Source: an uncultured Wohlfahrtiimonas sp. (lineage in GTDB: Bacteria; Pseudomonadota; Gammaproteobacteria; Cardiobacteriales; Wohlfahrtiimonadaceae). From it: a DNA stretch of 64,000 bases. The position numbers and the translations under genes are program-made. This document shows positions 1 to 64,000 of this stretch, one piece after another. The DNA lies in the NCBI GenBank assembly GCA_947630895.1, contig CANRJJ010000003.1, positions 1 to 64,000 on the forward strand, read 5' to 3'. The notes beneath the pieces are model-generated. The model had not been told where the DNA came from, did no database searches, and saw nothing but the letters and a program-made list of their open reading frames with translations. Positions within the stretch are counted from its first letter, which is position 1; each line of letters begins with the position of its first letter.

Positions 1-50
1 GTGATATAATTTCGCGGTTATTTGCTTAATTATTATACAAAGGAAAATCA

Positions 51-2666
51 ATGAGTGAGTTTGCCAAAGAGATAGTTTCGGTCAACTTAGAAGATGAGAT
101 GAGAAAATCTTATCTTGACTATGCGATGAGCGTGATTATTGGGCGTGCATTGCCCGATGTTCGTGATGGTTTAAAGCCTGTGCATCGTCGTATTTTACAC
201 TCGATGAATCAAACTCATAACGATTGGAATAAGCCTTATAAGAAATCGGCGCGTATCGTGGGTGACGTGATGGGTAAATACCATCCGCATGGTGATAGTG
301 CAATTTATGATTCAATCGTGCGTATGGCACAGCCATTCTCAATGCGTTATATGTTGGTAGATGGTCAAGGTAACTTCGGTTCTGTAGATGGTGACTCACC
401 TGCAGCGATGCGTTATACCGAAGTGAGAATGAGCCGCATTGCTCATACTTTGTTGCAAGACATTGAGAAAGATACAGTAAATTTCGTGCCAAACTATGAT
501 GGCTCAGAAATGGAACCATCAGTATTACCCACTCAAATTCCCAACTTATTAGTAAATGGTTCTTCAGGTATTGCAGTAGGTATGGCGACAAATATTCCGC
601 CACATAATATTACTGAAACGATTAATGCATGTGTTGCTTTGATTAATGATCCTGAGATTACGATTGATGGCTTGATGGAATATATTCCTGCACCCGACTT
701 CCCAACAGCTGCGATTATCAATGGTACGCGTGGTATTCGTGAGGCATATCATACAGGTCGTGGTCGTGTTGTGATTCGTGCGCGTTGTGAAATCGAAATT
801 GATGAAAAGCGTAATCGTGAAGTGATTGTAATTACAGAATTACCTTATCAAGTGAATAAAGCTCGTTTAATCGAAAAAATCGTTGAGTTGCACAGAGATA
901 AAATTGTAGAAGGCATTTCACCAGATGGCTTGCGTGATGAATCTGATAAAGACGGTATGCGTGTTGTTATCGAGTTAAAACGTGGCGAGTCAGGTATGGT
1001 TGTATTGAATCAGCTATACAAACATACATCATTACAAAGCAGTTTCAGTATGAATATGGTTGCGATTGATCAAGGGCAACCAAAATTATTGAATTTAAAA
1101 CAGATCTTAGAAGCATTTGTTGCACATCGTCGTGAAGTCATTACTCGTCGTACTATTTTTGATTTGCGTAAAGCACGTGAGCGTGCGCACTTGTTAGAAG
1201 GTTTAACAGTTGCATTGGTTAATATCGATGAAATGATCGAGTTGATCAGATCCTCACCAGACGGCGCAACAGCAAAAGCGAAAATGTTAGAAAAATATTG
1301 GACAGCGGGTGAAGTTGTACCAATGTTAGAACGCGCAGCGGCATTGAATGAAAATGCACAAATGGCAGAGTTTGCGGGTTATGGCTTAGTTGCGGAAGGT
1401 TATCGTTTAACTGAAACTCAAGCGCAAGCGATCTTGGATATGCGTTTACAGCGTTTAACAGGATTAGAGCAAGATAAAATTCATGCTGAGTACGAAGCAT
1501 TATTAGAAGCTATCACTGCATTTATCGAAATCTTAGTGAATCCTGACCGTTTGAAAGAAGTTGTATTAGAAGAATTAGAAAAAGTACGTTCAGATTTCCA
1601 CGATGAACGTCGTACAGAAATCTGCCAAGCAGCTGAAGATATTAATATTTTAGATTTAATTGCAGATGAGCAAGTGGTGGTAACGTTATCTCATCGTGGT
1701 TATATCAAGTATCAGCAATTGGGTGAATACCAAGCACAGAAACGTGGTGGTCGTGGTAAATCTGCGGCAAAAGTTAAAGATGAAGATTATGTTGTGAATA
1801 TGATGACAGCAAGTACGCATTCACAATTGATGTGTTTCTCTTCAACTGGTCGTGTTTATTGGTTGCATACTTATGAACTCCCAGAAGCAGGTCGTGGTTC
1901 ATCAGGACGCCCGATTATTAATATGTTGCCTTTATCTGAAGGTGAGCGTATTAGCTCAATCATGCCAGTAGATGAATATGTGGCAGATAAATATATTGTG
2001 ATGGCGACGAAATTTGGTGTGATTAAGAAAACTACATTGGATAAATTTTCCAGCCAACGTTCAACAGGTGTGATTGCGATTACATTGGATGAAGGTGATG
2101 AATTAATCGGTACTGAAATCACAGATGGCACAAAAGACATTATGATGTTCACTTCCGACGGTAAAGTGAATCGCTTCAGTGAAGAAGATGTTCGTGATAC
2201 AGGTCGTGGCGCTCGTGGTGTTAAATCAATGAACTTAACAGAAGATCAAACGATTTTATCAATGATCATTCCTGAAGATGACAGCGTTATTTTGATCGCG
2301 ACAGAGAATGGTTATGGTAAACGTACTCGTGCAGAAGAGTTCACGCGCCATCGTCGTGGTGGTAAAGGTATGATCGGTATCCAAACATCAGAGCGTAATG
2401 GTAATGTGATCAGCGCTTGTTTAGTGAAAGAGGAAGAAGAAGTTATTCTGATTTCAAGTAATGGCGTATTGGTTCGTACGAGAGTTTCTGAAATTTCTAT
2501 TTTGGGTCGAAATACACAAGGCGTTCGATTAATTCGATTGGATGAATCAGATAAACTCGTTGGTTTAACTGCTGTTGAAGCAGAAGATCCTGAAGATGAA
2601 GTGATCGATGAATCAGAAACGGTTGAAGTAATAGAAGCCAGTAGTGAAGAAAATCCTGTAGAATAA
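51..2666 (+). CDS. gyrA: DNA gyrase subunit A
   Basis: 871 aa ORF; typical GyrA N-terminus ([29 protein letters not shown]), [24 protein letters not shown]-terminal beta-pinwheel repeats. Confidence 0.98.
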
Positions 2667-2685
2667 TAAATATTCCAAAAACTCA

Positions 2686-2713
2686 AACTAAGGCAGGGCA
2701 ACCTGCCTTAGTT
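2686..2713. terminator. Perfect stem-loop between gyrA and marC-like gene
   Basis: AACTAAGGCAGG-GCAA-CCTGCCTTAGTT: 12-bp perfect stem with GNRA-type tetraloop, then a short T-rich stretch. Confidence 0.7.
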
Positions 2714-2734
2714 CTTTCAACTAGAGAATAATAA

Positions 2735-3409
2735 ATGTTCGATTTTATAAAAATTATATTTGTCGTGTTTTTTATGTTGTTGCCTTTGGCGAATCCTTTA
2801 GTTTCAGTCACTTTGTTGATGAGTTTAGGGGCTCGTTTGCCAGATGAAGAAAAAAAACGACAATCTAAACAGGCGGCGATTTATTCTTTAGCCATGATGT
2901 TGATATGTTTTTATTGCGGTCAAATCGTGATGAAAGTATTCGGCATCTCTATCCCAGGATTAAGAATTGCGGGTGGGTTGATTGTTATGGTCATCGGCTT
3001 TCAGATGCTATTTCCTGCGCAAAGCTCAGCTACAGCGCCAGAATTAGAAAGTAAAAAAGATGAATTAAAAGGTGGCGGCACAAGTGCTTCAAATATAGCT
3101 TTTATTCCGTTAACAATGCCTGGTTTTGCAGGTCCGGGAACGATTGCGATGATTATCAGTATTGCATCAACTTTACCAAGTTTTGATGCGCCAATGTGGG
3201 TAATGTTAAGTGCCCCCATCTTTTCATTTATAGGACTGTCTTTTGTCCTGTGGTTTTGTTTAAAAAGTTCTGCGAAAATAGTCGCAAAAATAGGTCAAAG
3301 TGGCATAGATGCAATATCTCGTGTCATGGGTTTTTTATTAGTATGCATGGGCGTACAGTTCTGTATAAACGGTGTTTTAGAACTAATACAACAGACTGTT
3401 GCTCATTAA
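2735..3409 (+). CDS. MarC family integral membrane protein
   Basis: 224 aa, multi-TM; PLANPLVSVTLL and IPLTMPGFAGPGTIAMII motifs typical of MarC/UPF0056. Confidence 0.85.
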   Translation: MFDFIKIIFVVFFMLLPLANPLVSVTLLMSLGARLPDEEKKRQSKQAAIYSLAMMLICFYCGQIVMKVFGISIPGLRIAGGLIVMVIGFQMLFPAQSSATAPELESKKDELKGGGTSASNIAFIPLTMPGFAGPGTIAMIISIASTLPSFDAPMWVMLSAPIFSFIGLSFVLWFCLKSSAKIVAKIGQSGIDAISRVMGFLLVCMGVQFCINGVLELIQQTVAH

Positions 3410-3439
3410 AATCTCTAACGATTTTAAGAAGGAGTTTCA

Positions 3440-4798
3440 ATGAAGAAAATATTTGTGGGCGCTGAATTTAAAGCGCTCATTTTGTTAGCTTTGCCAATTT
3501 TGTGTACACAACTTTTGCAAGTTGGCATGGGGACGACAGATGTTGCAATTACAGGGCATTTTGATCCTTTAGTGCAATCTGGCGTTGCGATGGGTGTGTT
3601 TGTTTGGAATCCCATTTTATTATTTGCCAGCGGGACATTGATGGCGATTACAATTCTAACTGCCCATCAATTTGGTGCAGGGAGAGTGAAACGTATTCCA
3701 ACGATTTTTCATGGCGGTGTATTGCTGGGGCTATTATTCTCAGTGATCGCAATAATAATCATGTGGAATTCTGCTCATATCCTGAGATTCTTTAAGGTAC
3801 AAGAGGATGTCATTCCTTTATCTGTGGATTACCTTCGTGCTCTTTCTGTGGGTGTGCCTGCAATTTTCTTATTTAATACGTTGCGTTGTGTTTGTGAAGG
3901 CGTTGCTCGACCATTTCCTGTAACGATCGTGACATTCATTGGTTTTATTGTGAATGGTGTAATGAACTATTTCTTGGTCTATGGTTATGAGCCAATTGGT
4001 TTGCCTAGCTATGGAGTGATTGGCTCAGGGTTAGGTACTGCCTTTGCGATGTGGTGTATGTTTGGTAGCTTGATAATGTTTTATCAAGTAGAACCAAGAT
4101 TAAAAAAATTACAGTTATTTCGTTATCGTGCGCGCATTTTGAAGCAAGTGAAAGCTTTGTTGAAAGTTGGCGTACCAAATGGTGCTTCGATTTTTGCAGA
4201 AGTAGCGCTGTTTTCTGTTTCAGGTTTAATTTTGGGTAGATTTGGTGAATTAGTGATTAATAGCCATCAAATTGCACTAAATATTACAAGTTTGTCATTT
4301 ATGGTTCCGTTGAGTACTTCGTTTGCTTTGGTCGCTTTGATTGGGCAAAGAATGGGGCGTAAAGATTATGAAGGTGCTATTCGCATCGCTAAAATGGGAA
4401 GAATTACGTGTTTTGGCATCATGATTGCAACGGGGCTTTATCTGTTTGCATTAAAAGATTATTTACCAATGGTATTCAGTGATGATCCTGCTATTTTGCA
4501 TTTAAGTGCGCATTTATTAATTTATTCAATTATTTTCCAATTGCCTGATGGATTACAAATTGCAGCAGCAGGTTGTTTGCGTGGAATGAAAGATACTAAA
4601 GCGCCAATGGTGATTGGCATTACTTCTTATTGGTTTATTGCTTTGCCTGTGGGTTATTATTTAGCTGTTGAGAGAAACATGCAGGCAGAAGGTGTATGGA
4701 TTGGTTTAATCGTTGGTCTAACATGCTCAGCAATTTTGTCTAACTTGAGATTAGAATGGCAATTTAGAAAAATGAAAAGTATGTACTCTTTGACATAG
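3440..4798 (+). CDS. MATE family multidrug efflux transporter (NorM-like)
   Basis: 452 aa, about 12 TM; MATE pattern (LALPILCTQLLQVGMGTTDVAITGHF; QIALNITSLSFMVPLSTSFA). Confidence 0.9.
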   Translation: MKKIFVGAEFKALILLALPILCTQLLQVGMGTTDVAITGHFDPLVQSGVAMGVFVWNPILLFASGTLMAITILTAHQFGAGRVKRIPTIFHGGVLLGLLFSVIAIIIMWNSAHILRFFKVQEDVIPLSVDYLRALSVGVPAIFLFNTLRCVCEGVARPFPVTIVTFIGFIVNGVMNYFLVYGYEPIGLPSYGVIGSGLGTAFAMWCMFGSLIMFYQVEPRLKKLQLFRYRARILKQVKALLKVGVPNGASIFAEVALFSVSGLILGRFGELVINSHQIALNITSLSFMVPLSTSFALVALIGQRMGRKDYEGAIRIAKMGRITCFGIMIATGLYLFALKDYLPMVFSDDPAILHLSAHLLIYSIIFQLPDGLQIAAAGCLRGMKDTKAPMVIGITSYWFIALPVGYYLAVERNMQAEGVWIGLIVGLTCSAILSNLRLEWQFRKMKSMYSLT

Positions 4799-4839
4799 AT
4801 CAATACTGTCTTTAGATTATGTGCTGAATGAGAATCATT
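4790..4839 (+). promoter_or_regulatory. Putative sigma70 promoter with FNR-like and Fur-like sites upstream of nnrD
   Basis: TTGACA (4790-4795), 17-nt spacer, TAGATT; TTGAC-ATAG-ATCAA overlaps the -35; AATGAGAATCATT (4827-4839) is 12/13 to Fur core AATGATAATCATT. Confidence 0.45.
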
Positions 4840-4969
4840 TCGCTACATTGTTTCGGTGTGTATAAAAAGTGAGCAAGTCGTGGAGGATGCGGCTTTTGGT
4901 ACTATTTTAAATACAGACATAAATCTCTCAATTACTCAATCACACTTTATAGGATTGCTCAGTATTATG

Positions 4970-6469
4970 AATAATGCATCAACACCTTTGTATGATATCC
5001 ATGCGATTAAAGATATAGAAAAGAAAGCATTAGAAACTTTAAATATCGCATCTATCACATTAATGCAGCGAGCTGCGTTGTTTGTTTTGGGTTATTTGTA
5101 TAAAGCTTACCCTGATGTGCGAAAGATCTCGGTGATTGTTGGGGCGGGGCGAAATGGTGGCGATGGTTATTTCTTCGCTCAACAAGCCTTGAGTGCAGGT
5201 TTTGATGTTCGTATTTTTTATTTAACTGACCCAAATAACTTAGTGGATGATGTGCGTAAAGCATATTTGGCGGCAAAAAGCATGGGTGTGCCATGCGAGT
5301 CTTTCTCATCCACTTGTTTGGATGATGCTGATTTAATCATCGATGCGATGATGGGTACAGGTGCAAATAGAGCGTTATCAGGTGAATGGTTAGGTGCTGC
5401 GATGCTGATTAACCGTAGCGGCAAACCTGTTATTTCTTTGGATGTTCCATCAGGATTAAATGCCAATACAGGTGCTATTTTAAGTGAAGCAGTTAAAGCC
5501 ACTGAAACAATCACATTCATTGCTCAGAAGCCAGGTTTATATACAGGTAAAGGTCCTGAGTATGTGGGTAAAGTTATTTGTTCTGATTTAGGTATTCCAG
5601 ATGAATGCTTTGCTTCTATTCATGCCGCATCTTGTTGTTTTAATTCACCAACGATGTCGGAATGGTTTCCTGATCGTAAGAAGTTTAATCATAAAGGAAA
5701 CTTTGGTCATATATTAGTTGTTGGTGGTTATATTGGAATGGCTGGCGCTGCTTTATTGGCAGGTCATGCAGCATTAAGAATTGGTGCAGGCCGTGTATCA
5801 ATCGCAACGCATCCATATCATGCAACGGCAATGATTCCATATCATCCAGAATTAATGGTTCATGGTGTTACAGGTGCTGAAGATTTAGAGCCTTTATTAG
5901 AAGTGGCGACTTGTATTGTGATTGGCTGCGGATTAGGCACTAATGAATGGTCTGTAGAATTAATGAATGCTGTATTGGCATCAGGCAAGCCAATTGTCAT
6001 TGATGCGGATGGATTGAACCTAATCGCGCAAGATAAGATTTCAAAAGAGTTGCTAGAAGAAAATAAAGATAATCATGTGATTACGCCACATCCTGTGGAA
6101 GCGGCAAGATTATTGAAAGGCACTGTTAATGATGTTGAAGCAGATAGATTGGTTTCTGCTTATCAATTGTCAGAAAAATTTGGCATTTCAGTATTGAAAG
6201 GTGCTGGTTCATTAGTATGCGACTCTGACTTTTTAAGCATTAATACAACAGGCAATCCTGCGATGGCAAGTTCTGGAATGGGAGATGCTCTCAGTGGTAT
6301 TATTGCTGGCTTAATCGTTCAAGGTGTTTCGCTAAGACGTGCGACACGATTGGGCGTTTGGTTACATGGTTTTTCAGGGGATTTATGTGCAGCGCAAGGT
6401 TATCGCTCAGTCATCGCAACAGATGTGATTGAGTTTTTACCTAAAGCGATTGCACAATTGAAGGAATAA
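4970..6469 (+). CDS. nnr: Bifunctional NAD(P)H-hydrate epimerase / ADP-dependent NAD(P)H-hydrate dehydratase
   Basis: Fused YjeF_N (VIVGAGRNGGDGYFFAQ) and carbohydrate-kinase-like (GHILVVGGYIGMAGAALLAG; NTTGNPAMASSGMGDALSGIIAGL) domains. Track ORF starts at GTG 4856, but homology begins after ATG 4970 (MNNASTPLYDIHAIKDIE). Confidence 0.92.
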   Translation, partial: NNASTPLYDIHAIKDIEKKALETLNIASITLMQRAALFVLGYLYKAYPDVRKISVIVGAGRNGGDGYFFAQQALSAGFDVRIFYLTDPNNLVDDVRKAYLAAKSMGVPCESFSSTCLDDADLIIDAMMGTGANRALSGEWLGAAMLINRSGKPVISLDVPSGLNANTGAILSEAVKATETITFIAQKPGLYTGKGPEYVGKVICSDLGIPDECFASIHAASCCFNSPTMSEWFPDRKKFNHKGNFGHILVVGGYIGMAGAALLAGHAALRIGAGRVSIATHPYHATAMIPYHPELMVHGVTGAEDLEPLLEVATCIVIGCGLGTNEWSVELMNAVLASGKPIVIDADGLNLIAQDKISKELLEENKDNHVITPHPVEAARLLKGTVNDVEADRLVSAYQLSEKFGISVLKGAGSLVCDSDFLSINTTGNPAMASSGMGDALSGIIAGLIVQGVSLRRATRLGVWLHGFSGDLCAAQGYRSVIATDVIEFLPKAIAQLKE

Positions 6470-6470
6470 A

Positions 6471-6932
6471 ATGGATTCATTGATTCTTGAGTTACAAAGT
6501 GAAGCAGATACAGCCGCGATTGCAGAAAAATTAGCAGAAGTGGTTGTGTCTAATAATTTGCAAACATTGAAAGTGTATTTGTCTGGAGAGTTGGGTGCAG
6601 GAAAAACTACTTTCTCAAAATACTTTTTAAAAGCATTGGGCGTTGAAGAAACGATTAAAAGCCCAACGTACACAATCATTGAAAGTTATCGAGTAGATGA
6701 TTTAGAGATTGATCACATTGATTTATATCGTATTCAAGAAGAAGATTTGTATGATTTAGGCTTCTTGGAAGATGATCATAAACTTTGGTTGATTGAGTGG
6801 CCTGAAAAAGGTGGAGACTCATTGCCAGAGTGTGATTTATTATTATCTTTAGAAAGATCTGAAAGCTTGAATATGACATTGTTGCCCAAAACTGAAGTTG
6901 GGCAACAAGTTTTGTCTAAATTAGATATCTAA
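6471..6932 (+). CDS. tsaE: tRNA threonylcarbamoyladenosine biosynthesis ATPase TsaE
   Basis: 153 aa; Walker A GELGAGKTTFSKYFLKALG, SPTYTIIESY, DLYRI; follows nnr as in many gammaproteobacteria. Confidence 0.93.
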   Translation: MDSLILELQSEADTAAIAEKLAEVVVSNNLQTLKVYLSGELGAGKTTFSKYFLKALGVEETIKSPTYTIIESYRVDDLEIDHIDLYRIQEEDLYDLGFLEDDHKLWLIEWPEKGGDSLPECDLLLSLERSESLNMTLLPKTEVGQQVLSKLDI

Positions 6933-7598
6933 AGCAAATTTAGATGTTTGGCGATCTAACGGAATAATTGTCGTTTGGTCGCCTAAATATGCACGTGTTT
7001 TTGCATCATAGAATGCGTAGCGAAGTACGATATTGTCAGAATTGACTTTATATACGCCCATGACTAAAGCATCCGCTTTGAAAATACTTGCAGCTTTGCT
7101 TGCTTCCGCTGTCGGTGTGATCAATCCATTATGTACAACGATCATATCTCTTTTGTAACGAATGTATTTAGCGGTTGCCGTTTTACCGATCGCATCAACT
7201 AAACCCATTGCTGAAACACGACCTGCTTTTTCACTCTTATTAATATCATTCACATTAACCAGTGCACCGACTAAGAATGATTTGTGTTGAGCAAAAATAT
7301 TTGGATATTTGTGTTTCACATCTACAATCGATTTTCTCAAAGCTTCTTGCATTTTAAATGAAGAGTTTTGGTTATATTCAGCAACATCACGATCTAAAGA
7401 ACTTCTCTCTACGGCATCTATTTTAAATTCATTATATTTATCGTATGAGTATTTGGGTTGTTCTGCGATTGGTTGATCATAAGGCACGCCATAAACTGGT
7501 GCGCCGTCTACTGCTGGCCATATACAACCAGACAATAAGATTAAGCTTATTGCACTTAAAGGGATTATTTTTTTCATAGTTATCCTGTTTTTATACAA
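6921..7598 (-). CDS. Lipoprotein, DUF799/GNA1162-like
   Basis: Signal peptide with lipobox (SLILLSGCIW); 3' end overlaps tsaE 3' end by 12 bp. Likely start at the MKKIIPLSAISLILLSGC methionine. Confidence 0.6.
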   Translation of the reverse strand: MYKNRITMKKIIPLSAISLILLSGCIWPAVDGAPVYGVPYDQPIAEQPKYSYDKYNEFKIDAVERSSLDRDVAEYNQNSSFKMQEALRKSIVDVKHKYPNIFAQHKSFLVGALVNVNDINKSEKAGRVSAMGLVDAIGKTATAKYIRYKRDMIVVHNGLITPTAEASKAASIFKADALVMGVYKVNSDNIVLRYAFYDAKTRAYLGDQTTIIPLDRQTSKFALDI

Positions 7599-7693
7599 TT
7601 TTATGGTGATTTGAATTTAAGCCCCGCAATTATATCATGGAAAAATAATCAATCATTTGTATTTCTATTTTGTGCAAGATAGTGGGGTTTGTT

Positions 7694-7707
7694 CTGATCA
7701 AGATCAA
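7694..7707. promoter_or_regulatory. FNR/ANR-like site upstream of mrp
   Basis: CTGAT-CAAG-ATCAA, 9/10 to TTGAT-N4-ATCAA; a -10-like TAGAAT follows at 7743-7748. Confidence 0.35.
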
Positions 7708-7781
7708 TGCATGAGTTTTCTCCTTGTTTAGCTAAGCCATGATAGAATACGAGTAATTTTGTAGATTAAATTGAGGGCTGT

Positions 7782-8864
7782 ATGAAAGAACAAATTATTA
7801 ATGCTTTAAATGATGTCAAAGTCGTTTTTGACAATAAAAAATTAGGCGATTTGTTACGTGTGACATCTGTAGATTGGTCTGAGCAAGATCGTGTATATAC
7901 GATCTCAATTTCATTGAATTTTGAAAGCAAAACATACAATGATGCATTAGTAAAAGCATGTGGTGAAGCAATTCAGCCGTTATTGAAATCAGGCGAAAGC
8001 GTGCGCTTTGAGATTAAAGCTAAAAATGTTACGCATCGTGTGCAAAATAGCTTGAAGCCTTTAAAAAATATTAAAAATATTATCGCGATCGGTTCAGGGA
8101 AAGGTGGCGTTGGTAAATCAACAACTTCAATTAATATTGCATATGCTTTAAAAAGAGAAGGTTTTTCTGTTGGTATTTTAGATGCGGATATTTATGGCCC
8201 AAGTATGCCAAAAATGTTGGGGACAAATGACAAGCCTGTGTCGAAAGATAATAAGAGCATGGAGCCAATTGAAATAGATGGCTTGCAAGCAATGTCTATT
8301 GGCTTTTTGATTGATGAAGAAAACGCAACTATTTGGCGTGCGCCGATGGCCGTTAGTGCTTTAACGCAATTATTGAATGATACGAATTGGCGTGATTTGG
8401 ATTATTTAATCATCGATATGCCACCAGGAACAGGTGATATCCAATTAACATTGTCACAAAAAATCCCAGTAGCAGGCAGCGTAGTTGTAACAACACCTCA
8501 AGATATTGCTTTGATTGATGCGCGTAAAGGCATTGATATGTTCCAAAAAGTGGATGTGCCAATTTTAGGTATTGTTGAAAACATGAGCACGCACGTTTGT
8601 TCTAACTGCGGTCACGAAGAAGCGATTTTCGGCGTAGATGGTGGTAAAGAATTAGCTGCATCAACGCATGTTCCATTATTGGGTCAATTGCCACTAGATA
8701 TTCGTGTGCGTACAGCATTAGATAAAGGCGATGTTCAGTCATTAAATGATTCGGATATTGCTTTGCGTTATCAAGAGATTGCACTTAAAATGGTTTCCCA
8801 TTTGTCACAGATTCCTAAAGATGTGGCAGGAAAATTTCCTAAAATTGTTGTAGAGAATAGCTAA
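7782..8864 (+). CDS. mrp: Mrp/ApbC family iron-sulfur carrier P-loop ATPase
   Basis: 360 aa; GSGKGGVGKSTTSINIA, CSNCGHEEAIFG, DMPPGTGDIQLTLSQ. Confidence 0.95.
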   Translation: MKEQIINALNDVKVVFDNKKLGDLLRVTSVDWSEQDRVYTISISLNFESKTYNDALVKACGEAIQPLLKSGESVRFEIKAKNVTHRVQNSLKPLKNIKNIIAIGSGKGGVGKSTTSINIAYALKREGFSVGILDADIYGPSMPKMLGTNDKPVSKDNKSMEPIEIDGLQAMSIGFLIDEENATIWRAPMAVSALTQLLNDTNWRDLDYLIIDMPPGTGDIQLTLSQKIPVAGSVVVTTPQDIALIDARKGIDMFQKVDVPILGIVENMSTHVCSNCGHEEAIFGVDGGKELAASTHVPLLGQLPLDIRVRTALDKGDVQSLNDSDIALRYQEIALKMVSHLSQIPKDVAGKFPKIVVENS

Positions 8865-8867
8865 ATT

Positions 8868-9437
8868 ATGAGCATTAAATCTGATCGTTGGATCCGTGAA
8901 CAAGCCGAAAAATACGGCATGATCGAACCTTTTGCACCTCAGCAAGTCCGTTATGGTGAAGATCAAAATCGCATCATTAGTTACGGCACATCTAGCTATG
9001 GTTATGATGTTCGTTGTAGTAATGAATTTAAAGTGTTTACGAATATTAACTCAACAATTGTTGATCCAAAAAACTTTGAAGAAGGTACATTCGTGGATGT
9101 TCAGTCGGATGTATGCATCATTCCACCGAACTCTTTTGCTTTGGCTAGAACGGTAGAATATTTCCGTATTCCTCGCAGTGTTTTGACAGTGTGTTTGGGT
9201 AAATCAACTTATGCACGTTGTGGCATTATTGTGAATGTAACGCCTTTAGAACCAGAGTGGGAAGGGCACGTAACATTAGAATTCTCTAACACAACGCCAT
9301 TACCTGCAAAAATTTATGCAGGCGAAGGTGTAGCTCAAATGCTATTTTTCGAATCTGATGAAATTTGTGAAACATCTTATAAAGATCGTGGTGGTAAATA
9401 CCAAGGTCAAACAGGTGTAACGCTACCAAGAACATAA
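8868..9437 (+). CDS. dcd: dCTP deaminase
   Basis: 189 aa; [53 protein letters not shown]. Confidence 0.97.
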
Positions 9438-9446
9438 AAAAGGATA

Positions 9447-10214
9447 ATGATGTCTGATATCAGAATTAAAACGCCAGAACAAATCGAAGGTATCCGTAAG
9501 GCTTGCCGTTTAGCATCAGATGTTTTGGATATGATTGGTGATTATGTCAAAGTCGGCGTAACAACGTTGGAACTAGACAATATCATGAATGATTATATCG
9601 TTAAGCATGGTGCTATTTCTGCGTGTTTTGGCTATGGTGATCCAGGTTTTCCAAGATACACATGTATTTCTTTGAATCATGTGGTTTGTCATGGTATTCC
9701 AAATGATAAAGCACTTAAAAAAGGCGATATTTTAAACATTGATGTTACCGTGATTTTAGATGGCTATTATGGTGATAATAGCCGTATGTATAAAGCGGGT
9801 GAAATTTCTACATTGGCACAACGCCTTATCGACACAACATACGAAAGCATGATGTTGGGTATTGAAGTTGTGAAGCCAGGTGCAGAGTTCCGTGAAATTG
9901 GTCGTGTGATTCAAAAACATGCACATGCGAATCATTTCTCTGTAGTAGAGGATTTTTGTGGGCATGGCGTTGGTGTTGAGTTTCACGAAGCACCATTAGT
10001 TTTGCATTATGATTCGCCAAAAGTGACTGATATCATGCAAGAAGGCATGATTTTCACGATTGAACCAATGCTGAATGTCGGAAAACATGCTTGTAAAGTA
10101 TTATCGGATAATTGGACTGTTGTCACACGAGATCGCTCTTTGTCAGCACAGTGGGAGCATCAAATTTTAGTCACAGCAACAGGGTATGAAATTTTAACGC
10201 TATCAAATAAATAA
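9447..10214 (+). CDS. map: Methionine aminopeptidase type I
   Basis: 255 aa; SLNHVVCHGIPNDKALKKGDILNIDVTVILDGYYGDNSRMY, VEDFCGHGVG. Confidence 0.95.
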   Translation: MMSDIRIKTPEQIEGIRKACRLASDVLDMIGDYVKVGVTTLELDNIMNDYIVKHGAISACFGYGDPGFPRYTCISLNHVVCHGIPNDKALKKGDILNIDVTVILDGYYGDNSRMYKAGEISTLAQRLIDTTYESMMLGIEVVKPGAEFREIGRVIQKHAHANHFSVVEDFCGHGVGVEFHEAPLVLHYDSPKVTDIMQEGMIFTIEPMLNVGKHACKVLSDNWTVVTRDRSLSAQWEHQILVTATGYEILTLSNK

Positions 10215-10218
10215 TATT

Positions 10219-11382
10219 ATGAACGATCATCAATCTTTTTGTATCTCAGGTGCTGGCCCAATTGGGCTCGCGTTGGCTCTAGGATTAGCGCAATTAAATG
10301 CAAATGTGACGCTGTTGGATCATAAGCAAAGTATTGATAGAGAAATCTTAGAAGATGATCGTCGAATGTTAGCGTTATCACATCGCACGGTAGAGATATT
10401 CAAGCGTTTAGGTGTGTGGGATAAAATGAGTGAACATGCGACTGCTATTGATGCAGTCCATGTTTCACAGAAAAAATGTAAAGCCGAAGTATTAATGACT
10501 GCTAAAAAGCAAGGCATTGATCACTTCGGTTTTTTAGTACCGCAAGGTCAAGTTATTTTGGCTTTGTATGATGAAGTTATTCAGCACGAAAAAATTAATC
10601 TATCCTTAGAAAGCCGAATTGTGACCAATGCAGAGTTGCATGATGGGATCGTGACAATTCACAGAAAAGACGAAAAAATTATTCAACAATTCGATTGGCT
10701 GATTGCAGCAGAGGGTGTTGAGTCTGCTTTGCGTCAAAGTTTTGGGATTCAAGCTTTCACAAGAGATTATGATCAAATCGCGGTCATCGCGCGAGCTAAG
10801 TTTGAAAAGCCACATAAAAATACGGCTTATGAACGATTTACAGAAGATGGGCCGTTGGCGTTATTGCCTGTGAATGAGCAGGAAATGGCAGTGGTTCTAG
10901 TCGCGGATCGAACAGAGTCAGATAAATGGAAAAAAGCATCAGATTTAACGTATTCAGCAGAAGTTTTATCTCGCATCGGTGCAAGACTGGGAGATATTAC
11001 TGAAGTGAGTGATCGTCAAATTTGGCCTTTAACTTTGATGATTCCGAAAAAAATTGTGAATGGTAAATTAATATTAGCGGGCAATAGTGCACATGGTTTG
11101 CATCCAATCGCTGGGCAAGGTTTGAACTTAGGTATGCGTGATTGCGAGGCAATTATTGAACTATTTAGTGTGAAGCCCTATCCAACTACTGAAGATTTAA
11201 TTCTATTTAATAATGCTCGTCGTAAAGATATTTTGCAGACGGTTGGTGCAACTGATTTCTTAGTGAATGCATTTGGTGTGAAAGGAATCGCAGCGCAAAC
11301 TGTACGATCTTTAGGGTTGCTAGGTGTGAAATTAATACCAGGTGTTAAGAAAAAAATCGCTTCGATCGGAATGGGATACTAG
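10219..11382 (+). CDS. ubiH: Ubiquinone biosynthesis FAD-dependent hydroxylase (UbiH-like)
   Basis: FAD-binding GAGPIGLALALGLA, LILAGNSAHGLHPIAGQGLNLGMRD; UbiH/UbiF/VisC family by motif and position. Confidence 0.8.
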   Translation: MNDHQSFCISGAGPIGLALALGLAQLNANVTLLDHKQSIDREILEDDRRMLALSHRTVEIFKRLGVWDKMSEHATAIDAVHVSQKKCKAEVLMTAKKQGIDHFGFLVPQGQVILALYDEVIQHEKINLSLESRIVTNAELHDGIVTIHRKDEKIIQQFDWLIAAEGVESALRQSFGIQAFTRDYDQIAVIARAKFEKPHKNTAYERFTEDGPLALLPVNEQEMAVVLVADRTESDKWKKASDLTYSAEVLSRIGARLGDITEVSDRQIWPLTLMIPKKIVNGKLILAGNSAHGLHPIAGQGLNLGMRDCEAIIELFSVKPYPTTEDLILFNNARRKDILQTVGATDFLVNAFGVKGIAAQTVRSLGLLGVKLIPGVKKKIASIGMGY

Positions 11383-11390
11383 GAGAAAAT

Positions 11391-12599
11391 ATGCAAAAAT
11401 TTGATGTTGTAATCAATGGTGCTGGCTTAGTTGGATCAAGTATTGCACTCGCTTTGGCAGCTGCAAATTTCAAAGTATTAATCGTTGAATTTGCCCCGAT
11501 TGAGAAGCTATATCCTAAAGATGATTATGGTTTGCGAGTTTCTGCATTCACGCCTTCTAGTCGTAAATGGTTGGAGTATGTCGGTGTATGGGATCAACTA
11601 TTGCACAGCGGTAGAATGACGCCATTTTTGCATATGCATGTTTGGGATGCAGCAGGTGATGGTGCTTTGCAACTCGATGCAGATGGTACAGGTTCAGATG
11701 CTTTAGGTTGGATTTTAGATAATGAAGCAACGCAAGGCGCTTTATTGGATCGAGTGAAAACAGAATCGAATATCACACTATTAGATAATTGCAAACTCGT
11801 CGATTTTGAAAATATTGTCGGTGGCGTGATTGTCCAAGTTAGTACAGGTGAAAAATTTGAAACTGAATTGGTAATCGGTGCAGATGGTGGTCGATCACTC
11901 ATTAGAGATTGGGCGAATATTCCAAGCACAGGTTGGAGTTATGGGCAAAAAACAATTGTTGGGCAGGTTAAACCTGAACGCAGTCATGACAATACGTGTT
12001 GGCAGAAGTTTGATAAGAATGGACCAGTTGCATTATTGCCATTAAACGATGGGCGTTGTTCATTGGCTTGGCATACAACACCACAAGAAGCAGATGAGTT
12101 ATTAGCGCTCGATTCGGAAGAATTTGGTAGACGATTGACAGAAGCATTCAATGGTCGCTTTGGTAAGATCGAGGCAGATTGGAAATTAGGCGCATTTCCA
12201 TTGCGCTTGAATCATGCGCGTCATTATTATCGCAATCATTTTGTATTGGCAGGTGATGCTGCGCACAATATTCATCCTCTAGCAGGCTTAGGCGTAAATA
12301 TCGGCTTTTTAGATGCAGCAACGTTGGCTGAAGAGCTGATGGATGCTCGTCAGCAGGGCTTAAATTTGTCAGATGAAGTTGTATTGAGCAAATATGAAAA
12401 GCGTCGTAAAAAACATAATATGTTAATTATGGGCGCTATGGATGTATTCAAAAGAAGCGGCGGTTCAGATAACTTTGTGATGAACAAGCTTCGAAATGTG
12501 GGATTAACCGTTGCTGATAAATTCCCATTGGGAAAGAGAGAGTTGGCAAAATTTGCTATGGGTTATTATGGAGACATTCCAAAATTTATAAAACCTTAA
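11391..12599 (+). CDS. Ubiquinone biosynthesis FAD-dependent hydroxylase (UbiI/VisC/UbiF-like)
   Basis: 402 aa; NGAGLVGSSIALALA, FVLAGDAAHNIHPLAGLGVNIGFLD; tandem with the preceding paralogue. Confidence 0.8.
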   Translation: MQKFDVVINGAGLVGSSIALALAAANFKVLIVEFAPIEKLYPKDDYGLRVSAFTPSSRKWLEYVGVWDQLLHSGRMTPFLHMHVWDAAGDGALQLDADGTGSDALGWILDNEATQGALLDRVKTESNITLLDNCKLVDFENIVGGVIVQVSTGEKFETELVIGADGGRSLIRDWANIPSTGWSYGQKTIVGQVKPERSHDNTCWQKFDKNGPVALLPLNDGRCSLAWHTTPQEADELLALDSEEFGRRLTEAFNGRFGKIEADWKLGAFPLRLNHARHYYRNHFVLAGDAAHNIHPLAGLGVNIGFLDAATLAEELMDARQQGLNLSDEVVLSKYEKRRKKHNMLIMGAMDVFKRSGGSDNFVMNKLRNVGLTVADKFPLGKRELAKFAMGYYGDIPKFIKP

Positions 12600-12619
12600 A
12601 TCGGATAGGGCATTAAAGA

Positions 12620-13024
12620 ATGATTGAAGAGAAATTTAAAACATTAGAATCAAATATTTTTAGCTTGCTAGAAGAAAACAAAAATCTGAAAGTAGAGTTG
12701 GAGCTTTTGAAAGAAAGCTTGAGCCAATGCATGACTGAATCAGCAGAATCGATCAAGGTTTTAAAAGAAGAATCAGAGCAAAAATATGAAGCGTTACAGT
12801 TGGAATCAGCACGTAACTTAACAAATTTGCAAACAGAATCAGCGCAATCGATCGCAGCGCTACAGGCAGCTTCTTCTCAGGCTTTGGAAACTTTGCAAAC
12901 TGAATCTGCTCAAGCATTACAAGAGTTGAAAGATGAGAATGATTTGGTTCAATCTCGCAATACTGAATTGACGATGCATTTGAAAAAAATCATGAGTCGT
13001 TTAGAGTCTTTAGGTGTTCAATAA
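12620..13024 (+). CDS. Coiled-coil protein upstream of zapA (possibly ZapB/TIGR02449-like, expanded)
   Basis: 134 aa, low complexity, internal repeats (LQTESAQSIAALQAASSQALETLQTESAQALQELK), immediately upstream of zapA. Confidence 0.55.
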   Translation: MIEEKFKTLESNIFSLLEENKNLKVELELLKESLSQCMTESAESIKVLKEESEQKYEALQLESARNLTNLQTESAQSIAALQAASSQALETLQTESAQALQELKDENDLVQSRNTELTMHLKKIMSRLESLGVQ

Positions 13025-13036
13025 GGGGATAGATCA

Positions 13037-13327
13037 ATGGAATTAATCACAATCACAGTTTTAGGTATAGATTATAAAATTAACTGTCCACCTGAAAAAA
13101 TTGATTCATTAAAACGTTCAGCAGTTTTATTAGATTCTCGCTTAGCTACGATGAGAGCGAGCGGAAAAATGTCGATTGAGCAAGCAGCTATTATGGTTGG
13201 GTTACATTTGGCAGATGAGTTGTTGCAATCTGAAAGTGCACTAAAAAATATTAGAACCGAATGGGTTGGTCAATTGGATTCTTTGAATTTTAAATTGAAT
13301 GAAGCATTGGAAAAAAAGGAATCATAA
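13037..13327 (+). CDS. zapA: Cell division protein ZapA
   Basis: 96 aa; ITVLGIDYKINCPPEKIDSLKRSAVLLDSRLATMRASGKMSIEQAAIMVGLHLADELL. Confidence 0.9.
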   Translation: MELITITVLGIDYKINCPPEKIDSLKRSAVLLDSRLATMRASGKMSIEQAAIMVGLHLADELLQSESALKNIRTEWVGQLDSLNFKLNEALEKKES

Positions 13328-13740
13328 TGATTTTGGATGCTCGAATTGCCAATAGCACTAAATTTATTGCGGAATTATCACTTTGTAATCTTTATTTGCA
13401 AAATGAATCACGCTTTCCTTGGTTGGTTTTAGTGCCAAGAATTGCTGATGTATCTGAATTAATCGACTTGTCAGAAGCTGATCAACAGCAGTTAACCAAA
13501 GAGATCGCGCTAGTTTCTAAATTAGTTCAATCAATGTTTAAGCCAGATAAGCTGAATGTTGCAAATTTAGGCAATGTTGTGGCGCAATTGCACATTCATG
13601 TTGTGGCGCGTTTTAATGCTGATGCAGCTTGGCCTGATCCTATTTGGGGCAAATTTAGCGCGCCAATGACTTATTCTGATGAAGAAAGTGATCGATTGGT
13701 AAGTGCAATTCAAGCTCAGTTGATGAGCCATGTTATATGA
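13327..13740 (+). CDS. HIT family protein
   Basis: 137 aa; histidine triad LHIHVVAR, WPDPIWG. Confidence 0.9.
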   Translation: MILDARIANSTKFIAELSLCNLYLQNESRFPWLVLVPRIADVSELIDLSEADQQQLTKEIALVSKLVQSMFKPDKLNVANLGNVVAQLHIHVVARFNADAAWPDPIWGKFSAPMTYSDEESDRLVSAIQAQLMSHVI

Positions 13741-14717
13741 ATATCGTTAAAAAATTGAATGCATGGCTCTGGAGTGAGCCATGCAATATTTTTAAATTTT
13801 TATGTCAATTGATGTATCGATTGATAGAAAGCGTGACAAAAGAAGGTATTCGAACTCGTGCGCAAGCCTTGGCTTATACAACCATCTTATCCATTGTTCC
13901 GCTTTTAGCCGTTAGCTTTTCAATTTTAAAAAGCTTTGGTGTATACCAAAGCTTTATTCCCATTCTGAATAGAATGTTTGCGGCAAGCGGTATACAAGAT
14001 CATGATTTGACAGATAGTTTGATTGGTTTTGTTGATAATGTTCAGGTCGGTATTTTGGGTAGTGTTGGCTTTGTTATTTTGTTCTATACCGTTGTTAGCT
14101 TAATCAGCACGATTGAAACTGCTTTTAATAATAACTGGGGTGTTGAGCGAAATAGAAAGTTTACGCAAAGATTTTCATATTATTTAGTGGTCGTATTGAT
14201 TGGGCCAGTTTTAATATTTTCTTTAATATCAATGATTTCAAGTGCGGTGATTATAAAAGCATTTGAAGTGCCATTGCCCATTTGGTTAACAGAATCATTG
14301 AGTGAAGGCTTTACCATTTTGGTGCTGACAGTTTGTTTGACAGCTATATATTGTTTTGTGACTAATGCTAAAGTGAAATTTATTCCTGCGTTGATTGGTG
14401 GTCTGGTTGCTGCCGTTGCATGGCATTTTATGGGGAAGGTTTTTACGGATTTTATCGCGACATCGAGTAAATATTCAGGAATATATTCAGGTTTTGCGAG
14501 TGTGATTTTATTCTTTATTTGGCTAGATTTAACATGGTTGATTGTATTGGTGGGTAACCGTTTAACCTATTTATTGCAATATCCTGAAAAGTTAAGAATT
14601 GACAGTCAAAATAGTGAGTTTGTTGTGCCTGAATCAATCACGCTAACAATCTCTCCAAAAGATAAATATGGTGACGAATGGATGGTTCAGTCCATTCGAG
14701 CGAAAAAGGAGAAGTAA
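13737..14717 (+). CDS. YihY/BrkB family inner membrane protein
   Basis: 326 aa, multi-TM; RAQALAYTTILSIVPLLAVSF, NNNWGVERNRKF. Confidence 0.88.
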   Translation: MNIVKKLNAWLWSEPCNIFKFLCQLMYRLIESVTKEGIRTRAQALAYTTILSIVPLLAVSFSILKSFGVYQSFIPILNRMFAASGIQDHDLTDSLIGFVDNVQVGILGSVGFVILFYTVVSLISTIETAFNNNWGVERNRKFTQRFSYYLVVVLIGPVLIFSLISMISSAVIIKAFEVPLPIWLTESLSEGFTILVLTVCLTAIYCFVTNAKVKFIPALIGGLVAAVAWHFMGKVFTDFIATSSKYSGIYSGFASVILFFIWLDLTWLIVLVGNRLTYLLQYPEKLRIDSQNSEFVVPESITLTISPKDKYGDEWMVQSIRAKKEK

Positions 14718-15170
14718 GTGGCTAATGAGGTTCCTTTTTGGGAAAAGCCTTTGGCGACGTTGTCATCAGATGAATGGGAAGCATTGTGTGATGGCTGTGG
14801 TTTGTGTTGTTTGAATAAAATTGAAGACATTGGCACAGGCAAAATTTATACCACGAGAGTTGCGTGTGATTTATTAAACTTGGAAACCTGCCAGTGCAGT
14901 AATTATGTAAATCGTAAAGAATTTGTGCCTGATTGCATTAAGTTAACTTATAAAATGGTCGCAACGGTTGATTGGTTACCTGAAACCTGTGCTTATGCTT
15001 TGAGATATCGTGATAAACCTTTGCCTGAATGGCATTATTTATTAACCAATGATCGAAAAAGTGTTCATGAATACATTGATGTGACTAAGCATAAATTGAT
15101 TCATGAAAAAGATACAAGAAAGCCGTTGCACTATTACATGATAGATGGAGATTTTATACGTGAGCCATGA
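14718..15170 (+). CDS. YcgN/UPF0260 family Cys-rich protein
   Basis: 150 aa, GTG start; [40 protein letters not shown]. Confidence 0.9.
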
Positions 15171-15642
15171 ATTAACACATTTTAATCAAGCTGGCGATGC
15201 ACACATGGTGAATGTCGCGGATAAAAGTGAAACAAAACGCATTGCGATTGCTCATGGATTCATTTCAATGAATCAAATTGCTTTCGATGCTTTGCAAAAA
15301 GGTGAAAGTAAAAAAGGTGATGTTTTAGGTATTGCTAGAATTGCCGCAATTCAAGCAACAAAGCAAACAGCTTTATTGATTCCTTTATGTCATCCTTTGC
15401 CTTTGACGCATGTTTCAGTGGATTTTAACAATCTTGAAGATCGTACATTAGAAATCGTTGTTCAAACGGAAACAGTTGGCAAAACAGGTGTAGAAATGGA
15501 AGCAATTACAGGTGTTTCTGTTGGACTGATGACTGTTTATGATATGTTGAAAGCTGTTGATAAAGGTATGATTATCAGCAATATCGAGCTGTTAGAGAAG
15601 GTCGGAGGAAAAAGTGGTCATTATAAACGTGCTGAAAAGTAA
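15160..15642 (+). CDS. moaC: Cyclic pyranopterin monophosphate synthase accessory protein MoaC
   Basis: [65 protein letters not shown]; start probably GTG 15160 rather than the track start at 15145. Confidence 0.95.
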
Positions 15643-15715
15643 AGAAATTTTGACAAAAAATTCAGCAAAGATTAGAATGGCAATCTTTTTTGAGATTATT
15701 AGCAGGGTATTTTAA

Positions 15716-16216
15716 GTGAAATACGCAGAGTTTCCCCTCAAAAAAACTGTCAATGAAGGACGAGTTTACGAAGATTCGCTCTCTGGAGAGCATTTTCCTC
15801 GGCTAAAAGAGGCAGTTCATTCTGTCGATTCGCCCTTTCATTTTCGTATTCAAGGCGATACGAATCGATTAGGACAAAAAGAGGTAAAAGGTGATGTAAG
15901 TGTTGAAGTATCAATGATTTGTCAAAGATGCTTAGAACCTTTCAAAACTACAATTGACTTGCCAATTCATTGGATCCCTGTCAAAGATGAGTCGGATCAA
16001 GAATCTATTGGTGATGATGACGCATTATTAGTGATTGATGGTGATGAAGTGAATCTTTTAGAGTTATTAGAAGATGAAGTTTTATTATCACTACCGTTAG
16101 TGCCGAAGCATGATCAAGATGATAATTGTGAAGGTAAGAATTATTTAGAAAAGCTCAAACCACAAGAGGAAAAAAAACAACCTTTTGCTGAGCTGGCTGA
16201 ATTACTAAAAAAATAG
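15716..16216 (+). CDS. yceD: YceD/DUF177 family protein
   Basis: 166 aa; CQRCLEPFKTTIDL; immediately upstream of rpmF. Confidence 0.88.
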   Translation: MKYAEFPLKKTVNEGRVYEDSLSGEHFPRLKEAVHSVDSPFHFRIQGDTNRLGQKEVKGDVSVEVSMICQRCLEPFKTTIDLPIHWIPVKDESDQESIGDDDALLVIDGDEVNLLELLEDEVLLSLPLVPKHDQDDNCEGKNYLEKLKPQEEKKQPFAELAELLKK

Positions 16217-16249
16217 TTTTTCTTTAGTATATTTTAAGAGGAAATAAAC

Positions 16250-16444
16250 ATGGCTGTTCAAAAATCAAAAGTAACACGTTCAAAACGTAATATGCGTCGT
16301 GCACACGACTTTTTAACAAGCGCACAATTAAGCACGGATGCGACAAGCGGTGAATTACATCGTCGTCACCACATCACAGCTAATGGCTTTTATCGTGGTC
16401 GCCAAGTATTAAATTTTGATAAAAATGTACCAACTGTAGAGTAA
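16250..16444 (+). CDS. rpmF: 50S ribosomal protein L32
   Basis: 64 aa; [43 protein letters not shown]. Confidence 0.98.
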
Positions 16445-16520
16445 TTTCTCTTAAAAGTTGATAAAGTAAAACCTGCGTGAATATCTTATTTGCGTGGGTT
16501 TTTTATTAGAATAATTTTAT

Positions 16521-17588
16521 TTGGATAGTATGTCACTTAATCAAAAAATTACGATCGCTGTGGATGTTATGAGCGGTGATAAGGGTTCGGAAGAACTTAT
16601 CCCTGCGATTATCTCTGTGGCTCAAAATAACGCAAATATTACGTTGATTGCGGTAGGGCAAGAGGATAAGTTAACTGCTCAATTGAGTGGTCATCAACTC
16701 TTTAAAGACGGGCGAATTCAAATTCAAAATGCAACTCAAGTTGTTGAGATGGATGAGCAGCCGCAAAGTGCGTTAAAAAATAAAAAAGATTCGTCGATGC
16801 GAGTTGCGATTAATCTTGTCAAAGATGGATCTGCTTCGGCATGCGTTTCTGCTGGAAATACTGGTGCTTTGATGGCGACAGCACGTTTTGTGTTAAAAAC
16901 AATGCCAGGGATTGATCGTCCTGCGATTTGTACGGTTTTACCATCGTTGAAATCAAAGTATAAGCATGTGCATATGCTAGATTTAGGTGCAAATGTCGAT
17001 GAAGAGCCTAAGCATCTTCAGCAGTTTGCAATTATGGGTTCTTTATTGGCAGCAGCTGTTGATAACAATCCATCGCCGAAAGTGGCACTATTGAATATTG
17101 GCTCAGAAGCGATCAAAGGCAATGCATTGGTCAGAGAAACTGCGCAGTTACTGCAAGAAACAAACCTGAACTATATTGGTTTTGTGGAAGGTGATGGCAT
17201 TTTCTTTGATGATGTTGATGTTGTTGTCTGTGATGGGTTCTCAGGTAATGTTGCATTAAAAACATTAGAAGGTTCTTGTAAGTTAATCGCTGAATATTTG
17301 AAGCGTTCATACAAGAAAAACATATTCACAAAAATGGCGGCGCTTATTTCAAAGCCAGTTTTAACTTCTTTGAAAAAAGAAGTGGATCCTCGCAATTATA
17401 ACGGGGCAAGTTTGCTTGGTTTGCGTGGCATTGTTGTGAAATCTCACGGTAACGCGGATCGTATTTCTTTTGAAAATGCTATCAATATTGCGGTCAAACT
17501 GGCTGAGCAAAATGTCGTCGGTAAGATCGAGAAGCATTTCTCAATAGAAGATGGTATAACATCCGATTCGGAAAAAATTAAGGGTTAA
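16521..17588 (+). CDS. plsX: Phosphate acyltransferase PlsX
   Basis: AVDVMSGDKGSEELIPAI, SACVSAGNTGALMATARFVLKTMPGIDRPA. Confidence 0.97.
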   Translation: MDSMSLNQKITIAVDVMSGDKGSEELIPAIISVAQNNANITLIAVGQEDKLTAQLSGHQLFKDGRIQIQNATQVVEMDEQPQSALKNKKDSSMRVAINLVKDGSASACVSAGNTGALMATARFVLKTMPGIDRPAICTVLPSLKSKYKHVHMLDLGANVDEEPKHLQQFAIMGSLLAAAVDNNPSPKVALLNIGSEAIKGNALVRETAQLLQETNLNYIGFVEGDGIFFDDVDVVVCDGFSGNVALKTLEGSCKLIAEYLKRSYKKNIFTKMAALISKPVLTSLKKEVDPRNYNGASLLGLRGIVVKSHGNADRISFENAINIAVKLAEQNVVGKIEKHFSIEDGITSDSEKIKG

Positions 17589-17591
17589 GGC

Positions 17592-18545
17592 ATGTATTCT
17601 AAGATTATTGGAACAGGTCATTATTTACCAGAAAATGTAGTCACCAATCATGATTTGGAACAAAGAATTGAAACCAGTCATGAGTGGATTGTTGAGCGTA
17701 CAGGGATTCATCAACGTTATCTTGCGGCTGAAAATGAAACAGCAACAAGTTTTGGTGTGAATGCGGCGCGTTCAGCTTTAGAAAATGCAGGTATTGAAGC
17801 ACAAGATATTGATTTGATCATTGTTGCAACATCAACACCAGATAAAGTTTACCCATCTACAGCAACGTTAATTCAAGCTGAACTTGGTAACTTTGGTGCT
17901 CCATCTTTTGATATTACAGCCGCATGTTCAGGCTTTATTTATGCATTGAGTATTGCGGATAACTTTATTAAAACTGGTTCTGCAAAACGAGCATTAATCA
18001 TTGGTACAGAAGTCTATTCTCGTTTATTAAACTGGGAAGATCGTGCAACTTGCGTATTATTTGGTGATGGTGCGGCTGCAGTAATTTTAGAAGCAAGCGA
18101 ACAACCTGGGATTTTATCAACACATATTCATTCTGATGGTCGTCATGCTGATTTGTTGATGGTTGATCGTCCTTACAGTGATGATGCTGATAATTATCCT
18201 TATGTACAAATGAAAGGCAGCGATGTGTTTAAACATGCAGTGTCTAAATTGCATGAAATCGTTGCTGAAACATTGGCTGTGAATAATATTACAGCGGAAG
18301 AAGTAGATTGGTTGATTCCACATCAAGCGAACTTACGCATCATTAATGCAACGGCTAAAAGATCAGGCGTAGATACAAGTAAAATTGTTATTACTGTTGA
18401 TCAACATGCGAATACATCTGCGGCAAGTATTCCTTTAGCACTAGATGCAGCACGTCGTGATGGCCGTGTGAAAGAAGGTCAATTAGTATTATTAGAAGCT
18501 TTTGGCGGTGGGTTCACTTGGGGCTCAGCTTTAATCAGAATGTAA
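17592..18545 (+). CDS. fabH: Beta-ketoacyl-ACP synthase III
   Basis: 317 aa; FDITAACSGFIYALSIAD, DWLIPHQANLRI, DQHANTSAASIPLALD. Confidence 0.98.
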   Translation: MYSKIIGTGHYLPENVVTNHDLEQRIETSHEWIVERTGIHQRYLAAENETATSFGVNAARSALENAGIEAQDIDLIIVATSTPDKVYPSTATLIQAELGNFGAPSFDITAACSGFIYALSIADNFIKTGSAKRALIIGTEVYSRLLNWEDRATCVLFGDGAAAVILEASEQPGILSTHIHSDGRHADLLMVDRPYSDDADNYPYVQMKGSDVFKHAVSKLHEIVAETLAVNNITAEEVDWLIPHQANLRIINATAKRSGVDTSKIVITVDQHANTSAASIPLALDAARRDGRVKEGQLVLLEAFGGGFTWGSALIRM

Positions 18546-18557
18546 TTAGAGGTTTTT

Positions 18558-19496
18558 ATGATTCAAAATAACTTAGCATTTATTTTTCCAGGGCAAGGTT
18601 CTCAAGTAGAAGGCATGTTGACAGATGTTGCGAACGAGCCAGTTGTGGCTGCAACATTACAAGAAGCTAATGATGCATTAGGTTATGATCTTCGAGCATT
18701 AATCTTAGAAGGTACAAAAGAAGAGTTAGGTAAAACTGTTGTGACTCAGCCTGCACTTTTAACTGTAAGCGTAGCTTTATGGCGTTTATGGTGTGAAAAG
18801 AGTGATATTCGCCCTGCATTTTTAGCAGGCCATAGTTTGGGTGAATATTCTGCATTGGTTGCAGGAAACGTTTTATCATTCGCAGATGCAGTTAAATTGG
18901 TATCTAAACGTGCAACATATATGCAAGATGCTGTACAGCCAGGTGAAGGTGCTATGGCGGCAATTTTAGGTATGGATGATGCGGCTGTGGTTGAGTTATG
19001 TGCAGAAGCGGCAGGTGACGACATTTTATCAGCGGTAAACTTTAACTCACCAGGTCAAGTAGTGATTGCAGGTACAGCAGCAGCTGTAGAAAGAGCAAGT
19101 ATTTTGGCTAAAGAGAAAGGAGCGCGTAAAGCGATGCCTTTACCTGTGTCTGTACCATCACATTGTCTATTGATGAAACCTGCGGCGGATCGTTTAGCTG
19201 TTGATATGGATGCGATTACATTCTCAGCACCAGCGATTACAGTGATTCATAATGTTGATGTTAAATCACATGACGATGCTGCAACGATTAAAACAAGCTT
19301 AATTGAACAATTGTATCAACCAGTTCGTTGGACAGAAACAGTAGAACGCATGGTTGCTCAAGGTGTTACCCAATTGGTTGAGTGTGGGCCAAATAAAGTG
19401 TTGACAGGCTTAACTAAGCGCATTGATAAAAATGTAACATCATTCAATTTTGATAATGAAGCATCTTTAAATGAGGTTTTAGCAAATCTTGCGTAA
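18558..19496 (+). CDS. fabD: Malonyl CoA-ACP transacylase
   Basis: 312 aa; FIFPGQGSQVEGM, AGHSLGEYSALVAGNVLSF, VPSHCLLMKPAADRL. Confidence 0.97.
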   Translation: MIQNNLAFIFPGQGSQVEGMLTDVANEPVVAATLQEANDALGYDLRALILEGTKEELGKTVVTQPALLTVSVALWRLWCEKSDIRPAFLAGHSLGEYSALVAGNVLSFADAVKLVSKRATYMQDAVQPGEGAMAAILGMDDAAVVELCAEAAGDDILSAVNFNSPGQVVIAGTAAAVERASILAKEKGARKAMPLPVSVPSHCLLMKPAADRLAVDMDAITFSAPAITVIHNVDVKSHDDAATIKTSLIEQLYQPVRWTETVERMVAQGVTQLVECGPNKVLTGLTKRIDKNVTSFNFDNEASLNEVLANLA

Positions 19497-20079
19497 ATTT
19501 AATATTCCTGAAGCTGCATTAGGGCTGACATCGGTTGCATTTTTGATTGCCTTTTTCTTTGGTGGTAAAGATTTAATCTTTGCGACCAAAGTTTTATTGG
19601 GCACAAGTGTCGTTGCTGTTGGTGCTTGTGCGGTATTTTGGCGTCAAACCAATTGGAAAACATGGGGGATGCTAGTCAGTATCCTTATTTTTTCAGGGTT
19701 AACAGTCTATTTTGATAATGAAGCATTTATTAAATGGCGTCCAACCGTGATCAATGCGGTTTTATGTATTGCTTTGCTTGTGATGTATTGCACCAAAACT
19801 ATGCCTTTTAAATACTTGTTTGCTAAACATTTAGAGCTTGATTTACCTGATACTGTTTGGTTAAGACAAAATATTATTTGGATGGTTTATTTCTTCATCA
19901 GCGGATTAATCAATACAGCGCTTGTTGTATTTAATATTTCTAATGAAGGATGGATAATCTATAAAACGATTATTGGGCCGATTTTAGCGACGTTATTCTC
20001 AGGCATTATGATTGCTAATCTTTATAGAGAAAGTAAGCGTCATAGAAAGATTGCTGAAGCAAATAAGGAAGAAGCTTAA
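19489..20079 (+). CDS. YciB/IspZ-like septation/inner membrane protein
   Basis: 196 aa, multi-TM; FKYLFAKHLELDLPDTVWLRQNIIWMVYFFISGLINTALV; non-ATG (TTG) start likely. Confidence 0.7.
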   Translation: MRKFNIPEAALGLTSVAFLIAFFFGGKDLIFATKVLLGTSVVAVGACAVFWRQTNWKTWGMLVSILIFSGLTVYFDNEAFIKWRPTVINAVLCIALLVMYCTKTMPFKYLFAKHLELDLPDTVWLRQNIIWMVYFFISGLINTALVVFNISNEGWIIYKTIIGPILATLFSGIMIANLYRESKRHRKIAEANKEEA

Positions 20080-20081
20080 TT

Positions 20082-20348
20082 ATGAATGAAGCAAGAATTG
20101 AAAAGATGAAAGGTTTACTGGAGGAAAATTTTTCCCCGATTCACCTTGAAATTATCGATGATAGTCATCATCATATTGGACATGCTGGAGCAAAAAATGG
20201 TGCAGGTCACTTTACAGTTAAGATCTGTTCCGAGGCATTTAGTGGCAAAACATTAATTCAACGACATAGAATGGTTTATTCGGTGTTAGATTCCATGATG
20301 CATAGCGACATTCATGCATTAAGTATTGAAGCATCGATACCAAAATAA
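20082..20348 (+). CDS. BolA family protein
   Basis: 88 aa; LEIIDDSHHHIGHAGAKNGAGHFTVKICSEAFSGKTLIQRHRMVYSVLD. Confidence 0.92.
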   Translation: MNEARIEKMKGLLEENFSPIHLEIIDDSHHHIGHAGAKNGAGHFTVKICSEAFSGKTLIQRHRMVYSVLDSMMHSDIHALSIEASIPK

Positions 20349-20365
20349 TTAAGGATATTTGAAGA

Positions 20366-21193
20366 ATGAAAAAAACATTAATTAGTACAGCATTAGTAGT
20401 AAGCAGTATTGTTGGAAGTTTGAGCCTAGCGCAAACTTTTGAAATTCCAGATCCTGTTGCGATTATCGATGGTAAACCATTATCAAAAGCTGATTTTCAA
20501 GCTGCATTAGAGCCAGTCGTTGGTGTTGATAATCTAGATTTTTTACAAAATGCTCAGCAGTTGAATGAGTTTGTAACTCAATTAGCATTACAAGAGCAAT
20601 TAGCACAAGTGGCTAAAAAAGAAGGTTTAGATAAAACAGCAGAATATAAGAAATTTATTGAATATGCTGAAAGATCAGGTCTTTCTCAAGCATATTTGAA
20701 AAAATTAGTAGATGACATCAAAATTTCTGATGAAGAAATCAAAGCAGAATATGACAAGCAAGTAAAAGCGATTGATAAAAATGAATATCGCGCGGCGCAT
20801 ATTTTGGTAGAGAAAGAATCAGAAGCGAAAGACTTAATAGCAAAATTGAAAGATAAAAAGAAACCTTTATCTTTTGCTGATGCAGCTCAACAGTATTCAA
20901 AAGATCCAGGATCGAAAGATAATGGCGGTGAATTGGGTTGGTTTAGAGCACAAGTGATGGTGCCTGAATTTGGTGAAGCTTTACAAACAATGAAAGCTGG
21001 TGAAATTTCTGATACGCCAGTAAAAACTCAATTCGGTTATCACATTATTAATTTAGAAGAAGTACGTGAAACACCAATTGATTCGTTAGAAGTTTCAGAA
21101 GATCGCATCAAAGATTCTCTAATGGCTAACCAGCTTCGTGATAAAATCGAAGCGATTCAGCAAAAAATTAAGATTGAATATAAAGCTCAATAA
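20366..21193 (+). CDS. Periplasmic peptidyl-prolyl cis-trans isomerase (parvulin/PpiC-SurA-like)
   Basis: 275 aa with signal peptide; YRAAHILVEKESEAKDLIAKL, FADAAQQYSKDPGSKDNGGELGWF, QFGYHIINLEE. Confidence 0.92.
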   Translation: MKKTLISTALVVSSIVGSLSLAQTFEIPDPVAIIDGKPLSKADFQAALEPVVGVDNLDFLQNAQQLNEFVTQLALQEQLAQVAKKEGLDKTAEYKKFIEYAERSGLSQAYLKKLVDDIKISDEEIKAEYDKQVKAIDKNEYRAAHILVEKESEAKDLIAKLKDKKKPLSFADAAQQYSKDPGSKDNGGELGWFRAQVMVPEFGEALQTMKAGEISDTPVKTQFGYHIINLEEVRETPIDSLEVSEDRIKDSLMANQLRDKIEAIQQKIKIEYKAQ

Positions 21194-21216
21194 TTTTATA
21201 TAACAGCAATCATGTA

Positions 21217-21246
21217 AAAGCCTGAATCAATGATTTAGGCTTTTTT
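21217..21246 (+). terminator. Rho-independent terminator
   Basis: AAGCCTGAATC-AAT-GATTTAGGCTTTTTT. Confidence 0.8.
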
Positions 21247-21272
21247 ATTATTACGAATTAGGAATAAATATA

Positions 21273-22280
21273 GTGGATTTTTTAGCAAATTATTTTTTGT
21301 TTTTCTTCAAGCTCATCACAATCGTTGTATCTTTATTGATTATTTTAATTGTAATTAAAGGCGGTCGAGACCTAAAAAAGAAGAAAGGTGAAATAATTTT
21401 TGAAGATTTATCAGAAGAGTTTGATGATTTAAAAGAATCATACAAAGATTTAGTTTCAGATGAGCAATCTGATGAAGAAAAAAATGAAGCAAAATCTGCT
21501 AAAAAATGGTGGCAATTTTGGAAGAAGAAATCAGACGCGACAGAAGATGAGAAAAAAGTATTATCTAAATTATTTGTGATTGATTTTGATGGTGATATGG
21601 CGGCTAATGCTGCACATAATCTCAAGCAAGAAGTGAATGCTGTATTGAGTGTTGCTAAAGACAATGATGAAGTTTTAGTGCGCTTAAAAAGCCCGGGTGG
21701 TGTTGTGAATGGCTATGGTTTGGCGGCAGCTCAACTGGAAAGATTCAAAGAGAAAAATTTAGATTTAACTGTTGCTGTAGATGAAGTGGCTGCAAGTGGT
21801 GGTTATTTAATGGCTTGTGTGGCAAATAAAATTGTTGCTGCGCCATTTGCGATTTTAGGTTCTATTGGTGTGGTTGCTCAATTACCAAATTTTCATAGAT
21901 TGTTGGAAAAATATGACATTGATTATGAACAATTTACAGCAGGTAAATATAAGCGCACAGTGACAATGTTTGGTGAAAATACTGAAGAAGGCCGTGAAAA
22001 ATTCAAAGAAGAATTGGAAGACATTCATGTGATTTTCAAAGAGTATGTTAGCAAGCATCGTCCGCAAATGGACATTGAAAAAATTGCAACAGGTGAGCAT
22101 TGGTTAGGTACGCAAGCTTTAACGTTGAATTTAGTGGATGAGTTGCAAACAAGTGATGCTTATTTGTTGGCTAAATTAGAAAGTTTCCGCGTGATTCATG
22201 TGGGTTTTGTAGAACGTAAATCATTGCGTTCAAGTGCTTTGAAAATCTTAGCTAAAATTCAATCTCGCTTTTCATACTAA
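21273..22280 (+). CDS. sohB: SohB-like inner membrane peptidase (S49 family)
   Basis: 335 aa, GTG start; DEVLVRLKSPGGVVNGYGLAAAQL, VAASGGYLMACVANKIVAAPFAILGSIGVV. Confidence 0.9.
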   Translation: MDFLANYFLFFFKLITIVVSLLIILIVIKGGRDLKKKKGEIIFEDLSEEFDDLKESYKDLVSDEQSDEEKNEAKSAKKWWQFWKKKSDATEDEKKVLSKLFVIDFDGDMAANAAHNLKQEVNAVLSVAKDNDEVLVRLKSPGGVVNGYGLAAAQLERFKEKNLDLTVAVDEVAASGGYLMACVANKIVAAPFAILGSIGVVAQLPNFHRLLEKYDIDYEQFTAGKYKRTVTMFGENTEEGREKFKEELEDIHVIFKEYVSKHRPQMDIEKIATGEHWLGTQALTLNLVDELQTSDAYLLAKLESFRVIHVGFVERKSLRSSALKILAKIQSRFSY

Positions 22281-22299
22281 TTATAAAAAGGCATAAGAT

Positions 22300-22881
22300 A
22301 TGACAAATTCGATGATAATTTGGTTGATTGTAATAATCATTGCGATAGCAATTATTGTGATCTTTAATCGCTTGGTGCGTAAACGAAATTATTGTCGCAA
22401 TAGCTTTGCACAGATAGATGTGCAACTAAAGAAACGTCATGATCTTGTGCCTAATTTAGTTTCAGTCGCACAAGGTTATTTAGATCATGAAGCATCTGTG
22501 CTTGAGCGCGTGATTTCTGCGAGACAACGCGCTTCTGAGAGTTTAGTTGCGACAAAAAATGATATTGGCTCATTAGCTGCGATGCAGATGTTGCTGAGCA
22601 GTGAAGCAAGTTTTTCATCGGCATTACAAGGCTTCTTTGCAAATGTCGAAGCTTATCCTGAATTGAAAGCGAGCCAGCAAATGAAGCTATTGCATGAAGA
22701 ATTGGTGCATATTGAAAATAGCATCGCTTATGCAAGACAAGCTTATAACGATAGCGTGACATTTTATAATATTGATCGTGAGTCTTTTCCATCTAGTATT
22801 ATTGCCAATTTATTAGGATTTAAGCGCATCGAACAATTGGAATTACCAGTTGAAGGTGGCGCGCCAAAAGTATTTGAATGA
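22300..22881 (+). CDS. lemA: LemA family protein
   Basis: 193 aa; single N-terminal TM, IDVQLKKRHDLVPNLVSVAQGY, ARQAYNDSVTFYN. Confidence 0.9.
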   Translation: MTNSMIIWLIVIIIAIAIIVIFNRLVRKRNYCRNSFAQIDVQLKKRHDLVPNLVSVAQGYLDHEASVLERVISARQRASESLVATKNDIGSLAAMQMLLSSEASFSSALQGFFANVEAYPELKASQQMKLLHEELVHIENSIAYARQAYNDSVTFYNIDRESFPSSIIANLLGFKRIEQLELPVEGGAPKVFE

Positions 22882-25046
22882 TTGTTCAGGTTGCCATCCC
22901 AAGTCCATTATATTCTTTATTCGATTATGAATTGGAATCAGTCAATAGTGATTCGCCCATTGGTTGTAGAGTAAGGGTTTCTTTTGGGCGTCAAAATTTG
23001 GTTGGCATTGTCATTGGCACAGTTGAAGAAAGTACTCATAAAAAATTAAAAAAAGCGATGCTGCTAGATAGCTCGCCAATCATGACTGAAGATTTATTAA
23101 AACTAGGACGATGGATCGCTGAGTATTATCATGCACCAATCGGGCTTGTTTTTAAAATGATGTTGCCACAAAAGCTCCGTAAAGATGAAATTTATCAGCG
23201 TAGTCGAGAGATCTATTTAGAATTATCAGATAACTTTAAAGAATGGATTGAAAATAATCAGACTAAAAAAGCACGAGTTTTTTTGATTGAGCAGTTGATA
23301 GAGCATTTACCGATACAGCGTTCTGAATTTAGCCAACAATTTTCTAATTTTAAAGCCCATGAAAAAGCATTGATGGCAGATAATGTATTGCTTCATACAG
23401 AACAGTACGAGGATTCTTTAGATTTATCAGATCATCGCTTTCCAACTCTGCCTTATGTGTTAAATGATGAACAAACTCATGCTGTACAGGCAGTCAGTTT
23501 ACATCAGTTTTCTGTTTCACTGTTAGAAGGTGTAACAGGCTCAGGAAAGACGGCTGTTTATTTAGAATTAGCTAAAAGAGTTTTGCAAGCTGGGCAACAA
23601 GTGCTGATCTTAGTGCCTGAAATTGGTTTAACGCCACAGTTCATAGAAAGAGTTGAAAACATTTTGTCTGTACCATTTGTTGTGGTGCATTCTGAAGTGA
23701 ATGAAACAGAAAAAATGAGAGCATGGGAAGCAGCAAAGCATCATACGGTATCGCTAGTTATTGGCACTCGCTCTGCGTTATTCACACCATTTGATCAGTT
23801 AGGCATGATCATCATTGATGAGGAGCATGATGGCTCATATCGTCAGCGAGATACGGTCAGATACTCAGCACATGATGCAGCCATTCAGCGAGCTTATTTC
23901 TTAAATATTCCTATCGTCTTGGGTTCTGCGACGCCAATTTTAGAAACGATTCATAATGTTGAAAAAGGACGATATCAACTATTGTCTTTGAATGAGCGTG
24001 CTAAAGGTAAAACACCTGATTGGCAAGTCGTAGATATGAATGAAACGATGTCTATGGATGGCTTATCCATAGAGTTATTGAATGAGATAGAGGCAACATT
24101 AGAACGAAAAGAGCAAGTCATTATTTACATCAATCGACGTGGATATTCGCCTGTTTTAATGTGTGAAGGTTGTGGTTGGGTGCCTGAATGTAAAGCTTGT
24201 GAATATCGATTAACGGTTTACCGTAAGACTAATAGCTTACGTTGTCATCATTGTAATCATATGGAAGCGCTGCCTCGTAAATGTCCAAGTTGTCATCAAG
24301 CATTATTAAAAATGTTTGGACAAGGCACAGAACGAATAGAAAAAGCGTTACAAGATGCATTTCCAAAGGCGAATGTCATTCGTTTTGATAGAGATCAGTT
24401 GAAAAGTAAAACGGCATTTGCTTCAGCTGTGGATCAAGTGATTGAAGGGCATGCAGATATTATTATCGGTACACAAATGATCGCGAAAGGGCATGATTTT
24501 GCGAAGGTCACATTGGTTGGGATGGTAGATATTGATGGAATTTTGTATTCATCTGATTTTCGTGCTGAAGAGAAACTGGCACAAACTTTGATGCAAGTTT
24601 CGGGGAGATCGGGTAGAGATGCATCTCATGGAAAAGTTGTGATTCAAACACATTTTCCTGAACATGCATTGTTTAATGATCTGCCTCAGCAAGGTTATGC
24701 TGAATTTTCTCGAAACCTATTAGAGCAAAGGCAGCACTTTGAATTTCCACCTTATGAATATCAGGCGTTGTTTCAAGTGGAAGGGCAGGATGAACGTGAA
24801 ACATTGCAAGCGTTTGAACAGTTGATGCAAAGTGTTGATTGCCAAAATTATCCAGTGGGTATAACACCAATCTATCCAAATGCTTTGTCGAAGCGCCAAA
24901 ATTTTTATCGTTTTTATATTGTATTACAGAGTAAATCACGGAAAGATTTGCATCGAACTGTGCATTATTTGATGGCCTCTGCAGCACAAATATTGCCGAG
25001 TAAGATTAGACACTTTTGTGAAATCGATCCGTGGGATTTTGATTAA
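22878..25046 (+). CDS. priA: Primosomal protein N' (replication restart helicase)
   Basis: 722 aa; LLEGVTGSGKTAVYLE, DEEHDGSYRQ, zinc-binding CEGCGWVPECKACEYRL...CHHCNHMEALPRKCPSC. Confidence 0.97.
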   Translation: MIVQVAIPSPLYSLFDYELESVNSDSPIGCRVRVSFGRQNLVGIVIGTVEESTHKKLKKAMLLDSSPIMTEDLLKLGRWIAEYYHAPIGLVFKMMLPQKLRKDEIYQRSREIYLELSDNFKEWIENNQTKKARVFLIEQLIEHLPIQRSEFSQQFSNFKAHEKALMADNVLLHTEQYEDSLDLSDHRFPTLPYVLNDEQTHAVQAVSLHQFSVSLLEGVTGSGKTAVYLELAKRVLQAGQQVLILVPEIGLTPQFIERVENILSVPFVVVHSEVNETEKMRAWEAAKHHTVSLVIGTRSALFTPFDQLGMIIIDEEHDGSYRQRDTVRYSAHDAAIQRAYFLNIPIVLGSATPILETIHNVEKGRYQLLSLNERAKGKTPDWQVVDMNETMSMDGLSIELLNEIEATLERKEQVIIYINRRGYSPVLMCEGCGWVPECKACEYRLTVYRKTNSLRCHHCNHMEALPRKCPSCHQALLKMFGQGTERIEKALQDAFPKANVIRFDRDQLKSKTAFASAVDQVIEGHADIIIGTQMIAKGHDFAKVTLVGMVDIDGILYSSDFRAEEKLAQTLMQVSGRSGRDASHGKVVIQTHFPEHALFNDLPQQGYAEFSRNLLEQRQHFEFPPYEYQALFQVEGQDERETLQAFEQLMQSVDCQNYPVGITPIYPNALSKRQNFYRFYIVLQSKSRKDLHRTVHYLMASAAQILPSKIRHFCEIDPWDFD

Positions 25047-25558
25047 TAATACCAGTTACGATGACGACCAAATCTATGATATGGGCTCCATGGGAATGGA
25101 TCATCATCCCATCTATTGTGATCATAGCTAGACCAATAACGGAAATTATCGCCAGCGACTTCAACATGCAGAATATCCATATCATTACCTGCAATGTTTG
25201 TGTTTTGGAAGCTGATGATTTTCCCTAACACAGCCATGCGATCGCCTGAGGCAATGTCAAAAAAGCTGATTTTGGCATTCGGTGCAAATGTTACAAATAT
25301 GCGCTGATCGAAGTTATTGCTTCCTTCTTCAGGATAACCAGAACTGTTGATGTGGCGTTTAACCAATTCTATTTGGCGCTTACTGCGGTCAATACTCGTG
25401 ATTTGTCCACCAACATAAGCTTGTCGGTCAATGATTTCTTCCCGCGGTAATTGAACGATTGCTTCATAATGTAAAGCATCTCTCGCTTGGTTCACTAAGA
25501 AATTAGATGCACAGCCTGAGACAAATAATGCGAATATTAAAAAAATAGATTTTTTCAT
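25043..25558 (-). CDS. Slp-like outer membrane lipoprotein
   Basis: 171 aa; lipobox FVSGCAS; YVGGQITSIDRSKRQIELVKR resembles Slp family. Confidence 0.75.
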   Translation of the reverse strand: MKKSIFLIFALFVSGCASNFLVNQARDALHYEAIVQLPREEIIDRQAYVGGQITSIDRSKRQIELVKRHINSSGYPEEGSNNFDQRIFVTFAPNAKISFFDIASGDRMAVLGKIISFQNTNIAGNDMDILHVEVAGDNFRYWSSYDHNRWDDDPFPWSPYHRFGRHRNWYY

Positions 25559-25711
25559 GATTGCTCCATTGGTTAATGAGCGAAAAGTAGATGTTGATCA
25601 AGCATATCAAAAAGAGTGCTAAATAAAAATACATAGATTTGTATATACTTGCTAAGTTTTGAAATGATAAAAATATCAAACAATAAGTTTAAATTGTAAG
25701 GAGAATAAACA

Positions 25712-27079
25712 ATGTATTTCAGTGTGTTAAAGGTGTTTAAAATTGGCATTGGTCCATCGAGTTCTCATACAATTGGCCCGATGAAAGCCGCAAAATGCTT
25801 TATTGATGAATTGATTGAAAAACAGCTTATGGATAAAACAACAAAGATTGTTGCGGATGTTTATGGCTCTTTATCTTTAACTGGGATAGGACATTTAACA
25901 GATGTTGCTATTTTATTGGGTTTGTCAGGTTATTCAGCCAATGATGTTGATATCGATGCAATTCCCAATATTATTCACAAAATTAAAACAGAAGAAAAAC
26001 TGCATATTTACAGTGATCAATACATCATTAATTTTTTATCGAGTGATTTAAAATTTCATCGTGAGTTTTTACCAAAGCATGAAAATGGTATGAAATTTTC
26101 GGCGTACCAAGATGATCAATTATTATTAGAAGTTAATTATTACTCTATTGGTGGCGGTTTAATTACCTCAGATAATGATGATGTTAATACTCAAGCTGAA
26201 AAAAGTGTTCCTTATCCATTTTATTCAGCGGAAGAACTGTTGATGCATTGTGAAAAAAGTGGAAAGTCCATTGATGAAGTCATTTTAGCGAATGAACTTG
26301 TATCAACTACAATTGACGATATTCAACAGTATTTTAATGATATTGTCACTGTAATGCGTGAATGTATTGACCGAGGATTAAAGGCAGAAGGACGATTACC
26401 AGGGCCGATGCGAGTGCCAAGAAGAGCACATAACCTTTATCAGTTATTGTTAGAACATGGCGATGATACAAAAGATCCAATGATTGTTTTAGATTGGGTT
26501 AATTTATTTGCATTAGCAGTTAGTGAAGAAAATGCAGCAGGTGGGCGAGTTGTGACAGCGCCAACGAATGGAGCTTGTGGAATTATTCCTGCCATTTTGA
26601 CTTATTATGAGCGATTCATTGAGCCATTAACTGAAGCAAAGATTTTAAAATTCTTTTTAACATCGGGTGCAATTGCTACTTTATATCAGCGCAATGCATC
26701 TATTTCTGGTGCGGAGGTAGGTTGTCAGGGCGAGGTTGGTGTTGCTTGTTCTATGGCTGCGGCAGGATTGGTAGCGTTATTGGGCGCAACACCAAATCAA
26801 ATCTGCATGGCTGCCGAAATCGGAATGGAACACAATTTGGGATTAACCTGTGATCCTGTCGATGGGCAAGTGCAAGTGCCATGTGTTGAACGCAATGCCA
26901 TTGCATCTGTGAAAGCTATCAACTCTGCGCGAATGGCTTTAAGAAGACAAAGTGCACCATTGGTATCATTAGATAAAGTCATTGAAACGATGTACAACAC
27001 GGGCAAAGATATGAATATGAAATATCGTGAAACCTCTCAAGGAGGTTTAGCAATGACGATTCGTACACCATGTGAATAA
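25712..27079 (+). CDS. sdaA: L-serine dehydratase (single chain, Fe-S)
   Basis: 455 aa; [72 protein letters not shown]. Confidence 0.96.
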
Positions 27080-27080
27080 G

Positions 27081-27287
27081 TTAAATTAATTGAATTTTTT
27101 CTTTATCTTCTTCGGTTAAAGTTTCATACCAATCATCACCCATCATTTCGATAGGATGCTGTGAACGGTCTGAACCATTGCCGCACAGCATTTTATTGGC
27201 AGCGCAGAATTTATCACATCCCCAGCAGATTCGTTCGGGATGCTTTGGATTCAATGGAAAACGCATTTTTTTATCTTTTTTCTCCAT
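27081..27287 (-). CDS. Small Cys-containing protein (DUF3079-like)
   Basis: 68 aa; FPLNPKHPERICWGCDKFCAANKMLCGNGSDRSQHP. Confidence 0.7.
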   Translation of the reverse strand: MEKKDKKMRFPLNPKHPERICWGCDKFCAANKMLCGNGSDRSQHPIEMMGDDWYETLTEEDKEKIQLI

Positions 27288-27305
27288 ATTAATCCTTTAT
27301 TAGTA

Positions 27306-28043
27306 TTAGTTTTTGAAGCGGAGCAATCCTTCTAAAACTAGATGTTGATGAACATGGTAATTAGGTTTTGGCAGCATTGGCTCTAAGATTTCTTTTAGCC
27401 ACTTTGCTCTGCCACCCGCTAATACTACGCTATCTACATCAGGTAAAGATTGATATAGAGCAACAATAGAGCCAGCAATTGCATAATGTATGCCTGATGA
27501 AATACATAAATTGGTATTGTGACCAAGTTCACTTGTGTATGCTAATTCTGAAACATTTTTGATGGCAGTATCTTTAAGTAACGCATCTCTTAATGATTTG
27601 ATGCCAGGTAAAATTAAGCCACCTTCAAAGTTGCCATTTTGCGCAACATAATCGATGGTTAATGCTGTACCAAGATCAATCACGAGCATAGGTTTATGAT
27701 AAATATCCCATGCAGCTAGCATTCCTAACCAACGATCAACACCTAAAGATTCAGGAATATCATATAAATTGGTTAGACCTAGAGCATCTTTTTGTGAAAT
27801 GGCAATGGTTGGCTTGATCGCTGTAAATTCTGCAATATGATTCAGCAATCGCTCAAGTCGTTCACTTTTAGTAACAGAGGAAATTTTGATTTCATCTGGC
27901 ATAGGATAAAGATTAAAGAGCTTAACAACAAAGCTTGGTAAAGCAGAGTAATCAATGAATTGATGGTGAGATAAACCATCTTCTTCGGTAAACAGTGCAA
28001 ACTTAATGCAAGTATTACCGCAATCAAATAAAAATTTAGGCAT
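27306..28043 (-). CDS. coaX: Type III pantothenate kinase
   Basis: FDCGNTCIKFALF, DRWLGMLAAWD, PMLVIDLGTALTIDYV; start at MPKFLF 28043, overlapping the birA 3' end. Confidence 0.93.
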   Translation of the reverse strand: MPKFLFDCGNTCIKFALFTEEDGLSHHQFIDYSALPSFVVKLFNLYPMPDEIKISSVTKSERLERLLNHIAEFTAIKPTIAISQKDALGLTNLYDIPESLGVDRWLGMLAAWDIYHKPMLVIDLGTALTIDYVAQNGNFEGGLILPGIKSLRDALLKDTAIKNVSELAYTSELGHNTNLCISSGIHYAIAGSIVALYQSLPDVDSVVLAGGRAKWLKEILEPMLPKPNYHVHQHLVLEGLLRFKN

Positions 28044-29031
28044 AAGCGCGGAGCGATAGCTCTCCTGAAAAATACTGCTGAATAGTGCCATCTTCATGTT
28101 GAATGAGCAATGCACCATTATCTGCAATGCCAATTTCAGTGCCAATGATTTCTCTCATTGGTGAAAATAGTTTAATTTTTTGCCCATGAAGAGCGCTAAA
28201 GTTATTCCACATATTGACAATATTGGGTGGGTTAAAGGCTTCATAGTCATCACGTAATTTCGATATTATGTTAATGATATCAGCGATTAATTCATTTCGA
28301 TTAAGTGCTTCACCTAAGATTTCATAGATAGAAGTTGCTTTGTTCTGCACTAAATCAGCATCGACAAGGGGTAAATTATTTAAACCAATGCCGATAACCA
28401 TTTCTACTTCATGCTCGGATTTAGCATAAGTTTCAATTAAGATTCCTGCGAGCTTTGTACCATTGACCCAAATATCGTTGGGCCATTTAATTTTAGCAGG
28501 GATATTTTTGCTCTGTAGGTATTCAACTAGATATAAGCCAAGGGCAGGGCTAAAACTTGTTAGATTCGCCAATGCTTGTGCTTTGAATTGAATGCGCATT
28601 GAAAAATAGAGATTTCTAGCAAGTGGTGACGCCCAAACTTTACCATTGCGTCCTCTGCCTTGAGTTTGCATCTCACTGACCATAACCAATGCTTTTTTCA
28701 TTGGTAGTTTAGCAATTTCTTCATTGGTAGAAGTGACATCTAATAATGTGATGACATCATCGATCGTATTTTTAGGTAGTTTTTTTAAAATGGATGCTTG
28801 GTCTAAAGGAATATAAGGATAGATTGCTTTATAGCCTTGTCTGCCAATTGTTTCGACAAGATGCCCTGTTTTTAATTCGTTAATGGCTTTCCAAATGGCT
28901 TGGCGTGTAACATTAAAGCGCTGTGCTAAATCTTCTCCGCTGTATAATTCACCAGATTGTAGAAGATAAAAGAGTTCTTTTGCTAATGGAGACATAGAAT
29001 TGATACTGCTTATAAAAGAAAAAAGTGCCAT
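28036..29031 (-). CDS. birA: Bifunctional biotin-[acetyl-CoA-carboxylase] ligase / biotin operon repressor
   Basis: HTH N-terminus (LAQRFNVTRQAIWKAINELK), SEMQTQGRGRNGKVWASP, IKWPNDIWVNGTKLAGILIE; true start may be the internal MSPLAKEL. Confidence 0.93.
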   Translation of the reverse strand: MALFSFISSINSMSPLAKELFYLLQSGELYSGEDLAQRFNVTRQAIWKAINELKTGHLVETIGRQGYKAIYPYIPLDQASILKKLPKNTIDDVITLLDVTSTNEEIAKLPMKKALVMVSEMQTQGRGRNGKVWASPLARNLYFSMRIQFKAQALANLTSFSPALGLYLVEYLQSKNIPAKIKWPNDIWVNGTKLAGILIETYAKSEHEVEMVIGIGLNNLPLVDADLVQNKATSIYEILGEALNRNELIADIINIISKLRDDYEAFNPPNIVNMWNNFSALHGQKIKLFSPMREIIGTEIGIADNGALLIQHEDGTIQQYFSGELSLRAYA

Positions 29032-29064
29032 TGAGCACTTTTTTCCGAATGATAAAAGTATGTT

Positions 29065-29160
29065 CTAACTAAAAAGAACAACTGAAATTACAGCAACATA
29101 ACCAATGATGCAAAGACCCCAAATAATGCAGAGCGGTAATTGGTTTTCAAAAAATTTCAT
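29065..29160 (-). CDS. Small single-pass membrane protein, 31 aa, unannotated
   Basis: Manual translation MKFFENQLPLCIIWGLCIIGYVAVISVVLFS*; SD-like AGGGAGAT about 5 nt before ATG (GTCAGGGAGATGTGATATG). Confidence 0.5.
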   Translation of the reverse strand: MKFFENQLPLCIIWGLCIIGYVAVISVVLFS

Positions 29161-29184
29161 ATCACATCTCCCTGACGTTATATA

Positions 29185-30387
29185 TTATAAAACTTTGATA
29201 ATAGCTTGAGCCGATTGTGTAATATTATACTCGTTTAGGGCAGCAATACAAATTCTGCCTGTATCGAGGATATATAGACCATGCTCATTACGGAGCTTTT
29301 GAGCTTGTTCTTTAGTTAATCCAGAATAGCTAAACATACCTTGTTGATCTTTAATAAAGCTGAAATCTTTCTTAGTTTGTCCTTCATTCAACAGTGCTGT
29401 GAATTTTTCACGCATCGCATGAATACGCTGACGCATTTCAGTTAATTCATCAAACCACTCTTGGCGTAATACATCATTACTGAGTACATGGCCAACAATT
29501 GCAGCACCAAAAATAGGAGGAGATGAGTAGTTTGCACGTACCATTTTTTTCAATTGTGAAGTTACACGCACTTGTTCATCTGTTGATGCTGTAACAACCG
29601 ATAATGCGCCCACACGCTCACCATACAATGAGAATGATTTAGAGAATGAGTTAGCAATCAATACAGGTAAACCTGCATCTGTCATGATATGAATTGCTTT
29701 AGCATCTTCTTGAACGCCTTTCGCAAAACCTTGATATGCCATATCTAAGAAAGGAATCAATGATTTTTCTTTGATCACTTCTGCCAATTGATGCCATTGT
29801 GCATCATTTAAATCTGCACCTGTTGGGTTATGACAACAAGCATGTAAAACAACGATAGAGTTTTCTTCTAATTTTTTGAAGAATTCTAACATTGCCGCAA
29901 AGCGAACACCGCCAGTTTCTGAATCAAAATAAGGATAAGATTCTACTTCAAAGCCTGCGCCTTGGAAGATCGCACGGTGGTTATCCCAAGTAGGATCAGA
30001 AATATAAACTTTAGGTAATTTTTGGCTAAAAAGTTGATTTAGGAAATCTGCACCAACTTTTAATGCACCTGTTCCACCCAATGTTTGTACTGTTGCTAAA
30101 CGATTTTCAGCAATAACAGGATGATGCTCTGCAAATAATAAGCGCTGAACAGAAATGTTATAAGTCTGTAAACCGTGCATTGGTAAATATACATGAGGTT
30201 TTTCTTCAGAAAATAATGCCTGCTGTGCTTTTTTGACAACATTTAACACTGGCACTTTACCTTCAGCATCCGCATAAATACCGATAGTAAGGTTGATTTT
30301 ATCTTCTCTTGGATCTTGCTTAAATTTTTCCACTAAGCCAAGGATCGGATCATCAGGTGCCAAAACAACATTATTAAAAACGTTCAT
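29185..30387 (-). CDS. Aromatic-amino-acid/aspartate aminotransferase (class I, TyrB/AspC)
   Basis: LAPDDPILGLVEKFKQDPREDKINLTIGIYADAEGKVPVL, SFSKSFSLYGERVGAL, CCHNPTGADL; start at MNVFNNV 30387. Confidence 0.95.
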   Translation of the reverse strand: MNVFNNVVLAPDDPILGLVEKFKQDPREDKINLTIGIYADAEGKVPVLNVVKKAQQALFSEEKPHVYLPMHGLQTYNISVQRLLFAEHHPVIAENRLATVQTLGGTGALKVGADFLNQLFSQKLPKVYISDPTWDNHRAIFQGAGFEVESYPYFDSETGGVRFAAMLEFFKKLEENSIVVLHACCHNPTGADLNDAQWHQLAEVIKEKSLIPFLDMAYQGFAKGVQEDAKAIHIMTDAGLPVLIANSFSKSFSLYGERVGALSVVTASTDEQVRVTSQLKKMVRANYSSPPIFGAAIVGHVLSNDVLRQEWFDELTEMRQRIHAMREKFTALLNEGQTKKDFSFIKDQQGMFSYSGLTKEQAQKLRNEHGLYILDTGRICIAALNEYNITQSAQAIIKVL

Positions 30388-30419
30388 ATAGATTTCCTTT
30401 GAAGTAAACAGAGTGCTTT

Positions 30420-32225
30420 TTATGATAAAGGCCACACCCAAAGCAACGCAGGTGTAACGGTTATGAGAATTAATATATCTAATATTAGGCCAACGCGCCA
30501 ATAATCGCTAAATTGATAGCCGCCAGGTCCCATTACTAGTGTATTTGAGTGATGACCGATTGGAGTATTGAAGGTGCAAGAGCTCGCAATCGCAATCCCC
30601 ATTAAGTAAGCATCAGGGTTGTGTCCTAATTGTTGCGATACGCCATAAGCAATTGGGCACATGATCATTGCAGTCGCAGAACTATTGATAATATCTGTGA
30701 TGATCATGGTAATTAGTATGATAATACCGAGAATTAAATAATCAGGTAGATCACCTATATAACCAACTAATTTACCAGCCAATATCTCTGTCACACCTGT
30801 TTGTTGAAGTGCAACGCCAACAGTGATGAAGCAGCCCAATAACATTAATAAAGGACCTTCTTGGCTTTTATAGACATCGCGGATGGGCAATAGCTTGAAT
30901 ATGACCAATAAAAAGACAGCCAAAGGAAAACTGATTTGCGGTGGTAATGTTTGAGTGGCTACAAGTACGATTGAGCCGATGAATATTAAAACGGTAGGCA
31001 ATAGGCGATAAGATGCCTGTAAACTAATATCGCGCTCAGCAAGCGGAAAACAGCCGAGATAGCGCAATGTATCAGGTAGCTCGTCTGCATGACCTTGAAC
31101 GAGCAGTACATCGCCAACTTTTAATTGAATACGGGATAAACGCTTACGAATATTTTCGCCATGTCTTGCGACACCGATCACATTTAATCCGTATTTTTCA
31201 CGGAATTGAAGCTCGAGCAGTGTGCGATTATCCATTCGAGAACCAGGATTGATGACAACTTCTAAAACCTCTAGTTTATCGTGAGGGATATTTTTGTTAG
31301 CGCTACTGCGAGTTAAATTTAAGCCTGTTAATAGTTCTAGTTGTTTGAGTTCTTCAGGTTGGCCTTCGAGCAATAAAGTGTCATTGGCACGAATCATTTC
31401 TTCTTGACTGGGTGCGATAATTCGGCGAGCACCACGTAAAATAACCACAACTTTCACTAAGTCATCTGAAATTTTTTCGATATCAGCGACTGATTTATCC
31501 ACAAGCTTATTGCTTGGCTCTACTTTGGCTTCTAATAGGTAATTATCTGTCGTGAATTTTACTTGCGTGGCTTCTGAGCGACGATTAGGAATCAGGCGCC
31601 AACCAATAATAGATAAATACAGTAAGCCCACAACTGAGATGATTAAGCCTGTTGGGGCAAAATCAAACATATTAAATGAGCCTAGACCAATGGACTCACG
31701 GTAGTTTGCAACGATTAAGTTGGGTGGAGTACCGATAAGAGTGATTGTGCCACCAAGCAGTGATGCAAATGCCATTGGCATCAGGACTTTTGCGGGTTGA
31801 ATATCATAGCGTTGGCAAAGCTGAATAGCGATGGGCATGATTAAAGCGAGTGCACCAACGTCATTCATGAATGCGGAGAAGAAAGCCACTAAGCCTGCTA
31901 ATGTGAAAACTAATAATGAAGGGCTATCTGAAAAATAGCTTAAACGTTTGGATAAGTGATAAGTAATGCCTGTTTTACCTATGGCATGGCTGAGAACCAA
32001 TACAGAAGCAACGCTGACAACAGCAGGATGGCTAAAGCCATTAAATGCTTCACGAATTGGCACAACTCCAGAAATTACTAATGCTAATAGAGCTCCGAGT
32101 GCCACAAAATCGTAGCGAATCTTCCCAATCAAAAAAGCAATGAATGAGAAAATTAAAACAGCTAAGGAAAAAAGCTGTTCATTGGTTAAAAAAGAGAAGA
32201 GTTGAGTATTGATATAATCGAGCAT
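30420..32225 (-). CDS. SLC13/DASS-type permease with TrkA-C (RCK_C) domains
   Basis: 601 aa; LLGGTITLIGTPPNLIVANYRESIG; two soluble RCK_C-like insertions. Confidence 0.88.
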   Translation of the reverse strand: MLDYINTQLFSFLTNEQLFSLAVLIFSFIAFLIGKIRYDFVALGALLALVISGVVPIREAFNGFSHPAVVSVASVLVLSHAIGKTGITYHLSKRLSYFSDSPSLLVFTLAGLVAFFSAFMNDVGALALIMPIAIQLCQRYDIQPAKVLMPMAFASLLGGTITLIGTPPNLIVANYRESIGLGSFNMFDFAPTGLIISVVGLLYLSIIGWRLIPNRRSEATQVKFTTDNYLLEAKVEPSNKLVDKSVADIEKISDDLVKVVVILRGARRIIAPSQEEMIRANDTLLLEGQPEELKQLELLTGLNLTRSSANKNIPHDKLEVLEVVINPGSRMDNRTLLELQFREKYGLNVIGVARHGENIRKRLSRIQLKVGDVLLVQGHADELPDTLRYLGCFPLAERDISLQASYRLLPTVLIFIGSIVLVATQTLPPQISFPLAVFLLVIFKLLPIRDVYKSQEGPLLMLLGCFITVGVALQQTGVTEILAGKLVGYIGDLPDYLILGIIILITMIITDIINSSATAMIMCPIAYGVSQQLGHNPDAYLMGIAIASSCTFNTPIGHHSNTLVMGPGGYQFSDYWRVGLILDILILITVTPALLWVWPLS

Positions 32226-32233
32226 AACACTTC

Positions 32234-34315
32234 CTATAATAGACGCTTTTGTAATAAACGATATTGAACAGAAGTTTCAGGGTTGATCACATTTTTTTGA
32301 TGATATTCACCTGTATCACCATTTAAGCACCATGCAGTTTCATCTTCTAGACTCAGCAGTAACCCCTCTTCAATGACTTGTTGTTTAATGTCTTTATCGA
32401 AGAGAGGAACGGCGATCTCAATGCGTCTGAAGAAATTTCTATTCATCCAGTCGGCACTAGAAAGATAAGTATGTTCTTGCCCAGCATGATAGAAATAGTA
32501 AACACGAGAATGCTCCAAAAATCTACCCACAATAGAACGAATGCGGATATTTTCGGATAATCCAGGGATTCCTGGTTTTAAAGCACATGCACCACGCACG
32601 ATTAAATCTATTTGTACACCTGCTTGTGAAGCATTGTAGAGCGCTGTGATTAAAATAGGTTCCATTAACGCATTCATGCGTGCAATGATTTGTGCTTTTC
32701 TGCCATGTTTGGCTTCATTCATTTCAAATTCTATCTCTTCGAGTAAACGATCGATAAAATTGAATGGCGCTTGCCAGATTGTAGAGAGCGACGGTACTTT
32801 TGCTAAGCTGGATAAATTCAAAAATATCTCGGAAATGCTCGCGGTAATTTCTTTATGAGAAGTTAATAAGCTGAAGTCCGTATATAATCGTGCATTGCCT
32901 TGGTGATAATTACCTGTGCCAATATGAGCATAACGGCGCAAGTATTGTTCACCGAAATGATTGTATTCTTCACGAACTACGAGCAACATTTTTGCATGGG
33001 TTTTGTATCCAAACACACCATAAACAATTTTAATGCCGGCATCTTCTAAGCGAGAAGCCCAAGATAGGTTAGTTGCTTCATCAAAACGAGCCATTAACTC
33101 AACAACGACATTAACTTCTTTGCCTTGTCTTGCGGCTTTCTCCAATAATTCCATTAGTTCAGAATCATCACCTGTTCTATAAACAGTCATGCGAATGACG
33201 AGAACATCTGGATCTTCAACCGCTTCACGCAAAAACTCTGTCACAGGTGAAAAGCGATCATAAGGATGATGCAAAAGCACATCTTTACGATTGATTTCAT
33301 CAAATGCTGATGTGCGATTTTCCCAACGTGAAGGCACATGTTTTTTTATCGGAGTAAATGTTAGATGTGGCTTGCCTTCGATATAGTCGAGAATGTTATA
33401 AATTTGTGAAAAATCAAAATGATGATCAGTTGGGTACAAATCTTCTATGGAAAGATTAAACTCATTGAGCAATAGGCTCATCAAATGTTCAGGGCATTTG
33501 GACTCAATTTCTAAACGTACGGAATGTCCAAAACCACGCTGTTTAAGCTCACCGCGCAATGCTTGATGGAGATTGGTTAATTCTTCTTTATCAATGTATA
33601 AATGACTGTTTCTAGTCACTCTAAATTGGTATAGACCCAGAATGGATAGTTCAGGGAAAATGTCGGCAATAAATGCTTCGATTACATCCTGAATAGTTGT
33701 TAATTGAATTTCATCCGCATTAGATGGAAGTTCAATAATATGCGGCAAGTTTTCAGGAATAGGCAAGATCGCTGTATCGATGTTTCGACCATAAGCATCT
33801 ACGCCTTTTAAATCCACAATAAAGTTAAGAGATTTATTAGTAATATGCGGAAATGGATGTGCCAAATCTAACGCAATTGGCGTAAAGACAGGCAACATAT
33901 TTTGAGTGAATAAATGATAAAGCCACTCAGTTTGTTCAACGCTCCACGCATCTTTTTTTAATAGAGTAATATTTTCTGCTTTGAGTTGAGGCATTAGCTC
34001 ATCAAAAAAGACTTTGTATTGATCCTGAGTAATTTTTGAAGCATAAGCTTGGATGCTTAAGCGCCATTCGCTTGCAGTTTGGTTTTCGATGCGTTCAAGA
34101 CCAGATTGAATCTGTTCTTGCATATTTGCCATGCGAACTTCAAAAAATTCATCTAAGTTAAGTGAAACAATCGCAATGAATTTTAAGCGTTCAAGTAATG
34201 GTAAATCGGTATTTTTAGCTTGTGCGAGTACACGTTCTTGGAAAGCAAGAATAGAGCGTTCACGGTTAATGAGAGGAACGGTATGTGGGGTTAACAATGT
34301 TAACGAAGGATCCAC
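32234..34315 (-). CDS. ppk: Polyphosphate kinase 1
   Basis: 693 aa; ERSILAFQERVLAQA, YDRFSPVTEFLREAVEDPDVLVIRMTVYRTG, THAKMLLVVR, HIGTGNYHQGNARLYTDFSLL. Confidence 0.97.
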   Translation of the reverse strand: MDPSLTLLTPHTVPLINRERSILAFQERVLAQAKNTDLPLLERLKFIAIVSLNLDEFFEVRMANMQEQIQSGLERIENQTASEWRLSIQAYASKITQDQYKVFFDELMPQLKAENITLLKKDAWSVEQTEWLYHLFTQNMLPVFTPIALDLAHPFPHITNKSLNFIVDLKGVDAYGRNIDTAILPIPENLPHIIELPSNADEIQLTTIQDVIEAFIADIFPELSILGLYQFRVTRNSHLYIDKEELTNLHQALRGELKQRGFGHSVRLEIESKCPEHLMSLLLNEFNLSIEDLYPTDHHFDFSQIYNILDYIEGKPHLTFTPIKKHVPSRWENRTSAFDEINRKDVLLHHPYDRFSPVTEFLREAVEDPDVLVIRMTVYRTGDDSELMELLEKAARQGKEVNVVVELMARFDEATNLSWASRLEDAGIKIVYGVFGYKTHAKMLLVVREEYNHFGEQYLRRYAHIGTGNYHQGNARLYTDFSLLTSHKEITASISEIFLNLSSLAKVPSLSTIWQAPFNFIDRLLEEIEFEMNEAKHGRKAQIIARMNALMEPILITALYNASQAGVQIDLIVRGACALKPGIPGLSENIRIRSIVGRFLEHSRVYYFYHAGQEHTYLSSADWMNRNFFRRIEIAVPLFDKDIKQQVIEEGLLLSLEDETAWCLNGDTGEYHQKNVINPETSVQYRLLQKRLL

Positions 34316-34402
34316 AGCAAACCTACTTATGTAATAAATTAAAGATGATTATTGTAGCTCACAAAGTGCCTTTTTTCTATTCAAATTAAAGGCGCAGATA
34401 AG

Positions 34403-34429
34403 AAAAAAGCACAGATTTCTGTGCTTTTT
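34403..34429 (-). terminator. Rho-independent terminator downstream of rne
   Basis: AAAAAGCACAGA-TTTC-TGTGCTTTTT; symmetric enough to work on both strands. Confidence 0.8.
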
Positions 34430-34439
34430 CATTGATTAA

Positions 34440-37268
34440 TTATTTTTGCTCTGAGGCTTCATCTTCTAGGATGATCTTAAAACTGCGTGATGCATTTTTA
34501 CTCTCTTCTTCGCTAGAGATGATTTTTGGTTTAATCACGATTTCATCTTCAGTGATAAAAGTTGGTTTAGCAGCAGGGCGATCTTTCGGCTTTGTATTTT
34601 TCACATGTTGTTGAATAACGATTTCATCTGAAGCAGTTTCTGAAGATTGTATTTTTGGTTCTTCAGGCGCTTTAGTTTCAGGTTCTACCGCAATTTTAAT
34701 CACCTCAACTTCAGGTTCAGCTTTCGCTTCTACTACATCGCTTTCGATCACAATAGGTTGTTGGACAGCAGGCTCTTGCTCTGTAGAGATATTGATCACA
34801 ACTTCTTCTTTAGCTGCTTCAACTGACTCATTAACGACTTCGGCTGCAAGTGGCTCTTGAGCCTCGGGCTTTGCTTCAGGTGCTACTTCTACAGTAGTTG
34901 CTTGAATGATGACAGGTTCATCAGAAACTTCAGGTTTTACAATAGTTTCTTGTTGAATCACAATCTCATTTTCAACTTTGTTTGTTTCTGTAGGAGTGAT
35001 GATAGCTTCTGTTGTTGCCGCAGCCACAATAGCTGTATCGCTAGTTGTTTCAGTCGCTTTCAATGCATTCATTTCTTCTTCAGAGATGCGTTTGCGACCT
35101 TTACGGATTTTACGCTTGCGTGTTTCACCATTAACTTCTACTTCGACAAACTCAGGTCTAGGTGTAACAGCCGCAACTTTAACAGGGTTTTCAGCTTTTG
35201 CTTCAGTATTCTCATTTTTTGGAGAGTTTTGAGAATTATTAGCATTAGCGTTATTGTTCTTGTTGCGTGAGCGGCGATTTCTCGACTTTGGTGCATCACC
35301 ATTGTTCGCATTGTCGCGATTTTCATCATTTTGCTTATCGTTGTCCGCAGCCTTATTGTTGTGCTTTTCTGATTTGTCATTGTTTTTAACAAAATCGGCA
35401 CGACTTTCAGTTGCACGCTCAACCGTAGCAATTTCATTGTGTTCAGGTGCATTTGCACGAGTAGTAACACGACGATTATTGCGACGACGATTGTTGGAGC
35501 GTTGACGGTGCTTAGGTTGAGCTTCTTTTTTCTTCGCTTCTTCAGCTGCTTTTTCAGCCTCAGATGGACCTAAAAGAGATTTAAACCAAGCAACAAGGCT
35601 AGACCACAATGAAACAGCAGGCGGAGCTTCCACTGGTTTCTCTGGAGTAACCGGTGGTGGCGTTGCAGGCACCATATTGCTCACAATAGGAATATTTTTC
35701 TGTGGTTTTGTCGGATTGTATGCTTTGTTAACCAAAGTTTCTTCTGTTGGTTGCTCTACAGTTTTGTGTTCATTACTCACTTTATTTGTCAATAAAGATT
35801 GATCAGTTCTATAGCGAGTGATTTCAAAATGTGGAGTTTCTAATTCTTGATTAGGAATCATTACAATGCGAACATTCAAACGTTTTTCAATGTCAGAAAC
35901 ATCATCACGTTTTTCATTCAACAAGAAGATAGATACATCAACTGGTAATTGAACGATAATTTCACCAGTGCGCTCTTTTAAAGCTTCTTCTTCAATCAGG
36001 CGTAAAATTTCTAAAGCCAATGATTTGATGTTACGGATTGTGCCGTGACCAGAACATCTTGGACATACAATGTGTGTTGTTTCATCCAATGAAGGGCGTA
36101 AACGTTGACGTGACATTTCTAATAAACCAAAGCGAGAAATATGGCCTGTTTGAATGCGTGCACGATCTAAAGATAATGCTTCATGGAATGCTTTTTCTAC
36201 TTGGCGTTGATGATCTGATTCCAACATATCGATGAAGTCAATCACGATTAAGCCGCCAAGGTCACGCAGTTTTAATTGACGAGCAATTTCTTCTGCGGCT
36301 TCAACGTTAGTATTGAATGCTGTTTCTTCGATGTCAGCGCCGCGAGTTGCACGACCTGAGTTGATATCGATTGATACCAATGCTTCTGTGTAGTCAATCA
36401 CTAACGCACCACCTGAAGGTAATTTCACTTCACGTTGGTAAGCAGATTGAATTTGGTTTTCGATTTGGTAGCGAGTAAATAATGGAATTTGATCTTCGTA
36501 TAATTTAATTTTAGAGCGAATTTGAGGCATTGTTCTGCTAACAAATAACGCCGCTTCTTCATAAATTTCAGGATTATCAATTAAGATTTCGCCAATGTCA
36601 TTGCGGTAATAATCACGTAATGCACGAATGATGATATTGCTTTCTTGGTAGATTAAAAATGGTGCTTTTTCAGAAGATGCATTTTTAATAGAACGCCACA
36701 AAGTGAGGAGATAATCTAAGTCCCATTGTAATTCTTCCGCAGTACGACCTAAGCCAGCAGTGCGAACTATAACGCCCATTTCATCAGGGATTGTTAAATG
36801 GCTCATCGCCTCACGAATAGCAACACGTTCTTGGCCTTCGATGCGGCGAGAAACACCACCTGATTTAGGATTATTTGGCATTAGTACTAAGTAACGGCCA
36901 GCCAATGTAATCAATGTTGTTAATGCAGCGCCTTTATTGCCGCGCTCTTCTTTTTCTACTTGAATGATAACCTCCATGCCTTCAGTGAGGGCATCTTTAA
37001 TGGAAGGTTTTTGCATCGCTTTTGCAGCATCAGAGTAATACTCTTTGGATACTTCTTTGAATGATAAGAAGCCGTGGCGTTCTGAGCCGTAATCTACAAA
37101 ACAAGCTTCTAAAGAAGGCTCAATTCGAGTAATGATACCTTTGTATATATTTGCTTTTTTTTGAATATTTGTAGCATTTTCAATGTCTAAATCATATAGG
37201 CGCTGTCCATCGACCAAAGCGACACGTGTCTCTTCTGGCTGGCTCGCATTAATTAGCATGCGTTTCAT
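34440..37268 (-). CDS. rne: Ribonuclease E
   Basis: [31 protein letters not shown]1 domain, [17 protein letters not shown], Zn-link [12 protein letters not shown], long acidic/basic disordered C-terminus; start MKRML at 37268. Confidence 0.97.
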
Positions 37269-37448
37269 TGTGTTCTCCAGGTACAAATACTGAGAAATTC
37301 ACAGAGATCACCCCTTAATTTACTGATAATACAATGTACGTTGTCATTAGCTTTTAGTATTGGTTGTTAACGTAGTGATTAGTATTAGTACTGTGATTTT
37401 CAATATTTATGACCAAAATTAAATTTTAAAAAATATATTTTATATAAC

Positions 37449-37477
37449 AAAACATACTCGTCTTAAAAGATGAGTAT
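37449..37477 (-). terminator. Stem-loop downstream of TPR lipoprotein gene
   Basis: ACATACTCGTCT-TAAA-AGATGAGTATGT hairpin; T-rich sequence follows on the minus strand. Confidence 0.6.
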
Positions 37478-37518
37478 GTAGTGATATTGAGTGTTTTTTG
37501 AGTGATCATTGATGAGTT

Positions 37519-38280
37519 TTATTGAGCGTTTCTCATCGCTTCATCTGCGCCAGCTGAATCCCCACGAGCTTTACGAGCTGAGGAAATTACGCGCCAATTT
37601 TTATTCACAAGATCTTGGTTTCCTTTAGCAAAATCGATAGATTTTTTTGCTAATTGTTCAGATTGTTCGTGTTTACCTTGATGTAAACGAATCTGAGCTA
37701 AGTCATACCAAATGCTTGCATTATTTGGTTCTAATCTAACAGCTCTGTTCAATGCCGTTGCTGCTTTTTCAAGTTGATTTGCTTTAACTGCTGCGTTCGC
37801 TTCATCTAATAATGTTTGAACCGCGCCAGTTTGGTTTTGTGAAGCTTGATATGTACTGTTTGATTCAGCAGGTTCTGCTTGAGTTGCTTTGCCTGGAATC
37901 ATTGGTGCATTTGGAGCATACGTTGTTGCTGGTGGTGTATATGTTGTAGGTGCAGGTGTTGATTGAGTATTCTGGCTAGGGAATGAGCTTGAGAAATCAG
38001 AGGTATTACCTGTATTTACAGCTGCATTATTGCTCGATGGAAATTCGACAGGTTGATTTGAATAGCTAGGAAATTGAACTTGTCCTGTTGGTGCTGAATT
38101 ATAAGCATTGTTAGCACTTTGATTATTATACGAGCCATCATTTAATGGAATACCACTAGAAATAGGGCCTGTAGAATCAGATTGGTTTGCTAAAGGACGA
38201 ACTCTTGCACCACCATCAGTACGAGATGTACATCCGCTAATGACAAGAAGAGCTAATATTAGAAATGTTGTAGTTCTCAC
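37519..38280 (-). CDS. TPR-repeat lipoprotein
   Basis: 253 aa; lipobox LLVISGCTS; Ser/Asn/Pro-rich linker then TPR (AATALNRAVRLEPNNASIWYDLAQIRLHQGKHEQSEQLAKKSI). Confidence 0.8.
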   Translation of the reverse strand: MRTTTFLILALLVISGCTSRTDGGARVRPLANQSDSTGPISSGIPLNDGSYNNQSANNAYNSAPTGQVQFPSYSNQPVEFPSSNNAAVNTGNTSDFSSSFPSQNTQSTPAPTTYTPPATTYAPNAPMIPGKATQAEPAESNSTYQASQNQTGAVQTLLDEANAAVKANQLEKAATALNRAVRLEPNNASIWYDLAQIRLHQGKHEQSEQLAKKSIDFAKGNQDLVNKNWRVISSARKARGDSAGADEAMRNAQ

Positions 38281-38408
38281 TATGAATTATTCCCATATAA
38301 CGATATGTTGAAAGTTTGTTTAGACATAAAAGTCAGTGCAGCTAATTTAGCATAAAATCTATAAAACGAGTAGATTCATTCTTTAAAGCTGCACTGTTTA
38401 ATTTTTAG

Positions 38409-40775
38409 TTACTGAAAGCCATCAAAATTAAAAGGTTCAAAAGGCTCATCAAAACCAAAATCGGTATCTGGCGGATAAAATTCACAATCCCCAGGATAGG
38501 TTGGTTGATAGCCTTTAATGAAGGGTAAAGAAACTATCTGAGTACCTGGACAAGCATAATTTGGCGGCGGTAATCCTGTAGACATATTAATGCGAACATT
38601 AACCACATCTTTAGGTGGAGTAATATCAATATCTTCTAAGATTAAATTACCCATTGCAGCTGCCCATAAAGGCAAGCCGCCTGCTGAACCGCCTACACGA
38701 CCGACAGGAGTATTATCATCCTTACCAACCCACGCAACTGCGGTACGATCGCCAGAGAAGCCAGCAAACCAGCTGTCACGATAGTTATTGGTCGTTCCTG
38801 TTTTACCAGCAATGCGAGTTTTTATGCCTGCTCTTCTGATTCCACCACCTGTTCCGGCATCAATAACATTCCGCATAGCCGTTGTGATTAAGAAATTAGG
38901 GCCTTGGAAAATCACTTGCTTTGGTTCTACAACATTTTGAGCCAAAACTGTACCGTCATTTTGTGTTACTTCACGGATTGATCTTAACGGAATGTAATAA
39001 CCATCATTTGCCATGGTGGAATACATTTGTGTTACATCAAATACTGTAATGTCTAAAGCACCCAGTAATGAAGCAGGTACAGCAGGGAAGTTGTATTCAT
39101 TTTGCTGTAAGCCAAGACGATAGAGAGTATCAATCACATTATCCACGCCAACATCTAAGCCTAAGCGAATTGTTGGAATGTTATAGGATTTAGTAATTGA
39201 AGTAATTAACGGAATCCAACCATGCAATTTACGGTCATAGTTATTTGGTGCCCATTTTTTACCACCAGAGTTCATTTCAAATGGTGTTTGGTCATCCAAT
39301 AATGTTGCCAATGAAAAACGTTGAGGTTCTTCTAAAGCGCGTAAATAGATAAATGGTTTAATCAATGAGCCAATTTGGCGTTTAGCACTTAAAGCACGGT
39401 TAAATCCTGCTTGGCGTACTTGACGATCACCTACCAACGCTTCAACTTCACCGGTATTATTTTGGCTGATGATAATCGCAGCTTGAATATTTTTAACATT
39501 GCGTGTTTTTTCAATGGCAGGCAATGTTTCAATCACTGCTTTTTCAGCATAAGTTTGCACGACAGGATCTAGTGTTGTGAAAACTTTTAAACCATCTCTC
39601 GTTAAGTCATCATTGGCATAAAGCTCTTTGATTTGTTTTGCAACCAGATCAATGAACGCAGGGTATTTAGTAATGCCTGAAGGTGCAGTTGGTAAAACAT
39701 CCAAAGGTTCTTTTTTCAAAACTTCTACTTCAGCTTCTGATAGAAGATTCTGACTAACCATAACATCTAAAACCAAGTTTCTACGATTCAATGCAGTTTT
39801 GGGATGATTTCTCGGGTTATATGCCGACGGGCTTGGGATGATTCCCACTAAAGTAGCAATGTTATTGATGCTCAATTCACTGACAGGTTTACCGAAAAAG
39901 AATTCGCTAGCTAAACCAAAACCATGAATAGCGCGCGAACCATCTTGTCCCAAATAAATTTCATTCATATAGGCTTCTAGAACATCATCTTTTGGATAGC
40001 GCCAATCAATGATAAGAGCATAGAACATCTCTTGAATTTTACGTTCGTAAGTTTGAGCTGGCGTTAAGAAATAGTTCTTAACTAGCTGTTGTGTCAATGT
40101 TGATCCACCTTGGACATTTTTACCCGCCTTAAGGTTTGCAACCATCGCACGCATAATCGCTTTAGGATTAACGCCCATATGATCGTAAAATTGACGATCT
40201 TCCATCGCAAGTAAAGTATCGACTAGCAATTGTGGGATTTCTTCACGTTTTAATAAGATACGATCTTCATTGTGAACAGGATAAATAGAAGCAATGTGTA
40301 AAGGTTCGACACGAATAATGCTGATGGATTCATTATCCTGACCTTTTAAATCAGTCACTTTATTTTTATCAATTGTGACTTGTATTTTTTGAGCAGGACT
40401 TAAGCCATCACTATAAGTAAACTCTTTCAAATAAATACTCACAGTATTTTCTTGATCTCGATATGTACCAGGCTGGTTCATATTGTTTGTTTTCTTATAG
40501 TTGAGCATTTGCAGCTCTAAAATCAAATCCTCTTTCTTGATTGGCTTATCAACATACAATTCTAAAGGACGAGCATAAACACGCGCTGGAATTGACCAAC
40601 TTCGATCTTCAAATTGCGTGCCTAATTCTTGATTAGTTTTGATTAAAAAGTAGAAGAAAATGGGGATCATTAAAAATGCGCCACCCACAATCATATAAAT
40701 GACAAGACGTAGAAAATAACGCAATGCTGCATTGATTCTAGATCCAAAAGTTCTTTTTTTTAGGGATAATTTCAT
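38409..40775 (-). CDS. mrcB: Penicillin-binding protein 1B (bifunctional)
   Basis: 788 aa; transglycosylase LAMEDRQFYDHMGVNPKAIMRAMVANLKAGKNVQGGSTLTQQLVKN; transpeptidase KRQIGSLIKPFIYL, KTGTTNNYRDSWFAG. Confidence 0.95.
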   Translation of the reverse strand: MKLSLKKRTFGSRINAALRYFLRLVIYMIVGGAFLMIPIFFYFLIKTNQELGTQFEDRSWSIPARVYARPLELYVDKPIKKEDLILELQMLNYKKTNNMNQPGTYRDQENTVSIYLKEFTYSDGLSPAQKIQVTIDKNKVTDLKGQDNESISIIRVEPLHIASIYPVHNEDRILLKREEIPQLLVDTLLAMEDRQFYDHMGVNPKAIMRAMVANLKAGKNVQGGSTLTQQLVKNYFLTPAQTYERKIQEMFYALIIDWRYPKDDVLEAYMNEIYLGQDGSRAIHGFGLASEFFFGKPVSELSINNIATLVGIIPSPSAYNPRNHPKTALNRRNLVLDVMVSQNLLSEAEVEVLKKEPLDVLPTAPSGITKYPAFIDLVAKQIKELYANDDLTRDGLKVFTTLDPVVQTYAEKAVIETLPAIEKTRNVKNIQAAIIISQNNTGEVEALVGDRQVRQAGFNRALSAKRQIGSLIKPFIYLRALEEPQRFSLATLLDDQTPFEMNSGGKKWAPNNYDRKLHGWIPLITSITKSYNIPTIRLGLDVGVDNVIDTLYRLGLQQNEYNFPAVPASLLGALDITVFDVTQMYSTMANDGYYIPLRSIREVTQNDGTVLAQNVVEPKQVIFQGPNFLITTAMRNVIDAGTGGGIRRAGIKTRIAGKTGTTNNYRDSWFAGFSGDRTAVAWVGKDDNTPVGRVGGSAGGLPLWAAAMGNLILEDIDITPPKDVVNVRINMSTGLPPPNYACPGTQIVSLPFIKGYQPTYPGDCEFYPPDTDFGFDEPFEPFNFDGFQ

Positions 40776-40930
40776 GATTACAATATGAGTTTGTTGAATT
40801 AGTTTTGCTCGGAATAATTGCTTGCTATACTAGACTAGTTTAAAAAGAAAAGGGATTTAAAACTTTAACTTTTTAGAAAAAAGCATTTAAATTAGTATGA
40901 TTTTATCATTTTGAGGAAAAAATAAAAATT

Positions 40931-41791
40931 ATGTCAGACGATCCTTCGCCGAGCCGAAAGAGTTGGTTATCTCGATTTGGGTTAGAACGTAAAAACGTCA
41001 CGTTAAATAATTGGAACACTGAGTTATCTACATTGCAAAAAGCTGGAGAAATTGATCCAGGTGCGGTTGGCATGATTCGTTCAGTGTTGTCATCTCAAGA
41101 TCTCACGGTAAGAGATATTATGGTGCCAAGAGCGCACATGACTTTCATCGCAATTGATGATCCATTTAGTGAGTCATTGGAAAAGATCATTCAATCTGGT
41201 CATTCTCGTATTCCTGTATTGTGTGATGATCATGAAGAAGTGCAGGGTGTCTTACTGACTAAAGATCTATTAAAAATCATGCAAGATCCATCCATCGAAA
41301 TCGCTAGCTTATTAAGACATGTCGATTATGTACCTGAAGGTAAATATGTCATTGCACAGCTCAATGAATTTCGTGAGCGACATTCGCATTTAGCTTTGGT
41401 TGTGGATGAATATGGCGCGGTATCTGGTTTAATCACGATCGAAGATATATTAGAACAGATTGTTGGTGAAATTGATGATGAGCACGATGTATCAGAAGAA
41501 GAAACTAAGCCAGAAGTTGAGCAAGTAGATGAAAATCATTTCATCATCGATGGCAAAATTTCTTTGGAGGAGTTCAATCAACTCTTTGGTGCTAACTTTG
41601 ATAATGATGAAGTTGAAACGATGAGCGGCTTGGTTATGACAGAATTTGGCTTCCTACCAAACGTTAATGATGAAGTTGTCATCAACGATTATCAGTTTAA
41701 AGTTTTGCCTTATGATGGAAAAGTTTTGGATCGTTTAGAAGTTAAATTCAACGGTGGTCAAAAATTGATCAGCAATGCTGTTGACATCTAA
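40931..41791 (+). CDS. corC: CorC/HlyC family CBS-domain transporter-associated protein
   Basis: 286 aa; DIMVPRAHMTFIAID, HSRIPVLCDDHEEVQGVLLTKDLL, HLALVVDEYGAVSGLITIEDILEQIVGEI. Confidence 0.93.
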   Translation: MSDDPSPSRKSWLSRFGLERKNVTLNNWNTELSTLQKAGEIDPGAVGMIRSVLSSQDLTVRDIMVPRAHMTFIAIDDPFSESLEKIIQSGHSRIPVLCDDHEEVQGVLLTKDLLKIMQDPSIEIASLLRHVDYVPEGKYVIAQLNEFRERHSHLALVVDEYGAVSGLITIEDILEQIVGEIDDEHDVSEEETKPEVEQVDENHFIIDGKISLEEFNQLFGANFDNDEVETMSGLVMTEFGFLPNVNDEVVINDYQFKVLPYDGKVLDRLEVKFNGGQKLISNAVDI

Positions 41792-41808
41792 TGTGAAGCC
41801 TATATAAT
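41781..41808 (+). promoter_or_regulatory. Promoter of tRNA-Asn copy 1
   Basis: TTGACA-16 nt-TATAAT; -35 lies inside the 3' end of corC; same architecture as copy 2. Confidence 0.75.
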
Positions 41809-41821
41809 GCAAATCCTTAAT

Positions 41822-41898
41822 TCCTCGATAGCTCAGTTGGTAGTAGCACTTGACTGTTAATCAAGGGGTCCCTGGTTCGAGCCCAGGTCGAGGAGCCA
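41822..41898 (+). tRNA. tRNA-Asn (GTT), copy 1
   Basis: Cloverleaf with acceptor TCCTCGA/TCGAGGA, anticodon arm CTTGA-CTGTTAA-TCAAG, T-arm CCTGGTTCGAGCCCAGG, encoded CCA. Confidence 0.96.
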
Positions 41899-41902
41899 AA
41901 TT

Positions 41903-41932
41903 AAAAAACCTAGCCTAGCTAGGTTTTTTTTT
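41903..41932 (+). terminator. Terminator after tRNA-Asn copy 1
   Basis: AAAAAACCTAG-CCTAG-CTAGGTTTTTTTTT. Confidence 0.85.
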
Positions 41933-41977
41933 GCCTTAAAAAATATAAATGATGAATGAAAAAATTTACAATTCGAC

Positions 41978-41986
41978 TGTTATAAT
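41978..41986 (+). promoter_or_regulatory. Extended -10 promoter-like element upstream of ybgC-tolQRA
   Basis: ACTGTTATAATGCGCC: TGn-TATAAT immediately upstream of the operon. Confidence 0.45.
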
Positions 41987-42011
41987 GCGCCCTTTATTTG
42001 GCTAATATTAG

Positions 42012-42422
42012 ATGGAACATGATCTTATGGATGAACGAAATACAAGCTTTCGCTTACCGATTCGTGTTTATTACGAAGATACAGATGCAGGTGGTGTTGT
42101 TTACCACTCAACGTATTTGAACTTTATGGAGCGTGCCAGAACAGAATGGATGTTTGCGCGCGGTATCAATCTAAATAGCTATGCAGAAACAGAACGTAAA
42201 ATGTTTGTTGTGAAGAGCATTCAGGTTGATTACAAAAAGCCAGCTCATTTGTGCGATGATTTAATTGTAGAAACAAACATTCAAAAACTCACGGCAACTC
42301 GTGTTTATTTCGAACAGCTTATATATAGAGGCGATGAATTATTAGTGTCAGGTTTAGTAGAGCTTGTTTGCCTAGATACTGAAACTCGTCGTCCCATACC
42401 TTTACCCCCATTATTTTCATAG
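42012..42422 (+). CDS. ybgC: Tol-Pal-associated acyl-CoA thioesterase
   Basis: 136 aa; RVYYEDTDAGGVVYHSTYLNFMERARTEW hot-dog motif; upstream of tolQ. Confidence 0.95.
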   Translation: MEHDLMDERNTSFRLPIRVYYEDTDAGGVVYHSTYLNFMERARTEWMFARGINLNSYAETERKMFVVKSIQVDYKKPAHLCDDLIVETNIQKLTATRVYFEQLIYRGDELLVSGLVELVCLDTETRRPIPLPPLFS

Positions 42423-42430
42423 GAAGAATC

Positions 42431-43141
42431 ATGAACTCACATTCACAGCTAAGTATTTGGTCATTAGTGCTTGAAGCCAATATCATTGTGCAATTTGTAA
42501 TGCTGTTACTTGTTTTGATGTTAATTTCAGTTGTCTTTATCGCTTGGAAAAAGTGGATATTGTTGAAATTAGCATTGAGTGATGCAAAGAAATTTGAAAG
42601 TAAATTCTGGTCAGGTACTGATATTCAAGAGCTATACAATGTTGCTAGCCAAAAGAAATATACAGAAGGCTTGGAATATATCTTTGTTTCAGGATTTCAT
42701 GAGTTTAACCGTTTGCGCACAACACCGATTTTTTCACCTGAATTTGTTGTGGAAAATGTTCGACGTGCGATGGAAGCAAGTGCTCAACGTGAAGAGAATG
42801 TTTTGCATAAATCATTGTCTTGGTTGGCAACGTCAGGTTCTGTAGCGCCTTACTTTGGTTTGTTTGGTACGGTAATTGGTGTAATGAACTCGTTTGTTGC
42901 ATTAGGTGCTGTGAAACAAGTTACTTTGGCGCAAGTTGCACCAGGGATTGCAGAAGCATTGATTGCGACAGCTTTAGGTTTGTTGGTGGCGATTCCTGCG
43001 GTGATGATTTACAACTCATTTGTGAATACGATTCAGAAAATTTCTGATCATTACGATGTATTCATTGAAGAGTTTGCAAATATTTTGGCGCGCCAATATG
43101 GGCAAATGCAATTACAACTTCGTCAAGATGGAGCGCAATAA
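42431..43141 (+). CDS. tolQ: Tol-Pal system protein TolQ
   Basis: 236 aa; LSWLATSGSVAPYFGLFGTVIGVMNSFVALG, APGIAEALIATALGLLVAIPAVMIYN. Confidence 0.96.
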   Translation: MNSHSQLSIWSLVLEANIIVQFVMLLLVLMLISVVFIAWKKWILLKLALSDAKKFESKFWSGTDIQELYNVASQKKYTEGLEYIFVSGFHEFNRLRTTPIFSPEFVVENVRRAMEASAQREENVLHKSLSWLATSGSVAPYFGLFGTVIGVMNSFVALGAVKQVTLAQVAPGIAEALIATALGLLVAIPAVMIYNSFVNTIQKISDHYDVFIEEFANILARQYGQMQLQLRQDGAQ

Positions 43142-43578
43142 TGCGTCGTTCACGTAGAAAAGGCGGTAAAGGCTTACAAGCCGAGATGAACATCGTTCCA
43201 TATGTGGATGTGATGTTCGTTTTGCTTACAATTTTCATGGTAACTGCGACAACTATTTCAGTTGGTATCGATGTTGATCCACCAAAAGCAGAGTCAAGTG
43301 CTGCTATTGCGGCAGAAACTGATGATGTGATGTTGGTGATTTCAATTAATGGTGCGGGAGAATTTTTCTTTAATCATGCAGATGACCCAAATAGCCCATT
43401 ACCAGCAGAAGATATTGTTGAGTTGGCTTCAAAAGTTTTTTCAGAAAATCCTAGTATTCAGGCTTTGGTAAAAGGTGATAAAGAGGCGCCTTATGGTAAA
43501 GTCATTGATGCTATGAGTTTATTGCAATCAGTAACACAGCAGAATGTTCAGTTAATGACTTCTCCTGCGGATGAGTAA
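43141..43578 (+). CDS. tolR: Tol-Pal system protein TolR
   Basis: 145 aa; AEMNIVPYVDVMFVLLTIFMVTAT (ExbD/TolR). Confidence 0.96.
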   Translation: MRRSRRKGGKGLQAEMNIVPYVDVMFVLLTIFMVTATTISVGIDVDPPKAESSAAIAAETDDVMLVISINGAGEFFFNHADDPNSPLPAEDIVELASKVFSENPSIQALVKGDKEAPYGKVIDAMSLLQSVTQQNVQLMTSPADE

Positions 43579-43580
43579 AT

Positions 43581-44603
43581 ATGAATATACGTCCTAGATC
43601 ATTAATGGCCAATATTGTTAGCGGTACGATAACGTTTGTCATGCTGTTGGGATTGGCTTATTTTATTTATGAAAAGCAAGATTCATTCTCGTTGTTTTCA
43701 TCATCGGGTGATGTTCAATCTGATCAACCTGTCATGGCTAAGCCAATGAGCTCAGAGCGCATTGATGAAAAACAAGTTGAAAATGAAGTGAATCGCATTG
43801 CTGAAGAAAAACGCAAAGCGGAGGCTGAAAGAAAAGCAGCTGAAGATAAACGTAAAGCAGAGGCGGAAGCTAAGAGAAAGGCTGAAGAGGCTAAAAAACA
43901 AGCGGAAGCTGAAGCAAAACGTAAGGCTGAAGAAGCTCGTAAAAAAGCCGAAGCAGAAGCTGCTGAGAAAAAACGTTTAGATGAAATTGCGTTGAAGAAA
44001 AAGCAAGAAGAAGAGAAAAAGAAAAAGGATGAAGAGATTCGTCAGCAAAAAATAGCTGAAGAGAAAAAACAGCAAGAAGCGAAAGCGGCTGCTGATGCTA
44101 AAGCTAAGGCTGAAGCAGATCAAAAGGCTAAAGAAAAAGCTGCTGCTGATAAAAAAGCAGCGGAAGAAAGACGTAAAGCGGAAGAAGCTAAAAAAGCTGC
44201 CGATGCAAAGGCTAAGGCTGAAGCAGATGCCAAAGCGAAAGCGGCTGCGGATGCTAAGGCTAAAGCAGAAGCTGCAGAAAATGACAGAATTGCAAATGCA
44301 TATTTAAGCAATGGCAGTTTTGTCGGTGCAATGCAGCAGGCGCTTTATAATAACTGGTCGCCAGCGATTGGTTCTGAAGGCTTAACGGTTGTGATTGTTT
44401 TTTATGTTGATCAGCAAGGAAATATCACTAAAATAGATGATGCAAAATCTAAGTATAGTGGTTATCAACCCTTGGATGATTCAGTAAAAGCGGCAGTGAT
44501 GAAAACAAAGAGAATACAAATGCCTGATAATAAACATGCAATTAATAAATTAGTTAAAGAAGGGATTGCAGTTAGTTTTGATCCTAGAGATTTTAGTTAT
44601 TAA
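43581..44603 (+). CDS. tolA: Tol-Pal system protein TolA
   Basis: 340 aa; N-terminal TM, long KAEAEAKRKAEE helical repeat, C-terminal TonB/TolA-like domain (NWSPAIGSEGLTVVIVFYVDQQGNI). Confidence 0.92.
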   Translation: MNIRPRSLMANIVSGTITFVMLLGLAYFIYEKQDSFSLFSSSGDVQSDQPVMAKPMSSERIDEKQVENEVNRIAEEKRKAEAERKAAEDKRKAEAEAKRKAEEAKKQAEAEAKRKAEEARKKAEAEAAEKKRLDEIALKKKQEEEKKKKDEEIRQQKIAEEKKQQEAKAAADAKAKAEADQKAKEKAAADKKAAEERRKAEEAKKAADAKAKAEADAKAKAAADAKAKAEAAENDRIANAYLSNGSFVGAMQQALYNNWSPAIGSEGLTVVIVFYVDQQGNITKIDDAKSKYSGYQPLDDSVKAAVMKTKRIQMPDNKHAINKLVKEGIAVSFDPRDFSY

Positions 44604-44670
44604 AATTTTTGACAACAAGGTTGTCGAATTAATGTAAACTTGCTATTTTATTTTCGTCTCGTTATTACCA

Positions 44671-44694
44671 AACATGGCAATAATATGCCATGTT
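44671..44694. promoter_or_regulatory. Inverted repeat upstream of OMF gene (attenuator, terminator or operator)
   Basis: AACATGGCA-ATAATA-TGCCATGTT, 9-bp perfect arms. Confidence 0.5.
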
Positions 44695-44727
44695 GGTTTA
44701 AATTTTAACTTTGGAGTTAAAAACTTT

Positions 44728-46170
44728 ATGAAAAAATTACCTCTTTATGTGGTATTGGCAGCGGTTTTAAGTGCTTGTTCTTTGGCGCCAGATTATCAGC
44801 GTCCACCATTACCTGTTGAAAATAGCTTTCCAGGTGATCCAGCTAAGGTAGCTAATTTAAAAGTTAAAGCATCAGAAATAGGTTGGAAGCAATACTTTAA
44901 AGATCCACGATTACAAGAATATATTGCTGCAGCGCTAAGTAATAACAGAGAATTAAGAGTTGCGATGTTAAATGTTGAGCAAGCTCGCTTAGCATATGGC
45001 ATCACAATTAGTGATCGTTTACCAGGCATTAATGCACAAGGTGGTTATTCACACTCACGACAAGCAACTAATCCACAAACAGGATTGCCAAATTATTCAA
45101 AAGGCTATCAAGTTGCCGGCGGTATCTCATCGTTTGAATTAGATTTCTTTGGTAAATATGCATCGTTGAGTGATTCAGCTAAAGCATCATATTTAGCGAG
45201 TGTTGAGGGCCAAAAAAGTGCACATATTGCTTTAGTTGCTCAAGTGGCTCGAAGCTATATTCAATTGAAAGCAGCTGAAGAGCAGTTGAATTTAGCGCGC
45301 ATTACATCTAACACATATAATGATTCTTATCAGTTAGTGAAGCAGCAAGCTGAGGCAGGTATTGCTAATAACTTAGATTTGGCGCAAGCAGAAGCGCAAT
45401 TGTATTCATCTCGTGTTGCTGTAGCTACAGCTGAAAGAGCTGTATTGCAATTGAAAAATGCATTGAATTTAGTAGTGGGTGATACGATTCAGCCAACTGC
45501 AAAAGGTTATTCAATCAGCAGTCAAAAAATCCTAGGGAAATTACCAGCAGGTTTACCATCGGAAGTATTGTTAGCACATCCTGATGTTATGGCGGCTGAG
45601 TATCAATTAATGGCAGCAAATGCGAATATTGGTGCAGCTCGTGCAGCATTTTTTCCAAGCGTGAATTTAACCTCTACAGTGGGTTCTGTATCAGCGGAAT
45701 TCTCTGATTTGTTTGAAGGTCCAACACAAACTTGGAGTTTTGCACCATCGATTTCTATTCCAATTTTCAACTGGGGTAAAATCAAATCTAATTACGATAT
45801 TTCTGTAGTGCGTAAAGAATCAAGTATTGCTGCTTATGAAGGCGCGATTCAAAGTGCATTTATGAATGTTGCGAATGGTTTACAATCAGTTGGGCCATTA
45901 CAAAGACAGCTAAGTGCGCAGTTGAAACTTGTTTCAACAACTCAAGAAAGTTTGAGATTGGCTCAGTCATTGTATGATAATGGTATTGCAAGTTACTTGA
46001 ACGTATTGGATGCACAGCGTTCACATTTCCAAGCAAGAACAGGTTTGTTGAGCACTTATCAAGAGCAAATTTTGAATGGTATTTCACTCTATACAGCATT
46101 GGGTGGAGGCTTGTATGAAGACACAATTAGTGAGCCTGTTTCAGAGCCAATGTTTGCAGAAGCGAAATAG
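44728..46170 (+). CDS. Outer membrane efflux lipoprotein (OprM/NodT/CusC family)
   Basis: Lipobox VLAAVLSACSLAPDYQRPPLPV; OEP repeats; start at MKKLPLYVVLAAV 44728. Confidence 0.92.
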   Translation: MKKLPLYVVLAAVLSACSLAPDYQRPPLPVENSFPGDPAKVANLKVKASEIGWKQYFKDPRLQEYIAAALSNNRELRVAMLNVEQARLAYGITISDRLPGINAQGGYSHSRQATNPQTGLPNYSKGYQVAGGISSFELDFFGKYASLSDSAKASYLASVEGQKSAHIALVAQVARSYIQLKAAEEQLNLARITSNTYNDSYQLVKQQAEAGIANNLDLAQAEAQLYSSRVAVATAERAVLQLKNALNLVVGDTIQPTAKGYSISSQKILGKLPAGLPSEVLLAHPDVMAAEYQLMAANANIGAARAAFFPSVNLTSTVGSVSAEFSDLFEGPTQTWSFAPSISIPIFNWGKIKSNYDISVVRKESSIAAYEGAIQSAFMNVANGLQSVGPLQRQLSAQLKLVSTTQESLRLAQSLYDNGIASYLNVLDAQRSHFQARTGLLSTYQEQILNGISLYTALGGGLYEDTISEPVSEPMFAEAK

Positions 46171-46217
46171 GACTTAATTGCAAAAGTGCGTAAAAACTGT
46201 ATAATACTCGCTCGAAA

Positions 46218-46294
46218 CGGGGTATGGCGCAGTCTGGTAGCGCACTTGCATGGGGTGCAAGGGGTCGTAGGTTCAAATCCTGCTATCCCGACCA
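46218..46294 (+). tRNA. tRNA-Pro (GGG)
   Basis: CGGGGTA...TATCCCG acceptor, anticodon arm CTTGC-ATGGGGT-GCAAG, T-arm GTAGGTTCAAATCCTGC, encoded CCA. Confidence 0.95.
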
Positions 46295-46354
46295 AATTTA
46301 GCCTTAAGATCATCTTAAGGCTTTTTTTATTGAAATCTTTACGAATGGGAAATT

Positions 46355-46573
46355 ATGTCTAAAGAAGATCATATTGAAATGGAAGGAACGGTTATTGAAA
46401 CCTTACCTTATACAACATTTAAAGTAGAATTAGAAAATGGTCACGTTGTGACTGCGCATCTTTCTGGAAAAATGCGTAAAAACTTTATCCGTATTTTGAC
46501 GGGCGATAAAGTGCGTGTTGAATTAACACCTTACGATTTAAGTAAAGCACGTATTGTGTTCCGTGGTCGTTAA
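46355..46573 (+). CDS. infA: Translation initiation factor IF-1
   Basis: 72 aa; [62 protein letters not shown]. Confidence 0.98.
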
Positions 46574-46683
46574 TAGTAGCGAATTGCTATAATTTAAAAA
46601 AAGATTGGTTTACAAATACCACATTGTCATAAATTACTATAATTATGACCAGTCTTTCTTCATCTCAAAAATAAGGGTATCTC

Positions 46684-47406
46684 ATGCGTCCATCTGAACG
46701 TGCATTTGATGAAATGCGTAAAATCGAATTTATTCCTCACTATACAAAACATGCAGAAGGCTCAGTTTTAGCTTGTTTTGGTGAAACTAAAGTTTTGTGT
46801 ACAGTTTCATTTGAGAATAAAGTCCCTCCTTTTATGCGTGGAGAAGGCAGAGGATGGATCACTGCTGAATACGGAATGTTGCCTCGCTCAACGCATTCAA
46901 GAATGCAACGTGAAGCGGCAAAAGGTAAGCAATCTGGCCGTACTCAAGAGATACAGCGTTTGATTGGTCGTTCATTGCGTGCTGCGGTGAATTTAGATAA
47001 GTTGGGCGAAAATACTTTGATGATCGATTGCGATGTGATCCAAGCAGATGGTGGAACGCGTACTACAGCAATTTCAGGTAGCTTTTTAGCATTGCAAATC
47101 GCAATTGCAAAATTGATGGCTTCAGGTGCTTTAAAAGAAAACCCAATCATTTCTAACTTGGCAGCTGTATCTGTTGGTATTTACAAAGGCAATGTTATTT
47201 CTGATTTAGAATATCTTGAAGATTCTGAAGCAGAAACAGATATGAATGTTGTGATGAATGCAGAAGGTCGTTTTATTGAGATTCAAGCAACAGCAGAAGA
47301 AGCTGCTTTCTCTGAAGAAGAGTTTGCACAAATGTTGAAGTTTGCGAAACAAAGCATCCATCAGATCATTGAAAAGCAAAAAGAGTGCTTTAATCAAGCA
47401 GTATGA
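46684..47406 (+). CDS. rph: Ribonuclease PH
   Basis: 240 aa; [64 protein letters not shown]. Confidence 0.98.
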
Positions 47407-48110
47407 AATTAGCATCTCTTCAAAAAGCTACATTACAAAAGCGCTATAAGCGCTTTTTGGCTGATATAGTCACAGAGAATGGTGAGGAAATTACTATTCA
47501 CTGTGCAAATACTGGCTCGATGAAAAACTGTTTTGTGGATGGTGGCGCGATTTGGTATGAACCATCGACTGATCCAAAACGCAAAACGAAAGGTAGTTGG
47601 ACTTTGGCTGAAACGCCACAAGGGCGAATCGCCTGTATCAATACACATTTGGCGAATACGTTAGTAGAAGAAGCTTTAAGATCAGATATGATTGCCGAGC
47701 TAGTCGGTTTTACTAGGCTCAAGCGTGAAGTGAAATATGGTGAAGAGAATTCCAAGATAGATTTTTACTTAGAATATCCAAATCGTACGGTTTATTTAGA
47801 AGTTAAAAGTGTGACCTTGGGATTTGATGATACAAATATTGCGGCATTTCCTGATGCAGTGACAACTAGAGGTGCTAAGCATTTACGCGAATTATCCAAT
47901 GTTCAGTCGGATAATATCGAGGCTTATATTTTGTATTGTGTGAATTTAACTGGAATCGAAGGTGTGCGTTTAGCGAGCGAGATTGATCCTGTTTATTCTG
48001 AAACTTTTAAAGAAGTGATGAAAAATGGCGTAAAAGTATTGGTTTATGGCACAACCATTACTGATGATGAGATAAAAATTTCACATCCATTGCGTTTTAT
48101 CGATAATTGA
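47403..48110 (+). CDS. sfsA: Sugar fermentation stimulation protein SfsA
   Basis: 235 aa; [61 protein letters not shown]. Confidence 0.96.
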
Positions 48111-48148
48111 ATATGATGGTTCTTATCCGTCGATGATAAGGAGCACAT

Positions 48149-48760
48149 ATGCAAAATAATAAAAATATTTCGAGAGTGCTTAAAAATTTAGGAGCGTGTT
48201 ACGTTATTGATCATCAGGCAATATGTCGTGCATTGAAAGAAGAGTCATTGGAGTTATTAGCACTTTACAATGCAGAAAGCCCTATTGGTATTTTTGTTTT
48301 CTTGGGTGATGAAGGGGTGAATTTTATTCCGACACCGAAAAAATCAGAAGTCTTTCATCAAATGGCTGACCCTAAATTTCAAGAAAAATTAACACAAATG
48401 TTAGACATCGTATTGAAAAAAGTCCCTGAATATATGCTATCTGAGGGGATAGAAAGACAAAGCTGTGAACGTAATATCGCACAAATGAATGAGCTATTGT
48501 TCACGTTGCTCATTGATCTTGAGTCATTAAAATCATTGGGTAATTTAAAAAATAGGTCAGGGCATTTATATGCTCATGAAGTCATTAATGAAGCAGCAAA
48601 GTTTATCGGAATTCTAAGTGATGAATATGGCATTCAGGGGCAAGCTGTCGCATTTAATGATGATAGCGCCATTAAAATGGAATTAGTGAGCCGAGAAGAA
48701 GTGGGCTTGGATATAAAGCGTAGCGACAATTATATTAAAACCAATGAGACAGTTCATTAA
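48149..48760 (+). CDS. Hypothetical protein, family not recognised
   Basis: 203 aa ORF in a tightly packed operon-like context, plausible SD (AAGGAGCACATATG). Confidence 0.7.
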   Translation: MQNNKNISRVLKNLGACYVIDHQAICRALKEESLELLALYNAESPIGIFVFLGDEGVNFIPTPKKSEVFHQMADPKFQEKLTQMLDIVLKKVPEYMLSEGIERQSCERNIAQMNELLFTLLIDLESLKSLGNLKNRSGHLYAHEVINEAAKFIGILSDEYGIQGQAVAFNDDSAIKMELVSREEVGLDIKRSDNYIKTNETVH

Positions 48761-48834
48761 ACTTGCATCTATAGCGGCTGATCGGTATTTTATGTAGCAC
48801 TACTTAATTTATGAATGAGATGCTTGGATAACGT

Positions 48835-49452
48835 ATGACAAATGATTTAAGAGGACAAACCATCGCTTTGGCTGCTGTTATGCAGAGTGCAATTTTAGTG
48901 GATCGTTTTGCGAGATTACAGGAATATTCAGAAGCAGATGCAAAAAGCTTGGTAAATAGTATTTTTGCGACTGATCCTCAAAATTTGCCAGAAGTATATG
49001 ATGGCTTGCATCATTTAGTTTTAGGTTTGACTGCGTTATCCAGCACTGATCGACTTTCTAAAGAAGTGATCACTTATTTCAATTCGATGTTGGTGCTACA
49101 AAAAAAACTACGTAAAGAAGGCAATTATTTAAATATCATGGGCAGTGGTATTGAGAATATTAAAGGGCGCTTGGTTCACTTTCCAATGATGCACGAAAAT
49201 ATTCAAATGGCTTTGGCGGATCTATATACGCAAACCATCAGTAAATTAACGCCGCGCATTTATGTGAAAGGGACAGATCAATCATTTTTAAGCAGCGAGC
49301 GTAATGCCTCTTTAATTCGCACATTACTTTTGGCGGGTGTTCGTTCAGGAATTTTGTGGCATCAATGTGGTGGCACAACCTTTAAACGAATTTTTCATTA
49401 CCAAAAAATATCGACAGAAGCTCGCTCGATATTGAATCAAATCTTGGCTTAG
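48835..49452 (+). CDS. hflD: High frequency lysogenization protein HflD
   Basis: 205 aa; LRGQTIALAAVMQSAILVDRFAR, IYVKGTDQSFLSSERNASLIRTLLLAGVRSGILWHQCGG. Confidence 0.93.
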   Translation: MTNDLRGQTIALAAVMQSAILVDRFARLQEYSEADAKSLVNSIFATDPQNLPEVYDGLHHLVLGLTALSSTDRLSKEVITYFNSMLVLQKKLRKEGNYLNIMGSGIENIKGRLVHFPMMHENIQMALADLYTQTISKLTPRIYVKGTDQSFLSSERNASLIRTLLLAGVRSGILWHQCGGTTFKRIFHYQKISTEARSILNQILA

Positions 49453-50420
49453 AATAACGCTTTTTTGCCGTGTGGTATTTCTTGAATTAATACTGGTACA
49501 CAAATGCCTGAGAGTTTTGCGCGTAGTTCGCGAATTAAAGCAACAGCATCTTCTTCCTTTACACGGAAATGGCTTGTGCCGCGCGCAAAGTCTAATTGAT
49601 GTAAATAATAAGGTTTGATGCCGATAGTGATGAATCGGCGCATAAGCTGCTCTAGTGCTGCGAAATTATCATTGATGCCTTTGAGCATGACCGATTGGGA
49701 AATAAGCATGATGCCCGAGCGCTGTAGGCGTTTCATTGTTGTAGCTACTTCATTGGTGAGTTCATTTGCATGATTTGCATGAATAACAATCGTGATTGAT
49801 TTGCCGAGATCTTGTATTTTTTCAAATAAAGCTAGCATTTCATCCGTAATCATTTCAGGTGAAACAACAGGAATTCTTGTATGAATTCTGATGTTTTGTA
49901 AATGTGGAATAGTCGCAAGATTTTGCAAAATATATTCCAAGCGATTGACGGATAATATCAGTGGGTCACCACCCGTTAAGATAATCTCCCAAAGCTCAGG
50001 ATGATTGTTGATGTATTCAAAGGCTGCATCTAATTCTGATTTACCTAAAGATTCACCGTATTGACCAATCATCTCTTTGCGAAAGCAAAAACGACAATAA
50101 ACAGCGCACAATTGAGTGACTTTGAGTAAAGCGCGATCTTGATAGCGATGTACAATACCTGTGATCGGCGTATAAGGAATGTCACCAATCGGATCGCTGA
50201 CTTCATCATCTAAAATGATAGCTTCTTGAATGGATGGGATGAATTGCTGATAGATCGGATCACTCGCATCATTTTGCATGATTTCTTGCATGGCAGGCGA
50301 CACTCTGATTTGAAAATGATCGGCAACTGTGGATAAATCATCCTGTTGCTTGATGAAGTTTGCATTTTGTAAATCTTTAAGAGTTGTCCAGTAGCGAGCC
50401 ATGAGAGATAATAGAGCCAA
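49449..50420 (-). CDS. epmB: EF-P beta-lysylation protein EpmB (KamA-like radical SAM)
   Basis: 323 aa; radical SAM CAVYCRFCFRKEMIG, ILTGGDPLILS, PYYLHQLDFARGTSHFRV. Confidence 0.93.
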   Translation of the reverse strand: MALLSLMARYWTTLKDLQNANFIKQQDDLSTVADHFQIRVSPAMQEIMQNDASDPIYQQFIPSIQEAIILDDEVSDPIGDIPYTPITGIVHRYQDRALLKVTQLCAVYCRFCFRKEMIGQYGESLGKSELDAAFEYINNHPELWEIILTGGDPLILSVNRLEYILQNLATIPHLQNIRIHTRIPVVSPEMITDEMLALFEKIQDLGKSITIVIHANHANELTNEVATTMKRLQRSGIMLISQSVMLKGINDNFAALEQLMRRFITIGIKPYYLHQLDFARGTSHFRVKEEDAVALIRELRAKLSGICVPVLIQEIPHGKKALF

Positions 50421-50482
50421 TTTATTGTTAAAGGAAGAATGATACAGCTTGGTGATTCGGCTGTATAACTAAGATTGATATT

Positions 50483-51418
50483 ATGCCAAATTTTCCAGTT
50501 ATTTTCTTGATGGGGCCAACAGCTTCTGGCAAAACAGATACTGCGCTATATTTAGCGGACCATTTTCCATGTCATTTGATTTCATGCGACTCAGCTTTGA
50601 TCTATCAAGATATGGATATCGGTACAGCAAAGCCTACTAAAGAGATACTCACAAGTTATCCACATGCACTTGTGGATATCATTTCACCGATGGAAAGATA
50701 TTCAGCGGAACAATTTAGGCAGGATGCGAGAAGTGAGATTGAAAAGGCTCGATCTTTAGGAAAAATGCCGGTGATTGTGGGCGGTACATTTTTGTACATG
50801 AAAGCTTTGATCGAGGGAATTTCACCAATTCCTGAAGTCAAACCTGAAATTAGACAGCAAGTGATCGATCGTCATCATCAAGAGGGCATAGAGCCACTCT
50901 ATCGTGAATTACAGACTTTAGATCCTGAAAGCGCAGAGCGATTAGCGCCAGCAGATACTCAGCGTATTTTAAGGGCTTTAGAGGTTGTATGGAGCTCTGG
51001 ACAAACTTTGAATGATTTTTGGAAAATGCCTGCGAAAGAAGCATTACCATATCCTTATTTAAAATTTGCATTAACGTATCAAGATATTCAGCGTGCCAAT
51101 CAATCGATGGAAAAGCGCTTTCATCAAATGATTGATGATGGTTTTATAGGTGAAGTGAAGCATTTGAAAGAAAAATATCCTGAGTTAGATGGTGATTATC
51201 CTTCGCAAAGAGCTGTGGGCTATCGTCAAATTTGGGATTATTTAGATGGTTTGATGACGAAAGAAGAGGCGATTGAGCGAGCGATTATCGCTACGCGCCA
51301 GTACGCTAAAAGACAGCGCACTTGGCTACGTAGTGAAACTAATCTCACGCCAATCAGTGTAGAAGAAAAAGATTTTCGATCGAAGATTCTTCAGACGATT
51401 GAGCAATCGGCTCAGTAG
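50483..51418 (+). CDS. miaA: tRNA dimethylallyltransferase
   Basis: 311 aa; LMGPTASGKTDTALYLADHFPCHLISCDSALIYQDMDIGTAKP, YPSQRAVGYRQIWDYLDG. Confidence 0.97.
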   Translation: MPNFPVIFLMGPTASGKTDTALYLADHFPCHLISCDSALIYQDMDIGTAKPTKEILTSYPHALVDIISPMERYSAEQFRQDARSEIEKARSLGKMPVIVGGTFLYMKALIEGISPIPEVKPEIRQQVIDRHHQEGIEPLYRELQTLDPESAERLAPADTQRILRALEVVWSSGQTLNDFWKMPAKEALPYPYLKFALTYQDIQRANQSMEKRFHQMIDDGFIGEVKHLKEKYPELDGDYPSQRAVGYRQIWDYLDGLMTKEEAIERAIIATRQYAKRQRTWLRSETNLTPISVEEKDFRSKILQTIEQSAQ

Positions 51419-52373
51419 AGAATAAATGGTTTTGGAGCTTTGCAGCTTCGGAGTCTTCTCTTAATTGGTCGATCAGTTCTTGTCCCTTACTATGAATTTG
51501 AACTGGATTCATATCATAAGTTTCTAAGATAGATTCAGGCGTGATATTAGTGCGCAATGTGACCAAATTAATTTCATCAAGGATATGATTTAAGCTGTTG
51601 AGAAAGCTTTCAGCCACGTCATCATTTGGTGTAATCACTAAAAAAATACGAGATTTAAAAGTTTTAATGTCTTCATCGACACGCCAATACATCTCTTTCG
51701 GGATCGTTGCTTCATATAGACCTAAACTGCTTTTAAGGATTTTTTGGATTTGTTCATCGCTGAATGACAAAACCTTGCCATCACAGCTTGTGGTTAATTC
51801 TCTAGCCAATGGGCTCGATGGATGTGACATGATCATTACACCATCCAAAGCAAAGGTGCAGAATTGGCTAGCCAATAGCTCGCGTGTTTTTGAAATGGGG
51901 AAATAGAGATCTTGTTCTTTTAATCCGAGGGCTGCGCTTAATGGTTTGGCGCGATATTCTTTAGATGCCCAATCAGTGACGCCGATTGTACGATCTTGAA
52001 AGCTGCGTATGGAATCTAAGGATAAGTCATTACTGCCAACAAGGATCATGTATTGCTGGTATAAAGGCATGACAATAATTGGTTGTTTGGCGCTCTTTCG
52101 ATTTGCCAAAAGCACTTCTTCAGATATAAGAGCCACTTGTACTTCATTATTGATGAGCGCATTCCACATAAACTCAGAGTCAATGAACTCAGGTGTGCAG
52201 TGATTATTAGGATGATCAGCCTCAAAGCCATAACAAATTAAGTTAGAAGCTTCTTTTGTGGTGTCTAAAGTATCGCTATAGCCAATTTTAATGTCATGAC
52301 TATTTTCACTGTAACCAAGGCTAAGCATGGATATTGCTAAAATTGTGGTGCTAATGAGTTTTTTAATCAACAT
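51354..52373 (-). CDS. TAXI/NMT1-like periplasmic solute-binding protein
   Basis: 339 aa with signal peptide; YQQYMILVGSNDLSLDSIRSFQDRTIGV, ...LDEINLVTLRTNITPESIL; 3' end overlaps miaA by 65 bp. Confidence 0.5.
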   Translation of the reverse strand: MLIKKLISTTILAISMLSLGYSENSHDIKIGYSDTLDTTKEASNLICYGFEADHPNNHCTPEFIDSEFMWNALINNEVQVALISEEVLLANRKSAKQPIIVMPLYQQYMILVGSNDLSLDSIRSFQDRTIGVTDWASKEYRAKPLSAALGLKEQDLYFPISKTRELLASQFCTFALDGVMIMSHPSSPLARELTTSCDGKVLSFSDEQIQKILKSSLGLYEATIPKEMYWRVDEDIKTFKSRIFLVITPNDDVAESFLNSLNHILDEINLVTLRTNITPESILETYDMNPVQIHSKGQELIDQLREDSEAAKLQNHLFSTEPIAQSSEESSIENLFLLH

Positions 52374-52453
52374 AAGTTCAGGGTAACAATATTTAGGGTA
52401 ACTGAATAAGTTTAGTATAAGTTCTATTGATTGTTTCGTTTTAAATTTTAGAC

Positions 52454-52480
52454 AAAAAAAAACCTAGCTAGGCTAGGCTT
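52454..52480 (-). terminator. Terminator after tRNA-Asn copy 2
   Basis: On minus strand CAAGCCTAGCCTAGCTAGGTTTTTTTTTT; near copy of the terminator at 41903-41932. Confidence 0.8.
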
Positions 52481-52487
52481 GAAAAAT

Positions 52488-52564
52488 TGGCTCCTCGACC
52501 TGGGCTCGAACCAGGGACCCCTTGATTAACAGTCAAGTGCTACTACCAACTGAGCTATCGAGGA
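52488..52564 (-). tRNA. tRNA-Asn (GTT), copy 2
   Basis: Reverse complement is identical over 77 nt to the tRNA at 41822-41898. Confidence 0.96.
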
Positions 52565-52577
52565 ATTAAGGATTGGC

Positions 52578-52605
52578 ATTATATAAGCACAGAAAATAAT
52601 GTCAA
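52578..52605 (-). promoter_or_regulatory. Promoter of tRNA-Asn copy 2
   Basis: Minus strand TTGACA-16 nt-TATAAT, same spacing as copy 1. Confidence 0.75.
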
Positions 52606-52630
52606 CACTTTTGTGAAAATTTTTTAAAAA

Positions 52631-53284
52631 TTATGAACGAGCTTTGGTTGAAATGCGTCTTAATGTGAGCTCATAGCGTTTACCTTTGTCATAATAAACG
52701 ATTACAGAAGGCACATGATGAAGATTGGACGCTAAGCCAACCTCAAGTTGGCGATCATCTTCGCCACCTTTGAAATAGAGAGAATTCTCTTTTTTATTGT
52801 TGATATTGTGTTGAACATTTTTAACTTGGCGTAAATCAGGCAGTTCATAAACACGTTTGCCATCTGTAGCATTGGTATTTTTAAGTGGTAAGCCATTATT
52901 GATGCTCATTTGCCAAGCAATGGTAAATAGATCCTGTGTATTGGCTTTTAACTTGCTATTTTTGCGTTCAGGCAATTTCCCATAAGTGATTTTTTGATCA
53001 TTATAATTAAATGATGCCGATGAATAAGCTTTGTTACCACGATATACGGTGTATTCAGTAGGTAATAATTGGTTGTCTTTGATGATTCCTTTGGTTTGAA
53101 AGCGCATATTTTTAAATGGGATCGCGACATTCGTATTAATGGAATAATTTTTGTGGTCATGATTAAACGTTAATTTGGCAGGAATACCATAAGGGCCACT
53201 GTATTCTAAAATCATTTCTTCAGGCAAGTCTAATGAATGACAAAGGTTTGCTAGTAGTACTGGGAGAATGATGTTTCTAGTCAT
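52631..53284 (-). CDS. DUF3108-like exported protein
   Basis: 217 aa with signal peptide; LPEEMILEYSGPYGIPAKLTFNHDHKNYSI, KGKRYELTLRRI at C-terminus. Confidence 0.6.
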   Translation of the reverse strand: MTRNIILPVLLANLCHSLDLPEEMILEYSGPYGIPAKLTFNHDHKNYSINTNVAIPFKNMRFQTKGIIKDNQLLPTEYTVYRGNKAYSSASFNYNDQKITYGKLPERKNSKLKANTQDLFTIAWQMSINNGLPLKNTNATDGKRVYELPDLRQVKNVQHNINNKKENSLYFKGGEDDRQLEVGLASNLHHVPSVIVYYDKGKRYELTLRRISTKARS

Positions 53285-53414
53285 ATTTCTATCCCTATAA
53301 AAAATGAATTTTTATCATATAACACTTTTTATTTTATTTTTATTTAAAAAAGTTCGTTTAGCTATTCTTAAACCTGATAATCCTTGCTACATTATCGTGC
53401 TCAAGGAGGAAAAT

Positions 53415-54461
53415 ATGTCACAGAATACTATCTCAGTCGGAATTATTGGAGCTACAGGTTATGCTGGGCAACAATTGGTTTGGTTATTGCATCAGCATCC
53501 TAATGTTGTTATTAATTTTGTCGCGTCACATAGCCACAGTGCTAAGCAGTTCTCGGAAGTTTACCGAAGCTACGATACATTTTTTGATAAGCGATTAATT
53601 AATTTAGAGCAAGTGGAAGAGCGATTACCATCGATTGATTTGTTATTTTTGGCATTGCCTCATGGTTTATCTGAGCCATTGGCGAAAAGGGCAGTGGATG
53701 CTAATGTTAAAGTGATCGACTTGGGTGCTGACTTCCGTTTTGATGATGAAGAAGTATTTGAGCAGTGGTACAACACTAAACATGAAGATCCTGCTTTGAA
53801 TCAGCAAGCTGTATACGGTATGCCTGAGCTATATCGTGAAAAAGTTAGAACAGCGAATATTGTTGCGTGTCCTGGTTGTTATCCAACATCTGCGATTTTA
53901 GGTGTTGCGCCATTATTAAAAACAGGTTTTGTGAAACCTTCTGTGATCGTAGATGCTAAATCAGGTGTCAGTGGTGCGGGTCGAAGTGAGAAAGTAGAAC
54001 TGTTATTTGCTGAGTTGAACGAAAACTTCAAAGCTTATGGTCTGTTCTCTCATAGACATACGCCAGAAATCGAGCAAGAGATGTCTAAGCTGTTAGATCA
54101 ATCTGTCGATGTGACATTTACACCGCATTTATTGCCAATCAATCGTGGTATTTTATCGACGATCTACTTGGATCTTTCAAAGCCAATGACTGAAGCTGAA
54201 GTTTATCAGCACTACATTGCGATGTATAAGGATGAGCCATTTGTACGCGTTGTGAATGCATTGCCACAAATCTCACACGTGAAAAATAGTAACTTGTGTG
54301 AAGTTGGCATTCGTGTGGATGAAAAACGTCAAAAAGTTATCGTTGTATCTGCCATTGATAATTTGATTAAAGGTGCGAGTGGGCAAGCAGTGCAATGTAT
54401 GAATCTAATGTTTGGCTTTAAAGAGACAACAGGTATTCATCAGCTTTCGATGTATATTTAA
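53415..54461 (+). CDS. argC: N-acetyl-gamma-glutamyl-phosphate reductase
   Basis: VGIIGATGYAGQQLVWLLHQHP, VACPGCYPTSAILGVAPLL, HRHTPEIEQEM; ATG 53415 with SD AAGGAGGAAAAT. Confidence 0.97.
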   Translation: MSQNTISVGIIGATGYAGQQLVWLLHQHPNVVINFVASHSHSAKQFSEVYRSYDTFFDKRLINLEQVEERLPSIDLLFLALPHGLSEPLAKRAVDANVKVIDLGADFRFDDEEVFEQWYNTKHEDPALNQQAVYGMPELYREKVRTANIVACPGCYPTSAILGVAPLLKTGFVKPSVIVDAKSGVSGAGRSEKVELLFAELNENFKAYGLFSHRHTPEIEQEMSKLLDQSVDVTFTPHLLPINRGILSTIYLDLSKPMTEAEVYQHYIAMYKDEPFVRVVNALPQISHVKNSNLCEVGIRVDEKRQKVIVVSAIDNLIKGASGQAVQCMNLMFGFKETTGIHQLSMYI

Positions 54462-54479
54462 TTTGATATTAACAATGGA

Positions 54480-55703
54480 ATGTCTATGAAAATCATTGAG
54501 AATGGAAATGTAACATCTGCAAAAGGCTTTTTAGCAGCAGGTGTTAAAGCAGGCATTAAAGCCAGCGGTAATTATGATATGGCTTTAGTTTACTCTGAGT
54601 CTCCAGCAGTTTCAGCGGGTGCTTTTACTCGAAATTTAGTGCGAGCAGCACCTGTTACATTGTCTGAATTGCACGTTAAATCAGACAATGTGCAAGCAAT
54701 AGTTGTGAATAGTGGCAATGCCAATGCTTGTACTGGTGATGAAGGTTATCGCAATGCAGAAAGTATGTGTAAATTAGTTGCTGGGCGATTGAACTTGCAA
54801 CAAAATTCAGTATTGGTTGCGTCAACGGGCATCATTGGTGTGCAATTGCCAATGGAAAAAATTAACGTTGGGATTGATAAAGTTGTGGATGCGCTCTCGA
54901 GAGATGGTGATTTAGCGACCAAAGCAATCATGACGACAGATACTACAGAAAAAAATATTGCAGTTGAATTAGAGATTCAAGGTAAAACCATCACCATTGG
55001 TGGTATTGCAAAAGGTTCAGGCATGATTCATCCAAATATGGGAACAATGCTTGGTTTTATCACAACGGATATCGCGATTGAAAAAGAAATTTTGCGTGAA
55101 GCATTTTTAGCGAGCGTTGATGAAAGCTATAACATGGTTTCAGTGGATGGTGATACGAGTACGAATGATACCGCGATTGTTTTAGCGAATGGTCAAGCGG
55201 GTAATGTTGTCATTGCATCTAAAGATGATGCTGGTTATGTTGAGTTTGTCGAAGCATTGCGTTTTGTGAACCAAACATTGGCAAAGAAAATTGCTGAAGA
55301 TGGTGAAGGTGCAACTAAGCTAATCGAAACAAATGTATTTGGCGCTAAGACAGTAGAAGATGCACGAAAAGTTGCTAAATCAGTGATTGGTTCAAGCTTA
55401 GTGAAAACAGCTATTTTTGGCGGTGATGCAAACTGGGGCAGAATCTTATGCGCTGTTGGTTATTCAGCTGCTGATTTGGTTGTGGATCAAATTGAGATTT
55501 ATGTGAAAGGTGGTGAGGCTAAAGTTCAAATCGTTGCGCATGGTGCAGGGATCGAATTTGATGAATCAGTGTTATCACAAATTTTCTCAGAGAAAAAAGT
55601 AGAAATAGAAATTTATCTTCATAACGGTAGTGAAGTTGCAACAGCGTGGGGTTGTGATCTCTCTTATGATTATGTCAAGATCAATGCAGATTATAGAACG
55701 TAA
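54480..55703 (+). CDS. argJ: Bifunctional ornithine acetyltransferase / N-acetylglutamate synthase
   Basis: 407 aa; VVNSGNANACTGDEGYRNAE, VASTGIIGVQLPMEKI, MTTDTTEKNIAVE autocleavage region. Confidence 0.97.
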   Translation: MSMKIIENGNVTSAKGFLAAGVKAGIKASGNYDMALVYSESPAVSAGAFTRNLVRAAPVTLSELHVKSDNVQAIVVNSGNANACTGDEGYRNAESMCKLVAGRLNLQQNSVLVASTGIIGVQLPMEKINVGIDKVVDALSRDGDLATKAIMTTDTTEKNIAVELEIQGKTITIGGIAKGSGMIHPNMGTMLGFITTDIAIEKEILREAFLASVDESYNMVSVDGDTSTNDTAIVLANGQAGNVVIASKDDAGYVEFVEALRFVNQTLAKKIAEDGEGATKLIETNVFGAKTVEDARKVAKSVIGSSLVKTAIFGGDANWGRILCAVGYSAADLVVDQIEIYVKGGEAKVQIVAHGAGIEFDESVLSQIFSEKKVEIEIYLHNGSEVATAWGCDLSYDYVKINADYRT

Positions 55704-55711
55704 GGAAAGAG

Positions 55712-56602
55712 ATGGTTACTAATCAAGAAAAAGCAGAGGTTTTAATTGAAGCTCTGCCATTTATTCGTCGTTACCATGGGAAAACTGTTGTCATTAAATA
55801 TGGCGGCAGTGCAATGGTGGATAAAGAAATTCGTCAGGAATTCATCAAAGATGTCGTTTTAATGAAGTATGTGGGTATTCATCCTGTGATTGTTCATGGT
55901 GGTGGACCTGAAATTAACTCATTGTTAGAGCGTGTCAATAAAACGACAGAATTCATCGAAGGCTTAAGAGTAAGCGATGAAGATACGGTTGAATTAGCAG
56001 AAATGGTTTTATCTGCGAAGATTAATAAAGGCATCGTTGCGGATATTCAAAGACAAGGCGGTAAAGCGATTGGTTTGAGTGGCAAAGATGGTAACTTAAT
56101 CACAGCACGTAAAAAATATGCTGAAAAAGATGGCACATCAATCGATATTGGCTTTGTGGGTGAAATAGAGAAAATTAACCCTGAAATTATCAATGTAATG
56201 ACGAAGGATAACTATATCCCTGTGATTTCATCGATCGGTATGGATGAAGATGGCCATACTTACAACATCAATGCTGACTATGTTGCAGGTGCGATTGCTG
56301 CTGAGTTAAATGCATTCCGCTTGTTTTTCTTAACGGATGTTGATGGCATTATGATGAATTTCCGCGATCCTTCGACTTTATTGAAAGAAGTGGATTACGA
56401 AGAAGTTTTGAAATTGATCAAAGACGAAGTCATTACTGGCGGAATGTTGCCAAAAGTACGTACATGTTTGGATGCAATTGATTGTGGCGTGAAAAATGTG
56501 ATTATCTTAAATGGTAAAACGCCACATGCAATTTTATTAGAGATCTTTACTGCAGAAGGTGCAGGAACATTGATCAAGGAAACTATAAAGGAAAATAACT
56601 GA
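55712..56602 (+). CDS. argB: Acetylglutamate kinase
   Basis: 296 aa; GKTVVIKYGGSAMVD, IHPVIVHGGGPEINSLL, GGMLPKVRTCLDAI. Confidence 0.97.
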   Translation: MVTNQEKAEVLIEALPFIRRYHGKTVVIKYGGSAMVDKEIRQEFIKDVVLMKYVGIHPVIVHGGGPEINSLLERVNKTTEFIEGLRVSDEDTVELAEMVLSAKINKGIVADIQRQGGKAIGLSGKDGNLITARKKYAEKDGTSIDIGFVGEIEKINPEIINVMTKDNYIPVISSIGMDEDGHTYNINADYVAGAIAAELNAFRLFFLTDVDGIMMNFRDPSTLLKEVDYEEVLKLIKDEVITGGMLPKVRTCLDAIDCGVKNVIILNGKTPHAILLEIFTAEGAGTLIKETIKENN

Positions 56603-57774
56603 TGTTAATGAATGCTTATAAGCGTTTTCCTGTGACATTTGTTCGTGGAAAAGGCCCATTTTTATACAGTGATCAGAACCATGAATACATGGATTGTGTA
56701 TCTGGTATCGCTGTGAACTGCTTAGGACATTCGCACCCTGCGATGGTTCAAGCAGCTAAAGAGCAAAGTGAGAAATTATTTCATATTTCAAACTTATATG
56801 AAAATGATATGCAAACATTGTTGGCGCAAAAGTTGATCCGAAATAGCTTTCATCAACAAGTGTTTTTCTGTAATTCAGGTACAGAAGCCAATGAATTAGC
56901 GATCAAAGTTGTGCGTAAACATGGTCATAAAATTTCTGAGACAAAAACTAAAATTTTATACATGAAAGATTCTTTCCATGGCCGCAGTACAGGTTCTTTG
57001 GCAATTACTGGACAAGAGAAATACCAAGTAGAATTTAGGCCATTGATGGGTGATGTTGTTGAGTGTGAATTCAATAATATTGAGATGGCTAAATCACTGA
57101 TGAATGAAGATTTTTGTGGAATTTTCATCGAGCCAATCCAAGGTGAAAGTGGTATTCGTGAAGCAACACCTGAATTTTTAAAAACATTGCGTGAATTGGC
57201 AGATCAATTTAATGCATTGTTAGTCTTTGATGAAATTCAGTGTGGAATGGGTCGAATTGGCAGCTTATTTGCATATCAACAATTAGATGTTATTCCTGAT
57301 GTTGTAACAATTGCTAAAGCATTGGGTGGTGGCGTACCCATTGGTGCATGTTTAACGCGTGAAAAAGCGAATGATGTAATTGTACCAGGCGATCATGGTT
57401 CTACTTACGGTGGTAATCCATTTGTATGTGCGATTGCTCATGCTGTTTTAACAGAATTAGTGGATCATGGTGTTGTGGCATCCGTGCAAGAGCGTGGCTC
57501 TTACATTCAAAAGAAATTGAATTTACTGCGCATCAAATATCCTTTCATTAAAGAAATTCGTGGGAAAGGTTTATTGTTGGGGATTCAATTTGATGAAGCT
57601 GTTGTGAGTGCATCAGATATCGTAAATGCAGCATTCAATAATCGTTTATTATTAGTGGGTGCAGGCGATAATGTTGTGCGTTTCTTCCCACCATTGAATG
57701 TGACTTCTGATCATATTGATGTGATGATTAGCCGATTAGAGGCGGTGTTAGAAAGCTTAAGTCAAAACAACTAA
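56602..57774 (+). CDS. argD: Acetylornithine aminotransferase
   Basis: 390 aa; FFCNSGTEANELAIKVVRK, LLVFDEIQCGMGRIG, ALGGGVPIGACL, HGSTYGGNPFVCAIA. Confidence 0.95.
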   Translation: MLMNAYKRFPVTFVRGKGPFLYSDQNHEYMDCVSGIAVNCLGHSHPAMVQAAKEQSEKLFHISNLYENDMQTLLAQKLIRNSFHQQVFFCNSGTEANELAIKVVRKHGHKISETKTKILYMKDSFHGRSTGSLAITGQEKYQVEFRPLMGDVVECEFNNIEMAKSLMNEDFCGIFIEPIQGESGIREATPEFLKTLRELADQFNALLVFDEIQCGMGRIGSLFAYQQLDVIPDVVTIAKALGGGVPIGACLTREKANDVIVPGDHGSTYGGNPFVCAIAHAVLTELVDHGVVASVQERGSYIQKKLNLLRIKYPFIKEIRGKGLLLGIQFDEAVVSASDIVNAAFNNRLLLVGAGDNVVRFFPPLNVTSDHIDVMISRLEAVLESLSQNN

Positions 57775-57798
57775 TCGCTTAAATATTGAAGACAAGTA

Positions 57799-57830
57799 AA
57801 AACCCGCGATGGTATTCCATCGCGGGTTTT
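57799..57830 (+). terminator. Rho-independent terminator downstream of argD
   Basis: AAAACCCGCGATGG-TATT-CCATCGCGGGTTTT, 14-bp perfect stem. Confidence 0.92.
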
Positions 57831-57942
57831 GTCATATCCTCTATGTCGTTACTTTGCCTAGAGCAGCTGAAGAGCTTTTAAGTAATCTCTTTTTCAGAAG
57901 CTACATATAAGTTACCATTATTATTGTAGATGTCAAATTTAT

Positions 57943-57956
57943 TTGATCCAGATCAA
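57943..57956. promoter_or_regulatory. Consensus FNR-type palindrome
   Basis: TTGAT-CCAG-ATCAA, exact TTGAT-N4-ATCAA; sits at the 3' end of a minus-strand ORF in a convergent region. Confidence 0.3.
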
Positions 57957-58639
57957 TCTTTCAAAGAGATAGGTTCAATAATTTTCTGTTCAAAATAACG
58001 CGGTGAAATATATTGGATAATTGATCTTTTTTGCTGATCAGTAGATATATCAATGCCTTTGTCAGGGTAAAGATAGTGAATTGTTCCTGTATTTTTGCCA
58101 TTTATGGTTTCTTCCATGATTAAATCAGGCTCACCAAAACGCATTTTAATATCTTCTGGTGTTAATACAATTTGTGTTGGAATAAATGCCAAGCTAAATA
58201 AAGGTATATCTAAAAATAAAGGACTTAGATTTGAAGTGATTTTGTAGCTTTTATTTCGGCTCATTGGAGCAATTTCAGGATCCAATTGTGCCTTAATCGA
58301 ATCTAAGTTTTTATCGCTATCTTTCAAGGTAAATGCCATTCTGCCGATAAATGGCCCGGCTTTTGTTTCGCGGAAATAGCCTTCAATTTGGTCACCATCT
58401 TCAGTTTCATAAATGGTAACAGTCACTCGATTGCCAAATGTTGCGATAGCATCTTGTAAAGTCGATTCATTGAGCGTTAAGCCAAAAATTTCCATCTCTT
58501 CTTCAGGAGACAGGGAAGTTTCCCAGAATAGTTCATGCGTTTGGTTTTCGATGCGAGGTGCGAACATTGGCAAGCCAAAGTAGGCAAAAGCAGCCACAAA
58601 AATAATACAGGCTACGGTAATGATGGATTCTTTTTTCAT
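57953..58639 (-). CDS. Hypothetical membrane-anchored protein
   Basis: 228 aa; N-terminal hydrophobic segment (SIITVACIIFVAAFAYFGLPMF); family not recognised. Confidence 0.65.
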   Translation of the reverse strand: MKKESIITVACIIFVAAFAYFGLPMFAPRIENQTHELFWETSLSPEEEMEIFGLTLNESTLQDAIATFGNRVTVTIYETEDGDQIEGYFRETKAGPFIGRMAFTLKDSDKNLDSIKAQLDPEIAPMSRNKSYKITSNLSPLFLDIPLFSLAFIPTQIVLTPEDIKMRFGEPDLIMEETINGKNTGTIHYLYPDKGIDISTDQQKRSIIQYISPRYFEQKIIEPISLKD

Positions 58640-58690
58640 GTCACAAAAAAGGCAGCGTTAGCTGCCATTCCATTTGTTTTAGGCTAATAA

Positions 58691-59233
58691 TTAGCTTAAT
58701 GCTTTAAAAATACGTTGGCTGATGTCGTTTACTTCACCAACACCTTCGACTGTCACTAATTTACCTTGTTTCGTGTAGTAATTAATTAACGGTGTTGTTT
58801 CTGATTCATAAACTTTACGTCTTTTTTCAATTGTTTCTTCGTTGTCATCTGAACGACCACGAGACAATAAACGCTCTTTGATGATTTCAAAAGGAACATC
58901 AAAGAAAATTACTTTATCTACTGGTTGGTCAAGATTTTGCAACAATTCATCCAAAGCTTCAGCTTGGTTAAGATTGCGTGGGAAACCATCCAATAAAAAG
59001 CCACCATCTAATGCTTCAATACGATTTTTGATCATACCTAATACGATTTCATCAGAAACTAGTTGACCAGCATCCATGATTTTCTTTGCTTCTAAACCTA
59101 ATGGTGAGCCAGCACTTACTTCACTTCTCAACATATCACCTGTTGAAAGGTGAGTGATTCCATATTTTTCGACTAAATTGGCTGCTTGAGTCCCTTTTCC
59201 TGAGCCGGGTGCACCCAATAATACGATACGCAT
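58691..59233 (-). CDS. adk: Adenylate kinase (short form)
   Basis: 180 aa; MRIVLLGAPGSGKGTQAANLVEKYGITHLSTGDMLR, FLLDGFPRNLNQAEAL; RGRSDDNEETIEKRRKVYESETTPLI with no LID/zinc insertion. Confidence 0.95.
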   Translation of the reverse strand: MRIVLLGAPGSGKGTQAANLVEKYGITHLSTGDMLRSEVSAGSPLGLEAKKIMDAGQLVSDEIVLGMIKNRIEALDGGFLLDGFPRNLNQAEALDELLQNLDQPVDKVIFFDVPFEIIKERLLSRGRSDDNEETIEKRRKVYESETTPLINYYTKQGKLVTVEGVGEVNDISQRIFKALS

Positions 59234-59290
59234 GTCATTCTCCTAAATCGATTATGTGATAATACATTTTCGACATATTACACTATTTTA

Positions 59291-60529
59291 TTATTCCCAC
59301 TCAATTGTTGCAGGTGGTTTGTTAGAAACGTCATAAACTACGCGCGTTACTTTAGGTATCGATAGAATAATCTTGTCTGAAATTTCTTCGATAAATTCGT
59401 AAGGTAAGCGAGCAGCACGAGCAGACATGAAGTCAATAGTTTCAATGGCTCTCAATGCGATCGTATATTCATAAGTACGTTTATGATCTTTGATCCCTAC
59501 AGATTTAACAGGCAAGAATACTGCGAATGCTTGAGAGATTGAATTGTATAAATTATGCTCACGAAGACCATTTACGAAGATATCATCCGCTAAACGTAAA
59601 ATATCAGCATATTCTTTGTTAACTTCACCTAAAATACGAACACCTAAGCCTGGTCCTGGGAATGGATGGCGATATAAAAGTTCGTGTGGTAAACCTAAAG
59701 ATAAACCCAATTCGCGTACTTCATTTTTGAACAAGTATTTTAATGGTTCAATCAATGAAAATTGCATATCTTCTGGTAACCCACCCACGTTGTGGTGAGA
59801 TTTGATCACGTTGTCAGCACCGTGATGATCACCTGATTCTAAAACATCAGGATAAATTGTGCCTTGAGCCAACCATTTAGCATGAGATAGTTTTTGCGCT
59901 TCTTCTTCAAAAATCTTAATGAATAATTCACCAATGATTTTACGTTTACGTTCAGGATCAGCAACGCCTGCTAAAGCAGTTAAATAACGATCTTCAGCAT
60001 TCACACGAATAACGTTTACACCCATTTTTTCATGGAAAATGTTCATTACTTGGTCGCCTTCGTTCAAGCGCATCAAGCCTGTATCAACAAAAATACACGT
60101 TAATTTGCTGCCGATAGCTTTATGTAATAAAGCTGCAACAACGGAGGAGTCAACACCACCAGATAAAGCAAGGATAACTTCGTCATCACCTACGATTTCT
60201 TTGATGCGACGGCTTTCTAACTCAGAGAATGCTTCAACTGTCCATGTTGGTTGTAATGCTAATTTTTCTTTTAAAAACTCAGAGATATGAGCTTTTAGAT
60301 GAATGCTTGTTAATGATTCAGGTGTAACTGTGAATGTTTTTTCTTGTGGATATTGATCCAATCTTGCTAAATCAATGATCGCAGGTGCTTCTGCTACTAA
60401 AGATTCAGTTACTTTAGTTACAGGAACCAATTCACAATAAAAGTTTAATGAACGAATCATTTGCGCGACTGTTTGTGCATCCTGACGGTTTGAATACACA
60501 ACTAATATTTCATCTATTAAGGTGCTCAT
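59291..60529 (-). CDS. guaA: GMP synthase with truncated N-terminal GATase region
   Basis: 412 aa from MSTLIDE; ATP-PPase [23 protein letters not shown] and dimerisation domain intact (C-terminus PPATIEWE); N-terminal region is short and lacks catalytic Cys/His-Glu motifs. Confidence 0.93.
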
Positions 60530-60613
60530 AATACCTATTTCCAAGGGTTAATTAAGGCTCGCATTGTAGCAAATTCTAACAAAATCATGTAGGTAATCTT
60601 CTATTGAATCGGT

Positions 60614-60678
60614 CTATTCACATTTCAAGAATAATTCACAAAGTTATCCACATCCTTAATCACAAGAATTGTGAATAA
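60614..60678. promoter_or_regulatory. Cluster of DnaA-box-like 9-mers
   Basis: TTATCCACA (60644-60652, +) and TTATTCACA (60670-60678, -) match TTATNCACA exactly; CTATTCACA (60614-60622), TAATTCACA (60632-60640) and TTAATCACA (60656-60664) each differ by one base. Confidence 0.6.
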
Positions 60679-60787
60679 GTATTCAATATTGATGAATCTA
60701 TAGGTTTAGAGATGATCATGAGTGGCTCAATCAAGATGTAATGAATGAATAAAAAAACTGATCTGTTAATTTTTTTAACAAAACCCA

Positions 60788-60816
60788 TTGACACACAATA
60801 AAAATATTTGTAATTT
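60788..60816 (+). promoter_or_regulatory. Putative sigma70 promoter upstream of dpp operon
   Basis: TTGACA, 17-nt spacer, TAATTT. Confidence 0.45.
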
Positions 60817-60930
60817 GCCAAACCTGTAATGCATATATTATAAGTATGCTATTATATTATTTTTTTAAGTTATTGTGCTTTAATATGCAAAAGCTTAAGC
60901 AAGTTGGACAGGTGAATTGGTAAGTACTTT

Positions 60931-60996
60931 ATGACAGAACAAACGAAAACACAAGATGGGTATGTACCTGATCTAAGCCCAGAGAGGGTTTTATGA
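60931..60996 (+). CDS. Putative 21-aa leader peptide overlapping dppB start
   Basis: ATG...TGA: MTEQTKTQDGYVPDLSPERVL*; stop overlaps dppB start as ATGA; no strong SD seen for the leader. Confidence 0.35.
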   Translation: MTEQTKTQDGYVPDLSPERVL

Positions 60997-61967
60997 TCGG
61001 CTGGGTGATAAGACGTTTTGCACAAGCGATGTTGATTGTGTTGTTAATGACAGTCATTGTCTTCATTGGTTTACATTTAATTGGTAATCCTGCTGACATT
61101 TTAGTTGGCCCTGAGACAGATCAGCGTGATCGTGAAATGATCATCGCACAATTAGGATTAGATCTTCCGTTATGGCAGCAATATTGGCGCTTTTTGGTGA
61201 ACGCAATTCAAGGCGATTTGGGCAATAGTTTTGTTTACAATCAGCCAGCTTTAGAGCTTGTTTTACAGCGTTTGCCAGCGACATTAGAATTAGCATTTGC
61301 AGCACTAATCATCGCTTTAACTTTCGGTGTACCGCTTGGTTTAATTTCAGGTTTATATCCTGATAGTTGGTTTTCCAAAGTGATTATGACGGGCAGTATC
61401 ATTGGTTTTTCATTGCCTACCTTCTGGATAGGTTTAATGTTGATCATGGCATTTAGCGTGTCATTAGGATGGTTACCTGCAGGCGGCCGCGGTGACACAG
61501 TAACTATTTTCGGCATGCAGTGGTCATTTTTAACAGGCAATGGTCTATATCACTTGGTCTTACCTGCATTTAACTTGGCACTTTTTAAAATGTCTTTGGT
61601 TGTGCGATTAACCCATGCTGGTGTACGCGAAGTATTGCCACAAGATTATATTAAATTTGCGAGAGCCAAAGGCTTATCGCCAGCGCGCATCGTAAGTGTG
61701 CATGTGTTACGAAACTTAATGATTCCTTTAATTACAGTGGTTGGCTTAGAACTTGGTGCAACGATTGCGGGTGCAGTTGTGACGGAAAGTATCTTTGCAT
61801 GGCCTGGCGCAGGTAAATTAATTTTAGACAGTATCAATAGTTTAGATAGACCAGTTATTTTGGCGTATCTCATCATTATTGTGTGTTTGTTTGTCACCAT
61901 TAACTTCTTGGTGGACGTGGCATATAGAATCGTGGATCCACGCGTACGTAAGGAGAAATCGGTATGA
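60993..61967 (+). CDS. dppB: Dipeptide/oligopeptide ABC transporter permease (DppB/OppB-like)
   Basis: 324 aa; MIGWVIRRFAQAMLIVLLMTVIVF, EAA loop REVLPQDYIKFARAKGLSPARI; SD AGAGAGGG inside the leader ORF. Confidence 0.93.
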   Translation: MIGWVIRRFAQAMLIVLLMTVIVFIGLHLIGNPADILVGPETDQRDREMIIAQLGLDLPLWQQYWRFLVNAIQGDLGNSFVYNQPALELVLQRLPATLELAFAALIIALTFGVPLGLISGLYPDSWFSKVIMTGSIIGFSLPTFWIGLMLIMAFSVSLGWLPAGGRGDTVTIFGMQWSFLTGNGLYHLVLPAFNLALFKMSLVVRLTHAGVREVLPQDYIKFARAKGLSPARIVSVHVLRNLMIPLITVVGLELGATIAGAVVTESIFAWPGAGKLILDSINSLDRPVILAYLIIIVCLFVTINFLVDVAYRIVDPRVRKEKSV

Positions 61968-62866
61968 GTACGGTAACGACGAAAAAAGTTAAAGCACCTT
62001 CTATGTTTAAAGAAAATGCTCGCTTATTCTTTCAATCAAAATTAGCAACGATCGGCTTTTTATGGGGATTTGTTTTAGTTTTGGCGGCAGTTTTTGCACC
62101 AATGATTACACCGCAAAATCCTTATGATTTATTGCAATTAGATATTTTAGATTCACGCTTGCCACCAGGTACTGAAAATGGTATGGGTACTTACACTTAT
62201 TGGTTGGGTACAGATGGTCAAGGCCGTGATCTTTATTCAGCAATTGTTTATGGCTTACGCATCAGTTTAATCGTTGGCTTAGGTTCAGCATTAATCGCGA
62301 GTATTTTGGGCACAACTGTTGGGATTATTTCTGCTTACTTTGGCGGAAAAGTGGATGCGTTTTTGATGCGTACAGTGGATTTAATGTTGTCATTTCCATC
62401 CATTTTAGTGGCAATGATGATTTTGGCTTACATCGGAAAAGGTGTGGGCAACGTTATTTTGACATTGGTGATTTTGGAATGGGCATATTATGCGCGTACA
62501 GCTCGTGGTCAGGCTTTAGCAGAGCGCCAAAAAGAGTACGTAGAAGCAGCACATAACCTTGTGATTCCTAAGTATATGATCATGCTTAAACACATTTTAG
62601 TGAACTGTTTACCAGCATTGATCGTGATCGCGGCATTACAAGTGGCGCGTGCCATTACTTTAGAAGCGACAATGAGCTTTTTAGGCTTAGGCGTTCCTGT
62701 TACAGAACCTTCATTGGGCTTATTGATCTCTAATGGTTACCAATACATGTTATCGGGACAATATTGGATCAGTGTATTTCCAGGCATTGCGTTGTTATTA
62801 ACGATCGTATCGCTGAATTTAATTGGTGATCGCTTCCGTGATGTGTTTAATCCGAGGTTACGTTAA
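61964..62866 (+). CDS. dppC: Dipeptide/oligopeptide ABC transporter permease (DppC/OppC-like)
   Basis: 300 aa; TYWLGTDGQGRDLYSAIVYGLRISLIVGLGS, EAA loop EYVEAAHNL, TLEATMSFLGLGVP. Confidence 0.93.
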   Translation: MSTVTTKKVKAPSMFKENARLFFQSKLATIGFLWGFVLVLAAVFAPMITPQNPYDLLQLDILDSRLPPGTENGMGTYTYWLGTDGQGRDLYSAIVYGLRISLIVGLGSALIASILGTTVGIISAYFGGKVDAFLMRTVDLMLSFPSILVAMMILAYIGKGVGNVILTLVILEWAYYARTARGQALAERQKEYVEAAHNLVIPKYMIMLKHILVNCLPALIVIAALQVARAITLEATMSFLGLGVPVTEPSLGLLISNGYQYMLSGQYWISVFPGIALLLTIVSLNLIGDRFRDVFNPRLR

Positions 62867-63864
62867 TGTCAGAGCAATTATTACTAGATGTTCAAAATTT
62901 AAAAACAGAATTTGCCACAAAAGAAGGCAAGATTTTGGCTGTGAATGATGTGAGTTTACAGCTCAAAGCAGGCGAAATTTTGGGGCTTGTGGGTGAATCA
63001 GGTTCAGGGAAATCGGTGACAGGGTTTTCATTGATGCGCTTGATTGATGCACCAGGAAAAATATCAGCGGGCAAGATCATCTTTAAAGGTGAGAATTTAT
63101 TGGAATATTCTGAAAAGCAGATGCGTCACTTGCGTGGCAATCGCATTGCGATGATTTTCCAAGATCCAATGATGACGTTGAATCCAGTTTTGCGCATTGA
63201 CACACAAATGATTGAAACGCTTCAAGCTCATGAAAAAATCAGTAAAAAAGCTGCTTGGGAAAAGTCACGCGATATGTTGGCTTTAATGGGTGTGCCTAGT
63301 CCTGAAGCGAGATTGAAATTGTATCCTCATGAGTTATCAGGCGGAATGAGACAGCGTGTTGCGATTGCAATTGCTCTGTTATTACAACCTGATTTAATCA
63401 TTGCCGATGAACCAACGACCGCTTTAGATGTGACGATTCAAGCGCAGATTTTGTCAGAAGTGCAAAAACTAGCAAAAGATTACGGTACAGCATTAATTTG
63501 GATTACGCATGATTTATCTGTGATCGCGGGATTGGCAGATCGAGTGGCTGTGATGTATGCAGGGCAGATTGTTGAATCTGGCACGATTGATCAAGTGATT
63601 ACTGATCCACAGCATCCTTATACAGAAGGCTTGATCAATAGTTTGCCGAGCCGTAATGTGCGCGGTCAGCGTTTGCGTCAAATTAAAGGCATTACGCCAG
63701 GCTTATTGGATTTACCAAAAGGCTGTGCTTTTGCGACACGCTGTGAACGAGTACAAGAAGCTTGTCAGCAAACAACATCATTAATTGAAGGGCAAGATCA
63801 GCATGCGGTTCGTTGCTTCTTCCCAAATCATCATGCACCCATTGCACAGGAGCAACAATCATGA
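62866..63864 (+). CDS. dppD: Dipeptide/oligopeptide ABC transporter ATP-binding protein (DppD/OppD-like)
   Basis: 332 aa; Walker A GESGSGKSVTG, signature LSGGMRQRV, GCAFATRCERVQEACQ. Confidence 0.94.
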   Translation: MSEQLLLDVQNLKTEFATKEGKILAVNDVSLQLKAGEILGLVGESGSGKSVTGFSLMRLIDAPGKISAGKIIFKGENLLEYSEKQMRHLRGNRIAMIFQDPMMTLNPVLRIDTQMIETLQAHEKISKKAAWEKSRDMLALMGVPSPEARLKLYPHELSGGMRQRVAIAIALLLQPDLIIADEPTTALDVTIQAQILSEVQKLAKDYGTALIWITHDLSVIAGLADRVAVMYAGQIVESGTIDQVITDPQHPYTEGLINSLPSRNVRGQRLRQIKGITPGLLDLPKGCAFATRCERVQEACQQTTSLIEGQDQHAVRCFFPNHHAPIAQEQQS

Positions 63865-64000
63865 GTGTGCCATTGGTTCGTTTAGAGAAAATTTCCAAAC
63901 GTTTTGGAGAGAAAAAACAAAATTGGTTGAGCCATCAACTCATTAATTTAGGCATTGTAAAACCACCTGCGGTAACTGCTGCGGTAAACCAAGTGGACTT
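63861..64000 (+). CDS. dppF: Dipeptide/oligopeptide ABC transporter ATP-binding protein (DppF/OppF-like), truncated by window end
   Basis: ATG overlapping dppD stop; MSVPLVRLEKISKRFGEKK... typical start of a DppF/OppF subunit. Confidence 0.8.
   Translation, partial: MSVPLVRLEKISKRFGEKKQNWLSHQLINLGIVKPPAVTAAVNQVD

What the first reader, a model, noticed from the sequence alone, without database searches (positions are those of the whole stretch)
60614..60880. DnaA-box cluster plus 13-mer-like DUE between guaA and dpp: oriC-like, datA-like or DnaA-regulated region
Within about 65 bp there are two exact TTATNCACA boxes (TTATCCACA at 60644 on +; TTATTCACA at 60670 on -) and three one-mismatch boxes (60614, 60632, 60656). 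About 80 bp further is GATCTGTTAATTT (60760-60772), which differs at one position from the E. coli oriC 13-mer consensus GATCTNTTNTTTT. A very AT-rich stretch follows (ATGCATATATTATAAGTATGCTATTATATTATTTTTTTAAG), and an IHF-like AATCAAGATGTAA lies between. The arrangement (boxes, IHF-like site, 13-mer, AT-rich DUE) recalls a bacterial origin, but no dnaA, dnaN, mnmG or parAB is in the window. It is also just upstream of guaA; DnaA boxes affecting gua transcription are described in E. coli.
Basis: partly seen in the sequence, partly recalled or inferred. Interest (0 to 1): 0.62.

Follow-up and report, generated by a model that had tools for sequence, protein, structure and literature searches.

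The report
DARS-like DnaA site before a guaA-like gene
The box cluster is real, but it is not the replication origin: three of its boxes have exactly the spacing and orientation of the E. coli DARS sites that recharge the replication initiator DnaA, and here they sit in front of a purine-nucleotide operon of the bacterium Wohlfahrtiimonas.

Summary
The five DnaA boxes exist as described and are not chance. The oriC reading fails. GC skew is positive on both sides. The 13-mer, IHF-like site and AT-rich stretch are unremarkable and absent from sister species. A far stronger oriC candidate lies elsewhere in the same genome (G000:C1 ~101.2-101.9 kb), where skew changes sign.

Three of the boxes (60644 +, 60656 +, 60670 -) reproduce the core geometry of E. 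coli DARS1/DARS2: two tandem boxes 3 bp apart, then an opposing box 5 bp away. In the E. coli stretches I read, only DARS1 and DARS2 match this; datA, polA, purH, nrdA, nrdD, dnaA and oriC do not. With up to 3 mismatches it occurs 85 times in 35 of 40 relatives (6 in this genome) with no reversed-control hit; widening the 5-bp gap to 8 bp leaves 4 hits.

The guaA-side array is kept in all six Wohlfahrtiimonas genomes (exact DARS geometry in four), although the opposite neighbour differs in four ways. The adjacent gene is a GuaA paralogue without the glutaminase active site, followed by adk.

Most likely this is a DARS-type DnaA-binding core embedded at the guaA'-adk promoter. Nucleotide exchange and regulation are inferred. 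No Hda passing the model cut-off was found.

The parts
60644..60678 (+). DARS-type core: TTATCCACA-tcc-TTAATCACA-agaat-TGTGAATAA (box III >, box II >, box I <)
   Evidence: same 12-bp and 14-bp start spacings and orientations as E. coli DARS1 and DARS2; 26/35 identical to DARS1, while DARS2 is 24/35 identical to DARS1; only match with up to 4 mismatches in the window
60644..60652 (+). DnaA box III, TTATCCACA (consensus)
   Evidence: identical in all 6 genus members
60656..60664 (+). DnaA box II, TTAATCACA (one mismatch)
   Evidence: conserved in 4 of 6 genus members
60670..60678 (-). DnaA box I, TTATTCACA (opposing box)
   Evidence: conserved at the same 5-bp gap in 4 of 6; TGATCCACA at a 9-bp gap in the other two
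60632..60640 (+). additional tandem DnaA box, TAATTCACA, 3 bp from box III
   Evidence: TTACCCACA or TTACTCACA at the same place in sister species
60614..60622 (+). outlying DnaA box, CTATTCACA
   Evidence: only in this genome and its closest relative
60563..60568 (-). -10 element of the guaA' promoter, TACAAT with upstream TGn (extended -10), poor -35 (prediction)
   Evidence: TGnTACAAT conserved in all six genus members; no experiment
59291..60529 (-). guaA': GMP synthase paralogue (412 aa) whose glutaminase domain is reduced to a remnant without the catalytic Cys motif
   Evidence: syntenic in all six Wohlfahrtiimonas genomes
58691..59233 (-). adk, adenylate kinase, same strand, 57 bp after guaA'
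   Evidence: sequence read by eye, not family-searched; guaA'-adk order kept in all six
57953..58639 (-). 228-aa protein of unknown family, probably third gene of the operon
   Evidence: no family match

Best explanation
The array is a chromosomal DnaA-binding element with the architecture of a DARS core (DnaA-reactivating sequence), one of about six in this genome, placed at the promoter of a guaA'-adk operon. Inferred mechanism: DnaA on the opposing boxes I and II meets head to head, and boxes III and beyond extend the assembly head to tail. As at E. coli DARS1, this would favour release of ADP from DnaA so that it can rebind ATP. Because the array ends just upstream of the guaA' promoter, the same occupancy probably also tunes guaA'-adk transcription, as DARS1 lies before uvrB. 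Shown: the boxes, the geometry, its statistical specificity, its conservation and its linkage to guaA'. Inferred: DnaA binding, nucleotide exchange and the transcriptional effect.
For: Geometry identical to DARS1 (TAATACACAtggTTATCCACAggaatAGTGGATAA) and DARS2 (TTCTTCACAactCTATCCACAgaaaaGGTGAATAA). In 112 kb of E. coli around eight DnaA loci, only DARS1 and DARS2 match with up to 5 mismatches. Genome-wide with up to 3 mismatches: 85 hits in 35 of 40 relatives, 0 in the reversed control, against 4 hits when the 5-bp gap is widened to 8. In 577 kb of held sequence the 3/5 spacing gives 18 hits; every other spacing tried gives 0 to 3 (the loci overlap and were partly chosen for tandem boxes, but not for the 5-bp gap). 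Exact facing pairs peak at a gap of 5. The guaA-side boxes persist in six genomes with four different opposite neighbours. DnaA domain IV keeps the box-reading helix-turn-helix (HSLPEIGRAF-RDHSTVMHACRK). DARS boxes I and II oppose each other and act head to head (PMC8682772). Tandem boxes 2 or 3 bp apart are what DnaA binds in vivo in E. coli (PMC11317965).
Against: No biochemical test. Box II here is non-consensus, and other cores in the genome have a consensus box II (C25, C4, C107). In W. chitiniclastica and Wohlfahrtiimonas sp. G9077 the opposing box at guaA' is 9 bp away, so the exact geometry is lost there. Six copies per genome is more than the two known in E. coli. No Hda passing the model cut-off was found in ten family genomes, so the ATP/ADP cycle may differ. 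Position relative to oriC is unknown because the assembly is a draft of 123 contigs.
Confidence: 0.52

Rival explanations
1. A plain DnaA-operated promoter element: tandem 3-bp-spaced boxes regulate guaA'-adk, linking purine-nucleotide supply to replication, with no nucleotide-exchange role. The opposing box is incidental or helps binding.
For: Tandem boxes upstream of guaA' are kept in 6 of 6 genomes even where the opposing box is not. The promoter has a conserved extended -10 and a poor -35. E. coli polA, purH, nrdA and nrdD have tandem boxes without the DARS geometry. The polA double box TTATGCACAaagTTATCCACAt is nearly the same as TAATTCACAaagTTATCCACAt here.
Against: It does not explain the exact 5-bp opposing box in 4 of 6, nor the second W. 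populi copy with the same geometry between two convergent gene ends. Box-to-promoter distance varies by about 12 to 34 bp between species.
Confidence: 0.3
2. A DnaA titration (sink) site: it simply sequesters DnaA like the extra-oriC clusters of Bacillus subtilis; precise architecture is irrelevant.
For: Several clusters of 3 to 7 boxes per genome outside oriC; titration by chromosomal boxes is shown in E. coli (PMC12371093).
Against: Titration does not require one fixed 3/5 spacing, yet that spacing is strongly preferred.
Confidence: 0.1
3. A replication origin (primary or secondary).
For: Boxes next to AT-rich DNA and a 13-mer-like word.
Against: Skew positive on both sides; skew switches at G000:C1 ~101.5 kb and at the syntenic place in G001, with 10 to 23 boxes and GATGATGA-type repeats; AT-rich and 13-mer parts not conserved.
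Confidence: 0.02
4. A short repeat that serves as a recombination or insertion boundary, with DnaA boxes incidental.
For: The upstream neighbour changes at the array in four lineages; W. populi carries a second 49-bp copy flanking a 5.4-kb accessory block.
Against: Only one lineage has two copies; another holder of the block (G005, C83) has no array there; the same box geometry recurs at unrelated loci.
Confidence: 0.04

Closest known systems
E. coli DARS1 (bioD-uvrB intergenic)
   Same: three boxes, orientations > > <, gaps of 3 and 5 bp; 26 of 35 positions identical; lies upstream of a gene reported as DnaA-regulated
   Different: different neighbouring genes; here one or two extra tandem boxes; box II weaker and box I stronger than in E. 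coli; activity untested
E. coli DARS2 (mutH-rppH intergenic)
   Same: same core geometry; 24 of 35 positions identical
   Different: the IHF and Fis sites needed by DARS2 were not established here (the IHF-like word is neither a strict match nor conserved)
E. coli double DnaA boxes (polA, purH, nrdA, nrdD)
   Same: tandem boxes 2 or 3 bp apart; the polA spacer aag is identical
   Different: these E. coli sites lack the opposing box at 5 bp
E. coli datA
   Same: cluster of DnaA boxes outside oriC
   Different: no DARS geometry; datA depends on an IHF site at fixed spacing, not found here
reported DnaA box at the E. coli gua operon (Tesfa-Selase and Drabble 1992)
   Same: DnaA box linked to a GMP-synthesis gene
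   Different: that is a single box within guaB and is not bound in vivo by ChIP-seq (PMC11317965); here a multi-box array precedes a guaA paralogue

Membership tests
DARS | core of three DnaA boxes, I and II in opposing orientation | tested here: met
   60644 +, 60656 +, 60670 -
DARS | spacing of the core boxes as in E. coli DARS1/DARS2 (gaps 3 and 5 bp) | tested here: met
   compared with NC_000913.3 sequence
DARS | flanking stimulatory region (DARS1) or IHF and Fis sites (DARS2) | tested here: inconclusive
   no strict IHF match within 1 kb; IHF-like word not conserved in sister species; Fis sites not searched; DARS1 flank has no simple consensus
DARS | promotes release of ADP from DnaA | not testable with these tools
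   needs biochemistry
DARS | deletion lowers ATP-DnaA and delays initiation | not testable with these tools
   needs genetics
oriC | GC-skew sign change at the site | tested here: not met
   skew positive on both sides; change found at C1 ~101.5 kb
oriC | conserved DUE or 13-mers next to the boxes | tested here: not met
   not conserved, 13-mer not enriched
datA | DnaA boxes flanking an IHF site at fixed spacing | tested here: not met
   no strict IHF match near the array; box arrangement differs from datA
DnaA-regulated promoter with a double DnaA box | tandem boxes 2 or 3 bp apart upstream of the gene | tested here: met
   60632/60644/60656, each 3 bp apart; conserved before guaA' in 6 of 6
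DnaA-regulated promoter with a double DnaA box | DnaA-dependent change in transcription | not testable with these tools
   needs reporter or RNA data

The most novel reading that the evidence does not exclude
Wohlfahrtiimonas and its relatives carry a multi-copy set of DARS-type cores (about six per genome), several at promoters of nucleotide, envelope or division genes, in cells with no recognisable Hda. DnaA recharging would then be distributed over the chromosome and coupled directly to gene expression, rather than concentrated at two dedicated loci as in E. coli.
Probability: 0.17. Interest if true: 0.68.

Novelty: new member of a known kind. Interest (0 to 1): 0.47.

Why it matters
A full-text source held here states that the DARS2 core is conserved among gamma-proteobacteria related to E. 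coli (PMC4245941). Finding the exact core geometry well outside that group, with a very low background, gives a simple sequence rule (box-3-box-5-reversed box) to predict such sites in other gamma-proteobacteria. Their presence where no Hda was recognised makes it testable whether DARS-type recharging can exist without Hda-driven inactivation. At this locus the array also precedes a purine-nucleotide operon (guaA'-adk).

Tried and rejected
oriC: rejected by skew and by a better candidate region. datA: no strict IHF match near the array, and E. coli datA lacks the geometry. CRP site: the TCACA...TGTGA half-sites are in the reverse of the CRP arrangement (own knowledge of the consensus). Chance: rejected by simulation, reversed patterns and a shifted gap. 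The 49-bp array as a mobile or integration repeat: pursued because W. populi has two copies and the neighbours change, but the other genome carrying the same accessory block has no array beside it. Tandem boxes inside coding sequence (C38, C63, C1:118174) were set aside. An E. coli genome-wide pattern scan was not possible, because that record is not held by the genome tool.

Full report
WHAT WAS CHECKED. Five DnaA boxes with at most one mismatch lie in 65 bp. This is the densest cluster of the window, and none of 60 simulated windows matches it. The 13-mer-like word and the IHF-like word are real strings but not unusual in this AT-rich DNA.

WHERE IT IS. The window is part of a 2.13-Mb draft genome (G000, 123 contigs). 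Named relatives of the guaA-like protein at 82-97% identity are Wohlfahrtiimonas. The boxes lie between a gene pair guaA'-adk on the minus strand and an ABC-transporter (dpp-type) permease on the plus strand.

NOT THE ORIGIN. GC skew is positive on both sides of the site. In contig C1, at about 101.2-101.9 kb, an AT-rich intergenic region holds ten boxes (six exact), and repeats of the type TATATATAGGATGATGATGA sit next to boxes. GC skew changes from negative to positive there, and the same happens at the syntenic place in relative G001, where 23 boxes occur. That is the likely oriC. dnaA itself is on another contig (C5). In the five sister genomes the 13-mer, the IHF-like word and the AT-rich stretch are missing, because the neighbour on that side is different.

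WHAT IS CONSERVED. Aligning the guaA' upstream regions of six Wohlfahrtiimonas genomes shows that the boxes stay with guaA' while the opposite neighbour is a dpp permease, eutQ, a zinc-type regulator/ABC block, or a transporter. Box order and spacing are identical in four genomes. In the two genomes of the W. chitiniclastica branch the tandem pair remains, but the opposing box is degenerate and 9 bp away. An extended -10 (TGnTACAAT) is conserved downstream, with a poor -35. Ten other genomes of the family have the same paralogue; in the seven examined the cluster is absent.

THE GEOMETRY. In E. coli, DnaA binds mainly pairs of boxes 2 or 3 bp apart (PMC11317965). This array has three tandem boxes with 3-bp gaps and one opposing box at 5 bp. 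Reading the MG1655 sequence shows that DARS1 and DARS2 both have two tandem boxes with a 3-bp gap followed by an opposing box at 5 bp, the same as window 60644-60678. The window core is 26/35 identical to DARS1; DARS2 is 24/35 identical to DARS1. Within 112 kb of E. coli covering DARS1, DARS2, datA, polA, purH, nrdA, nrdD and dnaA-oriC, only the two DARS loci match with up to 5 mismatches. The rest of the E. coli genome was not scanned.

HOW SPECIFIC. With up to three mismatches in 24 fixed positions the core is found 85 times in 35 of 40 related genomes, six times in this one, and never with the reversed pattern. Widening the 5-bp gap to 8 bp leaves four hits in 40 genomes and none in the genus. 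A base-composition estimate is 0.006 per genome. Exact facing box pairs with gaps of 0-20 peak at 5 bp: 13 of 35 sites, plus 6 at gap 17, most of which are the 5-bp arrangement with one more tandem box between. In held sequence the 3/5 spacing gives 18 hits and every other spacing 0 to 3; these loci overlap and were partly chosen because of tandem boxes, so the genome-wide test is the unbiased one.

OTHER CORES IN THIS GENOME. They lie between eda and kdsB (C4; found at the same place in the genus members examined), between glnE and trkH (C25), between recC and pssA (C107), at the end of a gene on C99, and inside a coding sequence on C63. Gene names here are read from the protein sequences by eye. 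Two relatives have one upstream of rsmH in the division cluster.

THE NEIGHBOUR GENE. The 412-aa protein is a GMP synthase whose synthetase and dimerisation parts are intact. The glutaminase part is reduced to about 50 residues that still align with the start of the normal domain (score 62; best of 300 shuffles 41), and the GICYG active-site motif is absent. A full-length guaA exists on C19, with no exact box within 6 kb upstream.

MECHANISM. Known: at DARS, DnaA on boxes I and II interacts head to head, ADP leaves, and apo-DnaA rebinds ATP (PMC8682772, PMC5742627). Inferred: this site does the same, and its tandem boxes extend the assembly towards the guaA' promoter. The DnaA of this genome keeps the box-reading motif. 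Against a full E. coli-like cycle, no protein passed the Hda cut-off in ten family genomes; weak 250-262 aa hits exist in some and were not resolved.

A SECOND COPY. W. populi carries a second 49-bp copy of the array (G003:C34:134494-134542), 94% identical to the window copy, between two convergent gene ends 5.4 kb from guaA', with an accessory gene block between the two copies. This shows that the array can exist away from a promoter. It also leaves open that the array served as a recombination point.

VERDICT. The finding is a real DnaA site, reinterpreted from oriC-like to DARS-core-like, with promoter linkage. It is a new member of a known kind; the function is not shown.

Noticed in passing
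G000:C1 ~101200-101900 (L032 9200-10010); G001:C4 ~110900-111570 (L044 10380-11260): Likely oriC of Wohlfahrtiimonas: many DnaA boxes, repeated TATATAGGATGATGATGA-type modules next to boxes, GC-skew switch; located between a transporter-protein gene and the rimP-nusA side, not beside dnaA.
   Followed up: partly
window 59291-60529: GuaA paralogue lacking the glutaminase active site, with only a remnant of that domain; found with a full-length guaA in most genomes of the family. Possibly an ammonia-dependent GMP synthase.
   Followed up: partly
G003:C34:134494-134542 and 139932-139975 (L053 495-543 and 5933-5976): Two same-orientation copies of the DnaA-box array flank a 5.4-kb accessory block (zur/fur-like regulator, ABC transporter) next to guaA' in W. 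populi.
   Followed up: partly
G000:C4:27192-27226 (L033 7193-7227): DARS-type core in the eda-kdsB divergent intergenic region, found across the Wohlfahrtiimonas genomes; better conserved than the guaA' site and perhaps the main DARS of the genus.
   Followed up: partly
ten genomes of the family: No protein above the Hda model cut-off; DnaA itself is the best hit. The genus may lack Hda or have a very divergent one.
   Followed up: partly
G001:C1:232256-232290 (L049 5757-5791): DARS-type core upstream of rsmH (division and cell-wall cluster) in two W. chitiniclastica-type genomes.
   Followed up: no
G001:C4:86071-86092 (L045 6072-6092): Exact double DnaA box TTATGCACAaagTTATCCACA upstream of a catalase-like gene.
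   Followed up: no
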